A DNA stretch of 64,000 bases from Tupaia tana. Taxonomy: Eukaryota > Chordata > Mammalia > Scandentia > Tupaiidae. A model generated the notes under the pieces. It saw only the letters and a list, made by a program, of their open reading frames with translations, was not told where the DNA came from and made no database searches. This document shows, piece by piece, positions 1 to 64,000 of this stretch. The position numbers and the translations under genes were made by a program. Within the stretch, counting starts at the first letter, position 1. Every line of letters starts with the position of its first letter. The DNA lies in NCBI GenBank assembly GCA_026018925.1, contig JAKSZU010000004.1, forward strand, positions 109,489,498-109,553,497, read 5' to 3'.

Positions 1-232
1 TTACCGGCAGGCTGAGCTGGAGGCCTTCGCTCCCTGCAAGAGTCAGCTCAGTCCCTCAGCTGAGAGACTCCTCACCTGGCCACGTGGCACGTCATGAGGG
101 CAGGGAGATTGGGAGAGGAGGGCAGATCCTGGGAGGAGAGCAGGCTCTGCAGGTGCTCTCTCCTGGCGGAGGCTGCAGGAATAGGTACGAGGAGAACGTT
201 TGGTTTCTCCCTCCCAAACTCGCTGGTCAGAT
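1..232. other. Unique sequence, no feature recognised
   Basis: Moderately GC-rich DNA before the first SINE. I see no repeat hallmark, splice-flanked exon or RNA gene here. Confidence 0.4.
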
Positions 233-244
233 TAAGCCACTCTT

Positions 245-526
245 CTCTTTTTCTTTTTCTTTTTTTTTCTTTTTTGGAGAGGTTTTTGCTATAGGGCGCG
301 TGTGCTCACCAGAAAGACAGAGAGAGACAGAGAGACAGAAAGTGAGAAATCACCCCCCAGGGGGGATGGCCACACCGCAATCCCCTCTCCTCCATTCTCC
401 TCTCGGGATCTTGGGCACACACACACACGCGCCCAGCATGAGTTTAAGCCACCAGGTCCGGGACTCAAACCACGGTCGACTACATGGGAGTCCAGCGACA
501 TAGCCATTACACCAAGTGCTGGTCCC
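245..526 (-). mobile_element. SINE-A, tRNA-derived, antisense, complete
   Basis: Read on the minus strand it has a tRNA-like head, the C6-N-G6 palindrome, a CT-rich tract, the 'CCTATAGCAAAAACCTC' motif and an A-rich tail (a T/C run at 245-275 on the plus strand). A perfect 12-bp target-site duplication, taagccactctt, flanks it at 233-244 and 527-538. Low divergence from other SINE-A copies suggests a recent insertion by L1 machinery. Confidence 0.9.
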
Positions 527-538
527 TAAGCCACTCTT

Positions 539-1231
539 GTCTTCCTGAGAGGAGGGTAGGAGTTGCCAATGTCACAGCTGTGTGTGGAGGGAAAGAGCAG
601 GGCTGGAAGCCGAGTCCCTCCAGCAGATGCCGCCCTTCATGCCCCTGCCAACCACGCCTCGTTACCCCATTTTCTCGTCTGTTCCCCCTCACGGCTTCCT
701 CCCTCGGTCACTTCCTGGCACGTTGAGGTCCTCCATAAATATGAAATGGGATAATTTCTTTTTTAAAAAAGTTTGTTTTTAACTGACTTATTTTCATTCT
801 TGGTAAGTCCTGGTTGTTCCTGGCCCCTAATTGGCTCCAGGGCCTCCGCCCATTGAGTCAGTGGGATTCATCATTTCTGGAAGAGAAACACAGCCCAGAC
901 GAAGGAGCCATGCTCAGTTTTGCTTCAAAAAAGAATTTTAAAATAGAGTTTAAGACTGCAGCAGAGACAGCGAAGCTGATTTGCAAGAGCTAGACTAACA
1001 AGGTGTGTCGGCATCCAGACATGCAAACCTGGCCCACATTTAATTGTTGTGTAAGCCGAGGAGCTTGGGCCAGAGTTGTTTTCTTCACTCAGAGCTTCAG
1101 GGACCCCAGACAGGCCAGGTTAGCTTGGTAGAATGGAGCATTCGCCAAGACCAAGGGAGAGGACTGTGTTACCATGTTTGCAGAGCCTTCACAAATTCAT
1201 GAAAAATGCCTATCATTAAAAAACCACGCAT
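539..1231. other. Unique sequence, no gene recognised
   Basis: About 0.7 kb without a recognisable gene or clear repeat. Short open frames here lack any family signature. Confidence 0.4.
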
Positions 1232-1764
1232 GGGGGCAGCAGATGGCTAGCGGTTACGTCACTGGACTCCCACACGGACAACGCAGTTTGAGTCTCAGAC
1301 CGGGTGGCTTCAAAATCATGTAGGGCAGGGAGCAGCAGTTAGCGTAATGGCTATGTCGCTGGACTCCCATGTAGTTGACCGTGGTTCAAGTCCTGGACCC
1401 GGCGGCTTAAACTCACGCCGGGCGCGTGTGCGTGCGTGCCCAAGATCCCGAGAGGAGAATGGAGGAGAAGGGATTGCGGCGTGGCCATCCCCCCCTGGGG
1501 GGTGATTTCTCGCTTTCTGTCTATCTGTCTCTCTCTGTCTGTCTGGTGAGCGCACGCGCCCTATAGCAAAAACCTCTCCAAAAAAAAAAAAAAAAAAAAA
1601 AGAATAAAATCATGTAGGGCATGTGTGTGCGCCCGTGATCCCAGGAGGAAAACGGAGGAGAAAGGACTGCAGCGTGGCCCTCCCCCAGGGAGTGACTTCT
1701 TACTTTCCCTCTCACTGTCTCTCTGGTGAGTGCACGCACCCTATGGCAAAAACCTCTAAAAAAA
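1232..1764 (+). mobile_element. SINE-B, sense, split by a nested SINE-A
   Basis: The head (1232-1311) and the body and tail (1622-1764, ending in the CCTATGGCAAAAACCTC-type motif and an A run) form one SINE-B. A SINE-A interrupts it. The two halves join cleanly when one copy of the inner target-site duplication is removed. Confidence 0.85.
1328..1605 (+). mobile_element. SINE-A, sense, nested in SINE-B
   Basis: Full-length SINE-A with an A-box-like tagcgtaatgg, a B-box-like ggttcaagtcc, the palindrome and an A run of about 22. The 16-bp duplication aaaatcatgtagggca flanks it at 1312-1327 and 1606-1621. It is therefore younger than the SINE-B it interrupts. Confidence 0.9.
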
Positions 1765-1791
1765 TGCATGAATTAAAAATGTACTTTCTCA

Positions 1792-1880
1792 TTGCCAGAG
1801 GGCACACGTGCTTTCCGGTGAGAGACAGAGAGACAGAGAGTGAGAAGGAGAGAGGAAACACCTCCCAGTGAGGTCCTCAG
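1792..1880 (-). mobile_element. SINE-B fragment, antisense
   Basis: Only the 3' half (GA-rich tract on the plus strand and the start of the body) is present; the head is missing. Confidence 0.55.
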
Positions 1881-1952
1881 TTTATTTTACTTTTGCACCA
1901 AAATGCACTCATGTTTTAATTCCACTTTTCCACGAATCTTTTTGAAGTACCG
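1872..1952 (-). mobile_element. Mariner-like (MARNA type) DNA transposon fragment
   Basis: The end with 'ttttaattccacttttcc' and 'tttttgaagtacc' matches the terminal region of the mariner-like relics at 14702-15115 and 63900-64000 in this window. Only one end is visible. The family name is from memory. Confidence 0.5.
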
Positions 1953-1968
1953 TTACACTTTTGCTGAT

Positions 1969-2205
1969 GGGAGCCAGTGGCATGGTCACTAACACGGCTG
2001 GATCCCTTGTGGCCATCGCATGATTCAAGTTCTGGACCAGGGACTTGGAAGACACGCAGTGCCCATGCAGATGCACGCCCAGGATTCCAAGAGGAAAATG
2101 GGGGGAAGGGCGGTGGAGAGGCCATTCCCCAAGGGTCCTTTCTCACCTTCCCTCATTCTTTGTTTCTCTGTGGCAGGCACACATGTCCTGTAGGAAAATA
2201 TAAAT
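1969..2205 (+). mobile_element. SINE-B, sense, diverged
   Basis: Head from gagccagtggcatgg, a weakened B box near 2028, body with 'ccaagaggaaaatgg', a pyrimidine tract and an A-rich end. Divergence is high, so the copy is old. Confidence 0.75.
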
Positions 2206-2841
2206 GAAACAAACCTTTCACTCCAATGTCATAGCCAGTTAACTGTGCAAACTTCATGTACCAGGCCCGGACTGGGACGCAGGTCTGTATGAGTCATTTT
2301 GGACAGCCTTCCTAACCTTTCTGTATCTTCCTTTCCTTAGTAATAAAATGGCGAGAAGGGGGCAGTGTGTGGTGAGACGGCATGTTCTACGAGGCTGACC
2401 CACGCCAGGTTCTCTGTCTGCACCTGGAGACCTCCCTGAGTGAGCCAGGCATGCCCGTGCCCATCATCCACGGCTGGTGAGGCTGTGTACTGGGACCCGG
2501 TCAGGGATGCTGTCCCCCTCTTGCTCTTGCTCACGGAAAAAAATAACAAACTTAGGACAAATGTACCATCTGGACCACAGACTGGGCACTCTAAGAGTTG
2601 TGGTGACAAAAGCCTTCCTTGTGTGAACGCTGCCCGTGGCCCTCACCTCAGCTGCGGCAGCACTGGTAGATCCGGCCCTAACCCACAGTGCAGGTGCTGC
2701 TCACCCGTCCTCTCAAACCTGCTCGTGCAGAGTCCCCTGGGCCTCGCCTTCCTGGCTGGGGACCTCCCTTCCTACAGCCCAGTGGGATTTGGTGGCCTCA
2801 CTTCAGCCTGTCACTTTGATTCTGTTCATACACCCTTACAG
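2206..2841. other. Unique or unrecognised sequence
   Basis: About 0.6 kb. The longest open frame (2440-2937, plus) is Pro/Ser/Cys-rich without a domain and runs into the adjacent DNA transposon, so I read it as chance. Confidence 0.4.
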
Positions 2842-3253
2842 CAAGAGTCCCCAACTCCGGGCCCTGGACCAGTACTGTCTGTGGCCTGCTGGACACCAGG
2901 CTGCACGGCAGGAGGTGAGCGGTGGGCGGGCAGGTGATGACAGCCGCTCCCCGTCACTGGCATCACCACCTGCGCCCGCCTCCCGTCAGGTCAGTGGGGC
3001 ATCAGAGTCTCACGGGGCCCCAGACGGGACCGATAGCTGCAGAACGAGCTCAGAGCTCCGCTGACTGCATTCTGGTGAGTTGTGCAATTTCGTCATTACA
3101 CATTACAATGTCACAGTTGTACAAATAAAGTGCATAGAAAGTGAGTGCTTGATTCATCCCCAAACCATCCTCCCATCCTCCGCACCCCCAGTCAGTGAAA
3201 AAGCTGTCTTCCATCACTCCGGCCCCTGGTGTCAAAAAAGTTGGGGACCACTG
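2842..3253 (+). mobile_element. hAT-Charlie non-autonomous DNA transposon (MER1-like)
   Basis: The ends are imperfect inverted repeats: caagagtccccaac at the left and gttggggaccactg at the right. The interior has the 'gcacggcaggaggtgagcgg' stretch that I recall from the MER1 group. An 8-bp duplication, degraded by transitions (ccttacag versus tctcatag), is possible at the edges. This is an ancient cut-and-paste relic with no transposase frame. Family assignment is from memory of the consensus. Confidence 0.75.
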
Positions 3254-4689
3254 TCTCATAGGATACCATACCATCAAGCCCAGGGCCCAGACCCTCCTGG
3301 GTCTCCATGGGCCAGGCTCACTGAAGCCCTGGTCTCTGCCTTTTGGGGAGGGAGGTCAGCTGAGTCCTAGGAGAGTCCTGAGGAGTAAAGGAGGTCGGGG
3401 GAAGAGCCAGCTCGGGGCCGGGTCACAGTGGGCTCTCATGTGCCTCTGTCCCCATCCTTCGCTGCACAGTCCCAGGAGGAGCTGTCTTGGTGAGAACAAT
3501 GATGATGGTTCTTATTTAAAATGCAGCATTTCAGAGGAACAGAGATTCCTGCAGAAGGGCCGGGGAAGCAGGATGCCTCTCTCTGGGTCTTAGTTGAAAT
3601 TCTCTCCTAATAGCTGCTTGGCCCACTGGCTGCTTAGTCACGTACTCAGTCACCGCCATTAGTCACCGTTCCTGGGGGACTCTCATCACAATTACAATTC
3701 CTCATGTTTATTTTTAAACCCAATCTGATTGCCATTAGGAGAACTAGATCCCAGCGGCCAACGTGAGCAGAACCTGCGAGAGAGGAACCATTAGTATCAG
3801 AGGGTCCAGAGAGTATACGTAGCGCTCTGTGGGGTGGGAGCTGGGTTAGAAATCTAAGGAAGACGGGCTCAGGTTTGGTCCTAATGACCCGCTGGGTGTG
3901 GGGCGGGCGAGGGAGGAAACAGCCCGGCTGAGATCATTGTGTCTGTAGTTCTTCAGGGCGGGACGCACAGTAGGTTTAAGAACCTGATGCTGGAGGATGT
4001 CCAGGGGTTTCTGGCAAACCTAAACGTTGTGTTAATCCCGCTGCCTCTCAGGGAGGGCTGGCTGTGGTGATAGCAGACAGTGCAGTTGTCCAGGGTCCGC
4101 TCTCAGAGGAGCCGGGGTTTGGCTTAGTGCTCTGTTGTCAGCATCTTGAAATCTGTAATCACTTTGTCTTCGTACTTGTGTTTCCCGAGGACCCTAAAGA
4201 CATGCATGTGCACAGAGGAGACAAGTCAAGGGGCACGTATGCAGGGGGAGGCCCAGTGAGCAGCACACATGCTGAACAGCTCGCCCAGCCAGCCCAGCTG
4301 CAGCAGGCTGCATGCTGCAGGGCCCGAGGGGCTGGCTGGGTGGGCCGGCAATGACAACGGCCATAGCAGCAGCAGCAGCAGGAGTGCCCTGGGAGAGAGG
4401 GGGAATGCCACGGGGGACGGTGACAGGGTTTGTGGGGGTTTGGCTCGCTGCAGCCTGTCCTTGTGGCATCTGCACAGGTGCGAACTCCCAGCCTCAGCTG
4501 AGCACAGGGTCTGTGGGTGCGGGCAGTGACCTTGTCTGCAAATGATTACAGAATAACAGCCGTGCACTCGAGCACTGTACTAGAGCACGCCGGAGTTACT
4601 GCAGGTCTCCCGAGAGTTTAGAATTTGGGTTTAAAAACTGCTGCAACATTGCAAAGCAAATCCCATAGGCTTTGAAATTGATGTGAAGT
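3254..4689. other. Unique sequence, possible regulatory DNA, no gene recognised
   Basis: About 1.4 kb without a clear repeat. Around 3595-3770 is an AT-richer patch with several ATTA cores that lacks repeat hallmarks and could be a conserved non-coding element. The segment 4300-4400 has a short CAG/CCATAG-rich run. No exon signature was found. Confidence 0.35.
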
Positions 4690-4908
4690 CTTTCTTTTTT
4701 CTTTTTCTCTTTCTTTCTTTCTTTTAGGTTTTTGCCATAGGACACATGCACTCACCAGAGAGAGAAAGTGAGAAATCACCCCTAGAGGGATGGTCCCACC
4801 ACAATTCCTTCTTCTCCATTCTCCTTTTGGGATTTTGGGCACACACGCAGTGCCCAGTGTGATTTTTGAGCTGTCTGGTCTGGGACTTGAACTGTAGTCG
4901 GCCATGTG
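4690..4908 (-). mobile_element. SINE-B, antisense, 5'-truncated
   Basis: Begins with a TTTC-rich run (the A-rich tail in sense), then 'aggtttttgccatagg', the GA-rich tract, the body and part of the head ending near 'cggccatgtggcc'. The first part of the tRNA-like head is missing. Confidence 0.8.
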
Positions 4909-4962
4909 GCCCTCAGGATTTAGATTTAAAGTGATCATGTATAATTTAAAAAGAACACTGTT

Positions 4963-5095
4963 GGAGCCAGCAGGTGGGAAGGTGATTAAGTGCACTGGAC
5001 CCCTACATGGCTGATTTTGGTTTGAGTCCCGGACCTGGTGGCTTGCTTTCTCACTTTCCCCACTCCCTGTCTCTGTCTCTCTCTGTTCAAATTAA
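4963..5095 (+). mobile_element. SINE-D, short tRNA-derived SINE, sense
   Basis: tRNA-like head 'ggagccagcaggtggg' with a good B box (ggtttgagtcc), then directly 'ggcttgctttctcac' and a CT-rich tract. The palindrome-bearing body of SINE-A/B is absent. The copy at 29455-29600 has the same architecture. Confidence 0.75.
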
Positions 5096-5172
5096 CATAC
5101 TAGTAATAATGCTGAATAAAATTTAGAAAAAGAACATTATTTCCACATGATGCTCTAGATGACGCAATTATT

Positions 5173-5434
5173 TTTTTTTTGGAGAGGTTTTTGCTGTAGG
5201 GTGCGTGCGCTCGCCAGACAGACAGAAAGAGACAGAGAGATAGAAAGCAAAAAATCACCCCCCAGGGGGGATGGCCACACTGCAATCCCTTCTCCTCCAT
5301 TCTCCTCTCGGGATCTTGGGCACGCACGCACACGTGCCTGGCGTGAGTTTTAAGCCACCAGGTCCGGGATGTGAACCGCGGTCGACTACGTGGGAGTCTA
5401 GCGACATAGCCATTACGCTAACTGCTGGTCCCTG
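5173..5434 (-). mobile_element. SINE-A, antisense, complete
   Basis: Shows poly(T), 'ggagaggtttttgctg', the palindrome and a full head ending 'ctgctggtccc'. The 15-bp duplication gatgac[g/c]caattatt lies at 5158-5172 and 5435-5449 with one mismatch. Confidence 0.9.
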
Positions 5435-5462
5435 GATGACCCAATTATTGAGGACACTTTTT

Positions 5463-5693
5463 CTTTTAAGGTTTTTGTCACTATGGTGCATGCGCTTGCC
5501 AGAGAGACAGAGAGAGACAGTGAGAAGGAAAGTGAGAAATCACCCTCCAAGGGGGATGGTTATACCACAATTCCTTCTCTACCATTCTCCTCCTGGGATG
5601 GAGGGGTTTGGCTCACATTTGGGCATGTGCACACATGCACTTGGTATGATTTTCTTTTCTTTTTAAATTTTATTTATTATTTTAAATTCACTA

Positions 5694-5734
<41 letters not shown>

Positions 5735-5925
5735 ACAGAAAGTGAGAAAGCAAGCTGCCAGGTCCAGGACTTGAACTGTGGTCAGCCATATGGGAGTCCA
5801 GTGCCCCAACCACCATGCTATCTGCTGGCCGCTACTTGGCATGATTTTCGAGCTGCCAGGTCTGGGACTCAAACTGCAGTGAGCCATATGTGAGTCCAGC
5901 ACCTTAACCACTTCACCACCTGGTG
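5463..5925 (-). mobile_element. SINE-B, antisense, split by a nested SINE-D
   Basis: Tail and body lie at 5463-5655 and the head at 5834-5925. The duplication acttgg[t/c]atgatttt, at 5640-5654 and 5834-5848, marks the site where the SINE-D inserted. Confidence 0.85.
5656..5833 (-). mobile_element. SINE-D, antisense, with (AC)n tract
   Basis: AT-rich tail, an AC microsatellite of about 32 bp near 5694-5726 and a tRNA-like head with B box. The dinucleotide run sits where other SINE-D copies carry a GA tract, so it may be a local expansion. Confidence 0.8.
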
Positions 5926-5929
5926 GTGC

Positions 5930-6098
5930 TGCCTGAGGGGGGATGGCCACGTTGTAATTCCTTCTCCTCCATTCTCTCCTTGGGATTTTAGGCATGCCCA
6001 CCACATGCCCAGTGTGTTTCAAGCCTCTGGGTCTGGGACTCGAACCACGGTCGACCATGTGCCTGGCACCTTAACCACTACGCGACTTGCTGGACCCA
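5930..6098 (-). mobile_element. SINE-B fragment, antisense
   Basis: Starts within the palindrome region (gaggggggatggcc) and runs through the B box to the head end 'cttgctggaccc'. The 3' part is missing. Confidence 0.75.
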
Positions 6099-6732
6099 AA
6101 CCATTGCTCTATGTAAATTACGCAGTTGGTGGTTTTCAGTTACAGCACTAAAACATGGGCTAAAACAATGCTATTCCCTGGACAAAATGCTTAGCGTCTA
6201 CCTTCCTTTCTAGTTTCTTCTGAGCAGAGTCCCTAACAATGGAGTAAAAGGTGCCATAACAATTCTCAAGACCAAACTCTCAGACCGAGGCTGGAGTTCA
6301 AGAGCAGACTTTGGTGGTCAGATCAGGCAACGTGGTGCAGGGGGTGAGTGTGGACTGGGGGCCTGCCAGCCAGATCCTCCCGCTTCCTCCTTAGCTGTGT
6401 GACACCCATAAGCTGCCCAACCTGTGTGGGCCAGTTTGCACAGCTCTACAGCAGCAGTCACAGTCTGCGTCATTACTGGAGAGGTAATCAGAAGCTTAAA
6501 TAAGACGGTTTGTACACCCTAGCCAAGCACAGGCCTGCTACCTAGCAGCGGTGCAGTAGCTCCAGGTCTCAGACTTCTGCCGCCAGCCTGCTGCAACTCA
6601 CGGTGGTTCGCAAATACTTCTGAGGTAGCGGACACTAATTCAGAAGGAATCTTGCAAGGAAACCAGCTTCAAAAGTAGATATAAGCCCTGCTATTCTGGT
6701 TGGAGTGAGGGTGGGAGGCTGAATACAAGAAT
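6099..6732. other. Unique sequence, no gene recognised
   Basis: About 0.63 kb between a SINE and the GAPDH pseudogene. No repeat hallmark or coding signature is visible. Confidence 0.4.
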
Positions 6733-8036
<1,304 letters not shown>

Positions 8037-8037
8037 T

Positions 8038-8167
8038 ATTGTTTTTAAATTGACCAGTGAGAGAGAGAGAGAGGGAAAGTGAGAAAGCAAGTCGCCAGGT
8101 CCGGGACTTAAACTGCGGTCCGCATGTGGGAGTCCAGCACCTTAACCATCATGCCGACTGTCGGCCC
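8038..8167 (-). mobile_element. SINE-D, antisense
   Basis: GA tract, 'gaaagcaagtcgccagg', then the tRNA-like head to 'cgactgtcggccct'. It abuts the 5' end of the GAPDH pseudogene. Confidence 0.8.
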
Positions 8168-8229
8168 TAGAATACGGGAATATCTTACTAGAGCTCAACT
8201 TATGATTTTAAATGAAGATTTCTGGTTTA

Positions 8230-8493
8230 GGGGCCAGCAGATGGCGTAACGGTTACATCACTGGACTCCCATGTAGTCTACCACAGTTCAAGTCCTAGAC
8301 CTGGCAGCTTGAAACATGCCGGGCGCTTGTACATGTGTGTCTGAAATTCCAAGAGGAGAATGAAGAAGGGATTGCAGTGTGGTCATCCCCCCTGGGTGGT
8401 GATTTCTCACTTCCTGTCTCTCTGTGTCTCTGGTAAGCACACTCACCCTAGAGTAAAAATCTCTCTTAAATAAATAAAAGTAAATTCATAAAA
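8230..8493 (+). mobile_element. SINE-A/B intermediate, sense, complete
   Basis: Full head, body, palindrome relic, CT tract and an AAATAAATAAA-type tail. The 15-bp duplication aagatttc[t/g]ggttta is at 8215-8229 and 8494-8508. Confidence 0.88.
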
Positions 8494-8509
8494 AAGATTT
8501 CGGGTTTAC

Positions 8510-9317
8510 ATTGAATTGGTGTATACCTTTGTGGACTATGGTGTGGTTTTCTAAGTCATAAATACGGTGTGTGGTTATCAAATCAAGGATGTACACATAT
8601 TCATCTTCAACATTGAGCTTCACATTTCATCCTGCACATTTGTTAATAGTTCTAGTTTTTCTTGAAATAGATATTAAATTGTCCTTATATTTTACTCTGC
8701 TGAGATACACCATCCTGTAGTCTCTCTTCATTATTTACAGGCATTTTTATGTCCATTAAAATTTTTCTCATGAGTCTTTTGGCCAGTAATTAACCAAAAT
8801 GACGAACACAAAGGGAAAGAGGAGAGGCACCTGATATATGTTCTCTAGGCCTTTTAGAAAACATGGAGTGGTTCTTTGGCAACATATATGCGAATCTACA
8901 AGAAAGGTGATACTGCAGACATCAAGTGAATGGGTACTGTTCACAAAGGAATGCCCCACAGACGTTCCATGGCAACACGAAGTCTACAATGTTCCCAGCA
9001 CGCTGTTGGCGTTGTTGTGAACACACAGGTTAAGGGCAAGAGTCCTGCCAGGAGGACTAATGTGCGCATGGAGCATATGAAGCCCTCTAAGAGAGAGACA
9101 GCTCCCTAAAACGTGGGAGGGAAAAGGACCAGGAGGAGGAGGAAGCCAAGAGAGAGGGACCTGGGTTCAACGGAAGCGCCAGCTGCTCCTGCAGAGAAGC
9201 ACTTCGTGAGCACCGAGGGAAAGGAGCCTGAGCTTCTGGAACCCATTCCCTGTGAATTCATGGCATGATGGGTGTTAAAAATAAACTAATTTGTGGTCTA
9301 TAAAAAAAAATGTTTTT
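8510..9317. other. AT-rich unique or old repeat sequence
   Basis: About 0.8 kb, AT-rich at first, then purine-rich around 9085-9180. I could not assign it. No coding signature is visible. Confidence 0.35.
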
Positions 9318-9475
9318 TTTCTCATGAATTGCCCTCTGTCCCTCTCAAGTAGCTTTTGATATCTATCACTCTATTTATTTCTGTGCTTTTGAATCCTTCA
9401 GTTTATGCCAGGATGTGGACATTCAGTATACATTAAGTGGGGACATAATTTTATTATATTGTGGGAAGAACAAAA
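9318..9475 (-). mobile_element. Possible L1 3'-UTR fragment, antisense
   Basis: The stretch 'cagtatacattaagtgg' near 9424-9440 matches a motif in the antisense L1 3' end near 22640. The rest is too diverged to be sure. Confidence 0.4.
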
Positions 9476-9479
9476 CATG

Positions 9480-9710
9480 TTTGTTTTGGTTATGGGGTGC
9501 CAGAGAGAGACAGAGACAGAGAGAAAGTGAGAAATTATCCACCCAGGAGATGGCCACACTGCAATTCCCTCTTCTCCAGTATCCTCTTGAGATTTTAGGC
9601 ATGTATGCACATGTTTCCAGACTGATTGTCAAGCCACAGGGTCTGGGACTTGAACCGTGGAGTGGGCTACGTGGGGTCTAGCACCTTACCCATACCACCT
9701 GCTGGCTCCA
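9480..9710 (-). mobile_element. SINE-B, antisense
   Basis: GA-rich tract, body, B box (tgggacttgaaccgtgg on the plus strand) and head ending 'cacctgctggctcc'. Confidence 0.8.
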
Positions 9711-9726
9711 TGAGTCCTATACTTTT

Positions 9727-9987
9727 TTTTTTTTTGAGAGGTTTATCATTATAGGGCGCGTGCTCTCGCCAGCCAGACAGAGAGAGACATAGAGACAGAA
9801 AGCGAGAAATCACCCCCCAGGGGGGATGGTCACGCCGCAATCCCTTCTCCTCCATTCTCCTCTCGGGATCTTGGGCATGCACGCATATGTGCCCGGCGTG
9901 AGTTTTAAGCCACCGGGTCCGGGATGCGAACCGCGGTCCACTATGTGGGAGTCCAGCGACATGGCCATTACGCTAACTGCTGGTTCC
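9727..9987 (-). mobile_element. SINE-A, antisense, inserted into a SINE-B target duplication
   Basis: Complete SINE-A ending 'ctgctggttcc'. The duplication cctatactttt is at 9716-9726 and 9988-9998. The same target word recurs a third time at 10256-10270, because the neighbouring SINE-B had already duplicated it. Confidence 0.88.
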
Positions 9988-9998
9988 CCTATACTTTT

Positions 9999-10255
9999 TT
10001 TTAAACGTTTCTGCCATAGGGTGTATGTGCTTGCTGGAGACAAAGACAGGCAGTGAGAGGGAAAGTGAGAAATCACCTCCGGTGGGGGGGGGGGGATGAC
10101 CATGCTCCAATCCTTCTCTTCTACTTCCTCCTGGGATTTTGGGCATGCACACACATGCGCCTGGTGTGATCTTCAAGCCACTAGGTCTGGACCTTGAACT
10201 GCAATTGGCCATGTGGGAGTCCAGTGCCTTAACCATGACACCACCTGCTGGCCCC
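9999..10255 (-). mobile_element. SINE-B, antisense, complete
   Basis: T run, 'cgtttctgccatagg', body with an expanded G run at about 10083-10094, and a full head ending 'ccacctgctggcccc'. Its duplication is [g/a]agtccta[t/c]actttt at 9712-9726 and 10256-10270, now separated by the younger SINE-A. Confidence 0.85.
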
Positions 10256-10270
10256 AAGTCCTACACTTTT

Positions 10271-10967
10271 AACAGAGTTGTACATGTACAGCAGATGATG
10301 GCTAACTACAGGCGCAGTCACACGGTGGATCTGGCCTCGCTAAAGCTTCTGAGAGCACAACTTCGGAATCCAGCGGTCCATTTGGCAGTTCCATTTTGAT
10401 GTCTCATAAGCCCCTCAAAGCAAACCTCTTGATTCGCTCCTCCTCAAAGCTGATTTTCCCTCCAATCTTTCCCACTGCTCCTACCATCCACCTGGATCTG
10501 AGCCTGCAGTCCGGGAGCTGTCCCTGGTCCCCTCTGTCTCTCGTTCTGCACACACAGCCAGATGCCTCATCAGCGGGCCCTCACACCCCTGTCTCCCTCC
10601 ATCTTCCCCACTCCCTCCAATTCTAGTCATTACTGTATCTGACCTGCCGCAGCAGGTGAAGCCAGTGTCCACTGTGTCCTCGGTCCTTTCCACATTATTC
10701 TGGCCAACTTCCCACAGCCGGTACCTCTGTCTCTAGTGCCCAAGGGCTGCTCTCCTCCAACCTCAAAGGCCCTCTGCCCACCTGCTGTAGGCTGGACATG
10801 CTTGGGCATTCACACCCACTAGCTCCTGAGGGCAGCCTCAGTCAATGCCTTTGGTGGGGTGGTATACATACCCCAGTTCCCTGCCCTTCAGGAAGAACCA
10901 GTCTGAGGTGCGTTTTCAAGTTTCTCTGCAGTAGTAAGCTCTGCGCATGCCCCGTGGTGGCCGGCTT
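10271..10967. other. Unrecognised sequence, possibly an old L2 or LTR relic
   Basis: CT-rich stretch 10390-10720 is loosely reminiscent of L2. 'cttaataaacacctcg' at 10965-10980 resembles an LTR-type polyadenylation region. Neither is firm. No gene is visible. Confidence 0.3.
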
Positions 10968-11094
10968 AATAAACACCTCGTTGCTGGATCTAGCCATTTT
11001 GGGAGAAAGGAAGATGTCCCACTGCTAACTGGGCCTCCAGCATAACCCGTGTGACTGAACCTCCAAGTTCGGGAAGAAACCGACCATCCACCAG

Positions 11095-12090
11095 ATGACT
11101 AGAAATCACTGCAGGACCACAAGAAATATGGGGAAGCAGGAAAATACCTCTCCCACAAAGGAAAAGGATAGCTCCTCTTCATCCACACACAGTTCAATGG
11201 AAATCATGGAAATGTCTGAAAAAGAATTCAGAACATTCATAATGGCAAAGCTAACAGAGATGGAAGAGAAGAGAGACAAGGAACTGCTGAAGAGGAAGGA
11301 GAAAGGAGTTGAAGAGTTCCAGGAGGTGAGGAAATTCATGCAAGATCTAAAAGAGGAATTTCACACTTTACAAAAGAATCAGATGGAACTGTTAGAGATG
11401 AAGGCTATAATACAAGAAGTCAAAATCTCCCTTGAAAGTATTCAAAGCAGACTAGATCATACAGAAAATAGAATCTCTAATGTAGAAGAGAAAATGGCTG
11501 GCCTAGAAAAATCCACCATGAAGACTGAGAAAATGGCCCCAAAATTTGAGAATAATATGCGAGAAGTACTAGATACAATTAAACGTCCAAACATCCGGAT
11601 AATAGGCATCCCAGAGGGTGAAGAGACTCACAAGGGCATTGATAATCTATTCCATGAAATCCTGCAAGAAAACTTTCCAAACCTGGAGAGGCACTCAAAG
11701 ATTCAGTCCCAAGAAATACAGAGGACCCCAAATAGAATCAACCCAAGAAGATCTTCTCCAAGACACATTATAGCCAGATTGACCAAAACCACAGACAAAG
11801 ACAAGATACTAAGACTGGCTAGAGTAAAAAGGCAAGTTACCTACAAAGGGTATCCCATCAGACTAACGGCAGACCTCTCGTCGGAAACAATGCGAGCGAG
11901 GAGAGAATGGGAAAATATATTCAAAGTATTAAGGGAAAAGCAATTTCAACCGAGAATTCTGTACCCAGCAAGGTTATCGTTCATTTGGGAAGAAAAGACT
12001 CGAACTTTCCTAGATAAACAAAACCTGAAAGAATTTACCAGCACCAGACCAGATCTCCAAGAAGTTCTTAAGGGAGTGCTATGTCAGTAA
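11095..12090 (+). CDS. L1 ORF1p-type RNA-binding protein of the HAL1-like element
   Basis: A 331-residue intact frame, homologous by eye over its whole length (about 70% identical) to the L1 ORF1 at 41176-42144. Layout: a short polar N-terminus with a serine run (residues 26-34), a long Glu/Lys-rich coiled coil (about 42-155) for trimerisation, an RRM-like domain starting at about 165 with the IRIIGIPE strand, and a basic C-terminal domain with the 'RINPRRSSPRHIIARL' stretch. In L1, ORF1p coats the RNA in cytoplasmic particles as a nucleic-acid chaperone. Compared with the L1 protein it has an 11-residue insertion (residues 65-75) inside the coiled coil. The ATG at 11095 is chosen because the L1 ORF1 starts with the same MTRN sequence. 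No stop or frameshift is seen, which fits a young copy. Confidence 0.9.
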   Translation: MTRNHCRTTRNMGKQENTSPTKEKDSSSSSTHSSMEIMEMSEKEFRTFIMAKLTEMEEKRDKELLKRKEKGVEEFQEVRKFMQDLKEEFHTLQKNQMELLEMKAIIQEVKISLESIQSRLDHTENRISNVEEKMAGLEKSTMKTEKMAPKFENNMREVLDTIKRPNIRIIGIPEGEETHKGIDNLFHEILQENFPNLERHSKIQSQEIQRTPNRINPRRSSPRHIIARLTKTTDKDKILRLARVKRQVTYKGYPIRLTADLSSETMRARREWENIFKVLREKQFQPRILYPARLSFIWEEKTRTFLDKQNLKEFTSTRPDLQEVLKGVLCQ

Positions 12091-12479
12091 AATTAAATGC
12101 AGACACACAGAAATAAGAGTTCAAAAAGTAAGAAAATGGGCAACTTAATTGTAGGGACAATGTTTGGAGATGAATATTATATCCCAGAATTCAATCTGGA
12201 AGATTGAACCACAACAGAAGAAAGATTAAGCACATGAGACTGAACCAATGAAACAAAATTCTGTGACTTGACTAAATTATTGCTGCTTTTCTCCTAAGCT
12301 TTGTTTTCCGGTTTTAAAGGATTTTTGTCCTGTTTTGAGCTGTTGATAGGTACATGTACCTACTATTTAAACAGAATACTAACCTGTTTCTAGGCTTTAA
12401 GTTTCAAGGAAATATCATTACCAGTTCAAAACTACTCTTCTCGAAATTACCTGCTGAAAGTAGTTAGATTACTTATGAT

Positions 12480-13255
12480 ATTGTGTGATGAACAAAATGT
12501 TGGGGAAAAAGGAATGGAAGACAACTGTATATAGCAGAAATAGTGTAATAAGAGAGTGGGAAAGGGCAGAGGGTCAAACATGGGGTAAAAAACATATATA
12601 TACATATACATATGTATGAAAGCAGAAATGGAATATTATTGATGATAACATGCATGATTAAGCCACTATGCAGTTTATTCTAGATGGGAAACCACATTTA
12701 GTATGTTGTGATGATGCTCAGGGAATGAATGTTAAGTAATTAAAAAAAAAAGTTGCAGGAGAAAAAAAAACGGTAAAACTGTTCGTATAGAAATTATAAA
12801 ACAAACAAACGCATATTTGATGACTGCAGTAAGCTATATAGCCCCAGCTGGGTATTACTTTATAATATGTTCATTCTACTCACTGGGGTTTATGCCTAAA
12901 GTCAGACTTGGGTTCATGTATAGGTATATATCAGCTGTGCTAGCTATTGGATATATTTAGACTAATTAAGTGCATTAGCAAATCAATTAAATGGGGAGGG
13001 GGGAAGGCATAGAAAGCAACCATGGATACCAGAGACAATGTGGGAGGAGCATGGGACATGGCAGAGGGTGAGGGATAAGGAATCAAGGATGGCAAAACAA
13101 AAAACAAAGTATACAAGACATAAGAATTGGAAAATTATTTGCTGAAAACATGTATGTTGATGTGCTTGATTGAGCCAATACACAGTGTAATTTGGATGGA
13201 AAATTCATTTGTATGCTGTAATGATGTATAGTGAATTAATGTAAAAAAATAAATA
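12480..13255 (+). repeat. Tandem pair of L1-type 3'-terminal units in the HAL1-like element
   Basis: Units at about 12480-12760 and 12985-13255 share the order 'gagagtggg...gggcagagggt', 'gataacatgcatgatt', 'ccactatgcagtt', 'gatgggaaa' and 'atg[c/t]tgt[a/g]atgatg'. Related 3' units end the L1 fragments at 27141-27330 and 49578-50235. This is the likely reverse-transcriptase recognition end. Confidence 0.65.
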
Positions 13256-13296
13256 AATTTAAAGAGAAAAAATAAATAAATAAACGCCTCGTTGCT

Positions 13297-13480
13297 CGCC
13301 TTCCCTTTCCGGTATCAAGTCCTCTGCTGCCGCCAAGGCGTTCCCTGCATTTCCCAAATACGCTAATTGCTCTCAGGGTTTGTCCTGGGGGAACCCTAAG
13401 AAGACTAGTTCACTGGAATAGCATCTTATCCCCCTACAAATCTTTCTCTGTACATGAGCCAGACTGAAGCTCTGAAAATG
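13297..13480. other. Short unassigned stretch
   Basis: Continuation of the host sequence into which the half-LINE inserted; no feature recognised. Confidence 0.35.
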
Positions 13481-14112
13481 AAAAGTGGATCATGTCTCCG
13501 CTGCTTATAAGCCCCTGATGTTTCCTACTCTCTTAAATTAGTATCCCAAGTCCCTACTCTGGCTCAGCACGGCCACTCCGGGCTCATCTAAGCCCATCCT
13601 TTCCCTCTCTCAAGTCACTGCGGCCACACTAAGTTACTGTCTGTATATGGAATGTATCAACTCAAGGCCCTTCATACCTTCATCCTGCCTGCTACGCTCT
13701 AACCCAGAACTTCAAGGGCCAGAGCCCGTCCAAGACTCCAGTCCCAGATCAGACAGCACTTCCTCTGAGATGTCCCTCTGAACTAGCTGAAGCTTCCCTC
13801 TATTACGACTCCATCCGGGTTTCCACGCCGTGATCCACTCCCAGCCACAGTGGGCCAGTATCATGGGCACGACTGGCATGTTCAGGAAGATCCCAGGATG
13901 CAGACCTAAGCCCTTCCCATCGCAGCACTGCTGTGCCGCTGTCCGGCCCTGTGAACTTCTCACTGCCCGTGTACTTATTTATTGCTTGTCTTCCTCTCTG
14001 CAGAGCCCCTGGCGTTAGAACAGGAGCCTCATGCACCTTGTTCTCATCTTGTCCCCAGCACCTAGAACAGGGCCCAGCACTTGGCATTCACTGAATGAAT
14101 GAGTGTGCAGTG
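13481..14112 (+). mobile_element. L2 LINE relic, sense 3' end
   Basis: CT-rich, with the typical L2 3'-end order: 'cacttcctctgagatgtcc', 'gtgtacttatttattgc', 'cccagcacctagaacagg' and 'ttcactgaatgaatgag'. This is an ancient, diverged element. Short open frames in it are remnants or chance. Confidence 0.75.
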
Positions 14113-14218
14113 CTTCGTTTACCTTTAATTGTGTCAGGTAACGGTCTGCCTATTAATAATGACCATTCATATTACAATGATTTTATTTGAAATTTCTTCA
14201 ATAATTAAAAATAAAATT

Positions 14219-14480
14219 AGGGACCAACAGTTAGCGTACTGGCTATGTTGCTGAACTCCCATGTAGTAGACCGCAGTTCAAGTCCTGGACTCGGTGGCTT
14301 AAACTCATGCCAGGTGCATGTGCATGCGTGCCCAAGATCCCGAGAGGAGAATGGAGGAGAAGTGATTGCAACATGGCCCTCCTCCCTGGGGGGTGTTTTC
14401 TCGCTTTCTGTCTCTCTGTCTCTCTGTCTTTCTGGCGAGTGCATGTGCCCTATAGCAAAAACATCTAAAAAAGAATTAAA
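14219..14480 (+). mobile_element. SINE-A, sense
   Basis: Head 'gggaccaacagttagcg', B box, palindrome, CT tract, 'cctatagcaaaaacatc' and a short A-rich tail. Confidence 0.88.
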
Positions 14481-14519
14481 TGATCATTAATAGTAAAGAG
14501 ATTTATTCAAGAATCACTG

Positions 14520-14660
14520 ATTAAATAATAATAATGAGATTTATTTACTCAATAATTATTGTGTCACAGAGATGGGCCAGGTACAGTGCCAGATGCTGAA
14601 AATACAAGATGAATAAGACAGTCTCTGCTCTTTCCTGGAGAGACTGCTGATACAATTGAA
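14520..14660 (+). repeat. Ancient MIR/L2-like repeat relic
   Basis: The words 'gccaggtacagtgccag' and 'aatacaagatgaataag' belong to a mammal-wide old repeat that I cannot name with certainty. Confidence 0.45.
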
Positions 14661-14701
14661 AAGAGAAAACAGAAAGGGCAGAGGTTGTCTTATGTCTCAT
14701 A

Positions 14702-15115
14702 TGAGGGAGCTTCAGGAAGTCCGTGGGAAAATGGAATTAAAGTATGAGTTTATTTTGTGCAAAAACCAGAAATCCAGGGGCCAGCAGGCAGCATGGTGGT
14801 TGAGGTACTGGACTTCCACACGGCTCCCACAGTTCAAGTCCAGATCTGGCAGTTTGAAACTCATGCTGGGCGCATGTGAGTGCATGACCAAAATCCCAAG
14901 AGGAGAATGGAGGAGAAGGGATTGCAGCATGGCTGTCTCCCCAGGGGGTGATTTCTTACTTTTCCTCTCACTGTCTCTCTCTCTGTCTCTTTGGCAAGTG
15001 CACAAGTCCTATGGGGGAAAAAAAAACCTACAAAAAAATAGAAACCCATGCCTTTTTCATAATACACATTTTTTCATAATATGCATTTATACATGCACTT
15101 TTTGAAGACCTCTCA
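14702..15115 (+). mobile_element. Mariner-like (MARNA type) DNA transposon, split by a SINE-B
   Basis: Inverted termini (gagggagcttcaggaag at the left, tttttgaagacctctc at the right), interior 'atggaattaaagtatg', and TA dinucleotides at both edges (14700-14701 and 15116-15117), the normal mariner target duplication. No transposase frame. A SINE-B at 14777-15040 splits it. The name is from memory; the structure is visible directly. Confidence 0.75.
14777..15040 (+). mobile_element. SINE-B, sense, nested in the mariner-like element
   Basis: Full head to A-rich tail. The duplication gaaa[t/c]cca lies at 14769-14776 and 15041-15048, both inside the mariner-like element. Confidence 0.85.
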
Positions 15116-15117
15116 TA

Positions 15118-16030
15118 CCAAGAGCAGCAATAACTCTTGGTGGGTGCTTTTCGGCTTTGCCACGCATGCTCACTTCACTTTACTGTGGTGGTCGAGTCTT
15201 GCAATGGTGCAGTAGGCGGTCCCAATCTCCAGAAGGGGGAACTAAAGCTTTAAGAGTTCCGCCAAAGCTCCGATCGTCTGCAGAGCCAGCAGTGGGACCA
15301 TAATTAGAGTTGGAGATTCCAGGAGGCTATGTTCTCTCCGCTGCCTCCTGTTGCACCTCCTCCCATTGCACAGCCTGGGCACAGAGCAGATGCCCACCAC
15401 GTGCTTGTCACTGGGAGGGAGGGTGACTGCTAACAGCCTATGGGACCTCCTCCATCAGGGAGCCCCTTGGGTGGCCTGACCAGAAGACACAGCCAGCTGC
15501 CACGCTGCTGCAGACTGTCCAGAAAGACATGGCCACTTTGGGAGACAGCTGGCTCTGCAGAAAGCAGATTTCCTACTGGGAATAACGATTGATGCAGGTG
15601 CACCCCTGCTAAGCAGATGTGTGTTAGTGTGTCATTGGTCGAAGCCACTCAGGAAATACATTAGTTAAATAAATAATATGTGTAATCCGCTAAAGTGCAT
15701 TGGTACCCAGTGCACTACACCAATCTTAAACTAACATCTGTTAAGAGAATCAACTCATTTAAGGCATGAATACTCTGGCACACGGAGGACAGGGAATTAA
15801 TAGGTTCCTTCTTAGTTACGAATAATAGATTGGTCTTTGCTTTACAGAGCGAAATCTGTAATTCAGTGCTAGTCTCTGAAATCTAGAATTCAGCCTTTGT
15901 CTAGGCCTGCCACACGTTTGCCTGGGCTCAGCATGCCATGCTTTTAGTGAAGCCAGCGTGTGCACCGCGGGCAGAGCCGGAGTGGAGGGCTGTGGAGGGG
16001 AAGCACCACGGCAGACGTCGGGGGTGAGTC
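15118..16030. other. Unique sequence, no gene recognised
   Basis: About 0.9 kb, with no repeat that I can assign and no exon signature. Confidence 0.4.
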
Positions 16031-16228
16031 AGGGCAGCTCGCCAGCGGTTAGACGTGCTATGCATCAGATCCCATACGGCTGCCAGGAGACAGACCTGCA
16101 CGTGTGCGTGCATGTCCAAGGTCCTGAGAGGATGGAGAAATGGAAGGGATTGCGGTGTGACCACTTCCCATTGTGGGTGTTTTCTCCTCCTCTCTACGGA
16201 GCACACACACCTTCTGACAATTAAGAAC
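16031..16228 (+). mobile_element. SINE-B, sense, strongly diverged
   Basis: Recognisable order: 'cagcggttagacgtgc', 'gtgtgcgtgcatgtcc', 'gaaatggaagggattgc', a CT tract and 'gagcacacacacc'. The B box is degraded. Confidence 0.6.
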
Positions 16229-18411
16229 AAAAAGGAAAGTTGGCTTGCTTCTGTGAGGGTGGAAGGCAAGGGTGGGTAGGTGATTTTAATTCTCTTCACG
16301 GGGTGCAGGCCGCGGAAGGGAGCCATTGTGGGCTGGAGGGTCCCCGCTCTCTCCTCTTTCTCCACCACAAACCTCTCCTGAGAGAGAGGAAGAGCCAGCT
16401 CTGATTCTGGTATTAAAGGGCGATCTCCCACTTCATTCAATGTGGGGGAGAACGTGCGGGGCGTGCAGAATGCAGGCTCTGTGGGACTCGGGCCACTGGG
16501 TCTAGTTCTACTTTCCAGAGTCCAGAGGGATACCGGGATTTTCCCAAGTCCCCAGAGCCACACCCTGGGTCCGTGGCCACCTGCTGTCACGTCCCCCTCG
16601 CCCTTGCCTGGCAGCCTGTCTGTCCTCAGCTGTCCTCACGGAGCACGCTGCTCTCCAGCCCCGTGTGGCTTGAGGGTAATTTTCCTGCAGGTCTCCGGCT
16701 GTGGCTGAGACAGAGAAGTAATGGCAGAAAGTAGCACCTCGTGGACGAGTGTGTCATGTGGCACGTTCTTAGGGGCTAGGCACTGCGTCCCGACGCTGCC
16801 AGAGGACAGCTCTTTTTGATTTCTTGTCTGTAAGCCTTCAGTCCTCTTAAGAGACTTTTTCATCAATGCTTGGGGACATAGTGACTCACTGCCACCAAGA
16901 CGTAGAAAGGAGAGAAACCAGTTTGTCTTCTGAAAGGTTCACGGTGGAAGCGGCACCCCCTCCACCATGCACGCCCCGTCCCTCGTGGGGTGAAGCCCCA
17001 GGACCCTCTGCTGCTTCCCCTCGCCTCACTTAGCATCACTCCAGCCTGGCCAGAAGTCTCTCCCCTAGCTGCTCCCATCTGGCACATGTTCCTCCCTCTG
17101 CCAGTGTCCCCCACTGCAGCGCGCCTGCCTTCTCCTGGCGGGGACCCATGTCTCCCTGTGACGGGCACTGCTGCTCTGCCCAAAGCCCTGGGCAGCTTCC
17201 GGGAGTGTCGATAGCTGCTGCGCCCTCACTGGGATTTGATCTGGGCCACAGGGAGCTGCCTCCAGGCCCGGTCCTTTCCCGGGGGAAGGCCTTCAGTCCT
17301 CGGCTGGCTGACGTGGAGTTACAAGGCTCACCGGGCCCCTGTGCCCATCCTGCCTTCCTCCCTCCCTTGGTGTGTGTCTCCTGGACAGCCCCGTTCCTTT
17401 CTGCACAGGGCTCTCCCGCTCAGTCTGCTTCCCAGACACCCCAGCTAAGACCGTTGTTACCAGAGGTCGTCTTGGGGAGGACATCAAATGCAGTTTTGGA
17501 GAGCTCCGCTAGTTCTGGCATGAGGACCTCTCTGGGTGGGGGCGGAGTAAGGACAGTCCTGGGGTGTGCACACTGCGACTGCTCAGACCCAGTCGGTGCC
17601 AGCGGGTGGGGCTACGCTGGCTCATGGGAGGTAACCGGAACTGTGGAACTCGTGGTGGTAACTGGATGCCATCGATTCATCGAGAGAGACTACGACAGGA
17701 CTGGAATGGGACTGATCACTGATTCTAAGCAAAATGTGAAAGGCAGAGGGCCTCCTTGGTGGTGTTTAAGGAAACCTAATTTCTTGCAGTAAAGCCAGGA
17801 AGAATTAGACTTAGGACTAAATTGGAGGAAGAGCTGCTTCTGAGAAAGTTGAATTCCAGCCCTGGCGGGCCACCCGTGCCAAAGTTCAGGCCCTCACAGA
17901 GGAGTGCGGCCCGAAGACGCAGGGTGGACACAGATGAAGAAGAGCACCCCGGATTTACAGATTCCCCTGAAATTGCTCCTCCTTGTTAGAAGGTTCTGAG
18001 GGTCACGTGGAGGCTCCCACTGAGGTGGGTCTCACAGCTCGGGCTGCCTCTGTGCGGCGTCCTGTCCGTCAGAACAGGGGCAAGGGTTAAATCTTAGCAG
18101 AGTCAGGCAGGACGTCTGGGCCTGCTCAGGAGGGGAGGCTGGGAGCTGAGAGCTGGCTTGAACGCACCCACGGGAACAAGGAGCCCACGTGTGGGCCGCT
18201 GCCCTGAGGAGTGGATAAAGGAGCTTTCGTGTGGATGTGGGGGCTCTCCGAAGGACCGGCTCCACGTAGAGCCCCAGCAGGGCCGGCGAGGCCGCCGTCA
18301 GTAACACGTCGCACTCAAGCTTCTGCCTTTGCCCGTCTGCTGGGAGCGTCCTGGGCTCCCTTCTAGTCCGCAGTCCTCTCTAGGTAACTTACCCTCAGCT
18401 TCCTTTTCCTC
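16229..18411. other. GC-rich unique sequence, no gene recognised
   Basis: About 2.2 kb, GC-rich. The longest open frame (17148-17792, plus) has no domain, low hydrophobic patterning and no splice or promoter context. A possible L2-like CT-rich stretch lies near 17000-17130. Confidence 0.35.
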
Positions 18412-18668
18412 TTTCTTTCTTTTTTAAAAGGTCTTTGCCATAGGCCGTGGGCGCTCACCAGAGAGAAACTGTGAGAGGGAAAGTGAGAAATTACCCCTGG
18501 AGGTGGGAGGTGGCCATGCCACAGTCCCTTCTCCTTCATTCTCCTCTTGGAATTTTGGCACACATGTACTTGCGCCTGGTGTGATTTTCAAGACGCTGGG
18601 TCCGGGACTCAAGCTGTGGTTGGCCACGTGGGAGTCCAGTGCCTTAACCACCACGCCACCTGCTGGCC
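18412..18668 (-). mobile_element. SINE-B, antisense, complete
   Basis: TTTC-rich tail, 'ggtctttgccatagg', body, B box and head ending 'cacctgctggccc'. The imperfect duplication [t/c]accctca[g/a]cttcc is at 18391-18403 and 18670-18682. Confidence 0.85.
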
Positions 18669-18682
18669 CCACCCTCAACTTC

Positions 18683-20024
18683 CGACTGCAGCTCTCTCCT
18701 CAGAGTCTGTTTTCAGAGACCTTCCTGTGTCCTTCCTCGAATCCACTGAGTCCTCACTCCAGTTCGTGTCCTGAAGCCCTGACTCCCAGCGTGCTTCCAC
18801 TGGGAGGTAAGGCCTTCCCAGAGGGAGCAAAGGTCAAGGGGGTTCAGTAAGGTGTGGCCCAGGCCTGTCAGACTTGTGACTTAGAATAAGTCACAAGAGC
18901 TTGTGCTGTCTCTGTGCATGCAGACGAAAGGCCGTGGGAGGACAGAGAGAGCAAGTGAGGAAGAGGGCCTTACCGGAACCGGCTCTGCTGGCACCTCGAG
19001 CTTGAACTTCTAGCTGCCGAATGGTGGGGAAAGAAGCTTCTGTGGTTTCAGACACCCGGTCTGCGGCATTTGTTGTGTTCACCCGAGCAGACTAGGACGG
19101 GCTCCCGGGCCGTTCGTCCTCCCTCTGTGGTGGCGCCGGTCAGCAGGGTTATGCTGTCTTCTGCCCCTAGTGGCCAGCGTAGACCCAGAGCCCAGCACAC
19201 AGCAGCTGATCCATGCTCCTAGCGATCGTTGCATGAATGGTGAGTGAATGTGACGTAGAGACAGAAAGGCTCTCAGGCCAGTCGTAGCCATGGCTTTGCA
19301 GCATTCCTATCCCACGGCAAGACCTTGCTGTGGAGGTTGGAGCAGAGGTGACCTGACCCTGCTGCCCTGGGACATTGTGGATCCACCCGCCATCCTCCCC
19401 TAGTCCTGCATCCAGGCTCATTGGATAGCACCAGCCAGGGTGTGGTTCACCGCCTGGGTCTGACGTCGGGGCACCGGGCATTCCGGCCGGTGGAACAGTG
19501 ACAGTGTCCTTCGGAAAGTGAGTTAATGTCACTCTGCTGTGGCACAGGCGTCCTGGGAGTGAGCCTGGCCTGGAGAGAGGGACCTGACTCGCGGTGCTGA
19601 GAAGTCATGGCTCAGACTGCGGGAGACCCAGGCCGGACCCTGGACTGTGGGTGAGCTCGGCGGAGTGGTATATCCGCCCCCGCCCCGCCCGTGGTAGCCG
19701 TGGGGCTCCAATCGGCCTCTTTCTGTGACACTCCTGACATCAGCGTGTGCTGAGAACCTGCGCTCTGTTTTGAGATTCCGTGAAGGACTGGGAATAAGGC
19801 AAGGACTGAGTGGCCTTGTCACCTGGGGCTGGGCACACAGTCATTACTCAGTGAAGAGAGATGGGCTTCACTGTGACACGCGAGGACCCTTGGAACACAG
19901 CAGCTCCTTCCCCGGGTGACCCATGAGGACTGTGGCTGAGTGGCTCCTCCAGGTCTCACGTGGGGTCTGGGACACTGCTGCACTCAGCTACCCCTGCAGG
20001 GCTCTCGAGTCTGTAGGTGGGCTC
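18683..20024. other. GC-rich unique sequence, no gene recognised
   Basis: About 1.3 kb without repeat hallmarks that I can assign. Several short frames overlap on both strands, as expected by chance in GC-rich DNA. Confidence 0.35.
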
Positions 20025-20412
20025 TGTTCTGGTTCATCTACTGCTCACGACGGGAATAGCTCAGCCTGGGTAATTTAGGAGAATAAAGTTTATTCAGTTC
20101 ATGGGATGGAGGTCCGAGGTCCGTGGGCTGTGTCTGGTGAGGGTTTCCCGTTGGTGGAAATCTGAGGCCTACAGGGAGGGCGTCACACCGTGAGAACAGT
20201 CGGATGCCTGTGTTCCTCTCAGTGTGCCGCGGCCCGTCTCATTTCCTCTCCGACAAACCCACAAGGAGTCAGTCATGGGGCCCACCCTGGTCACCTACTC
20301 ACCCTCAAAGACCTCGCCTTTCAACACCCTTAGCAGATCAAGTTTCCTGCTTAATACCTTAATAAGCAAGCCTCCACATATGGGTTTGGGCAGAGAGAAC
20401 ACAAACCATAGT
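20025..20412 (-). mobile_element. MaLR-type LTR relic (MLT1/MST group), antisense
   Basis: 'cagcctgggtaatttagg' is the reverse of the LTR's polyadenylation-side end. 'ggtgagggtttcccg', 'gtcacctactcaccc' and 'gagaacacaaaccatag' follow in the order expected of the antisense LTR. Ancient, non-coding. Family from memory. Confidence 0.6.
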
Positions 20413-20462
20413 GGGCCCTGAACCACAATTTGAGAAAGAGTGGTCACAATAAAATGTATTTC

Positions 20463-20651
20463 ATTTTAAAGACATATTTATTTAATTTTATTTGTCATTA
20501 TTATTACTTTTTCCATTTGCTACAGGGCATGTATGCGCGAGAGAGAGAGAGAGAGAGAGAGCGAGAAAGCAAACCGCCAGGTCTGGGACTTGAACCGTGG
20601 TTGGCCATGTGGGAGTCTAGCACTTTAACTACCACACAACCTGCTGGCCCT
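20463..20651 (-). mobile_element. SINE-D, antisense
   Basis: AT-rich tail, a GA tract of about 25 bp, 'gaaagcaaaccgccagg' and a head ending 'cctgctggccc'. Confidence 0.82.
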
Positions 20652-21092
20652 AAAGTTTGTTTCTTATGACCTGGAATAAAGCTATTTGTATCATTTCTAA
20701 AGATCTTATATCTGTCATGTGTACAGGATTTCCCTGATTTTACTCCAGGAGAAACTGAAGGTTCGTATTCCTATCACCCTGACCATTATCCAAAAGTCCT
20801 TGTAGTAAGTCTTAGTAACTGTTTTCTGCCCTGGGCACAGGAAGAGTCCCACATCACAATCCCCGCCTTTGCGGATGGGCAGCGTCATGTCCGACAATGA
20901 GAGCAGATTGGACATATTGCTGTTACGTTTCATGAACTGTAAAAGGTACTTCACCCCACTTACCATCTCTCAAATTCAGATACATCGCATAATCAATACC
21001 ATGTCATAGTTTAAACTGGAAATAAGTATTACCTAAGATTGTGATGTTTAGTGCTGGCGGTGTCTCAGATGAGATAAAATATGAGGGTGAAA
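20652..21092. other. Unique sequence, no gene recognised
   Basis: About 0.44 kb, AT-rich. No feature identified. Confidence 0.35.
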
Positions 21093-21343
21093 TTTCTTTT
21101 TTTGGGGAGAGATTTTTGTTATAGGGTGCAGGCGCTCGTCTGAGAGAAACACAAAGCAAGAAATCACCCCGAGGGGATGGCCGCACTGCAATCCCTTCTT
21201 CATTCTCTTCTGGGGATCTTGGGCACACACACACACACACACACACGCCCGTGTGAGTTTTAAGTCCCCGAGTCTGGGACTCTAACTGCGGTCGACCACA
21301 TGGGAGTCCAGTGACATCACCATAATGCCATTTGCTAGTACTC
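21093..21343 (-). mobile_element. SINE-A, antisense, with (CA)n
   Basis: Shortened body, an AC run at about 21223-21246 grown from the 'cgcacgcacacg' segment of the SINE body, B-box region and a degraded head end. Confidence 0.82.
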
Positions 21344-21743
21344 AGAGTAAAAAAAAAAATTTTAAAGCAAAAAGAGGTGTACTTGAGTAAAGAGCTTAAG
21401 ACAATTTGACCCAGTGGTACAGATTCGAGTTGCCTAGAAAGTGCAGCCTAAGTGGCAGCGAGAGGCCTGGTTTATGCAGCAGGGAGGACAGGAGGAAGGT
21501 GGTTACAGTTGCGTGTCAAGGATCCGCGCTGGGGCCCAGAAGGTGGTGGATGCCCTGTGAGGCAGACCCACTTGGGAAGGCCATTGGTTTGCAGCCAGAA
21601 AACGCCCTGAGTACACCAAGCACCTGCGTGCCCAGGGGCCGGGGCTAGCTAGGTTGGGACTGGATGGCAGCATCTAGACCCTGAAGGGCGTTCTGTCTTT
21701 CTAACTCTCTCTGTCTTTCTCATTCATGGAAGAAAGACAGAAA
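21344..21743. other. Unique sequence, no gene recognised
   Basis: About 0.4 kb. No feature identified. Confidence 0.35.
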
Positions 21744-21748
21744 CCAAA

Positions 21749-21800
<52 letters not shown>

Positions 21801-21825
21801 GAGTAAGAGAGAGAGAGAGAGAGAG

Positions 21826-21875
<50 letters not shown>

Positions 21876-21879
21876 GAAA
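21744..21879 (+). repeat. (GAAA)n microsatellite with a (GA)n core
   Basis: About 130 bp of GAAA repeats, interrupted by a GA tract near 21805-21828. It is entirely purine on this strand, so likely length-variable and able to form triplex DNA. Confidence 0.95.
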
Positions 21880-22289
21880 AAAACTCACGTGGATACATTA
21901 AAAATAATATATGCAACTGATTAGCTGCACATTATTCCTTACATGGTGAATTCTGAAAAATCGCAGTGACGAAGAGGGTGGGGTTGCACCTTAAACCTAC
22001 CTTTGTTTACTGTAAACTAAAACATGCCTCTAAGCAATTACCCTAGACAGAGTTGTGGGGTGTAACCAGGGCTCATGCCTCTCTAGGGATTTTAAGGGAC
22101 TTCATATTCTATAAATTGCTTTTCTTTCTCAATTCATTCATAATGCAATTTACAGGGAAGCTGCCGAGTGCTGGGGGTAGAAGGAGCATTTGCCGCAGTG
22201 TCTGCCTTCCATACTTGACCCACCCTCAGCCTGTTCTCCTATCCGCGGTGCTGCTGGTTCGTTGAGAGGTCTGGAGCCTTCGGTCATTT
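21880..22289. other. Unique sequence, no gene recognised
   Basis: About 0.4 kb. No feature identified. Confidence 0.35.
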
Positions 22290-23065
22290 TTTTTTTTTTT
22301 TTTTGCCTTTGTCTTTGAAAATTTAAATATTATTTATTTATTATTATTATTACTTATACATTTCATCACTGTCCATCATTTAGATTGTAAAGAGACTTTA
22401 CCCAGCATGATATACACCTCAGTCCAGCTCAGTTGAGAATACTATACACATCCTCATCAACAGGTATTAAACCATAACTGTGTCCCACGAATGTCTTATC
22501 TCTCTATTTTTTCCCCAAATTCCCTTCCCTACGCTCTTCCCCTCCCACACTCTCTTTCCACTTTGTCTCTCGTGTCCATAACAATTTTTAATGCTTGTAT
22601 GTCCTCCAGTCTCTCAGTCTCTACCATAGAGTGCAGTCGGTATATGTTAAGTGGAGACATACAATGTCTCTCTTTCATAGCCTGACTTCTTCACTCAGCA
22701 ACAGATCTTCCATATTCGTCCACTTTCTATCAAATTCCAGGGCCTTTTTTTTTTTTTTTTTGGAGAGATTTTTGCTATAGGGCACGTGTGCTCGCCAGAC
22801 AGAGAGAGACATAGAGACAGAAAGCGAGAAATCACCCCCCAGGGGGGATGGCCACGCCACAATCCCTTCTCCTCCATTCTCTTCTCGGGATCTTGGGCAC
22901 GCACGCACACGCGCCCGGCGTGAGTTTTAAGTCACCGGTTCCGGGACGCGAACCATGGTCGGCTACATGGGAATCCAGCGACATAGCCATTACGCTAACT
23001 GCTGGTTCCCCAGGGCCTTGTTTTTTATGGCTAAGTAGTATTCCATGGAGAGTAAAATATTATAC
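22290..23065 (-). mobile_element. L1 3' end, antisense, 5'-truncated, split by a SINE-A
   Basis: Starts with poly(T) at 22288-22305. It carries the reverse of the L1 3'-UTR, then the reverse of the ORF2 3' end ('ctgacttcttcactcagc', 'atggctaagtagtattcc'). SINE-A 22747-23009 is inserted in it. Confidence 0.85.
22747..23009 (-). mobile_element. SINE-A, antisense, nested in L1
   Basis: Complete copy with the 10-bp duplication ccagggcctt at 22737-22746 and 23010-23019. Confidence 0.9.
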
Positions 23066-23334
23066 AACATTCTTGGTTGAGGGAAAGCAACGAATTCGAA
23101 TTTTGCCCTGTGGGGAGGAAGGTGATTGTCTGAGAGGAAGAAACACCTCCCAACATGAAGCTAAGAGGAAGCCAGCACAGCTCAAGGTCACAGGGCACTG
23201 GCCTTCTGGCTGCTTGTCTGCTGGCCTGGGGCTGCCAATACCGCACCTCTGGGTCTCCCTCTCTGGGTCTCCCTTGGGCCTTTCCCTCCCTCTCTCCCTT
23301 ATAGAAGACAACCTCTCCTCTTACTTAGCCCCTT
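23066..23334. other. Unique sequence
   Basis: About 0.27 kb without an assignable feature. Confidence 0.35.
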
Positions 23335-23350
23335 AGAATTAGCCAGTCTG

Positions 23351-23621
23351 GGAGCAGCAGTTAGCGTAATGGCTATGTTGCTGGACTCCCACGTAGTCGA
23401 CCGTGGTTCAAGTCCTGGACCCGGCGGCTTAAACTCAGGCCCAGCGTGTGTGCGTGCGCGCCCAAGATCCCAAGAGGAGAATGGAGGAGAAGGGATTGTG
23501 GCGTGACCATCCCCCCTGGGGGGTGATTTCTCGCTTTCTATCTCTCTGTCTCTCTCTGTCTTTCTGGTTAGCGCACGTGCCCTGTAGCGAACCCCCCCCC
23601 CAAAAAAAAAGGAAAAAAAAA
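23351..23621 (+). mobile_element. SINE-A, sense, complete
   Basis: Head 'gggagcagcagttagcg' to an A-rich tail interrupted by a C run. Perfect 16-bp duplication agaattagccagtctg at 23335-23350 and 23622-23637. Confidence 0.92.
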
Positions 23622-23805
23622 AGAATTAGCCAGTCTGAGTCCAACTTCTCCAGGGCAGTGACTCCCAATGACACCATGCATTTCAACAGTGACTGACCAG
23701 AGTCCTAATGCCTCCATCCAAGGGAGAACCCGCAAATCACACCACGCAGAAGGGCTTCTTATTGAAGGCTTACAAAGTCCTGTGAAGTAGGCCAGGCAGA
23801 CTTTT

Positions 23806-23987
23806 CATTTTTTTTTTTAAGAATTATTTAATTTTATTTAATATTATTTTCAATTTTGCTATAGGGCAAATGAGCTCATGAGAGAGAGAGAGAAAGTGAC
23901 AAAGCAAGCTGCCAGGCCCAGGACTCAAACCGCAGTCGACCATGTGAGTGTCCAGTGCCCTAACCACCATGCCGCCTGCTGGCCCCT
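23806..23987 (-). mobile_element. SINE-D, antisense
   Basis: T run, AT-rich tail, GA tract, 'gacaaagcaagctgccagg' and head end 'gcctgctggccc'. An imperfect duplication around 'caggcagact' occurs on both sides. Confidence 0.82.
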
Positions 23988-24670
23988 AGGGCAGGCAGAC
24001 TCTACCATGACTTTTCAGATGAGGAAGAAGACATCCAGATGGACTGAGAGGGTCAGGATGCCCAGCTGGTTGGTGCAGGAAGTAGGACAAATATCCAGGT
24101 GTCCTGATTCTGGAGCTGTTGGTCCTGTTTCTAGGAGAGCGAGCCCCTCCTCGGCTTTCCCCCTCGCCGGTAACTGGATGGGCTTGGTTGAAAACAAATG
24201 AGAGGGAGCTGTTGTTTTGGACTACGCTCTCGCTCCAGGCCCACCAGACCTCACGTCCCCAGACTAAAACTTTACGGAAGGAGGTTCCAGCCTGCCTGAG
24301 TCGGCGCTGTAGGAAATCAAGCTGACGCATACCTGAGGCTTTCCCAGGAATGCGTGTCTGAAGTAGCTGGAGAATACCTGCTCCCTAGACTCACTGGGCT
24401 CTTCGCTTCATGAACATCCGTACCGCCCCAGTGTACGTCTCCCTCACCTTCCGCCAGCCCCACTTACTATGAAACAGCTGCCCCCTTTCCACCGCCTCAG
24501 TTACAACAACGTGAACTGCAGCCACCCTCTGCTGAGGAGTAAGCAAAGTGATTCCAGGTGACCACGGGAGGCCTGCTCTGCCTGTCGCCGAACTCAGCCC
24601 TTATGCTCTATGAGAATCCCTACTACTCCTCCCTCCCATTTGTGACTACTCTCCCGAGTACTTTTTACCT
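23988..24670. other. Unique sequence, no gene recognised
   Basis: About 0.68 kb without an assignable repeat or exon. Confidence 0.35.
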
Positions 24671-24671
24671 T

Positions 24672-24938
24672 TATTTATTTCATTTTATTATATTTGTTGA
24701 GAGATTTTTGCTATAGGGCATGTGTGCTCACTGGAGGGATAGAGAGACAGAAAGTGAGAAACCACCCCCCAGGGGGGATGGCCACACTGCAATCCCTTCT
24801 CCTCCATTCTCCTCTTGGGATCTTGGGCACACATGTACATGTGCCTGGCATGAGCTTCAAGCCGCTGGGTCTGGGACTTGAACCATGGTTGGCCATGTGG
24901 GAGTCCAGTGTCTTAACCACTATGCCACCTGCTGGCCC
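24672..24938 (-). mobile_element. SINE-B, antisense (first of three in a row)
   Basis: 'gagagatttttgctatagg', palindrome, body and head ending 'cacctgctggccc'. Confidence 0.85.
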
Positions 24939-25053
24939 TATTTTATTTTATTTTTTTTTAGAGAGTTTTTTGTTAGAGGGTGTGTGTGCTTGCCAGAGAG
25001 ACAGAGAGAGAGAAAGTGAGAAATACCCCCTTGGGGAGATAACCATGCCCAAA
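24939..25053 (-). mobile_element. SINE-B 3' fragment, antisense
   Basis: Only the tail and CT/GA tract up to the palindrome region are present. A TATTTTATTT-rich run joins it to the next SINE, so the missing head was probably lost when that copy inserted or by recombination. Confidence 0.7.
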
Positions 25054-25334
25054 TGTATTTTATTTTATTTTATTTTATTTTTTTAAGTTTTTGCCATGGG
25101 GTGTGCATGCTTGCTGAGAGAGACAGAGAGATAGACGGAGAAAGAAAAAGTGATAAATCATGTCCAGGGGGCATGGCCAAGCCACAATCCATTCCCTTCC
25201 ATTTCCTCTCCGGATTTTGAGCATGCATGCACACGAGCCTGGTGTGAATTTTAAGTCACCAGGTTAGGGACTTGAACCACAGTCTGCCATGTAGCAGTCC
25301 AGCACCTTAGCCACCACATCACCTGCTGGCCCCC
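25054..25334 (-). mobile_element. SINE-B, antisense (third of three)
   Basis: (TTTTA)n-type tail, 'agtttttgccatgggg', body and head ending 'cacctgctggccccc'. Confidence 0.83.
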
Positions 25335-25585
25335 CATTCATAACTTTTGCCTTTAAAATTATCCCGAACTCTACAAGGTCTCAGCACACATTATCCAGGT
25401 CACGCAGACCTCATGGCGTCCAAGCAGTCCACCTCCCAGACCCGAAGTCCTGCTTTTCTTGCCTTGTGTCAGCCTCCTTTCTAGGCTGACAGCTTTGAAG
25501 AAGGCCAGATTATTCAGGGAAAGGTAGACTACGTTAGAGATAATAGTCTTTACTCCAAAGACCCTGGGAAGTCCCTGAAAGACTT

Positions 25586-25712
25586 TTTTTTTTTTTTTTT
25601 TTTTAACATTTATTTATTTAGTTGTTGTGATTTTCAAGCCCCGGGGCCTAGGACTTGAACATCTGCCATGTGGCAATCCAGCCCCTCAGCCACCATACTA
25701 GTTGCTGTCTTG
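25586..25712 (-). mobile_element. SINE-D, antisense, short
   Basis: Poly(T) of about 20, AT-rich tail, degraded B box and a head with 'cagcccctcagccacc'. The CT tract is missing. Confidence 0.65.
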
Positions 25713-25787
25713 TCACTGAAAGATTTTAAGGACGAGAATAAGATGAGTAGAAGTTTGTGTGAGAACTGTCTGGGTGCAGAGAGCACA

Positions 25788-26572
25788 GACTGCAGGGCGG
25801 GCAGGAGGGGTTGCGGTAGGCCAACATCAGGGACTGCAGGGCGGGCAGGAGGGGTTGCGGTAGGCCAACATCAGGGACTGCAGGGCGGGTAGGAGGGGTT
25901 GCGGTAGGCCAACATCAGGGACTGCAGGGCGGGCAGGAGGGGTTGCGGTAGGCCAACATCAGGGACTGCAGGGCGGGCAGGAGGGGTTGCGGTAGGCCAA
26001 CATCAGGGACTGCAGGGCGGGCAGGAGGGGTTGCGGTAGGCCAACATCAGGGACTGCAGGGCGGGCAGGAGGGGTCGCGGTAGGCCAACATCAGGGACTG
26101 CAGGGCGGGCAGGAGGGGTTGCGGTAGGCCAACATCAGGGACTGCAGGGCGGGCAGGAGGGGTTGCGGTAGGCCAACATCACGGACTGCAGGGCGGGCAG
26201 GAGGGGTCACGGTAGGCCAACATCAGGGACTGCAGGGAGGGCAGGAGGGGTCGCGGTAGGCCAACATCAGGGACTGCAGGGAGGGCAGGAGGGGTCGCGG
26301 TAGGCCAACATCAGGGACTGCAGGGAGGGCAGGAGGGGTCGCGGTAGGCCAACATCAGGGACTGCAGGGAGGGCAGGAGGGGTCGCGGTAGGCCAACATC
26401 AGGGACTGCAGGGCGGGCAGGAGGGGTCGCGGTAGGCCAACATCAGGGACTGCAGGGCGGGCAGGAGGGGTCGCGGTAGGCCAACATCAGGGACTGCAGG
26501 GCGGGCAGGAGGGGTTGCTGTAGGCCAACATCAGGGACTGCAGGGCGGGCAGGAGGGGTTACGGTAGGCCAA
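25788..26572 (+). repeat. Minisatellite, 44-bp unit, about 18 copies
   Basis: The word 'gactgcaggg' recurs every 44 bp from 25788 to 26536, giving 18 units of a GC-rich, G-rich sequence. Variants are mainly ggcggg/ggaggg and gttgcgg/gtcgcgg. The ggaggg type is clustered in adjacent units at about 26228-26390, a sign of local block duplication. Each unit has four G runs with loops of 6, 1 and 5 bases, a canonical G-quadruplex motif. The period is not a multiple of three and stops appear, so it does not code. Confidence 0.97.
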
Positions 26573-26856
26573 TTTAGGAGGTTACTGCGGTAGTCCAGGT
26601 AAGAGATGGTAGGCGAGGCCGGCGTTCTTCCGCGCCTTCCAAGTTTGTTGCCATTATCAATAGCTTGACCTTGGTAGAGCAGAGCCCAGAGCTAAATGGG
26701 AAGATTCGGTGTACCCTGGGGGCTCAACAGCCACAGAGAGCAGTAACAAGAACACCTAGGGTTGGGGCAGTGGTGGCGTAGTGGTTAAGGAGGCTGGATC
26801 TCACATGGCTGACTGTGCAGTTTGCGTCCTGGACTTAGCAGCTTGAAAAATGTGCC

Positions 26857-27126
26857 GGGGGAACCAGCAGTTAGTGTAATGGCTATGTCGCTGGACTCCC
26901 ACGTAGTCAACTGCGGTTCGCGTCCTGGACCCGGTGGCTTAAAACTCACGCTGGGTGCGTGTGCGTGCGTGCCCAAGATCCCGAGAGGAGAATGGAAGAG
27001 AAGGGATTGCGGCGTGACCATCCCCCCTGGGGGGTGATTTCTCACTTTCTGTCTCTATGTCTCTCTCTGTCTGTCTGGTAAGTGCACGCGCCCTATAGCG
27101 AAAACCTCTCCAAAAAAAAAAAAAAA
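26857..27126 (+). mobile_element. SINE-A, sense, nested
   Basis: Complete SINE-A. The duplication aaaaatgtgcc is at 26846-26856 and 27127-27137. Confidence 0.9.
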
Positions 27127-27140
27127 AAAAATGTGCCAGG

Positions 27141-27330
27141 CAGAATGTGAGAAAAGGGGGAGGATACATATATAAAGAACAAGAAATAGAAAATTATTTG
27201 TGATGATAACATATCTGACTAAGCCACCATACAGTATATTCTGGATGGGAAACTGCATCTTGTATGCTGTGATGAATGCAAAATAAATAATTAATATACA
27301 AAAAATAAAAAAAAAACACAAAAAACAACA
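27141..27330 (+). mobile_element. L1/HAL1 3'-terminal fragment, sense, nested
   Basis: Matches the 3' unit of the HAL1-like element ('gatgataacatatctgac', 'gccaccatacagtatatt', 'gatgggaaactgcatc'), then an A-rich tail. The duplication a[t/c]gtgccagg is at 27131-27140 and 27331-27340. Confidence 0.8.
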
Positions 27331-27515
27331 ACGTGCCAGGTAGGTGTGTGTGTGCCTAAAATCCTGAGAGGAGAATGAAGGGGAAGGGATTGCAGTCAGC
27401 CATCCCTCCTAGGGGGTAATTTCTCACTTTCCCTCTCTCTCTCTGGTAAGTACATGCACGCTATAGCAAAAAACTAAAAACCCAAACCCAAACCGAACAA
27501 CAATAAAACCACCCA

Positions 27516-27730
27516 GGGGCCCGATTGTGGCGCAGAGGCCACACGACACTGTGATACAGGACCCGCCTGGGATGGTCCCGGGTCCGTGGCCTACGGCCTC
27601 CCTGTGCACACGGGTGTGCACCCGTTTACATGTGATCTGGGCTGGCCGAAGCTGGGTAGATGCAGTGTGAAGACCACGTGGGAGTGCAGCCTCTCCCCAC
27701 CGGTATAAAATACAAAACAGATAAGAAGAC
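27516..27730 (+). mobile_element. SINE-C, sense
   Basis: Head 'ggggcccgattgtggcgc', body with 'ctgggctggccgaagctgg', A-rich end 'taaaatacaaaacag'. Distinct from SINE-A/B: no palindrome. Related to copies at 31170, 34425, 48798 and 62250. Confidence 0.6.
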
Positions 27731-27927
27731 CTGAAAAACCTACATGTGTGAAGAGAGAACGCCCAGAGACCTAAGTGCTTTGAACAGAACTGGTAGCGGA
27801 GGCAGACACTGACCTTATTAAACCAGACAACCCCTAAGGAGAATCGTGCAGCATAGTGCAAAGACCTCCTGGAACCCTCACACACCGAACGACCGCCCAA
27901 CGCTGTAAGCTTAACAGTTAAGGAGAG

Positions 27928-28170
27928 GGGGCCGGCGGGTGGTGAGGTGGTTAAGGCGCTGGACTTCCACATGGGCAACCATGGTTTGAGTCTCGGTGCT
28001 GGTCACTTGAAACTCATGCTGGGCTTGTGTGCGTGCGTGCCCAAAATCCCGAGAGAAGAATGTCCCCCCCGGGGGAATCTTTCACTTTCCCTCTCTTTCT
28101 GTTTCTGTCTCTCTCTGGCAAGTGCATATGCCCTCTGGCAAATATCTCAACAACAACAACAAAAAATAGA
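27928..28170 (+). mobile_element. SINE-B, sense
   Basis: Head 'gggggccggcgggtgg', B box 'ggtttgagtctc', shortened body, CT tract and (CAA)n tail. Confidence 0.83.
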
Positions 28171-28345
28171 GCTGCTCCCCCCGATTGCCAGAGCAGAAGG
28201 TGAGCCGTGAAGATGCGCTATCTATGGAGAGGCTTCGCGGTGAAGCACCACAGTTCTCTGTCCTGAGACAGAGAGGGAGAGGGAGAGCTGGCGTTTCCTG
28301 AGGAGCTATTCGCATGCTCTGTAATACCCGTTCTCCCATCAGAGT
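28171..28345. other. Unique sequence
   Basis: Short stretch with no assignable feature. Confidence 0.35.
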
Positions 28346-28359
28346 GCCTTCGTCAATCT

Positions 28360-28378
28360 ATTTTTTTTTTTTTTTGAG

Positions 28379-28416
<38 letters not shown>

Positions 28417-28652
28417 AGGGCACGTGCGCTCGCCAGACACACAGAGAAAGACACAGAGATAGTAAACGAGAAATCACCCCCCAGGGGGGATGGCCATGCC
28501 ACAATCCCTTCTCCTCCATTCTCCTCTCGGGATCTTGGGCACGCACCCACACGTGCCCGGTGTGAGTTTTAAACCACCAGGTCCGGGACGTGAACCGTGG
28601 TCGACTACGTGGGAGTCCAGCAACATAGCCATTACGCTAACTGCCGGTCCCT
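28360..28652 (-). mobile_element. SINE-A, antisense, with a second expanded T run
   Basis: Complete copy with the 14-bp duplication gccttcgtcaatct at 28346-28359 and 28653-28666. In addition to the terminal poly(T), the internal T5 after 'gagagg' has grown to about 32. Confidence 0.9.
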
Positions 28653-28666
28653 GCCTTCGTCAATCT

Positions 28667-29454
28667 TATACGTGAAGAAAGAGAAAATCAGAGGGGTCAA
28701 GACACTTCCCTAAGATCACACAGCTGGAAAGCAGCAGAGTAGGGTGAATTTATGCCTCTGCAAAGCCCTTCCTTTACCCACCGTGCTGGGCAGAGTGGAT
28801 CGGAGCCAGCAGAGTCAGATTCTGACCCACATGGCTTTATTCACATCCCCACTGGGTTTGGTGTCTCCGACATTCAGAGATTTACACCGCCTCTTCTTGC
28901 AGATGCGAGTGCACACTGCCAGTCTGACATTTCAGTCCGGGCTGCTCTCTGCTTCTCCCAGGTCATCAGCCAGCTCGAGAAAAGGGAGAAAAATGAGCCG
29001 TTCCTTTCTGGGGGTCAGATGTCTGCTTCCTTGAAACTTCCCAGAAAATCCTTCTTCTGTGAATTAAATCTTTCTTCGGCTCTTAGCTGGACTCCAAGTC
29101 ATTGATAGGGAAAACCCCCCAATTCATTGATCATCTTGAGAGCTTATCAACTCAGCTAAGATAAAAGCAGGAAACACCCTGGACACTGCTCAGCTTTTAA
29201 CCCAGAAAATGCCTGACATTCTCAGGATGAAGATAAGTGACATTTCTCCTAGTTTCACTTACTGTCTAAAAAGCAGTACCACCGGGGTGTCCTGTGTGCA
29301 AAGCACGCTGCATTTGGTGCAGGAGGTTCAAGGTCGTACAGGGTAAGTCTGCTTTCTCAGGATCGCCCACGTTTAACAGGTCCACTCATGTTTATTAGTG
29401 CACTAGAATTTGGTGGAAAGTTTATTCATTGTGCTGCTAAATAAATAAATAAAT
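28667..29454. other. Unique sequence, candidate conserved non-coding patch
   Basis: About 0.8 kb. The part 29095-29290 is AT-richer and free of repeat hallmarks. It contains two GATA-type words ('ctaagataaaag' and 'gaagataagtg') and 'gagcttatcaactc'. No exon is recognised. Confidence 0.35.
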
Positions 29455-29640
29455 AAAATCATGGGCTGGCAGGTGCATATGTGATGATTAAGGTGCTGGA
29501 TTCCCATATGGCTGACTGTAGTTAGAGCCCCAGATCCAATGGCTTGCTTTCTCACTTTCCTTCTCTCTTTCCTCTCTCTTTCTGATTAAATAAAATAATA
29601 ATAATGGTAATAAAAAATAAAACAAATAACTTTAAAATTT
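29455..29640 (+). mobile_element. SINE-D, sense
   Basis: Follows an (AAAT)n run. Head 'gggctggcaggtgcatatg', degraded B box, 'ggcttgctttctcac', CT tract and A/T-rich tail. Confidence 0.78.
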
Positions 29641-30078
29641 TTAAAAAGTCGTAAAAGCCATGTAGTTTTTCCCTGGTGTGCATTTCCCATGACTGTTTTT
29701 TTTCCAAGCCCAGAGAGAATGTCCACAAGGAAACAGGAAGCAGTCTGGCTCCGGAGGTGGCAGTCATGGCACCGATGTCGGTGGCCCATGAAGAAATGTC
29801 TTCAAGCTTCTGAGGGGAAAAGACTTTTAACCTAAAGTTGTACACCCAGAAAAGCCAGCAGTCACTGTGAGGGCAGGGTTGCTATTGGACGTGTAGAGAC
29901 TGGGGCGTTGGGTCTCCCCTGCACCTTTCCTCAGGACGCTGCTCAAGAATACACCTCCTCTAAACGGGGGGCTGGACTGGGCAGAGAAGGACGTGGGCCG
30001 CGGGTGGGTGCGTCCATTACAGAGCGGCCTTTTCACTGAGCAGCTGGGCCCGGCTCAGGACGCTGGATGAGGACAGGC
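29641..30078. other. Unique sequence, no gene recognised
   Basis: About 0.44 kb with no assignable feature. Confidence 0.35.
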
Positions 30079-30312
30079 CTTTTTTTTTTTTTTTTTTGAA
30101 GTTCATTCATTCATTCACTTTTTCACTCCGTGAGAGTCTGGGGACTCCCGTAGGGTCTTTAGCTGCAATCCACCTGCAGCCTCAGGCAGCCAGGGTCACA
30201 AGCACGTGCATGCCTGTGTGCACAAGGCGGCCTCGGACGTGAGCCTGGGCCCCTGGTGTGTGGTCTCAGCATTGTGGAGCGTCTAGGTTCTGCTGCACCA
30301 CCGGCTGGCCTG
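30079..30312 (-). mobile_element. SINE-C-like, antisense
   Basis: Poly(T) of about 18, '(attc)n'-like run, then GC-rich body to 'caccaccggctggcc'. The word 'aggcctt' occurs on both flanks, a possible target duplication. Confidence 0.6.
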
Positions 30313-30349
30313 GGCTAGGCCTTCAGGAGCGCAAATTTACAACAGCACG

Positions 30350-31165
30350 GTATGCTTGAGAAGTCATGGTTTTTACCTCCTTTTCTAATACGTTAGTGGT
30401 TTAACTGCACCCCAGAAGTTAGTTTTGCTAGGCAGTATTTTTTCTATCATTTAAACTTTCATTCTAACTTTCACTGTGACGTCTTCATTAGGCATTTAGA
30501 TGGTGCACTTCTTAATTTCTAAACATACGGGCCTTCTAGTTCTCTTTTTGCTATTGATTTCTGGCTTAATTGCGTTGTGGTTAAAGATTCTCGGTTTGAT
30601 TTCCAGCGTCTGCGATTAGTTGAGACTTGCTATATGGTGCGGCATATGGTGACTCTCGAGGGCTGCTCTGAGCGCTGGGAGAGCCTGCGCTCTGCAGTCG
30701 TCGGTGCGGGGCTCTAAGTGTGTCAGGCAGGGGAGGCGTGCTCCAGGGTGGTCCAGCTTCCCTCCGCCCCTCCTGCCCTCTGCCTGCCTGTTCTCCCAGC
30801 GTCGGAGAGAGGCACTTACCGCTCCCACTGTCTTTATAGATTTGTTTATTCTTGGAGGAGTTCAGTCGGAATTTGCTTCATTTATTTTTCAGCCTAAATT
30901 ATTAAGTACATAACAATTTTAAAAAGTGTTATGTCTTTCTGGTAAATTAAGCCTTTTATCATAATGAAGTATCCCCTTAATCTCCAGCAAAGCGTTTTGC
31001 CTTCAGCTCTGTCATGGCGCTCACCAGCTTCCGTCACGCTGGTGTTTTATGGTGGATCTTTTCTCATTGTTTTTCTGTCAGCCACTCTGTTTTCTTATGT
31101 TCTACATGGATTTCCTATAAAGAGCACATGACAGTGTTTTGTTTTATATCCAGGTAGGTGGCCTT
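30350..31165 (-). mobile_element. Old L1 (L1M-type) ORF2/3' relic, antisense
   Basis: Antisense words typical of ancient mammalian L1: 'gatttctggcttaattgc', 'catatggtgac', 'gccttttatcataatgaag' and 'catggatttcctataaag'. About 30640-30840 is GC-rich and may be unrelated. Too decayed to code. Confidence 0.6.
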
Positions 31166-31169
31166 GTTT

Positions 31170-31416
31170 TTTGTTAAATGAAGTGTATTTATTTATATCG
31201 TCTATCAGTGAGAGAGACAGGGACAGAGACAGAGAGATAGCACTCCCAACAGGTCTTTATGCCACAATCCAACCTCTGCTTCAGCCAGTCCCAATCATGG
31301 GCAGGCACGTGCTTGGTGTACTCAGGGAGGTCGCTGGTGGTGAACCCAGAGCCTTCCTATGTGGGTCAGCCTTGCAGAGTGTCATGTTTTACTACTGCGC
31401 CACCATCCGGCCCCGA
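31170..31416 (-). mobile_element. SINE-C, antisense, complete
   Basis: Tail and GA tract, body with 'gcttggtgtactcagggag', then a head whose sense strand begins 'ggggccggatggtggcgc'. This is the best-preserved SINE-C in the window. Confidence 0.78.
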
Positions 31417-31424
31417 CACTATTT

Positions 31425-31757
31425 TTTGCTTTCTTGTTTTTAAGATTTTTTGCTATAGTGAGGGTGCACTCATCAGAGAGAGGCAGAGAGAAGGAAAGTG
31501 AGAAATCACTCCCCAAGGGAAATGCCACACTGCAATCCCTTCTCCTCCATTCTCCTCTCAGGACTTTGTGTACACACCCCCACACACCTGACATGATTTT
31601 CTTTTTTAATTATTTATTTAATTTTATTATTGTTGTTTAATTTTCTATCGACAGAGAAACAGAAAGTGTGGAAGCCAGCTGCCAGGTCCAGGACTCAAAC
31701 CATGGTCGACCATGTGGGATCCAGCACCGTAACTACCACACCACCTGCTGGCACCTT
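31425..31757 (-). mobile_element. SINE-B tail joined to SINE-D, antisense composite
   Basis: SINE-B 3' part (31430-31596) ends at 'cctgacatgattttc' and is followed directly by a SINE-D-like AT-rich tail and one tRNA head (31597-31757). Only one head is present, so the inner insertion was probably followed by loss of the other head, or the two recombined. Confidence 0.75.
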
Positions 31758-31939
31758 GATGCTGTCTTTAAATCACTTACATGTAACAGGAACAGAGATT
31801 CATTTGGGTTTCAGTCTCTCATCTTACCCTGCTTTCTTTACTCCATCTGCTTCATGCTCCTTTTTTCCTTCTCTTCTTTTAGATGGATTTTTCCTTAAAT
31901 TAAGTTCCCTCCTCTGTTAGCTTGGAAGTTAAACATTCT

Positions 31940-32140
31940 CTCTTTTTTTTTTTAAGTTAATTTTGTGTCTTCAGAGAAAGGGAGAGAGACACCATAAACA
32001 GAGTCTTCATGCTGATCCTCCGTCAAGCCGCATGGGGGCAGGTCATGGGCACGCGTGAGCCCACTCTGTGTGACAAGCCCAAGACCACCCCCACGTGGGT
32101 CCGGTGGTGACCAGCCAGCCACACCCGAGCCTCTCTCATT
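31940..32140 (-). mobile_element. SINE-C, antisense, diverged
   Basis: T run, 'gtcttcagagaaagggag', 'gagtcttcatgctgatcc' and a GC-rich body, in SINE-C order. The head is degraded. Confidence 0.55.
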
Positions 32141-32655
32141 TATCACCCCGTAGAGGTCACCTACGCGATGACCACGTTGGCTTCTCGTAGCTCACCATTG
32201 GCACTTTCACCCTCTTCCCAGGAAACGCCAAGATCTAGGGAAACTCCATCCACCCCTTCTGCCTGCTGTGCCACCGCAGTGTGCTGCAACTCACGTGTAT
32301 TTGAAACTCCATACGCCATGCTGGTTATGGGCGCATAAGCCAACCTCATACGTATGTTCACTCTTCGTTCCTCTTCCTCTTTCTACATCTACGCCAAACC
32401 ATCTGGGGTCACTTTAAGGTTCTCATTATGTGCTCTGCTTGTGGCAAACTATTGGTTTTGCCCAAAAACAATGGCTTTTTTTCTGCCTTTGTGTTTGTCT
32501 CCTGAAGATTTCGTTCAGTTCTCCCAGGCACCAGCGTCCTGAGCAGGCAAAGACCACCTTCATCCAGTGACGGGGGTTGAGAAGATGGGCAGTCGAGCCG
32601 GTCACTCCAGGCTGTTGGAACTTGGTTCATCCTCCCGGTACTTCAGAGTCCAAAC
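32141..32655. other. Unique sequence, no gene recognised
   Basis: About 0.5 kb. No assignable feature. Confidence 0.35.
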
Positions 32656-32667
32656 GAAAGCATGAAA

Positions 32668-32920
32668 GCAGGCCAGCTGGTGGCCTGGTGGTCAAGATGG
32701 CGGTTTCCCGCATGGATGACTATGTGGTTTGAGTCCCAGGCCTGGTGGCTTGAAAAACATGTTGGGCTCAGGTGCCTTCTTGCCTAAAACCCTGAGAGAA
32801 GAATGGAGGAGAAGGGATTGCATCCTGGTTATCCCCCTGGGGGTGCTTTCTTGCTCTCTCTCTCTCTCTCTCTGGTGAGCGTACGTGCCTGCTAGCAAAT
32901 CAAAAAAAAATGCATGAGGG
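32668..32920 (+). mobile_element. SINE-B, sense
   Basis: Head 'aggccagctggtggcctgg', B box 'ggtttgagtcccagg', body, CT tract and A tail. Confidence 0.82.
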
Positions 32921-33042
32921 GTGCTATAGTCTCCTACAGCCTAGAGGCTTTCGAAAAATTCTGAAGTTAGCAAATATCCCCGAGTAAAAGATATTAGTTT
33001 CCCTTCTATGTATTTCCAGTCTTCTAGCTCTTAGTCTGGAGA

Positions 33043-33309
33043 TTTTTTTTTTTTTTTTTGAGAAGTTTTTGCCTCAGGGCACTTGTTCTCGCCAGAGAGA
33101 GAGAGACAGAGAGAGCGAGAAGGAAAGTGAGAAATCGCCACCCCCAGGGGGGATGGCCACACCGTAATCGCTTCTCCTCCATTCTCCTCTGGGATCTTGG
33201 GCACACACGCACACATGCCCAGAGTGATTCTCAAGTCACCAGGTCTGGAACTTGAACCGTGGCCACCATAGGAGTCCAGCGATGTAACTGCTACGCCATA
33301 TGCTGGTCC
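33043..33309 (-). mobile_element. SINE-A/B, antisense
   Basis: Poly(T), 'gagaagtttttgcctc', GA tract, palindrome, body and head ending 'tatgctggtcc'. Confidence 0.85.
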
Positions 33310-33689
33310 TGATGCTTCACATCTCGTTAGCTCCGTAGTGTCGTCAGCTGCCGTAGTCTTCATCCTCTTCCTGCCCCTCCCTTCCTCCCTCCCCGCCTTC
33401 TCCTCTTAGATACCCTACACCTGCCCCATCGTAAGGAGCTAGCTCCGGGGGACACAGGAGGCTCACAGCTTGGTATCGTGACTTCTGTCAGCGCACAGGT
33501 TAAACCTGTCTCCGGGTCACCCCCAGGGTGGGCCAATCTTGGCAACGTAGTTATAATTAGAGTAAAACAAAAATATGATCAAGCGAGGGGTAGAGAGGAA
33601 AGGCTGCCATCTCACCGGAAGTGGGGAAAGTGTCACGTACAACGTCGTGGTGCACAAAGGAGCGTCGGGGCTGGGCGATGGTCTGCACC
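33310..33689. other. Unique or start of LTR relic
   Basis: Unassigned; the LTR that ends at about 33995 could begin within it. Confidence 0.3.
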
Positions 33690-33995
33690 AACACGTCCCG
33701 TTCGGGAACTGGATGCTGGGCGCTGCTGAGCCCTATGAGTGGGGTTGGCTCATGGTGACTGTGTCATGGAGGCCACACTCGTGACTAGATCAGTGATGTC
33801 TCTGGAGGCCCCGGGAGTTCTAGGTCTCAGGAGAAGGGGTTCGTTTTCTCGAGAGCCGGCTGACAGAGGCCTGCAGCTGCCACCCCCGTGCCGATGCTGG
33901 CCATGCTGCAGGCCCCAGAGTGACTCGGACCTCCACTCTGTCAGTTCACCCAGTCTCAGGTATTTCTGTTCACACAGTAATGGGCTAAGACAGGA
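33690..33995 (+). mobile_element. MaLR-type LTR 3' part (MLT1/MST group), sense
   Basis: The end 'cacccagtctcaggtatt', then 'cacagtaatgggctaagac', matches the 3' end of this LTR class as I recall it. Upstream homology is weak. Ancient solo LTR relic. Confidence 0.6.
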
Positions 33996-34074
33996 GTATT
34001 TCCAACTTAATTGAGAAATTCTCTCACAGGTAGAAAATCTAATTTCCCAAGAGCGTTCTGTAATTGAAGCACAC

Positions 34075-34215
34075 CTAAAACACACAGATGTTTTTGCAGA
34101 GATCATTTCAGCTTAATGAACATTGATTAAACTCCCAATGTTTGTCAGGCACTGTGCTAAGCACAATTGCTGCCCTGAGGAACTTACGGTTTAACAAGTA
34201 AGAAGAACCTGCAGA
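34075..34215 (+). repeat. Ancient MIR/L2-like repeat relic
   Basis: 'gtcaggcactgtgctaagc' and 'ctgccctgaggaacttacg' are words of a mammal-wide old repeat. The class is not certain. Confidence 0.5.
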
Positions 34216-34424
34216 GATGATTGCATAGATGTGTAACGGGGTGACTGTTGACAACACCTAGATTTTGTTGTATTGAATTATTCGTTATAGAGAAGTATCC
34301 GTCCCTGGAACAGAAATGTGCAGGCACTGGAAACCATTTGTCGATCTAAGGGAGGTAGATGGTGTTATGCAGAACACAGCAGAAGCCCAGAACAGTCCCA
34401 CTCATCTTTCTAGGCTCCTCACTC

Positions 34425-34646
34425 TTAAAAAAAAAAAAAATTACTTATTTCTTCCATGAGCAAGAGAGATGAATAAAGAGATGGACAGGCACTACTCCCA
34501 GGTGTGGCCCACCTAAGCCTCAGCCGGCCCCGGATCTCGGGCATGTGAGTACCTGGCATGCTCAGGGAGGTCTCTGGACGTGAACCCAGAACCTTTCCAC
34601 GAGTGTAAACCTCATGTTCCACCACTGTGCCACCGTCCCGCTCCCA
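34425..34646 (-). mobile_element. SINE-C, antisense, complete
   Basis: Follows an A run at 34427-34440. Carries 'ttatttcttccatgagc', a GC-rich body with 'ctggcatgctcagggagg' and a head ending 'gccaccgtcccgctccc'. Confidence 0.75.
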
Positions 34647-34679
34647 AGGTGCCTCATCTTTCTTATGAGCAAAAAAAGA

Positions 34680-34934
34680 AGATAAATATCATATTTCGTT
34701 TACTTAGCTTAGTTCGTTACAGGGCATATACGCTCACCAGAGAGAGACGAAGAGAGGGGTAATGAGAAAGCAGGTCCTGGAGGGCATGGCCACGTCACCA
34801 TCCCTTCTCCTCCGCCTTCCTCCTGGAATTCGGGGCACGCACACACCCACTGAGTCCAGGACTTAAACTGAGGTCAGCCACGGGGGAGTGCCTGAAGTCC
34901 AGTGCCTTCACCATTACGCCACCGCTGGCCCTGC
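34680..34934 (-). mobile_element. SINE-B, antisense, diverged
   Basis: 'gttacagggcatatacgc', body with 'tcccttctcctccg' and head ending 'cgccaccgctggccc'. Confidence 0.72.
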
Positions 34935-35082
34935 ACAAATTCTTTGAAGACTTCAAGTATTGGTAGTGACAACCCAGAGCAGGTTTTGTCATCCCTAAAT
35001 TGGGTAAGACATTCATGGTGAAAGTGAAGCTGTTTTTGTTTGCTTTTTTGGCAGTGGGGTTCATCTTGGTGAGAGGTTCATG

Positions 35083-35351
35083 ATTTTTTTTTTTTTTTTT
35101 GCAGAGGTTTTTGCTATAGGGCGTGTGCGCTCACCAGAAAGACAGAGAGAGACAGAGAGACAGAAAGCGAGAAATCACCCCCCAGGGGGGATGGTCACGC
35201 CGCAGTCCCTTCTCCTCCATTCTCCTCTCGGGATCTTGGGCACGCACGCACACGCGCCCGGCGTGAGTTTAAGCCGCCGGGTCCGGGACGCGAACCACGG
35301 TCGACTACATGGGAGTTCAGCGACATAGCCATTACGCTAATTGCTGGTCCC
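35083..35351 (-). mobile_element. SINE-A, antisense, complete
   Basis: Poly(T), 'agaggtttttgctatagg', palindrome, body and head ending 'ttgctggtccc'. One of the least diverged copies. Confidence 0.9.
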
Positions 35352-35766
35352 TGTTTTTGGTGGTAGATATTGAAGGAAATAGATATTCTTTAGAGCCCCG
35401 TGGGAGAAATGGAAAACAAATCATTCCCACCAGCAAGGTCAGTGGGGACTAGTGAGCAAGGGCCAGCTTCGGTCCAATGATGCTATTTTCTCCCTGCGCC
35501 TAACCTAATTATGTTATTGAATGTTCTGGAGTCTATCTCACTTATTTAACTATTATGAGCCTTTACTCACGGGCTTCAAGACGTCATTATGGTCTCTCCC
35601 CCCTAATGAAATGAGAGGGTTTAACTGAGTTAGCCTGTCAGCAGTCCCTGATGAAACCTAACAGGTCTCTCAGACTACACGGACCTGACAGCCGTAGTAA
35701 CCAGGGCCCACTTATTTCTCCACACTCAGTTCCCTAGGCTAGATGAATGGTAAGAAGGCATTTATG
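35352..35766. other. Unique sequence, no gene recognised
   Basis: About 0.4 kb. The part around 35480-35620 is AT-rich without repeat hallmarks. Confidence 0.35.
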
Positions 35767-36008
35767 GGGGCCTGCAGGTGGCATGGTGGTTAAGGTGCTG
35801 GACTCCCACTTGACTGACTGCAGTTCGAGTCCTGGACCCCGTGGCTTGAAACTCATGCTTTGCATGTGTGCATGCCCCAAATCCCGAGAGGAGAATGGAG
35901 GAGAAGGGATTGTGGTGTGGCCATCCATCCTGGGGAAGGGGTGTGATTTCTCACTTTCTGTTTTTCTGTTTCTCTAGTGAGGGCACATGCATAAAGCAAA
36001 AGACTCTC

Positions 36009-36039
<31 letters not shown>

Positions 36040-36048
36040 CAGAGAGAG
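35767..36048 (+). mobile_element. SINE-B, sense
   Basis: Head 'gggggcctgcaggtggc', intact B box 'gcagttcgagtcctgg', body, CT tract and (AAAAC)n tail. Confidence 0.85.
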
Positions 36049-36091
36049 ACAGAGGGAGAAAAGAAAAGAAAAGAAAAAAAGCATGTAAGGG

Positions 36092-36375
36092 GTTGGTTGG
36101 CCTTGTAGCCTGATGGTTAGGGGGAGGTGGAGTCTCTACATGGTTGATAGTAATTCAAATCTGTGCCTCAGTGGCTTGGGAAACATACCAGGCACGTGTG
36201 CTCATGTGCCCCAAATCCCTGCAGGATGGAGGAATGGAGAAGGGACTGTGCCATGGCGGAGGAGGGTGCTTTCTTCCTCTCCCTCTCTCTCTTTCTGTCT
36301 TTTTGTCTCTGTCTGGCAAGGGCACGTACACTCCAGCAACTGAAAAAACAAAGAGTGAAAAAAACAAAGAGTGAA
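36092..36375 (+). mobile_element. SINE-B, sense, diverged
   Basis: 'ggttggttggccttgtagc' head, degraded B box, body with 'gaatggagaagggactg', CT tract and A-rich end. Confidence 0.7.
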
Positions 36376-36966
36376 AGCATTAGTGATATCCTCAGAGGCA
36401 GAATGGAACTAGTGCCACGTATGGAGCTGCCTGATAGAAAGCCATGTGGGGTCTAACTCTCAGGAATTCCTGTGCAAACTAGCCACAGGAAGGGGTCTTC
36501 TGAGTGGGAAGGTGCAGGGGGTCTGCCTGCAGTCAGAGGAGGGCAGTGGCCCCGCAGTCTTCCTTGGGGCTCCCCTGGGAGATGTTTGCAGGTGGCCGTT
36601 GCCCTATGTAACTGGGAGAGACGACCGTGCATTGTGAAAGGAGGGCCCTAAATGTGGTCACCGACTGGAGTCCTCACAGAAGTGGTCACTTTAGAGTTGG
36701 GTCCCTGATGAGGTTGGTAAAATGGATAGGTTCTTCATCTTGGCCCAGGAGAGGGCAAACTGGGTAGGCGGCCCTGGGTGATGGGGTCCAACATGGATTC
36801 TGGGGGTGGACATGGCAAAAGTGGAGCTGGTGCTGGAGGGGCCCTGTGGGAGGTGCCACCACGGTGTCTGCAGTGGGGAAGGGGTTACAGCGTTCACCTC
36901 TGACCTTCTCCTGCTGAAGTTCACATGCTCTCCGCAGATCACAGCGCTGTCCAAGCGTTCATAAAA
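36376..36966. other. Unique sequence, no gene recognised
   Basis: About 0.6 kb between a SINE and the twin-primed L1. No assignable feature. Confidence 0.35.
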
Positions 36967-36979
36967 CAAAACCCACCTG

Positions 36980-39103
36980 ACTGGGGTTAGGAGGTCTCTC
37001 ATTGTTGTTTGATCTGCATTTCCCTTACAATGAAGGATGTTGAGTATTTTTTCATATGCCTTTTGGTTATTCGTATGTCATCTTAGAGAGTGGTTTTTCC
37101 AACTCATTCTCCCATCTTTTTTTTTTTTTTTTTTGGAGAGGTTTTATTGCTATAGGGCGCGTGCGCTCGCCAGACAGACAAAGAGAGACATAGAGACAGA
37201 AAGCGAGAAATCACCCCCTGGGGGGATGGTCATGCTGCAATCCCTTCTCCTCCATTCTCCTCTCGGGATCTTGGGCACGAACGCACACGCGCCCGGCGTG
37301 AGTTGTAAGCCACTGGGTCCGAGACTCGAACCGCGGTCGACTACGTGGGAGTCCAGCGACATAGCCATTACGCTAACTGCTGGTTCCCCTCATTCTCCCA
37401 TCTTTTAATACGGTTGATCATCTTTTTACGGGGACAGCTGCTTGAGTTCCTTGTGAATTCTGGTTATCAGCCCCTTATCTGATGCATAGTTTACAAAAAT
37501 ATTTTCCCATTCTGAGGGCTGTCGATTCATACTAATTACTGTGTCTTTTGCCATGCAGAAACTTCTTAGTCTGATGTAATCCCACTTGTCTATTTTGGGG
37601 ATTATTGACTGTGCTTTGGGAGTCTTATTTAAGAAGTCTTTGCCTACCCCAGTGTCTCCCAGAGTTTCCCCAGTGTTTTCCAGGAGCAGTTTTATAGTTT
37701 GAGGGCTTAGGTTCAGATCTTTGATCCACCTTGAGTTGCTTTTTGTCAAAGGTGAGAGGTAGGGGTTCAGATTCATCTTTCTGCAGGTGGAAATCCAGTT
37801 TTTCCAGCACCATTTGCTGAAGAAGTTTTCTTTTTCTCACTGGATTGACTGGTACCGCTTGTCAAAAATCAGTTGACTATATGTTTGGGAATTTATTTCT
37901 GGGGACTCTATTCTGTTCCATTGGTCCACCTGTCTGTTTCTGTGCCAGTACCATGCTGTTTTGATTACTACAGCTTTGTAGTATATTTTTGGGTCTGGGA
38001 GTGAGATGCTGCCCACTCCACTCTTGTGCAGGATTACTTTGGCAATACAAGATCTTTTATGATTCCAATCAAATTGTTTGATTGTCTTTTCTAGATCTGT
38101 GAAGAATGTGTCTGGTACTTTGATTGGGATTGCATTAAATATGTAGGTTAATTTGGGTAGAATTGCCATTTTTATTATATTAATTCTTCCAATCCAGGAA
38201 CATGGGATGTCCTTCCACTTTTTTTTCTGTCATTTTTAATTTCTTTTTTTAGCTTCTCGTAGTTTTCTTTGTGGAATGACTAAGATTAAAAAAACAAAAA
38301 TGGTATGTGCTGGTGGGGGTGTGGTGAAAAGGGAACTCTCTTACATTGCTGGTGGGAATGTAAATTGGTCCAGCCACTATGGAGAATAATTTGGAGATTC
38401 CTCAAAAATCTACAAATAGAACTTTCATATGATCCAGCAATCCCACTCCTTGGTATCTACCTGAAGGACAGAAGAATTCTTAATTAGAAAAGTGCTTGCA
38501 CATCAATATTTATTGTAGCATTATTCACAATGGCTAGGACATGGAACCAACCCAAATGCCCATGAACAGGTGAATGGATTGAAAAACTGTGGCACATATA
38601 CGCTATGGACTACTACTCAGTCATAAAAAAATAAGACCCTGGCTTTTGACAGAAAGTGGATGTATATGGAAGATTTACTGCTGAGTGAAGCAAGCTAGGT
38701 TATGAAGGAGAAACATTGTATGTCTTTATTTAATATACACTGAGTGTCCCCACGCTATGACTGAAACTGAATGACTAAAGGATATAGAAACATAGTAAAT
38801 GGTTGTGAATACCAGATATAGGGTAGGAAGAGGGTGGGTAAAGGAATAGAGTCTGAGGGAGGACATTAAGGAGAGAAATAGAGAGGCATAACATTAATGG
38901 GACAAAGAAGTGGGGTATTATCTGTTGAAGATAACTTTACAGTATTATCAACTGGACTGGGGAGAAATGCACACAGGTTGTACGATTCACTTTGCAAGCT
39001 AAATAATGTGATTGAATGTATCAAATAACTTGAAATAAAATTAAATAAAAAATAAAGTTAAATAAAATAAACAAAAAACAAAAAAACAACAAAAAACAAA
39101 AAT
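36980..39103 (+). mobile_element. Twin-primed L1 (5' part inverted), with nested SINE-A
   Basis: The 13-bp duplication caaaacccacctg at 36967-36979 and 39104-39116 bounds the insertion. From 36980 to about 38279 the ORF2 sequence is antisense (minus-strand frames 37426-38169 show the WIKDLN, IGVGKDF and FDKRYQ segments of ORF2). From about 38285 to 39103 it is sense, giving the zinc-knuckle-like end of ORF2, the 3'-UTR and an A-rich tail. An inversion inside one target duplication is the standard sign of twin priming. The copy has no 5'-UTR, no ORF1 and several breaks, so it is dead. Confidence 0.9.
37121..37388 (-). mobile_element. SINE-A, antisense, nested in L1
   Basis: Complete copy with a perfect 18-bp duplication ctcattctcccatctttt at 37103-37120 and 37389-37406. 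Confidence 0.93.
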
Positions 39104-39335
39104 CAAAACCCACCTGCACTCCAACTGCCGCGACCCTGATGAAGTGTCCCCATCCCCATCGAATCAAAGCAGTCATTCTTCTTCAACAAAATAATGACAC
39201 GCTTGTACTAAGCACATTCTACGCTCCAGACATTCTGCTAAAGGTTCTATGTGCATTATTGTGTGTGCCTTTTTTAAAAACTTTTTTTGCCATAGGATGT
39301 GTGTGCTCGTCAGAGACAGAGATAGAGAGAGAGGA
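39101..39335 (+). repeat. Left arm of an inverted duplication
   Basis: Its reverse complement recurs at 46522-46699 and, continuing without a gap, at about 39778-39851. The two right-hand parts are one arm interrupted by a SINE-A and an L1. In the 178-bp part I count about ten differences, mostly transitions at CpG-like sites. The arm includes the A-rich end of the twin-primed L1, part of a MIR relic and the 3' tail of a SINE. Confidence 0.88.
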
Positions 39336-39775
39336 GAAGTGAGAACTCATCCCCCACGGGGATTGGTCATGCTGCAATCCTTCCTCCAGTCTCCTCTCAC
39401 GATTTTGGGCAAGCATGCACACACGTCGATTTGATTCTCAAGTCACTGGGTCCAGGACACAAACCACAAAGCTGGCCATGTGGGATCCAGTGCCTTCACC
39501 TCTATGCCACCTGTTGGCCCAGTGATGTGACATTTTAACACGGGTGACTATTATTGGATGCAGGAGCTGAGGTGCGTTGTGTGAAATATTCAGTTCTTTG
39601 GGTCCAGGTCTCTAAGATTTTCAAGCTGCTGGGTCTGGGACTTGAACTGCAGTCAGCAAGGTGGGAATCTAGTGCCTTAAACACTGTGCCATTTGCTGGC
39701 CCTGCATTATTGTGTTTTATATTTATTCCAATTCCCTTGAGTTAATTACTGCTTATAGATAAGGAAAAAGATTCA
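39180..39775 (+). mobile_element. MIR relic, interrupted
   Basis: 'actaagcacattctacg', then 'tattccaattcccttgag', 'gataaggaaaaagattcag' and, after 46700, 'gccacacagct' follow the MIR order. A SINE insertion splits it, and the right arm of the inverted duplication breaks it at about 39776. Confidence 0.65.
39265..39702 (-). mobile_element. Dimeric SINE: tRNA head, 86-bp linker, SINE-B; antisense
   Basis: One 13-bp duplication, tgcattattgtgt (39252-39264 and 39703-39715), encloses three parts, so they inserted as one unit. In sense order these are a tRNA head without a body (39617-39702), a non-tRNA linker (39531-39616) and a complete SINE-B (39265-39530). The linker recurs beside a SINE-B at 53705-53801. 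Confidence 0.78.
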
Positions 39776-39777
39776 GA

Positions 39778-39851
39778 TTCCCCTCTCTCTCCATCTCTGT
39801 CTCTGACAAGCACACACATCCTATGGCAAAAACCTTAAAATAAAAAAGGCA
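39778..39851 (-). repeat. Right arm, inner part, of the inverted duplication
   Basis: The SINE 3' segment 'ctgtctctgacaagcac', 'catcctatggcaaaaacc' and an A run mirror the left arm at about 39263-39330. The arm continues at 46522. Confidence 0.85.
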
Positions 39852-40076
39852 CAGGGCTGGACTCCCACGTAGTTGATCGCGGTTCGAGTCCCGGACCCGG
39901 TGGCTTAAACTCACGCCGGGCGCGTGTGCGTGCGTGCCCAAGATCCTAGGAGGAGAATGGAGGAGAAGGGATTGCGGCGTGGCCATCCCCACTGGGGGGT
40001 GATTTCTCGCTTTCTATCTCTCTGTATCTCTCTGTCTGTCTGGCGAGTGCACGCGCCCTATAGCAAAAACCTCTCC

Positions 40077-40101
<25 letters not shown>
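39852..40101 (+). mobile_element. SINE-A, sense, 5'-truncated
   Basis: Starts inside the head at 'gctggactcccacgtag'. It has an intact B box (gcggttcgagtcccgg), palindrome, CT tract and a long A tail. The duplication aaaaaaggca is at 39842-39851 and, after the later L1 insertion, at both L1 edges. Confidence 0.9.
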
Positions 40102-40108
<7 letters not shown>

Positions 40109-40115
40109 AAAGGCA

Positions 40116-40848
40116 GGACTTTAAGGCGAACTCCCACCCCACCCCACCCGCAACCCGGATCAAGCCGGCCAGCAGTTCCGGGCTCCAGGCCGACTCAGGC
40201 TACAGGCCCAACCCTTCTGAATCTCCACGCATCCCCACTGTTTCTCCTCCTTGGACCCCAGGTTGGTTGTCTGGGACTTTAAGGCGAACTTCCACCCCAC
40301 CCCACCCGCAACCCGGATCAAGCCGGCCAGCAGTTCCGGGCTCCAGGCCGACTCAGGCTACAGGCCCAACCCTTCTGAATCTCCACGCATCCCCACTGTT
40401 TCTCCTCCTTGGACCCCAGGTTGGTTGTCTGGGACTTTAAGGCGAACTTCCACCCCACCCCACCCGCAACCCGGATCAAGCTGGCCAGCAGTTCCGGGCT
40501 CCAGGCCGACTCAGGCTGCAGGCCCAACCCTTCTGAATCTCCACGCATCCCCACCGTTTCTCCTCCTTGGACCCCAGGTTGGTTGTCTGGGACTTTAAGG
40601 CGAACTCCCACCCCACCCCACCCGCAACCCGGATCAAGCCGGCCAGCAGTTCCGGGCTCCAGGCCGACTCAGGCTGCAGGCCCAACCCTTCTGAATCTCC
40701 ACGCATCCCCACCGTTTCTCCTCCTTGGACCCCAGGTTGGTTGTCTGGGACTTTAAGGCGAACTCCCACCCCACCCCACCTGCAACCCGGATCAAGCCGG
40801 CCAGCAGTTCCGGGCTCCAGGCCGACTCAGGCTGCAGGCCCGACCAAC
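40116..40848 (+). promoter_or_regulatory. L1 promoter monomer array, 158-bp period
   Basis: 'ggactttaaggcgaact' recurs at 40116, 40274, 40432, 40590 and 40748, exactly 158 bp apart: four full units and a fifth cut at about 100 bp. Units differ at only a few positions. Each has a CCACCCCACCCCACCC tract (a CACCC/KLF-type motif, G-rich on the minus strand). In mouse L1, tandem 5' monomers act as the promoter; promoter function here is inferred from the same position and form. Open frames of 97-115 residues through the array are a by-product of the repeat. Confidence 0.8.
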
Positions 40849-41175
40849 CTGGTCTTGTCACTCATCTTCTGACCCTTTCCCACTAGTCTTTGGACTCTTT
40901 GAATTGTAGTGATTTGAATAGCGCGCGGCGCGCACGCGCACCGCACGATTTCCTTTTTTCATTCTGTTTTTCTTTGCTTTTGGGGTGTTGCTTATTCAGT
41001 CAATTGAAGGCTCACCTCTCCTTAGAGACAGTGAGGACTTTGGGCCATCCAGGGTAGTGGCAACAGTTAATAGTAATTGTGAGCAACAGGTAGGCCAACC
41101 ATAAGGGAAATCATCAATTTTCTAAGCCTGTACAACTTTTAACAATCAGTTAGGAAGAAACATATAGATTACCTG
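40849..41175 (+). promoter_or_regulatory. Non-repeated L1 5' leader
   Basis: 327 bp between the monomers and ORF1. It includes a run of alternating CpG at about 40921-40945 (gcgcgcggcgcgcacgcgc), which could be a methylation target or adopt Z-DNA, then an AT-rich segment up to the ORF1 ATG. Confidence 0.6.
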
Positions 41176-42144
41176 ATGACTAGGAACAATCGCAGAGGCT
41201 CAAGAAATATGAGCAACCAAGAAAAGGCCTCTCCCCCAAGGGAAATCATCAAAGCTACACCACCCACAGTCAATACAATGGACGTCGTGGACATGTCTGA
41301 TAAGGAATTCAGATTATTTGTAGTGACCAAACTAGCTGAGATGGAAGAGAAAAGAGACAAGGAGCTCCAGGAGATGAGGAAGTCCTTCAATGACTTGAAA
41401 GAAGAAATGGATACCTTAAACAAGAACCAGATGGAACTTTTAGGATTGAAGAATGTGATACAGGAAATCAAAACCTCCCTTGAAAGTATTAAAAGTAGGT
41501 TAGACCAGGCAGAAGATCGAATCTCCAACGTAGAAGACAAAACATCTGACCTAGAAAAAAGTATCAAGAAGATTGAGAAAACAACCATGAAAAATGAGGA
41601 TAATATACGAGGAATACTGGATACTATTAAGCGCCCCAATATCCGGATAATTGGTATTCCAGAAGAGGAAGAAAATAATAAGGGCCTAGATAATTTATTC
41701 CACGAAATCCTGGAAGAAAACTTTCCAAATCTAGAAAGGCATTCAAGTATCCAGACCCAGGAAATACATAGGACCCCGGGTAGAATCAACCCAAGAAGAT
41801 CTTCTCCAAGGCACATTATAGCCAGACTGGCAAAAACAACAAATAAAGACAAGATACTAAACTTGGCAAGAGGGAAACGCCAGGTTACTTACAAAGGTCA
41901 CCCCATCAGGCTAACATCGGATCTCTCGGCCGAAACAATGCAGGAAAGGAAAGAATGGGGAAGCATAGTAAAAGTGTTGAGTGAAAAACAATTTCAACCA
42001 AGAATACTATACCCGGCAAAATTATCTTTCATATGGGAAAAAAAGATAAAAACATTCTCGAATAAACAAAATTTGAAGGAATTTACCAACTCCAGACCAG
42101 CTCTTCAAGAAGTTCTGAAGGGAGTATTATACCAGGAAAGCTAA
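41176..42144 (+). CDS. LINE-1 ORF1p, RNA-binding chaperone
   Basis: 322 residues, intact. Layout: polar N-terminus, coiled coil (about 38-145) for trimerisation, an RRM-like domain from about 153 with IRIIGIPE, and a C-terminal basic domain with 'RINPRRSSPRHIIARL'. In L1, ORF1p binds its own RNA in cytoplasmic particles and aids target-primed reverse transcription. The MTRN start at 41176 matches that of the half-LINE ORF1. ORF2 begins 42 bp after the stop, in the normal L1 arrangement. Length is close to that of other mammalian ORF1p (about 340). Confidence 0.95.
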   Translation: MTRNNRRGSRNMSNQEKASPPREIIKATPPTVNTMDVVDMSDKEFRLFVVTKLAEMEEKRDKELQEMRKSFNDLKEEMDTLNKNQMELLGLKNVIQEIKTSLESIKSRLDQAEDRISNVEDKTSDLEKSIKKIEKTTMKNEDNIRGILDTIKRPNIRIIGIPEEEENNKGLDNLFHEILEENFPNLERHSSIQTQEIHRTPGRINPRRSSPRHIIARLAKTTNKDKILNLARGKRQVTYKGHPIRLTSDLSAETMQERKEWGSIVKVLSEKQFQPRILYPAKLSFIWEKKIKTFSNKQNLKEFTNSRPALQEVLKGVLYQES

Positions 42145-42186
42145 AAATCAGAGACAGTTATATGAGAACAAAAAGCAATCAAGATA

Positions 42187-45100
42187 ATGGCTCACTTAAT
42201 GATAGGATCAGGTATGGAAATATCAATAATTACATTGAATGTCAATGGATTAAATTCTCCAGTTAAGAGACATAGACTGGCTGAATGGATAAGAAAACAG
42301 AAACCCTCTATCTGTTGCCTACAAGAAACTCACCTTATGGATAAAGACATACATAGACTAACAGTCAAAGGCTGGAAAAAGATACTCCATGCAAATGGTA
42401 ATCAAAAAAAGGCTGGAGTAGCGATATTGATCTCAGACAAAATAGATTTCAAGACAAAGACTGTAAGAAGAGACAAAGAAGGGCATTATATAATAGTAAA
42501 TGGGGTAATCCAGCAAGAAGACATAACCCTTATAAGTATCTATGCAACAAACTCAGGTGCACCTAAATATGTGAAGGAAAGACTGCTGGAGCTAAAAGGA
42601 GAAATAGGGAGAAATACTATAATTGTTGGAGATCTCAACACCCCATTATCTCCTATAGACAGATCTTCTAGACAGAAAATAAATAGAGAGATACAGGACT
42701 TAAATGATACTATAAATGGAATGGGCTTGACAGATATCTATAGAACTTTCCACCCTACATCCACAACATATACATTTTTCTCACCCCGACATGGGACCTT
42801 TTCAAAGATAGATCATATATTAGGACACAAATCAAGCCTTTATAGATTCAAAGGCATAGAAACTGTACCCAGCATCTTCTCTGACCATGATGGAATTAAA
42901 CTCAAGATTAATTTCAAGACACAACCCCGAAGATACACGAACACATGGAGACTGAACAACCTACTTCTGAATGACTTCTTCACTACTGAAGAAATTAAGG
43001 CTGAAATAAAAAAATTTATGGAAACTAATGATAATGAGTACACAAGTGTCCAGAATCTATGGGACACAGCAAAAGCAGTCATAAGAGGGAAATTCATAGC
43101 AATTAGTGCACATAAGAAAAGGATAGAAAGATGGCAAGTAGATAACTTATCATCATGCCTCAGAGAATTGGAAAAACAACAACAAACAAACCCCCAAAAT
43201 GCCAGGCAAAAAGAAATAATAAAGGTTCGAGCAGAAATAAATGAAATAGAAAATAAACGAACCATACAGAAAATAAATGAAAACAAAAGCTGGTTCTTTG
43301 AAAAGATTAACAAGATTGACACACCATTGGCTAGACTGATTAAGAAGAAGAAAGAAAGAAACCAGATTAATCAAATATGTGATGAAACAGGCAATATTAC
43401 CACAGACATAGCAGAAATACAAAATATCATTAGAGGATACTATGAGCAACTTTACGCCAACAAACAAGATAACCTGGAGGAGATGGACAAATTCCTGGAT
43501 GCATATAATCTACCAAGATTGGATCAGGAAGACATAGAGGACCTGGATAGACCCATAACAAGCCAGGAGATTGAATCAGTAATAAATAATCTCCCAACAA
43601 AGAAAAGCCCAGGCCCAGATGGCTTCACTTGTGAATTCTACAAAACTTTTAAGGAAGAGTTAACCCCTATCCTACTAAAATTATTTCTAAAGATTCAAAA
43701 GGAAGGAAACCTTCCAAATTCATTTTATGAAGCCTCCATCATCCTCATCCCCAAAACAGATAAAGATATGACAAAAAAGGAAAACTACAGACCGATATCA
43801 TTGATGAATATAGATGCGAAAATTCTCAACAAGATACTCGCAAATCGTATCCAACAACATATAACAAAGATCATTCATCACGATCAGGTAGGCTTTATAC
43901 CAGGGATGCAAGGATGGTTTAATATACGCAAGACCATAAATGTAATACACCACATTAACAGAAAGAAAGATAAAAACCATATGATCATTTCAATTGATGC
44001 GGAGAAAGCATTTGATAAAATACAACATCCTTTTATGATTAAGACTCTCAGTAAGATTGGTATAGAAGGGTCATTTCTGAACACAATAAAAGCAATCTAT
44101 GAAAAACCTACAGCTAACATTATACTGAATGGGGAAAAGCTGAAAGCTTTTCCTCTGAAAACAGGTACTAGGCAAGGCTGCCCACTTTCTCCACTGCTCT
44201 TTAACATAGTACTGGAAGTCTTAAGTATTGCAATCAGAGAAGAGAATAATATTAAAGGCATTCGAATAGGCAAAGAAGAACTGAAAATATCTTTATTTGC
44301 AGATGACATGATGGTATACTTAGAAGACCCAAAGGTATCCATGAAAAAACTGCTTGAAGTAATAAGTGAATACAGTAAGGTGGCAGGATACAAAATTAAT
44401 ATCCAAAAATCTATAGCATTTCTATTTATGAACAACAAGTTGAACGAAGCAGAGCTGAAGAAAGGAATCCCTTTCACTGTAGCCACAAGGTGTATAAGAT
44501 ACCTAGGGATAAACCTAACTAAGAAAGTCAAAGACCTTTATAAAGAAAACTACGAAAATCTTAAAAGAGACATTGAAAGTGACATAAAAATGTGGAAGGA
44601 CATCCCATGCTCCTGGATTGGAAGAATTAACATAATCAAAATGGCAATTCTACCCAAATTAATCTACATGTTTAATGCAATTCCAATCAAAATACCAGAG
44701 ATATTCTTCAGAGATCTAGAAAAGGCAATCATAGAATTTGTCTGGAACCATAAAAGACCTCGTATTGCAAAAGCAATCCTGCGCAAGAAGAATGGAGTAG
44801 GAGGCATATCACTCCCTGATCCCAAGATATACTATAAAGCTGTGGTCATCAAAACAGCATGGTATTGGCATAAAAACAGACAAGTGGACCAATGGAAGAG
44901 AATAGAGACCCAGAAATAATCCCCAAAGCTTACAGCCAACTGATCTTTGACAAAGGATATCAGTCAATCCATTGGGAAAAGGAAAACATCTTTAGTAAAT
45001 GGTGCTGGAAAAACTGGGTATCCACCTGCAGAAAGATGAAACTGAACCCCCATCTTTCACCATTAACAACAGTCAACTCAAAATGGATCAAAGATCTGAA

Positions 45101-46085
45101 CCTAAGACCTCAAACAATAAAACTACTGGTGGAAAATGCTGGGGAAACTCTGGGGGACATTGGAGTAGGCAAAGACTTCTTAAATAAGACTCCCAAAGCA
45201 CAGGCAATAATCCCTAAAATAGACAAGTGGGACTATATTAGACTAAGAAGTTTCTGCACAGCAAAGGACACAGTAACAAGTGTGAACCGACAACCCTCAG
45301 AATGGGAAAATATTTTTGTTAAATATGCCTCAGACAAGGGACTGATAACCAGAATACATAGGGAACTCAAGTGCCTTATGCGAAAAAAAATGATGAACCC
45401 AATTAAAAGATGGGAAAATGAGCTGAACAAAAGTCTCTCTAAGGAAGACATACGAACAGCCAAAAAGCATATGAGAAAATGCTCAACATCCCTCATCATT
45501 AGGGAGATGCAGATAAAAACTACAATGAGATACCACCTAACCCCTGTCAGAATGGCAAAGATTAAGAATATAAAAAGTGATAAGTGTTGGCGGGGATGTG
45601 GTGAAAAGGGAACCCTCCTACACTGTTGGTGGGAATGTAAACTAGTTCAACCACTGTGGAGAACAATATGGAGGTTCCTCAAAGATCTACAAATAGAACT
45701 ACCATTTGATCCAGCAATCCCACTTCTGGGTATTTACCCAAAAGACAGGAGAACGCTCAGTCAGAAAAGTGCTTGCACATCAATGTTTGTTGCAGCATTA
45801 TTCACAATTGCCAAGACATGGAACCAACCTAAATGTCCACAAACTGATGAATGGATTGGAAAAGTGTGGTATATATACTCTATGGAATACTACTCAGCCA
45901 TAAAAAATAACAAGACCCTGGAATTTGATAGAAAGTGGTCAGATATGGAGGATCTATTGCTGAGTGAAGTAAGCCAGGCTATGAAAGAAAGATATTGTAT
46001 GTATCCACTCAATATATACCGACTATCAGCACTCTATAATAGAGAGCAAAAAATTGGAGGACATAAAAGCAGTGAAGGTACTTAA
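42187..46085 (+). pseudogene. LINE-1 ORF2 (endonuclease and reverse transcriptase), one frameshift
   Basis: ORF2p nicks target DNA and reverse-transcribes RNA there. The first frame (42187-44919, 910 residues) carries the apurinic-type endonuclease with N18, E47 in QETHL, a GDLNTP segment near 150 and an SDHDG segment near 235. The reverse transcriptase follows with the catalytic FADD at residues 704-707. The frame then ends early. The remainder continues in another frame (from about 44892 to 46085) with [18 protein letters not shown] and the Cys-rich '[18 protein letters not shown]' end. The break is at about 44908-44915, in a C run. Comparison with the same region of the twin-primed L1 suggests loss of a single base. 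All catalytic motifs precede the break, but the C-terminal part needed for retrotransposition is out of frame. Confidence 0.93.
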
Positions 46086-46511
46086 CGAGAATAGGACAGT
46101 GTGGAATGGGGGAAGTGAAGAGAAGAGAATAGAGAAAGATAACAAGTGAACAATAGAGAGGCAGGACATTAGTGAGAAACAGATATGGCTTATTAACTGT
46201 TGATGTTGACATGTATAGTATTCTCAACTGGATTTGTCTGAGAAGTATTTCATGATAGGCAAAGTATTTGTACAAGCAAAATGAGAAATAGCAATTGACT
46301 GTTTTAAAAAATAATTAGAATAATAATAATAATGATTGGGGAAAACATAGAAAAGATATTGAATGTTAAAGTGGGGAGATTAATGTCTCTGTACTGACTG
46401 ACATGCATGGCATTCCCTTTTGAAAAAGCAATGTAATACACTGTAAAGTTATATGTAATTCAATGTAATATAAAGAAGAATATGATGATAATAAAAAAAT
46501 ACATATATAAT
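46086..46511 (+). repeat. L1 3'-UTR and A-rich end
   Basis: AT-rich, purine-rich 3'-UTR with two similar closing segments and an A run at 46512-46521 that merges with the target duplication. Confidence 0.8.
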
Positions 46512-46521
46512 AAAAAAAAAA

Positions 46522-46699
46522 GGCACACACAATAATGCACATAGAACCTTTAGCAGAATGTCTGGAACGTAGAATGTGCTTAGTACAAGTGCGTCGTTAT
46601 TTTGTTGAAGAAGAATGACTGCTTTGATTCAATGGGGACGGGGACACCTCATCAGGGTCAGCGGGAGTTGGAGTGCAGGTGGGTTTTGATTTTTTTTTT
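46522..46699 (-). repeat. Right arm, outer part, of the inverted duplication
   Basis: Reverse complement of about 39101-39269, ending in a T run (46690-46699) that mirrors the A-rich tail of the twin-primed L1. MIR-like 'ccactgccacacagct' resumes at 46701, so this arm was inserted into the MIR relic next to its own source. Confidence 0.88.
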
Positions 46700-46724
46700 C
46701 CCACTGCCACACAGCTCCCCACCC

Positions 46725-46925
46725 CCCCTTTTTTTTCAGTTTAATCCTCTCTTTTCTTCCATGAGTGAGAGAGACAGCGTGAGACTGCTGTACCTGCTGG
46801 TGCCCTGGCTGGGTCTTCATATCACAATCTCCTCTGAGCGCCAGCCAGCCCCAGGTCACAGGCACACGCGTGCACGCCAGGGGACTGGATGCAAGGTTGG
46901 GCCCCTTCCCACGTGACTCGGCCTC
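46725..46925 (-). mobile_element. SINE-C, antisense, partial
   Basis: T run, 'cttttcttccatgagtgag', 'gctgggtcttcatatcac' and a GC-rich body; head degraded. Confidence 0.65.
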
Positions 46926-47755
46926 TCAGAGCATGCTTATTGCCTACTTCCTCTGCCTGGAGGAAGAAGGCCCATTATTCACTTACTCAAATTCTTGAGA
47001 GGCTTACTCTGTACAAGACAGCAAACACTGAAAACTCACCACCCGTTTCTTTCAAACTTAGTTTCACTTTGTTCTAATTTGCTCAGCTAGCCTAAAAGCT
47101 CCTTAACAGAAACGCTATTTTGAAGAGCCTCCAGGGATCTTCTCCAGAAGTTTCCTCGGTCTTGGACATAGGGTGCCTCAGCATTTTCCTAGGAACACGT
47201 TTCTCAGCACTTCCAGGGTTATTACAAGGCTAACCTAAGACCCTCCTGCAATTGAAGCCTCGTGAGAGGTGGGGAGCAACCAGCGGCAAAGCGAAGGCTT
47301 TGAGAACAGCCTGTCTGGGAAGAAAGGCAGTGGTTGGTGCCACACGGGGGCAGTGGACACTGGTGCCAACTGGGACCTGAGAGGCCACACACGCTACCTC
47401 CCCCGCCTTCCAGGCAGACAGTGAGCCCAGGCGGAATGAACTGAGCTGTCTGCAGAGCTGGGAGCAGACCCCAGCCCGCTGATTCCCAGGCAGGCAGAGC
47501 ATGGTGGTGGAGACAGCTCCAGCTTTGCAGGCAGGTCAGGGGTCAGACTGCTTCCGCAGTCCCTCGCTGCAGGTCTGGGCCGGCTTTGCAGTCCTGGATA
47601 TCGATATCGGGTGCCTCAGCGTTTCCTCTGTGAAAGAGCCTGGAGATGCTGCGAGGATGAAGTGTGATGTTGTATGCACGTTCCTGGGGTTTAGTAGCCA
47701 CTCAGGATTATTCCTCTTCCTGCCCAGGGCCCGGTCCTTCTATTACCTGTGTTGT
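46926..47755. other. Unique sequence, no gene recognised
   Basis: About 0.8 kb. No repeat or exon that I can support. Confidence 0.35.
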
Positions 47756-48130
47756 TAATGTAGGAAATCACGCCATGACTCAGCGGCTTGAAACAACAAT
47801 GGTTTCTTAGCTCTCACAGTTACTACCGGTCAGGGAACTTCAGATCAGCTTGGTTTGGGATCCCGGTTTAGGGGGTCTCTCATCAGACCACAGTCAGATG
47901 TCATCTGTGGCTTGACTTGGGGTGGGAAGGTTCACCTTCCAGGGTCTCACTCACGTGACTAGCAAACGGGCTGGCTGTCGGCCGGGCATCTTAGTCCCCA
48001 GCCACACAGTTCCCTCCGCAGGATTGCTTGGGCTTCCTCACAACATGGCACCTGGATTCCCAGAGAGAGTGATCCAGAAATCAAGGTAGAGTCTGCAATG
48101 CCATTTTTGATCTATTCTTGAAATTCATAC
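47756..48130 (-). mobile_element. Ancient LTR-like mammalian repeat relic
   Basis: 'gactcagcggcttgaaac' followed by 'ctcacagttactaccgg' and 'ggcttcctcacaacatgg' resembles a common mammal-wide LTR class whose usual start is 'agtggcttaaaacaac'. I cannot name the subfamily. Confidence 0.5.
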
Positions 48131-48797
48131 ACTTCTGCCCTGTGCTTTTGGACACACAGGGCCACCCCTGAGTCACAGGTGAAGGGACTGCACAAGGGCA
48201 CAGAGACCGGACGTCGCCGGGACTGGCTGGGATTCCGTCCACGATGAGCCTCTCTTCCTAGGCTCGTGTTCACACCAGGATGTCTCGTCCCTGTGTCTTA
48301 AGTATTGCGTTGGCAATCTTCACTCAGTGAAGACAGGGCAGGCTCTCTGCGCTCCCCGCTGAGTGTCTTCCGGAGCTCTGGGCACCCTGGGTATACTCAG
48401 CCAAGCAATAATCCCCCACTGCGCTACCGCCAAGGCTCATCTGCTGGCCTCTCTGGGGGTTTGTAAATAGACGGGGTGTGTTAATGACACAGCGCGTTAT
48501 CTGTCTGTTACCGTCTTGGCAGCCGACGTGGAAACGTGGCTTTTTAAAGGAGGGTTCATCAGTATTAAAGCAGCTCCTAGGGCCCAGGCATGGCACGGGC
48601 TGGGCTCAGAACCACGGACGCAGTCCCCTCCCTCTTCACTTCGAAAGCATAGAGTCTGCCTCCAAACTCAGCGCCATTCTGAAGGAGGAGGTCTGGCAAG
48701 TGTGATCGGTGATTACGACAACTCTCAAAGCCTGTGTGTCACCTCATCTGCCACAAAGCCAGCCTCCTGAACTCCTGACAACTTGCTGCTCATATTT
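48131..48797. other. Unique sequence, no gene recognised
   Basis: About 0.67 kb. No assignable feature. Confidence 0.35.
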
Positions 48798-49022
48798 TAA
48801 AAGTTCATTTGTTTCTTCCATGAGTGAGAGAAACAGAAAGAGAGAGCTGCACCCCCAAAAGGGTCTTCATGCCATGATCCAACCCCAGCTTCAGCCCACC
48901 CTGGATGGGGGCACACACATGCCTGGTAGGTTCAGGAGGTCTCTGGATGTGAACCTGGAACCTTCCCATGAGGGTCAGCCTTGCAGAGTGTCGTGTTGCT
49001 CTGCACCACTGTTCAGCAGCTC
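48798..49022 (-). mobile_element. SINE-C, antisense
   Basis: 'catttgtttcttccatgag', GA tract, 'gggtcttcatgccatg', 'gtaggttcaggaggtctc' and a degraded head end 'caccactgttcagc'. Confidence 0.75.
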
Positions 49023-49177
49023 ATCTTCGTCTGGATGTCCCACAAGCATGAACAAAACTGAACTTAACAATTGTCTGACCACCCAAATTCACAAACCTTC
49101 CTGTCTCCACCTCAGTAAATGGTACACTGTTTTCCCCATTGCCCAAGTGAAGACACAATGATCAAGAGGGAGGGTAA

Positions 49178-49442
49178 GAGGAGCTGGCCCTGTACTGCAG
49201 TAGTTGAGGGAACTGGCTCCCACAGGGCCAACTGCAGTTTGAATTCTGGCCCCAGGGACTTGAGAAATGGGACAGGCATGTGTGTGTGCATGTCCCACAT
49301 CCCTACAGGATAGAGAAATGGAGGAGAAGAGATTGCAGTGTGACCACACCCCACTGGGGGATGCTTTCTTCCTCTCTCTCTCTCTCCTCTCTTTCTCTCT
49401 GTCTCTCTTTGGCAAGGACATGCACCTTCTGGTGAAAAGGGG
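49178..49442 (+). mobile_element. SINE-B, sense
   Basis: Head 'ggagctggccctgtactgc', degraded B box, body with 'gaaatggaggagaag', CT tract and 'gaccttctggtgaaa'-like end. Confidence 0.75.
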
Positions 49443-49577
49443 GTGAGGGAAGGATAAGAGCATTGAAGCTGGGATGCCTGGCCTGAATTTCACCTCTGCC
49501 CTTTACACTCTGGGTAGTTTTTGGAAGTTCCTCTGTGTAATGTCCGTGTTTCTTCTTCTGTAAAAGTGGAGATAATA

Positions 49578-50235
49578 ATAGAAATCACCATATGATCCAG
49601 CAATTCCACTCCTAGGTATCTACTCAAAAGATAGGAATACACTTAGTTGGAAAAACACTTGCACATCTCTCATTATTCACAATCACTAAGACGTGGAACT
49701 AACTCAAGTGTCCATGAACAGATGAATGGATTGAAAAAATGTGACATATATATAGTACAGAATACTACTCAGCCATAAAAACAAAAACAAAAACAAAAAA
49801 CAAACAAAAAACAAACCAAAAAACAATGAGAACCTGGCATTTGATAGAAAGTGGATGAATATAGAAGATTTACTGCCAAGTGAAACAAGCCAGACTGTGA
49901 AAGAGAGGCATTGTATGTCCCCACTTAATATATATGAACGTCTGTACTCTACGGCAGAAACTGAATGATTAGAAGATATTAGAGCATGGAGAACAATGAT
50001 GATACGGGAGTGTGGGGGGAGAGTGGGATATGGGGGAGGGCAAGAGGGAAGGAATCTAGGGGAAAAGAAAGAAGCAAAGCATTTAAGGGACACAAACTGG
50101 AAATTATCTGCTGATAATATGTATGGTAATATCTTTGACTGGACTAGTACACAGTGTATTCATGCTGGGAAAATTCACTTTGCATGCTATAATGATATGC
50201 AGTGATTGAATGTAAAAATTAAAAAAAATGAATAA
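49578..50235 (+). mobile_element. L1 3' end, sense, 5'-truncated
   Basis: Starts in the ORF2 3' region ('atatgatccagcaattcc'), passes 'ttcacaatcactaagacg', 'gaatactactcagcc', an (AAAAC)n run near 49780-49820, then a 3'-UTR like that of the HAL1-like element and an A-rich end. Frames are broken. Confidence 0.88.
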
Positions 50236-51098
50236 AATAATTTAAGAAAGTGGTTAGGAGAATTAAGCAAAATAATCCATGCTTGGTATACAGTAAGAGC
50301 TCAGTAAGTGCTTGGAGGATCACTTGCTGTGTAGTTCCTATCTCCTAAGTGTTTTCTGAGTGCCTCCACTTCCTGGCACTTGCCCCCCTCCAGCCGGGGT
50401 AGCATTGCTGCGCAACTGTGCACGTTTCCTGCTGAGGATGTCTGAGGCACAGCCAGAGCGCGCCCAAGGGCACCGATGTCAGTGACATATGTACCTGCCT
50501 CCCCATGACCCCCTGTTCTGAGCGCTGGAGCGAATTCTTGCCGTGACCCTCTAGGCTCTGCAGGTCTGCCCTGCTTCCTTGCCTGTCATGTCTCCTCTCC
50601 CTTCCCTCACTGAGCCTTTTCCAGCTACCACCATGAAGTGCACAGCCCCTTCCCACCTTCGAGCCTCTCTTGTGCTTTATTCTTTTCAAAGAAACACCCC
50701 CAATGGTGAAGCCCCTGCCCTGGGTTCACTACAGTCTTCCTGCTGAGAAAGCAGGGAGAGGCAAGCCAAGGAGGAATTAAGTGAAGACGTTGCATCTCCT
50801 CTTTCAAGCCAGCCTTGGCCTCCACAGCCCTGAGGATGGGAGGTGAAGTTGGACTCGCAGGTTCTTACTTGCCTGGACAGTCGTGGGTGGGGATTTTCAG
50901 GCCCTGTCTTGGGTTTTCCTGGGCATATCTGTGACACGTTTGCCCTACCGGCCTTGCCTGGCTCTCCGTCCTCTTGGTCTGTATCTCAGGAAACATGTCC
51001 CCATTGAGAAATTGGCTCTTGACTGCTATACTTGGCCAGGGCCCCCTCTCCTCCTCCCTTGACCAGTAAGGCTTTGTTTAAATGACTGGTCCTCTTTG
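50236..51098. other. Unique sequence, no gene recognised
   Basis: About 0.86 kb. Short antisense frames at 50345-50937 show no domain. Confidence 0.35.
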
Positions 51099-51299
51099 GG
51101 CCGGCAGGTGGCATGGTGGTTAAGGTGTGGATTCCCACATGGCTGACGGTGGTTCGAGTCCTGACCTAGCTGCTAGCTTTCTCACCTTCCCTCTCTCTCT
51201 GTCTCTCTTTGGTGAGTGCATGTGCCCTATAGCAAATAAAAAAATAGTAATAATAACAAATTTAATTAAATAAATTATTCTTAAAAAAAAAAAAAAAGA
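51098..51299 (+). mobile_element. SINE-B/D intermediate, sense
   Basis: Head 'gggccggcaggtggc', intact B box 'ggtggttcgagtcc', no palindrome body, CT tract, 'gccctatagcaaataaa', AT-rich tail. The duplication taaatgact[g/c]gtc at 51080-51091 and 51301-51312 flanks it. Confidence 0.85.
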
Positions 51300-51584
51300 T
51301 AAATGACTCGTCTTCCAGCCGGTAGGCCTCCGTGTCTTCGGTGCCTGCATAGTGACCGGTCCTTAACAAATGTGAGTATGTGTTGAAGTAATATATGAAC
51401 GGGTTGTGAGGAGGCAGGGTCAGGCCTGTATGCTTTGAATATCCAAAAGGTCACCATGGCTTTTTGCTAATATTTTACTTTCATTTCAGAAAAGAGTCTG
51501 TAAGCCAAATCCTTAGCTTGCACATGTTTGGCCCTTCCTTAAAAAAGGTGACATCCAGAATTCTTACTTTTCACCCAGAAAATT

Positions 51585-51824
51585 TTTTTCCCATTAATTT
51601 CCAGAGGATACATGCACTTGTCAGAGAGAGAAAATCCTCCAAAGGGGCGTGGCTAAGCTGGAATCCTTTTTCTTTCATTTATCCATCCTGTCATGATTTG
51701 GGGCATACATGCATATGTGCCTGGTGTGGTTTTTAAACTGTCAGGACTGGGATTTGAACCATGGTTGGCTATGTGGGAGCCAGCCTCTACGACAGTGCCT
51801 AACCACTGCACTATGGGGTCAGCC
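51585..51824 (-). mobile_element. SINE-B, antisense, diverged
   Basis: 'ggatacatgcacttgtc', body, B-box relic and head relic ending 'ctatggggtca'. The duplication 'ttcacccag' occurs at about 51570 and 51827. Confidence 0.75.
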
Positions 51825-51937
51825 TTCACCCAGCAAATAGTTATTGAGCATTTCAATGCATCAGGAGATATTGAACATGGAAGTGGTATATGATAGACCC
51901 AGGCTTTTCATTGTCATGGTATTTAGAATTTTAAAAT

Positions 51938-52130
51938 TATTTAATTTCATTTATTATTATTATAATTATAATTATTTTTCTTTGTTATAGTACACTTGCA
52001 TTCACCAGAGAGAGGCAGACAGAGAAAGAGAGAAGGAAAGTGAGAGAGCAAGCTGCCAGGTCTGGGACTCTAACCATGGTCCACCACATGGGAGTTCAGT
52101 GCCTTAACCACCACACCTTCTGCTGGCCCC
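51938..52130 (-). mobile_element. SINE-D, antisense
   Basis: AT-rich (TTA)n tail, 'agtacacttgcattcacc', GA tract, 'gagcaagctgccagg' and head ending 'ctgctggcccc'. Confidence 0.82.
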
Positions 52131-53438
52131 TTGTGGTGTTTTGAGTCAGGAATTAAGTGAGGTATTGAGCAAGCCTTTGTTGAATGAATGTATAAATCAT
52201 GAGTGTGAGTATCGAATCTTAAAAGCAAGTGGAGCTTTTAACTTCGTGATTGTGTCGAGACCACTGAACGCATCTGCTGTGCACAGTTGGAAACCTGTCT
52301 TCGAATGCATTCATTCATTTATTCATTCATTCCAATGATAGTCACGGGCATCTGTTATGCTTGAGTACATTAATATCTACTGGTTTCTGACAAGAGCTGT
52401 TAACTGTTCCCCACCCCACCCCCCCAAAACCATGGAAAATCTTAGGGGCTTTTCAAGACTAAATGAAATGTCAACACAGAAGAGCTATTTGCAATGCAAA
52501 TGTAAAGTCACCAGCTTTTGTAATAAGCAGGCTGAGAAGCAAACCCCGGGAGCTTCTAGGAAGAAGGTGGCGTTGAGTCGTTCTGATGAACTGTACAGGC
52601 GGTGACAGTCTGGAGACTCCTTCCACATTGTCTCCCGTGTGGAAGGTCACAGCATCAATCTGCAGTGGCAGGGCTGCCAGGCCACGGGGCCTGTTTGCAC
52701 ACTGCTGGCCTCGCCGATAGACCATCTTTAATCTTTCGGGAAATTCATTCCCTCCGAAGAATCTGCCTAGAGCAATGAGCCCTGGCCCCAGGAGCATGCA
52801 GTCCAGCACACCTTGCATGTGTGTTTAGGAATGATTCCCTCAGCAGCCCAGAGGCAGGGTAAGAATTCCGGCATCGAGCAACATGTCTGATTTGAAAAGC
52901 GGTCCTCCAAAATTGCATTTTCCATTTTGGAAACAGAACTGGTGTGTGTGAGTGTCAGCCTTAAACAGGAAGACTCACGCCGAGTATGGAAAGCAAAATA
53001 CTTGATCTGGGCCAGGGTTAGGCGATTTCTCAGACACCACGACATCCGAGTTACCCTGGATCACGTGTGCCAACGTGTTACAGTCAGGACGATTTCGGAG
53101 GTGAGAGTCGTACATAGGAGGGGAGGAAGGAGCCCGCGCAGCGGTGGGCTTGGTTCTGTGAGGGAGCAGGACCATCTCGCGGTCACTTGGAGGCACCAGG
53201 CTTAGTCTCACTCCCCAGCAAGGCGTGCAGTAAGTCTGGGAGGTAAAGGACGAACTTGGGCAATAAGGATGTGCGTGAAACAACAGCTATTTCAGACGTG
53301 CATTCCTAAGAAAGTCACAGATGTGCATCAGTTTGGTTTCCTTATAGCATTGACTCGGGTGGACTGGAATCTTCTGCTTTCAGGAAAAACTGTTCTACTT
53401 GGGGACCTAGCAGCTCCCTTAAATATGGTGGTGTGACT
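52131..53438. other. Unique sequence, no gene recognised
   Basis: About 1.3 kb with an (ATTC)n-like run near 52305-52335. No assignable exon. Confidence 0.35.
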
Positions 53439-53448
53439 TTTGAAAAAA

Positions 53449-53483
53449 AAAAATTAAAAGTTTTTGCTATTGGGGCATGTGCT

Positions 53484-53528
<45 letters not shown>

Positions 53529-53704
53529 ATCCCACATGGGGGGCGCCCACGCTGCAATTCCTCCTCTCCCTCTCTCCTCTCAGAATCCTGAACATGCAAG
53601 TACACAAGCCCCGTGTGATTCCCAAGCCACTGGGCCTGGGGCTCAAACCGTGATGCTGGCCATGTGGAGTCCAGCTCCTTAACCTCTGCGCCACCTGCTG
53701 GCCC
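53449..53704 (-). mobile_element. SINE-B, antisense, with (GA)n
   Basis: A run, 'gtttttgctattggggc', GA tract of about 38 bp, body and head ending 'cacctgctggccc'. Confidence 0.85.
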
Positions 53705-53801
53705 AATGATACGACACTTTAAAACAATCAATTTTGTTATGGCGGGATCGGGGGAACCGCACTGTGTGAAATACTCAGTTCTTCGGGTCCAGGGCTCTAA
53801 G
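53705..53801 (-). repeat. Second copy of the SINE linker
   Basis: 97 bp directly 5' (in SINE sense) of a SINE-B, matching the 86-bp linker at 39531-39616: 'gtgtgaaata', 'tcagttctt', 'gggtccagg' and 'ctctaag' in the same order and spacing. No upstream tRNA head is seen here. Confidence 0.75.
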
Positions 53802-54797
53802 AAGAACGACCTGCCTGAGATGCAGAACGAAGCCGCAAACACGGGTAAAGTAGGAAAAGAGAGGTGTAAAATATAAAGTGAAGATTATTAACAGAAGAAC
53901 ATACTTCATGTAAGAAAGGCGTGAGTGGGCAGCTGTCTGAGGACATTGCTGGGGACGAGGTCAGCTGCTCCTGTCACCGTAGGACCTCGTGGAACTCAGG
54001 GCTCTTACCTGGCGTGCACGTTGCTCCTTAGGAAGGGAATTCGATTCCCTGGCTGACGTGCCCAGTGAGGACTTCGAAGGGTGAGCGTGCGCATGGCCCG
54101 GGTGGGAAGAAGGAGAACTCCTGTGTGCATTGCAGAACGGGGGAGGGGAGACTAAAAGTAGACCGTGTTCCCGTCTTGGCAGCAGGGTTCTAGCTGCGGC
54201 TCCTGGTGGCAGCGATTGATGTGTCAGAGGTCCCTCTGCCAGCCCACTGGGACTCTTGCTCGTAATATCTACCTGTAGCAACTCCTCCTTGGTGTGGTCT
54301 GGGGGGCCCAGGGCAGGAGTGCAGTCCAAAACAATGACTTCCGTGTGTTTGCTCACCACAGTGGCGCTGGAAGGGGTGGAGGGCCCAGGGTGCCCTTGAG
54401 CATCTGCCCGGTGGCGTTCCTGGAGCATGTCAGGGATGCTCCACCAATAGAAAACCGTTTCCTACATGCTCGTTACGTGGTAGCTGGACGTTGCTTACAG
54501 GAACAGAGACCCAGAAGTAAACGGAGCGGATCCCGTGGTCGGCCTTGGAGTGTCACCTGCTCAGTCCTGCCAGAGTCAGCCATGAGCACCTCTGGATCGC
54601 AGCTAGGACCCCTGGCTCCACGGGAGGAGAGGCCGGGGTTGGGGCTGGGAGGGCTGAGGCCGAAAGCTATGGCTGCAGCTGCGTTTTTCTCGATGGCCTC
54701 TCCTGAGACCAGGGTGAGTGGGGGGCAGGACAACATCATCCTCCATCAAAGCCACCACTCTCTCATCTCCGTCTGCATTCTCCTCCCCTTGTTCCCA
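53802..54797. other. GC-rich unique sequence, no gene recognised
   Basis: About 1 kb. The frames 54294-54800 (plus) and 53961-54428 (minus) overlap and have no domain. Confidence 0.35.
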
Positions 54798-55060
54798 TAG
54801 AGCATGTGTTCTTGTTGGAGAGAGACAGAGAGGGATGGAGAGAGACAGGGAAGGGCAGAGGGAAGGAAATTGAGAAGACACACACCCCCCGAGGGGGATG
54901 GCCACACCACAATCCCTTCTCCTTCATTCTTCTCTTGGGATCTTGGGCACACATGCACACATGCCTGGTGCGTTTTTCAAGCCACTGGGTCTGGGACTCG
55001 AACTGCTGTCAATCATGTGGGAGTCCAGTGCCTTGATTACCATGCCACCTGCTGGTCCCA
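54798..55060 (-). mobile_element. SINE-B, antisense, complete
   Basis: 'catagagcatgtgttc', GA tract, palindrome (cccccgaggggg), body, B box and head ending 'cacctgctggtccc'. Confidence 0.85.
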
Positions 55061-55739
55061 CATCCATATCCCTTTCAATCACTGCCTTGTGTCTCCAGGA
55101 ACCTGGTGCAGTTTCTTCAAGGGTTGCATCAATGCTAATTTGAGGGATTCCCCATCAACCCTGACTCTGTCTGCCAGAGGTCCCTCCCTCAGCAGAGTGA
55201 CGTGTCCTGGTCCCGGGACGGAGCAGGTGTGTCTTGGAATTGCATCAGCCCACCTTGTTTGGTCCTGGTCCTGGCCGGCCCGCCCTCATCCCGGACAGTC
55301 ACTGCGTCAGAGGCACAGACATGTCGTTTACGACAAACCCTGACCGTCTGTGCCTGGTTTGCGTCTGAGCCCTCCCAATGTCTGCTGTTCCAGAACCCCC
55401 TAGATGTTTGCCAGCCGGACTCAAGCGCATGGTGACGTCAGGGACACGCTGCTTCCCGCAGACACTCGGACATCTCACAGCAGGTCAGGGCTGGCGAAGA
55501 GCTGCTGCCAGCTGTCGCCCAGGGGCCAGGGCCCGGGAAGAAGCCCACCCAACCACGCCAGCCCTAGGCTTTCACAATTCACCATTTTAGCTGCCCAGGG
55601 CTCGACAAAAATCCAGCTTCTACGCTACAAGCATCGTGCGGAACTGGCTGTTTGAAATACATTAGCAGCTGCTGCCACGGCCAGCGGGCAAGGAGCCAGA
55701 GGAGGAAATTAAGTTTGCATTTCCCCTGGCCCTCCCCAC
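55061..55739. other. Unique sequence, no gene recognised
   Basis: About 0.68 kb. The end (55640-55735), with 'ggaggaaattaagtttgc', is free of repeat hallmarks and could be conserved. Confidence 0.35.
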
Positions 55740-55980
55740 CGCCTGTAAACGGATCGGTTCTGTTCCGAGACTGCTAAGGCGTGCTGTTGGCCAGGGCCGC
55801 GGCACCCGGGGTCTCAGCGATGCCCGGGGAGCCTCCACCAACCGACCCGTGACGGAGCTGAGAACTCTAACGCTGTGCTGCGGAGACAGGGCCCTCGCCT
55901 GCCGGTCTCACCCCGACGCGAGTGGGGTCGTGGAGAGCTGGAGACGGGGGACGGCTGCCAGCATCCCAGTCGGAGTTTTC
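55740..55980 (+). promoter_or_regulatory. Small CpG-rich patch
   Basis: By hand I count 23 CpGs in 55741-55980, with GC a little above 60%, so observed/expected CpG is near 1, unlike the surrounding DNA. This could be a small CpG island (promoter or enhancer) that escapes methylation. It is also short enough to be local GC richness. No transcript is visible. Confidence 0.4.
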
Positions 55981-56452
55981 AGTGATGACAAGAAAATGAT
56001 TATGAAAGTCAGAGAAGTGATAGATGCCAACAGTTAGGAAACGAGCATGCGACGAACCATCCGTGGTTCCGTGTATTCCTATGGCGGTGAAACCCGAATC
56101 TTCCCTCAGAGAGAAAACAGCACACGTACAGTGTCCTCTCCTGGAGACACCCCCAGGGCCGTGCCGAGGGGTCCGCGTCCCTCTTTTCTCCAGGCTGCCT
56201 CTTGGCCCTGGTCCGAGAGGAGCCGTAGGAATCGGAAAGGCCCTCCTGGCTGCTGGCGAATGTGTGACCCACGAGGGGAGGCGGAGGCGTGTCCAGTGCT
56301 CCTGTCACACGAGCGTGATAAGCACTTACTAAGGGACATTTGGGGGAAAGCGGAGAAGTAAGACATCTGTGGGACCCGGAGACGGCTTGTCGCCTGTTGG
56401 TGATGTCGTGTACAGTACGCTCGACTGGCCTGGTGTGTGGCGTGTATCTGTT
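55981..56452. other. Unique sequence, no gene recognised
   Basis: About 0.47 kb, no assignable feature. Confidence 0.35.
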
Positions 56453-56467
56453 GGGTAAAACCTCTTT

Positions 56468-56730
56468 TTTTTTTTTTTTTTGGAGAGGTTTTTGCTATAG
56501 GGCGCGTGCACTCGCCAGACAGACAGAAAGACAGAGAGATAGAAAGAGAGAAATCACCCCCCAGGGGGGATGGCCACGCCACAATCCCTTCTCCTCCATT
56601 CTCCTCTCAGGATCTTAGGCACGCATGCACATGTGCCCGGCATGAGTTTAAACCACTGGGTCCAGGACTTGAACCACGGTCGACTACATGGGAGTCCAGA
56701 GACATAGCCATTACGCCAACTGCTGGTCCC
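56468..56730 (-). mobile_element. SINE-A, antisense, complete
   Basis: Poly(T) to head end 'ctgctggtccc', with a perfect 15-bp duplication gggtaaaacctcttt at 56453-56467 and 56731-56745. Confidence 0.93.
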
Positions 56731-56745
56731 GGGTAAAACCTCTTT

Positions 56746-57425
56746 ACAAACGAAATGTTGTATAATGATCGAATGTGTAAATAATAGTAATAATAATAAA
56801 ATGATATTTACACAAAAGAGAGAAGTGCCCACGGTGAACACAGGCAGAGCTCAGACCTGCCCCTCCATTCCGCGGATGTTCACTGGGCCCTCGTCACGTT
56901 CCCAGGGTGGTTTCTGCACTTGGCGTGCAAAGACGAAAACGTGGTCTCTACACTCAAGGAATTATCAGTCAGCGAGGAGACAGGGACGCATTGCAGCGTT
57001 TGTAGAGAAAAGACTCGATTCAGGTTCCAGCTCCACCCTGGGCAGGTGAAAAACCTTGGGCCAGTGACTCTTCCACTCTCAGCCTCCACGTCTGTAATCC
57101 AAACGGAGGGGAACGTGAGAAGCTGGAAGGGGTGGTGGGTGAAATGCCACCAGGCCTGGGAGACGCTGGTTGCACCGGAGGTGTCCTAGGACACCAGCTG
57201 GCTGAGAGCTGGACGGTCCGACTGGGGTCACTGGTTTGGACGTTACTCGTGTCAGACCTGGCTACCCCCCTGCTGAAGGGCAGGATGCACCCCTGTGCTT
57301 GTCTGTCGTAGGACTGGCCTTTGGGGGATGACTCCTCTTACCTGGAGAGTTCACCTACCTCTCCTCTCTGCCAGGGCATCGGGAATGCAGGAGGGCCCCA
57401 CCGAGACGTGGTGTGAACTCTTCTG
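56746..57425. other. Unique sequence, no gene recognised
   Basis: About 0.68 kb with no assignable feature. Confidence 0.35.
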
Positions 57426-57715
57426 GGATCCCCTGACTTGTTTCTTAATTATAACTTTTATTCTGGAAAACCTGAAATATACACAAAAATAGAAAAATAG
57501 TACCCTAACCCCCACCAGACCCCTCACGAGTTTGCCAGCTACCATCAATACATACCCAGTCTCGTTTCCTCTAGCTCCACGTGCTCCTCACTGCCTGCTG
57601 GATTATTCTAAAGGAAAGCATTCAAAGAAAAAAGATCACGTATTATTATTGTACCTACATTTTTCAAATATCTGGAATATGATTAACATTTGGTCTTAGT
57701 TCTCTTTTCCCTTAT
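57426..57715 (+). repeat. Ancient interspersed repeat relic, class uncertain
   Basis: 'tgaaatatacacaaaaatag' and the AT-rich sequence after it resemble an old mammalian L1 3' end. The match is weak. Confidence 0.4.
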
Positions 57716-57748
57716 TGTCTCATAAATGTTTCTCTGGGGTAGATTTCT

Positions 57749-57926
57749 TTCTTTCTTTTTTTAATAATCATTTATTTTAATTCATTGAATTAATTAATTA
57801 ATTTTTTAATTCGACCAGATAGAGAGAGAGAGAAGGAAAGAGAGAAAGTAAGCCGCCAGGTCTGGGACTCGAACCACAGCTGACCATGTGGAAGTCCAGT
57901 GCCTTAATCACCACACCACCTGCTGC
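57749..57926 (-). mobile_element. SINE-D, antisense
   Basis: (TTTC)n and AT-rich tail, GA tract, 'gtaagccgccaggtc', intact B-box region and head ending 'cacctgctgcc'. The duplication ggggt[a/c]gatttctt is at 57737-57750 and 57930-57943. Confidence 0.85.
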
Positions 57927-57943
57927 CAGGGGGTCGATTTCTT

Positions 57944-60702
57944 AGTCAGGATCCTCCTACGGTCCACACACCACAATTTGCTATTTTAGCGTGTGTATGT
58001 GTGTGTGCATGCATGCGTGCGCTGACAGGGCTGGAGCAGGGTGGGGCGCTGTTGATGCAGGGGAGTGACAAGATGATTTTAGGACCCAGCGCTCTAGTGC
58101 ATGCAGGGCCCAGAGCACAGGCTGACTTCGGGCAGGTGTGCGGATACTCTTCCACCTTAGCAAAGGGAGGCAGGCATGTGGCCTTAGAGGCAGACGGATG
58201 GGGACGTGAGGCAATCGATCACTTCTGTTTTCCCAGTGAAGTTGTGGAGGAGAGATTTGCTCTGGGCTGGGGAGAGGCTGAGAACGCCTCTGAACCATCC
58301 TCTCCGTTTGCTAGATGAGAAGGGAGAGCCGGAGGGGTTTGCCGGGTTCCCATGCTGGGCAGCAGTTAGAGCAGAGCCCAGCTGGTGTCCCCTTCCCTGG
58401 CCCTGGCTGCTGGAGCGAGGAGCGGAGGTACCTGGTTCTCCGGCCTCTCTAGTGACCTTGGCTGGGTCCCCTGGGCTAGCGGGGAGGGCGCGTCCCTGAG
58501 GACCCCGCTTTATTTCCCACGACTGGCTCCAGGGAGCATGACTTGAGTTCAAGAGCTTGGCCAAGGTTGGGCTTGCAATCACAGAATCTGAGACTTCAGG
58601 TGGAATCTCCGGCGGCCCCCAAGGACCAGGCCCCTGGCTGGGACGTCTCCACCAGTCCTCCAGCCCTGGTCGTCCAGCCTCCTTCTGATCACACACAGTG
58701 GCTGGGTGCTCGCCACCCCGGAACAGTGCACCCCGCTGTGGGACAGCTCTCACGGCAAGAAAACCTCAGGGTAATGTGCTGAAAGCTGCCGCCCTGCAAT
58801 TTCTACCCACGGAGCCTAATTCTGCCCCTGGAGCAATCTGGGAGACACTTCCCTCTCCTTCCTGACAGCCTTTCAGTTATCAGGAGCATCTCTCAGGGCC
58901 CCTGCTGAGAAGTGCCACTGCTTCCAAGGGGAGGGGGGGAGGGAGGGAGAGAGAAAGGAGAGAGGAAGAGAGGAGGGAGGAGAGAGCGAGCCGAGCCGAG
59001 CAGTCTGCAGGACAGGGGCTCTGTGAGTTCCACTTTACTTTGAGTGCCGGGCACCCCGATCAGAGCTCCCCACTGCACTCGCTTCTCTTCTAAGACTCTT
59101 GCCTGTACCCGAGACCTGCTTGGAAGAGACAGGCTTATCCCTTCTCTAGCAGAACCCCGCAGAGGACAGAGTGCCAGGTAGCTGGCTCTTCCACCATCAG
59201 CTCAACAACGGGGACCAGTAAGGAGTGTCCTTGGCTTGGAGGAATCTTCGCTGGAATCCCCACTCCATCCTTTGCCGTCAGATCCTCCCCCCATGCCCTT
59301 GAGAAGTCATCCCCAACCACCGGAATCTGTGTTAGCACCCCCCCCCCCCCCGCTTTTGCAGTCGTGATCTCAACAGCAGTGGCCTCTGTGGGGAGGGTGC
59401 TGTGGGGCCACCTGTCCCTGGGAGGAGGGACATTTCATCACAGACATTGCTTAGAGTGGTGACAGTGGGGACCAGCAAAAGCAGACCTACTGGGGGCAGC
59501 CTCTCATTCCTACACCTGAGCACACACCCTGACGGCTGGCGTGGGGACGGATGCGTGCCCAGCACGCCCACCCCCTCGAGGCCTCTGCCGAGCAGTGACC
59601 ACACCCAGCACGTGGTCTCTGAAAGTGCGCCTTAGTCTTCCTGTCTGTGGAGGGGCCAACCACTGATGGCTGAGGCCACGCTTAGGTATTTCCCCACTTC
59701 CTCTGCACCTGGCTAACCCGGCTGCGCAGTCACTGCTACCCATCCTTACCTGACGCTGCGAGGGGATGTTTGGAGAGGCCCTCCATTCCCAGCCATTCCA
59801 CACCAGCGCGGGGTCATTTTCTTTGCAATCAGCCTTTCAAACCGGCTTCAAGGAGGAGCAGGATTACTGTGAGCATCTGTGTGCGTGTGCATGCGTGTAT
59901 GTGCGTGTAGTGGAAAGAGAAGAGCGATGCGCCCGGGCAAAGCTTGCACACCCACTGCCCTGATTGCCCGTAGCAGGTGGGATGGCAGGGGTGAAAGATC
60001 GCGCAGCAGGCTGGGCCTGCATTACCCAGAACCCCCCAGCTTAGTCAGGGACGGGAATCTGACTTTTGCTGAGAGAAGAGCTCACATCCTTCCCCCTCAC
60101 CCCACCTTCCTTCCCTAATTACTTTGAAGGGATTTCAAAGTCCAGGGCACCTCTCTCCTGACCTCTGCAGTCCATCTGATTTCATTTGCTTTTGCTTTGG
60201 CTGAGCCCTTGACCTGGTTTAATTATTTCCCAAAGTGCCTGCAGTCCCCAGCGCGCACGAGCTAATTATCTGCAGAGCGTGAACGAGGGCTCTGTCAGCT
60301 CCTGACGGATCGGGTTCTGCAGGCCCTCGTCTGTGCGTTGGGTACCAGGGGCTCTGGACGGATAGCTTTCGGTCACTCATCAGGCTTCAGCATGGGGGAG
60401 GCTCAGTGAGGCTGGCTGTCCAAGTAACACCCAGTGACCGGGAGTAAGCTCTGCTCGGGTACTTATCCCAGGCACGGGCGGCTCGTCTGCTCGCCGGGGA
60501 GAGGCCATGACGGGAAATAACTTCATTCAATTACACGTGCAACTCATTCCTTTCGAGCCCCTACTACGTGCGCCTGATACAGAAAGGAACGGCCCAGCCC
60601 TCTGTCCGCAGGGACCTTGGTCCACGTACATGCTCAGGAAATCGTATACGCAGGAAGGGAGGCACAGGTCGAATGCTGGTGGCGCTCATGGGATGGCAGG
60701 GA
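57944..60702. other. GC-rich unique sequence with candidate regulatory patches
   Basis: About 2.8 kb without SINEs, the longest such gap. It holds a TG-rich run (57990-58022), a polypurine tract (58926-58988), a C14 run (59338-59352) and an AT-richer patch at 60165-60320 with two TAATTAT cores in GC-rich surroundings. The lack of SINEs could reflect constraint. No exon is recognised, and the longer open frames on both strands overlap and lack domains. Confidence 0.4.
58926..58988 (+). repeat. Polypurine tract
   Basis: About 63 nearly uninterrupted G/A bases, including several GGGAGGG-type words, followed by repeated 'gccga' words. Mirror-like purine runs of this kind can form triplex or quadruplex DNA. 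Confidence 0.8.
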
Positions 60703-60716
60703 ATCTGCTTTACTTA

Positions 60717-60897
60717 CTGATTTATTTACTTAAAAAAAAAAAAAGGTTTTTACCCTAAGGTGTGTGCATGTGTCAGAGAGAAGAGAGACAGAGACAGTGA
60801 GAGAGAAAGTGAGAAATCACCTCCCTGGGGGGATTGGCAATGCTGTAATCCCCTCTCCTCCACTCTCCTGGGATCTTGGGCATGCATGTGCGTGCAT

Positions 60898-60931
<34 letters not shown>

Positions 60932-61025
60932 CCAGCGTAATTTTCAAGCCACCAGGTCTAGGACTTGAACCTTGGTTGGCCATTGGGAATCCAGTGCCTT
61001 AATCACTATGTCATCTGCTGGCCCT
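60717..61025 (-). mobile_element. SINE-B, antisense, with (CA)n
   Basis: A run, 'ggtttttaccctaagg', GA tract, body with an AC run at about 60899-60929, B-box region and head ending 'catctgctggccc'. The imperfect duplication gaat[c/t]tgctttta-like word is at about 60704 and 61028. Confidence 0.83.
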
Positions 61026-61439
61026 GGAGAATTTGCTTTTACATGAGGGAGCAGGGAAGTCTTCTTGGAAAAAGACCCTTTTAAGCTGGCCTGAAGACTG
61101 AGTTTAATGGACAGAAGGCAGGGGCGGAGGAAGCCCACTGTGCCAACGTATAGGCGGAAGGCCACGGGTCCCAGCCTCCTTGGGCCAGGTGCGGGGTCTC
61201 CCCAGAAAGCCTCGCCAATCTCCCACGTGGCCCCTGCCCCGGTCCTCACTCCCTCCCGACAGGGGCAGCACTTTTCCAGAAACTGATGCTCCAGTTCAAG
61301 TTCAAGGCTCCTGGCTTCACTTTCTCTTCTTCTGGTCCAAGTCACAAGCGCCGAGGAAGCGTTCCATGTCCAACTCCCAGACACTTCTCACCACGCCCTC
61401 CCCAAGGCTGGACGGGTCACCCTGGGACCCCGGATGCTG
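61026..61439. other. Unique sequence, no gene recognised
   Basis: About 0.4 kb, no assignable feature. Confidence 0.35.
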
Positions 61440-61830
61440 ACCACAGACTGAGCACCTGCAGAGCGTCACTCTCCGGGGCTGGTCCTCTCTCGCTCCTGCG
61501 TGGCCGCGCTGACCCTCCCTCGGCCTCACTCCTTCCACACGCCGCCTCCTTGCCTCCTCCTAGCCTCTGCTCTAGTGTGGCCACTCCTAGGGACCCCTCT
61601 CCAACCCAGGCTGGGTACGTGCCACCCTCACCGCCCAGATGGCGACACGTTCCCGTGATGTTCCGCGATCTGCTTGGACTTGCCAGCTCTGGAGGGCAGG
61701 GACCGTGGCCGCATTCCTGGTGGACAGGCAGTGCAGCGGGGCCCTGGGTGGGGCGGGGCCTCTGCACACACGTGGGGATGCCGGGATGCGAGCCAGACAG
61801 AAGGCTCTGCAGATCTTTCCCCAAGCTGTC
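61440..61830 (+). mobile_element. Possible L2 LINE relic
   Basis: CT-rich start, then 'ctggagggcagggaccg', an L2 3'-end word ('ggagggcagggacc'). The surrounding match is weak. Confidence 0.45.
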
Positions 61831-61939
61831 ACGGTCCTTAATGATGTCACTGCTCTGACATGTTCGAGCAGGCTAGACGACCCCGGGGACTGGTCCAAAG
61901 TGGGAAAGGCAGGCCGCTCAGTTCGGCAGGAACATGCTG

Positions 61940-62106
61940 GGTCCAGACAGAAGCTCACAGGTTCAGTCCCCCAGCTGACCTGTTCATGCCGGCCATGGAC
62001 GTAGGGTTCTGACTGACTGAGAGGCTGGGGAGGGGGTAGATACAGAGTGAGACCCCTTTGAGGGTGCTTTTCTCTCTCTGCCTCTCACTCTCATAAGAAA
62101 TAAACT
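61940..62106 (+). mobile_element. SINE-C 3' part, sense
   Basis: 'acccctttgagggtgc', a CT tract and 'cataagaaataaactg' parallel the end of the SINE-C at 62250-62475. The head is degraded. Confidence 0.55.
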
Positions 62107-62249
62107 GAAGGAAGATAGAGGGACGGCCTCGGGGTGCGATGTGAGGGAGTGGTGAGCAGTTCCCACAGGCCTGGTGCTGGGGGACCTGACTCCTGGGGAC
62201 TCCTCCCTTCTCCAGGTGTCCAGGCCGGGCAGCCTGTGGACTCAGAAGC

Positions 62250-62475
62250 AGGTCTCGGGGCTGCATGGTGGCACAGTGGTGAAATGCAATGCTTTGTGGG
62301 GCTGGCCCACACGGAAAGGCTCTGGGTTTGGGTCCCCGTACCTCCTTGAGAAAGTCAGGCAGGCATGTACCATGTTCTGGGGACGCTCGAAGCTGGGGGT
62401 GGTGGACTGCAGTTAGGACCCTTTTGGGTGCTCTCTCTCTCTGTCTCTTACTGGAAGAAACAGATTTTTTTAAAA
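62250..62475 (+). mobile_element. SINE-C, sense, complete
   Basis: Head 'ggggctgcatggtggcac', 'ctctgggtttgggtcc' as B-box relic, body with 'cgaagctgggggtgg', 'gacccttttgggtgc', CT tract, A-rich end. Confidence 0.75.
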
Positions 62476-63541
62476 AGAAGAAAAAGGAGCAGGTTTACAG
62501 ATGGCCCCCTTGTCAACAGCGTTGGGGATGCTCGCTGAGGTCCTGGTCACAACGCTGGCCTCTGGCTCTGGCTGGCCAGGAACTGTGGGCACAAGGGGTG
62601 GCAGGGGTGGGGCTGGGAGGCGGCGTCTGGCCAGCCTTCCAGTGGTCAAGGGCGGCCCTCGGAAGAAGCAGTGGTGCCAGTGCTGGGCAGGATCCCTAGT
62701 GAAAAGGGACAGTCCTCCCCAAAATAGCAGAGTGGGACGGGGAGGGGTAGGACTTCCGCCCCTTTCAACACCCTTGTAATTTACACTTAAAAATAGAAAG
62801 AAGCTCATGAATAATTTGTGAGTCATCAGCAAGCCCCTTCAAAATACAGTCATGAATAAAAGATCCCGCTCTGCCTCCTCTAATGGCGCTGGCCTTTGAT
62901 GTTTTATTGATGGAGTTCCTGCCCTGTGAGCCAGCCACTCAGGGATTAATTCGCACTCTGGCCCTCTGACCCTCCCGGGTCGGTGGGCTGGCCCCAGCTG
63001 GCTCGCTGCTTGCTTACACATAAACACGCTGCCCTGTTTAGACGGATCAGATCGAAGGGCGCCTCAGATCGCTCTGGAACAGGAAGCGTAATTACAGGGA
63101 GGTAGGAACCCCTGTTGCCCTGGCCCACCAACAGGGCGGTCCCTCAGGTCCCCAGAAGCCATTGTTTGCAGCCAGGTGAGTCTGGAGCAGCTGCAAGCTC
63201 TCTCCCACTTCATAGCTTCTGGAGAAGCCAGGCCTGGGAAGCACACATTAAGAGGCTGTAAATAATAATCTCCCAGAGCCTGGGCAGAGGACGCAGGCAG
63301 GCCCCGTCTACCCAGGGCTCTGCCTGCCCCGGGGCTCCGTGTGGAGCAAAGGCAGACCAGACGTTCCAAGGAGGGTCGCTAAGAGGGTCCCTAAGGCTGG
63401 GGCTGGGGAGGGGCCTGGGGCTGGGTGTCCCTGGGCAGCCTGGACAGTTGCCAGTGACCCGTGTCAATAGGCAGGGCTCACAGGGCAGCCTGGGATGTAG
63501 GGGAAAGTGACTGGGGGTGGGGGTGACTTCACGCCCTTTAT
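62476..63541. other. Unique sequence, candidate conserved non-coding patch
   Basis: About 1.07 kb without SINEs. The part 62770-63080 is AT-richer than its surroundings. It contains 'ggcctttgatg' (TCF/LEF-like), 'gttttattgatgg' (homeobox-like) and 'gggattaattcgc', and shows no repeat hallmark. No exon is visible. Confidence 0.38.
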
Positions 63542-63557
63542 CAAAAATAAAATTGAA

Positions 63558-63800
63558 TTTTTTTTTTTTGAGAGGTTTCTGCTATAGGGCGTGTGTGCTT
63601 GCCGGAAAGAGAGAGACAGAGAGACAGAAAGTGAGAAATCAGCCCCCAGGGGGGATGGCCACGCCACAGTCCCTTCTCCTCCATTCTCCTCTCGGGATCT
63701 TGTGCACGCATGCACACGCACCTGATGTGAGTTTAAGCCACTGGGTCCGGGATTTGAACCATGGTCGACTACATGGGAATCCCGCAACGTAACTGGTCCC
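63558..63800 (-). mobile_element. SINE-A, antisense
   Basis: T run, 'gagaggtttctgctatagg', palindrome, body and a shortened head end. The duplication aaaaataaaatt[g/t]aa is at 63543-63557 and 63801-63815. Confidence 0.9.
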
Positions 63801-63829
63801 AAAAATAAAATTTAAATAAGCCTTATGAC

Positions 63830-64000
63830 AGGAAAAAAATTCCATGGATTAAAAACAGACATTGAGAGTGAAATGCCCCAAGGCCCCAGATATACAAGAA
63901 GTCCTGGAAAAGCTCAGGAAGCTATGCATGGATTTCAAAATTGTTTTCACAAGAATAAACATACTTTAATTCCACTTTCTACAAATTTCTGAAGTCTTGT
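63830..64000 (+). mobile_element. Mariner-like (MARNA type) element, runs off the window
   Basis: 'agctatgcatggatttc', 'aaaattgttttcac' and 'actttaattccactttc' match the interior and right end of the mariner-like relics at 1872 and 14702. The end lies at or beyond the window edge. Confidence 0.6.

Follow-up and report, generated by a model that had tools for sequence, protein, structure and literature searches.

Half-LINEs (HAL1) are ORF1-only derivatives of L1 that arose several times in mammals, as described in a passage of PMC5753468. The human HAL1 counts about 2,100 copies with poly(A) and target duplications, and the part of PMC5322556 that deals with it presents it as dependent on the reverse transcriptase and endonuclease (RT/EN) of L1. 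The HAL1 families of mammals are the subject of Bao & Jurka 2010 (Gene 465:9-16), considered here as cited in PMC3627910, PMC5322556 and PMC5753468; the passages of PMC4161310, PMC4859970 and PMC6501411 that concern HAL1 mention it briefly only. The initial annotation of the locus analyzed here regarded HAL1s as mostly old and broken. This view has to be qualified, since the HAL1 sections of PMC3627910 report that ORF1 of the guinea-pig HAL1 has been coding for approximately 29-44 Myr and infer that ORF1p in cis and ORF2p in trans are both necessary. Our literature search returned no report attributable to the HAL1 family described below, a result of little weight. The sloth satellite SATCHO2 (approximately 2292 bp, PMC7644632) coincides with the element in length, from which we drew no conclusion; in the part of that paper concerned, HAL1 appears merely in the title of a reference.

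The window, that is the whole stretch of 64,000 nucleotides of Tupaia tana DNA that was analyzed, contains at 10986-13278 a HAL1 ("half-L1") with target-site duplications (TSDs), an L1-type ORF1, an ORF2 stub, an L1-type 3' region and an A-rich tail. Very probably, this element belongs to a HAL1 family of non-autonomous L1 derivatives, which encode ORF1p, lack ORF2 and would have been copied by an L1 ORF2p acting in trans. Its descent from L1 is visible in the homology of ORF1, of the ORF2 stub and of the 3' end, and the absence of ORF2, with its endonuclease (EN) and reverse transcriptase (RT), distinguishes it from an autonomous L1. Sequence comparison of the edges confirmed the 18-bp duplication with one mismatch that had been proposed: AATAAACACCTCGTTGCT on the 5' side (10968..10985) and AATAAACGCCTCGTTGCT on the 3' side (13279..13296), neither assigned to a strand, are identical at 17 of 18 bases. 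The 5' TSD is preceded by TT, and we take the resulting TT/AATAAA to be compatible with cleavage by the L1 endonuclease. By eye, the insertion target CTTAATAAACACCTCGTTGCT (10880-10985 and 13279-13400) resembles the stretch of an LTR that bears the poly(A) signal. Elsewhere in the window, 6669-8090 on the minus strand is presumably a broken GAPDH-like retropseudogene, as judged from ORF translations. We also observed a SINE of approximately 300 bp with, by eye, a tRNA-like head (e.g., 8200-8501, 23318-23626, and 28361-28670), which reaches a self-match depth of up to 33 within the 64 kb. Scanning the window for Rfam families and tRNAs gave no match.

All internal features of the element lie on the + strand. 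It opens with a partial 5' monomer of about 67 of 113 bp (10986..11052), recognized by the 113-bp monomer spacing upstream in other copies and probably part of a promoter, followed by a leader that runs from the monomer to ORF1 (11053..11094). The leader had been described as full. This did not hold, because the copy begins inside a 113-bp monomer, and most of the promoter may be missing from it. ORF1 (11095..12090), in contrast to the leader, proved as complete as annotated: its 331 codons are uninterrupted according to ORF translation, and the domain search revealed both L1 ORF1 domain types (Pfam PF02994, E 2.7e-31; PF17490, E 1.1e-24). The predicted protein comprises an N-terminal coiled-coil part, an RBD (residues 164-260) and a C-terminal domain (residues 264-326), and residues 114-329 match the L1 ORF1p structure 2ykp (E 4.2e-65). 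The ORF2 stub (12136..12195) was defined by alignment to the L1 of the window; the alignment, at 64% identity overall, ends at 12195, and the reading frame read from the sequence starts with ATG at 12136 and stops after 23 codons. Homology had been thought to cease about 25 bp into ORF2; ORF2 is indeed missing, but the alignable start extends over about 60 bp. For the following 250 bp or so (12196-12447), self-comparison gave no other match within the window. A first L1-type 3'UTR block with an A-rich end (12448..12770) is 63% identical to 12941-13275, and a second block (12941..13275) runs into the A-rich tail (13241..13278). The L1 character of the 3' end was borne out by the segment 13007-13275, which is 71% identical to the 3' end of an older L1 at 49984-50245.

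We searched the 2.95-Gb host genome with the whole element and scored the best 40 of 8,282 candidates; this sample 1 consists of the window copy and of 39 further loci at 95-97%. In all 40 of these best loci, ORF1 is joined to the HAL1 3' region, window positions 12136-12480 are at least 90% filled, insertions between 12091 and 12785 amount to at most 15 bases, and the duplicated 3'UTR block (12448..12770) is present. Exceptions among these best 40 concern the ends: seven do not have the first 67 bases in place, five stop at 2218, and L047 has an interruption close to its end. This uniform structure is partly a matter of choice, because the loci most like the window copy were selected. A 40-mer from the stub gave 1,605 matches in the genome (795+810) with at most 3 mismatches and 0 for the reversed control; the same type of count for the ORF2 start of the window's L1 is 1,469. 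From 100 listed exact matches of this 40-mer, we chose 20 loci across contigs (sample 2), 13 of which span the element from base ~71 or lower to base 2218 or higher.

Sample 1 had been selected for its likeness to the whole element, and the 40-mer of the stub is itself specific to HAL1; a search with ORF1 alone is therefore the fairer test. The best 40 of 4,176 candidates, which were scored, all carry a full-length ORF1 at 98-100%. For 20 of these 40 loci, we inspected a segment made up of the final 44 bases of ORF1 and the next 400 bases downstream: all 20 segments are HAL1-type, one (L095) over 204 bases and the others over 411-443, and none of the 20 shows an ORF2 match at E 1e-3. Eight further loci, including the window copy, are also HAL1-type, so that 28 of the 28 inspected loci among the best 40 are HAL1-type and none has an ORF2 of its own. 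Eight of the 20 downstream segments (L080, L085, L086, L088, L090, L091, L094, and L095) carry a second 3' type: they resemble the window copy by only 85-90% in their 3' part, against 98% in ORF1, most likely as a result of an exchange of 3' parts between HAL1 lineages.

The copies are independent, L1-like insertions with target duplications and an A-rich tail. Flanks that match exactly over 12 bp or more were found at 18 of the best 40 loci of sample 1, compared to 1 of 400 mismatched flank pairs. This narrow scan left 22 of the 40 without an exact 12-bp TSD; it missed the window copy because of the one TSD mismatch and is blind to the 5' ends of seven copies with long leaders. A wider scan, run without a control, added matches of 15-18 bp in L027, L038, L040, and L048. 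ORF2 matches occur at 8 of the 60 loci, all in flanks or in an L1 into which the element was inserted. In sample 1, they concern five of the best 40 loci and lie in flanks every time; in sample 2, they are found on either side of the element in L057 and L065, as in insertions into L1 ORF2, and in the 3' flank of L059.

At the 5' end, 13 of the best 40 of 8,282 loci have at least two monomer matches (two in 12 of them and four in one). Their spacing is 113 bp at nine of the 13 loci, 108 bp at two others and approximately 320-340 bp at L028 and L043. The window copy has a single, shortened match. In seven of the best 40 loci, the monomers are followed by a different, longer leader; the seven long leaders are 82-92% alike to one another.

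ORF1 is open in 17 of the best 40 loci of sample 1, 16 of them with 331 codons and one that runs without a stop to 333; in six of the 40, its length is not a multiple of three. In sample 2, ORF1 is spanned at 14 of the 20 loci and open at 2. A neutral simulation from an open source predicts 43-49% open copies at 1.4-1.7% divergence, with substitutions only and without indels; the open ORF1 of the window copy is therefore no sign of constraint after insertion. For the variant test, 54 of the 60 copies were kept and L050, L054, L055, L056, L057, and L065 were dropped, among which L054, L055, L057, and L065 are truncated and poorly aligned. Against a neutral expectation of 3.22 non-synonymous to 1 synonymous, non-CpG singletons count 226:72 (stops included; omega-like 0.97), variants in two copies 51:28 (omega-like 0.57) and variants in at least three copies 14:24 (omega-like 0.18, p 2.6e-7). 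This last class differs from the singletons (Fisher p 3.5e-6), also when CpG sites are included (37:32 vs 265:87, Fisher p 0.0004). In sample 1 alone (best 40 of 8,282), the non-CpG contrast is 7:8 vs 176:61 (Fisher p 0.033) with a small shared class, and it is lost with CpG sites (28:13 vs 204:70, p 0.45), probably because CpG decay strikes the same sites in many copies. Between HAL1 and L1 ORF1, dN/dS is 0.173/0.918 (NG86) or 0.193/0.642 (YN00). These comparisons show that ORF1 of the HAL1 source was under selection as a protein.

One locus (L021) allowed us to look further back, as a young HAL1 is inserted there in an older HAL1 (81-1163 and 3512-4333, element orientation). In the older copy, 78-80% identical in ORF1, the ORF2 stub is present together with a HAL1 3' region that holds a single 3'UTR block; the block absent from it is the first one of the window copy (12448..12770). 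As this old copy already lacks ORF2, the ORF2-less HAL1 predates the present family. We assigned to the HAL1 stem the non-CpG changes that are fixed (at least 90%) in young HAL1s and shared with neither the old copy nor L1. They amount to 38:35 (omega-like 0.34, p 6e-6), compared to 48:14 (omega-like 1.06) for the private changes of the dead old copy (Fisher p 0.0024) and 48:41 (omega-like 0.36) for L1 versus both HAL1s. The stem value, set against that of the dead copy, thus indicates that the ORF1 protein was preserved in a lineage devoid of ORF2. Judged on this single old copy, the constraint on ORF1 in HAL1 appears about as strict as in L1 (0.34 vs 0.36), in agreement with the published guinea-pig result.

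In the ORF1 tree, the 54 HAL1 ORF1s stand on one side of a branch with an SH-aLRT support of 100, apart from 9 L1 ORF1s. The median end branch is 0.014 for the HAL1s (0.003-0.036; window copy 0.0097) and 0.003 for the L1s (0.001-0.007), each set consisting of the nearest relatives of one copy. The mean pairwise distance of the best 40 of 8,282 copies is 3.5% (range 1.6-5.4%). The HAL1 copies are young, but older than the sampled L1s. Assuming a neutral rate of approximately 2.2e-9 per site and year, HAL1 would be approximately 4-6 Myr old and L1 0.5-3 Myr. When the genome was queried with a HAL1 copy from among the youngest, nothing above 98% appeared among the best 40 of 8,581 candidates; a query with 430 bases of the second 3' type likewise gave nothing above 98% among the best 40 of 4,576. 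Recent, as distinct from present, mobility of an ORF1-only element in this lineage, as had been proposed, is supported by the many copies, their shared structure, their TSDs and the coding ORF1.

The initial annotation had also named the L1 located 28 kb away as the source of the ORF2 protein. This young L1 (40116-46500) has an intact ORF1 of 322 aa and 4.6 copies of a 158-bp 5' monomer, and the best 40 L1s scored are all 99-100% identical to it. Its ORF2 is split by one frameshift into 42187-44919 and 44892-46085, in different frames. Its ORF1 end branch of 0.002-0.003, which amounts to two or three changes, compares to 0.0097 for the HAL1 of the window and suggests that this L1 is younger than the HAL1 insertion. 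With a split ORF2 and this younger age, it is an improbable helper; some other L1 is to be expected, and any L1 active at that time could have served. The two elements are alike in their ORF1 proteins (68% identical), their tandem 5' monomers and their A-rich tails. They differ in that L1 has an ORF2, frameshifted in the window copy, and HAL1 none, and in that L1 is younger; their monomers (158 bp in L1 and 113 bp in HAL1) bear no real similarity to each other.

Taken alone, the structure of the window copy (ORF1, ORF2 stub, and L1-type 3' end) would be compatible with an internal deletion of ORF2 private to one L1 copy, with no family behind it. Such a deletion would leave a sole copy, or one among relatives that mostly carry ORF2 at about 12160-12480. 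Instead, the stub 40-mer has 1,605 matches in the genome, ORF2 is missing at the same place in all 40 of the best loci of sample 1 and all 20 downstream segments, and an older copy with approximately 80% ORF1 identity has the same stub and 3' region. We therefore rejected this explanation, which is next to impossible on the family evidence. Host selection on the ORF1 of the window copy, as in a domesticated gene, would account for an open frame with both domains. We found no support for it and consider it highly improbable, as 17 of the best 40 loci of sample 1 are also open, approximately the share predicted by neutral decay, and the singletons look neutral (226:72).

ORF1-only copies might also have been made repeatedly from full L1s, so that ORF1 would be kept for L1 and not for the half-element. 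The similar ORF1 constraint in HAL1 and L1 (0.34 and 0.36) would fit this explanation. So would the two 3' types with near-identical ORF1, which indicate that parts do get exchanged. Moreover, the downstream view covers 28 of the best 40 ORF1-only matches and the survey covers ORF1s at 98-100%, not those at 80-98%. However, no L1 with a HAL1 ORF1 is found among these 28, the HAL1 ORF1s group on one side of a branch, the stub and the duplicated 3'UTR are common to all 40 of the best loci of sample 1, and the older copy in L021 already lacks ORF2. Repeated derivation from full L1s is thus unlikely, though less so than the two explanations above, and we retain a HAL1 family that encodes ORF1p and lacks ORF2.

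For this family, the following mechanism can be proposed by analogy with known L1 biology. Transcripts of an intact HAL1 source would arise from an array of 113-bp monomers at its 5' end and be coated in cis by HAL1 ORF1p; the ORF2 protein of an active L1, which HAL1 would need as a helper, would then engage the A-rich tail in trans and, through target-primed reverse transcription, copy the RNA into the genome. The window copy would have decayed neutrally after insertion and would still be open because it is young. SINEs use L1 without an ORF1 of their own, hence it is a real question why half-LINEs keep theirs. A wider reading, to which we give an even chance, is that the coexistence of one ORF2-less lineage with L1 began long before the present family arose, no later than the time of the old copy with 80% identity. 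This lineage would combine an ORF1 as strongly constrained as that of L1, a tandem-monomer promoter that does not resemble the one of L1, a remodelled 3'UTR and exchanges of 5' and 3' modules; it would be a lasting parasite that brings along the protein coating its RNA and depends on L1 for the polymerase alone. The family is large and young, has open copies, offers a neutral yardstick in its dead copies and stands beside a younger L1, which makes the need for ORF1 directly measurable.

The family resembles the HAL1 families of Bao & Jurka 2010, to judge from the descriptions in the citing articles, in having ORF1 only, an L1 origin, poly(A), TSDs, many copies and an assumed dependence on the L1 RT/EN. 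Its 113-bp tandem monomers, its duplicated 3'UTR block and its two 3' types possibly set it apart. With the guinea-pig HAL1, as described in the HAL1 sections of PMC3627910, it shares an ORF1 long kept as a protein in the absence of ORF2, and the same need for ORF1p in cis and ORF2p in trans is assumed in both cases. Coding HAL1s having already been published for the guinea pig, the family of the window is a further example and not a new kind.
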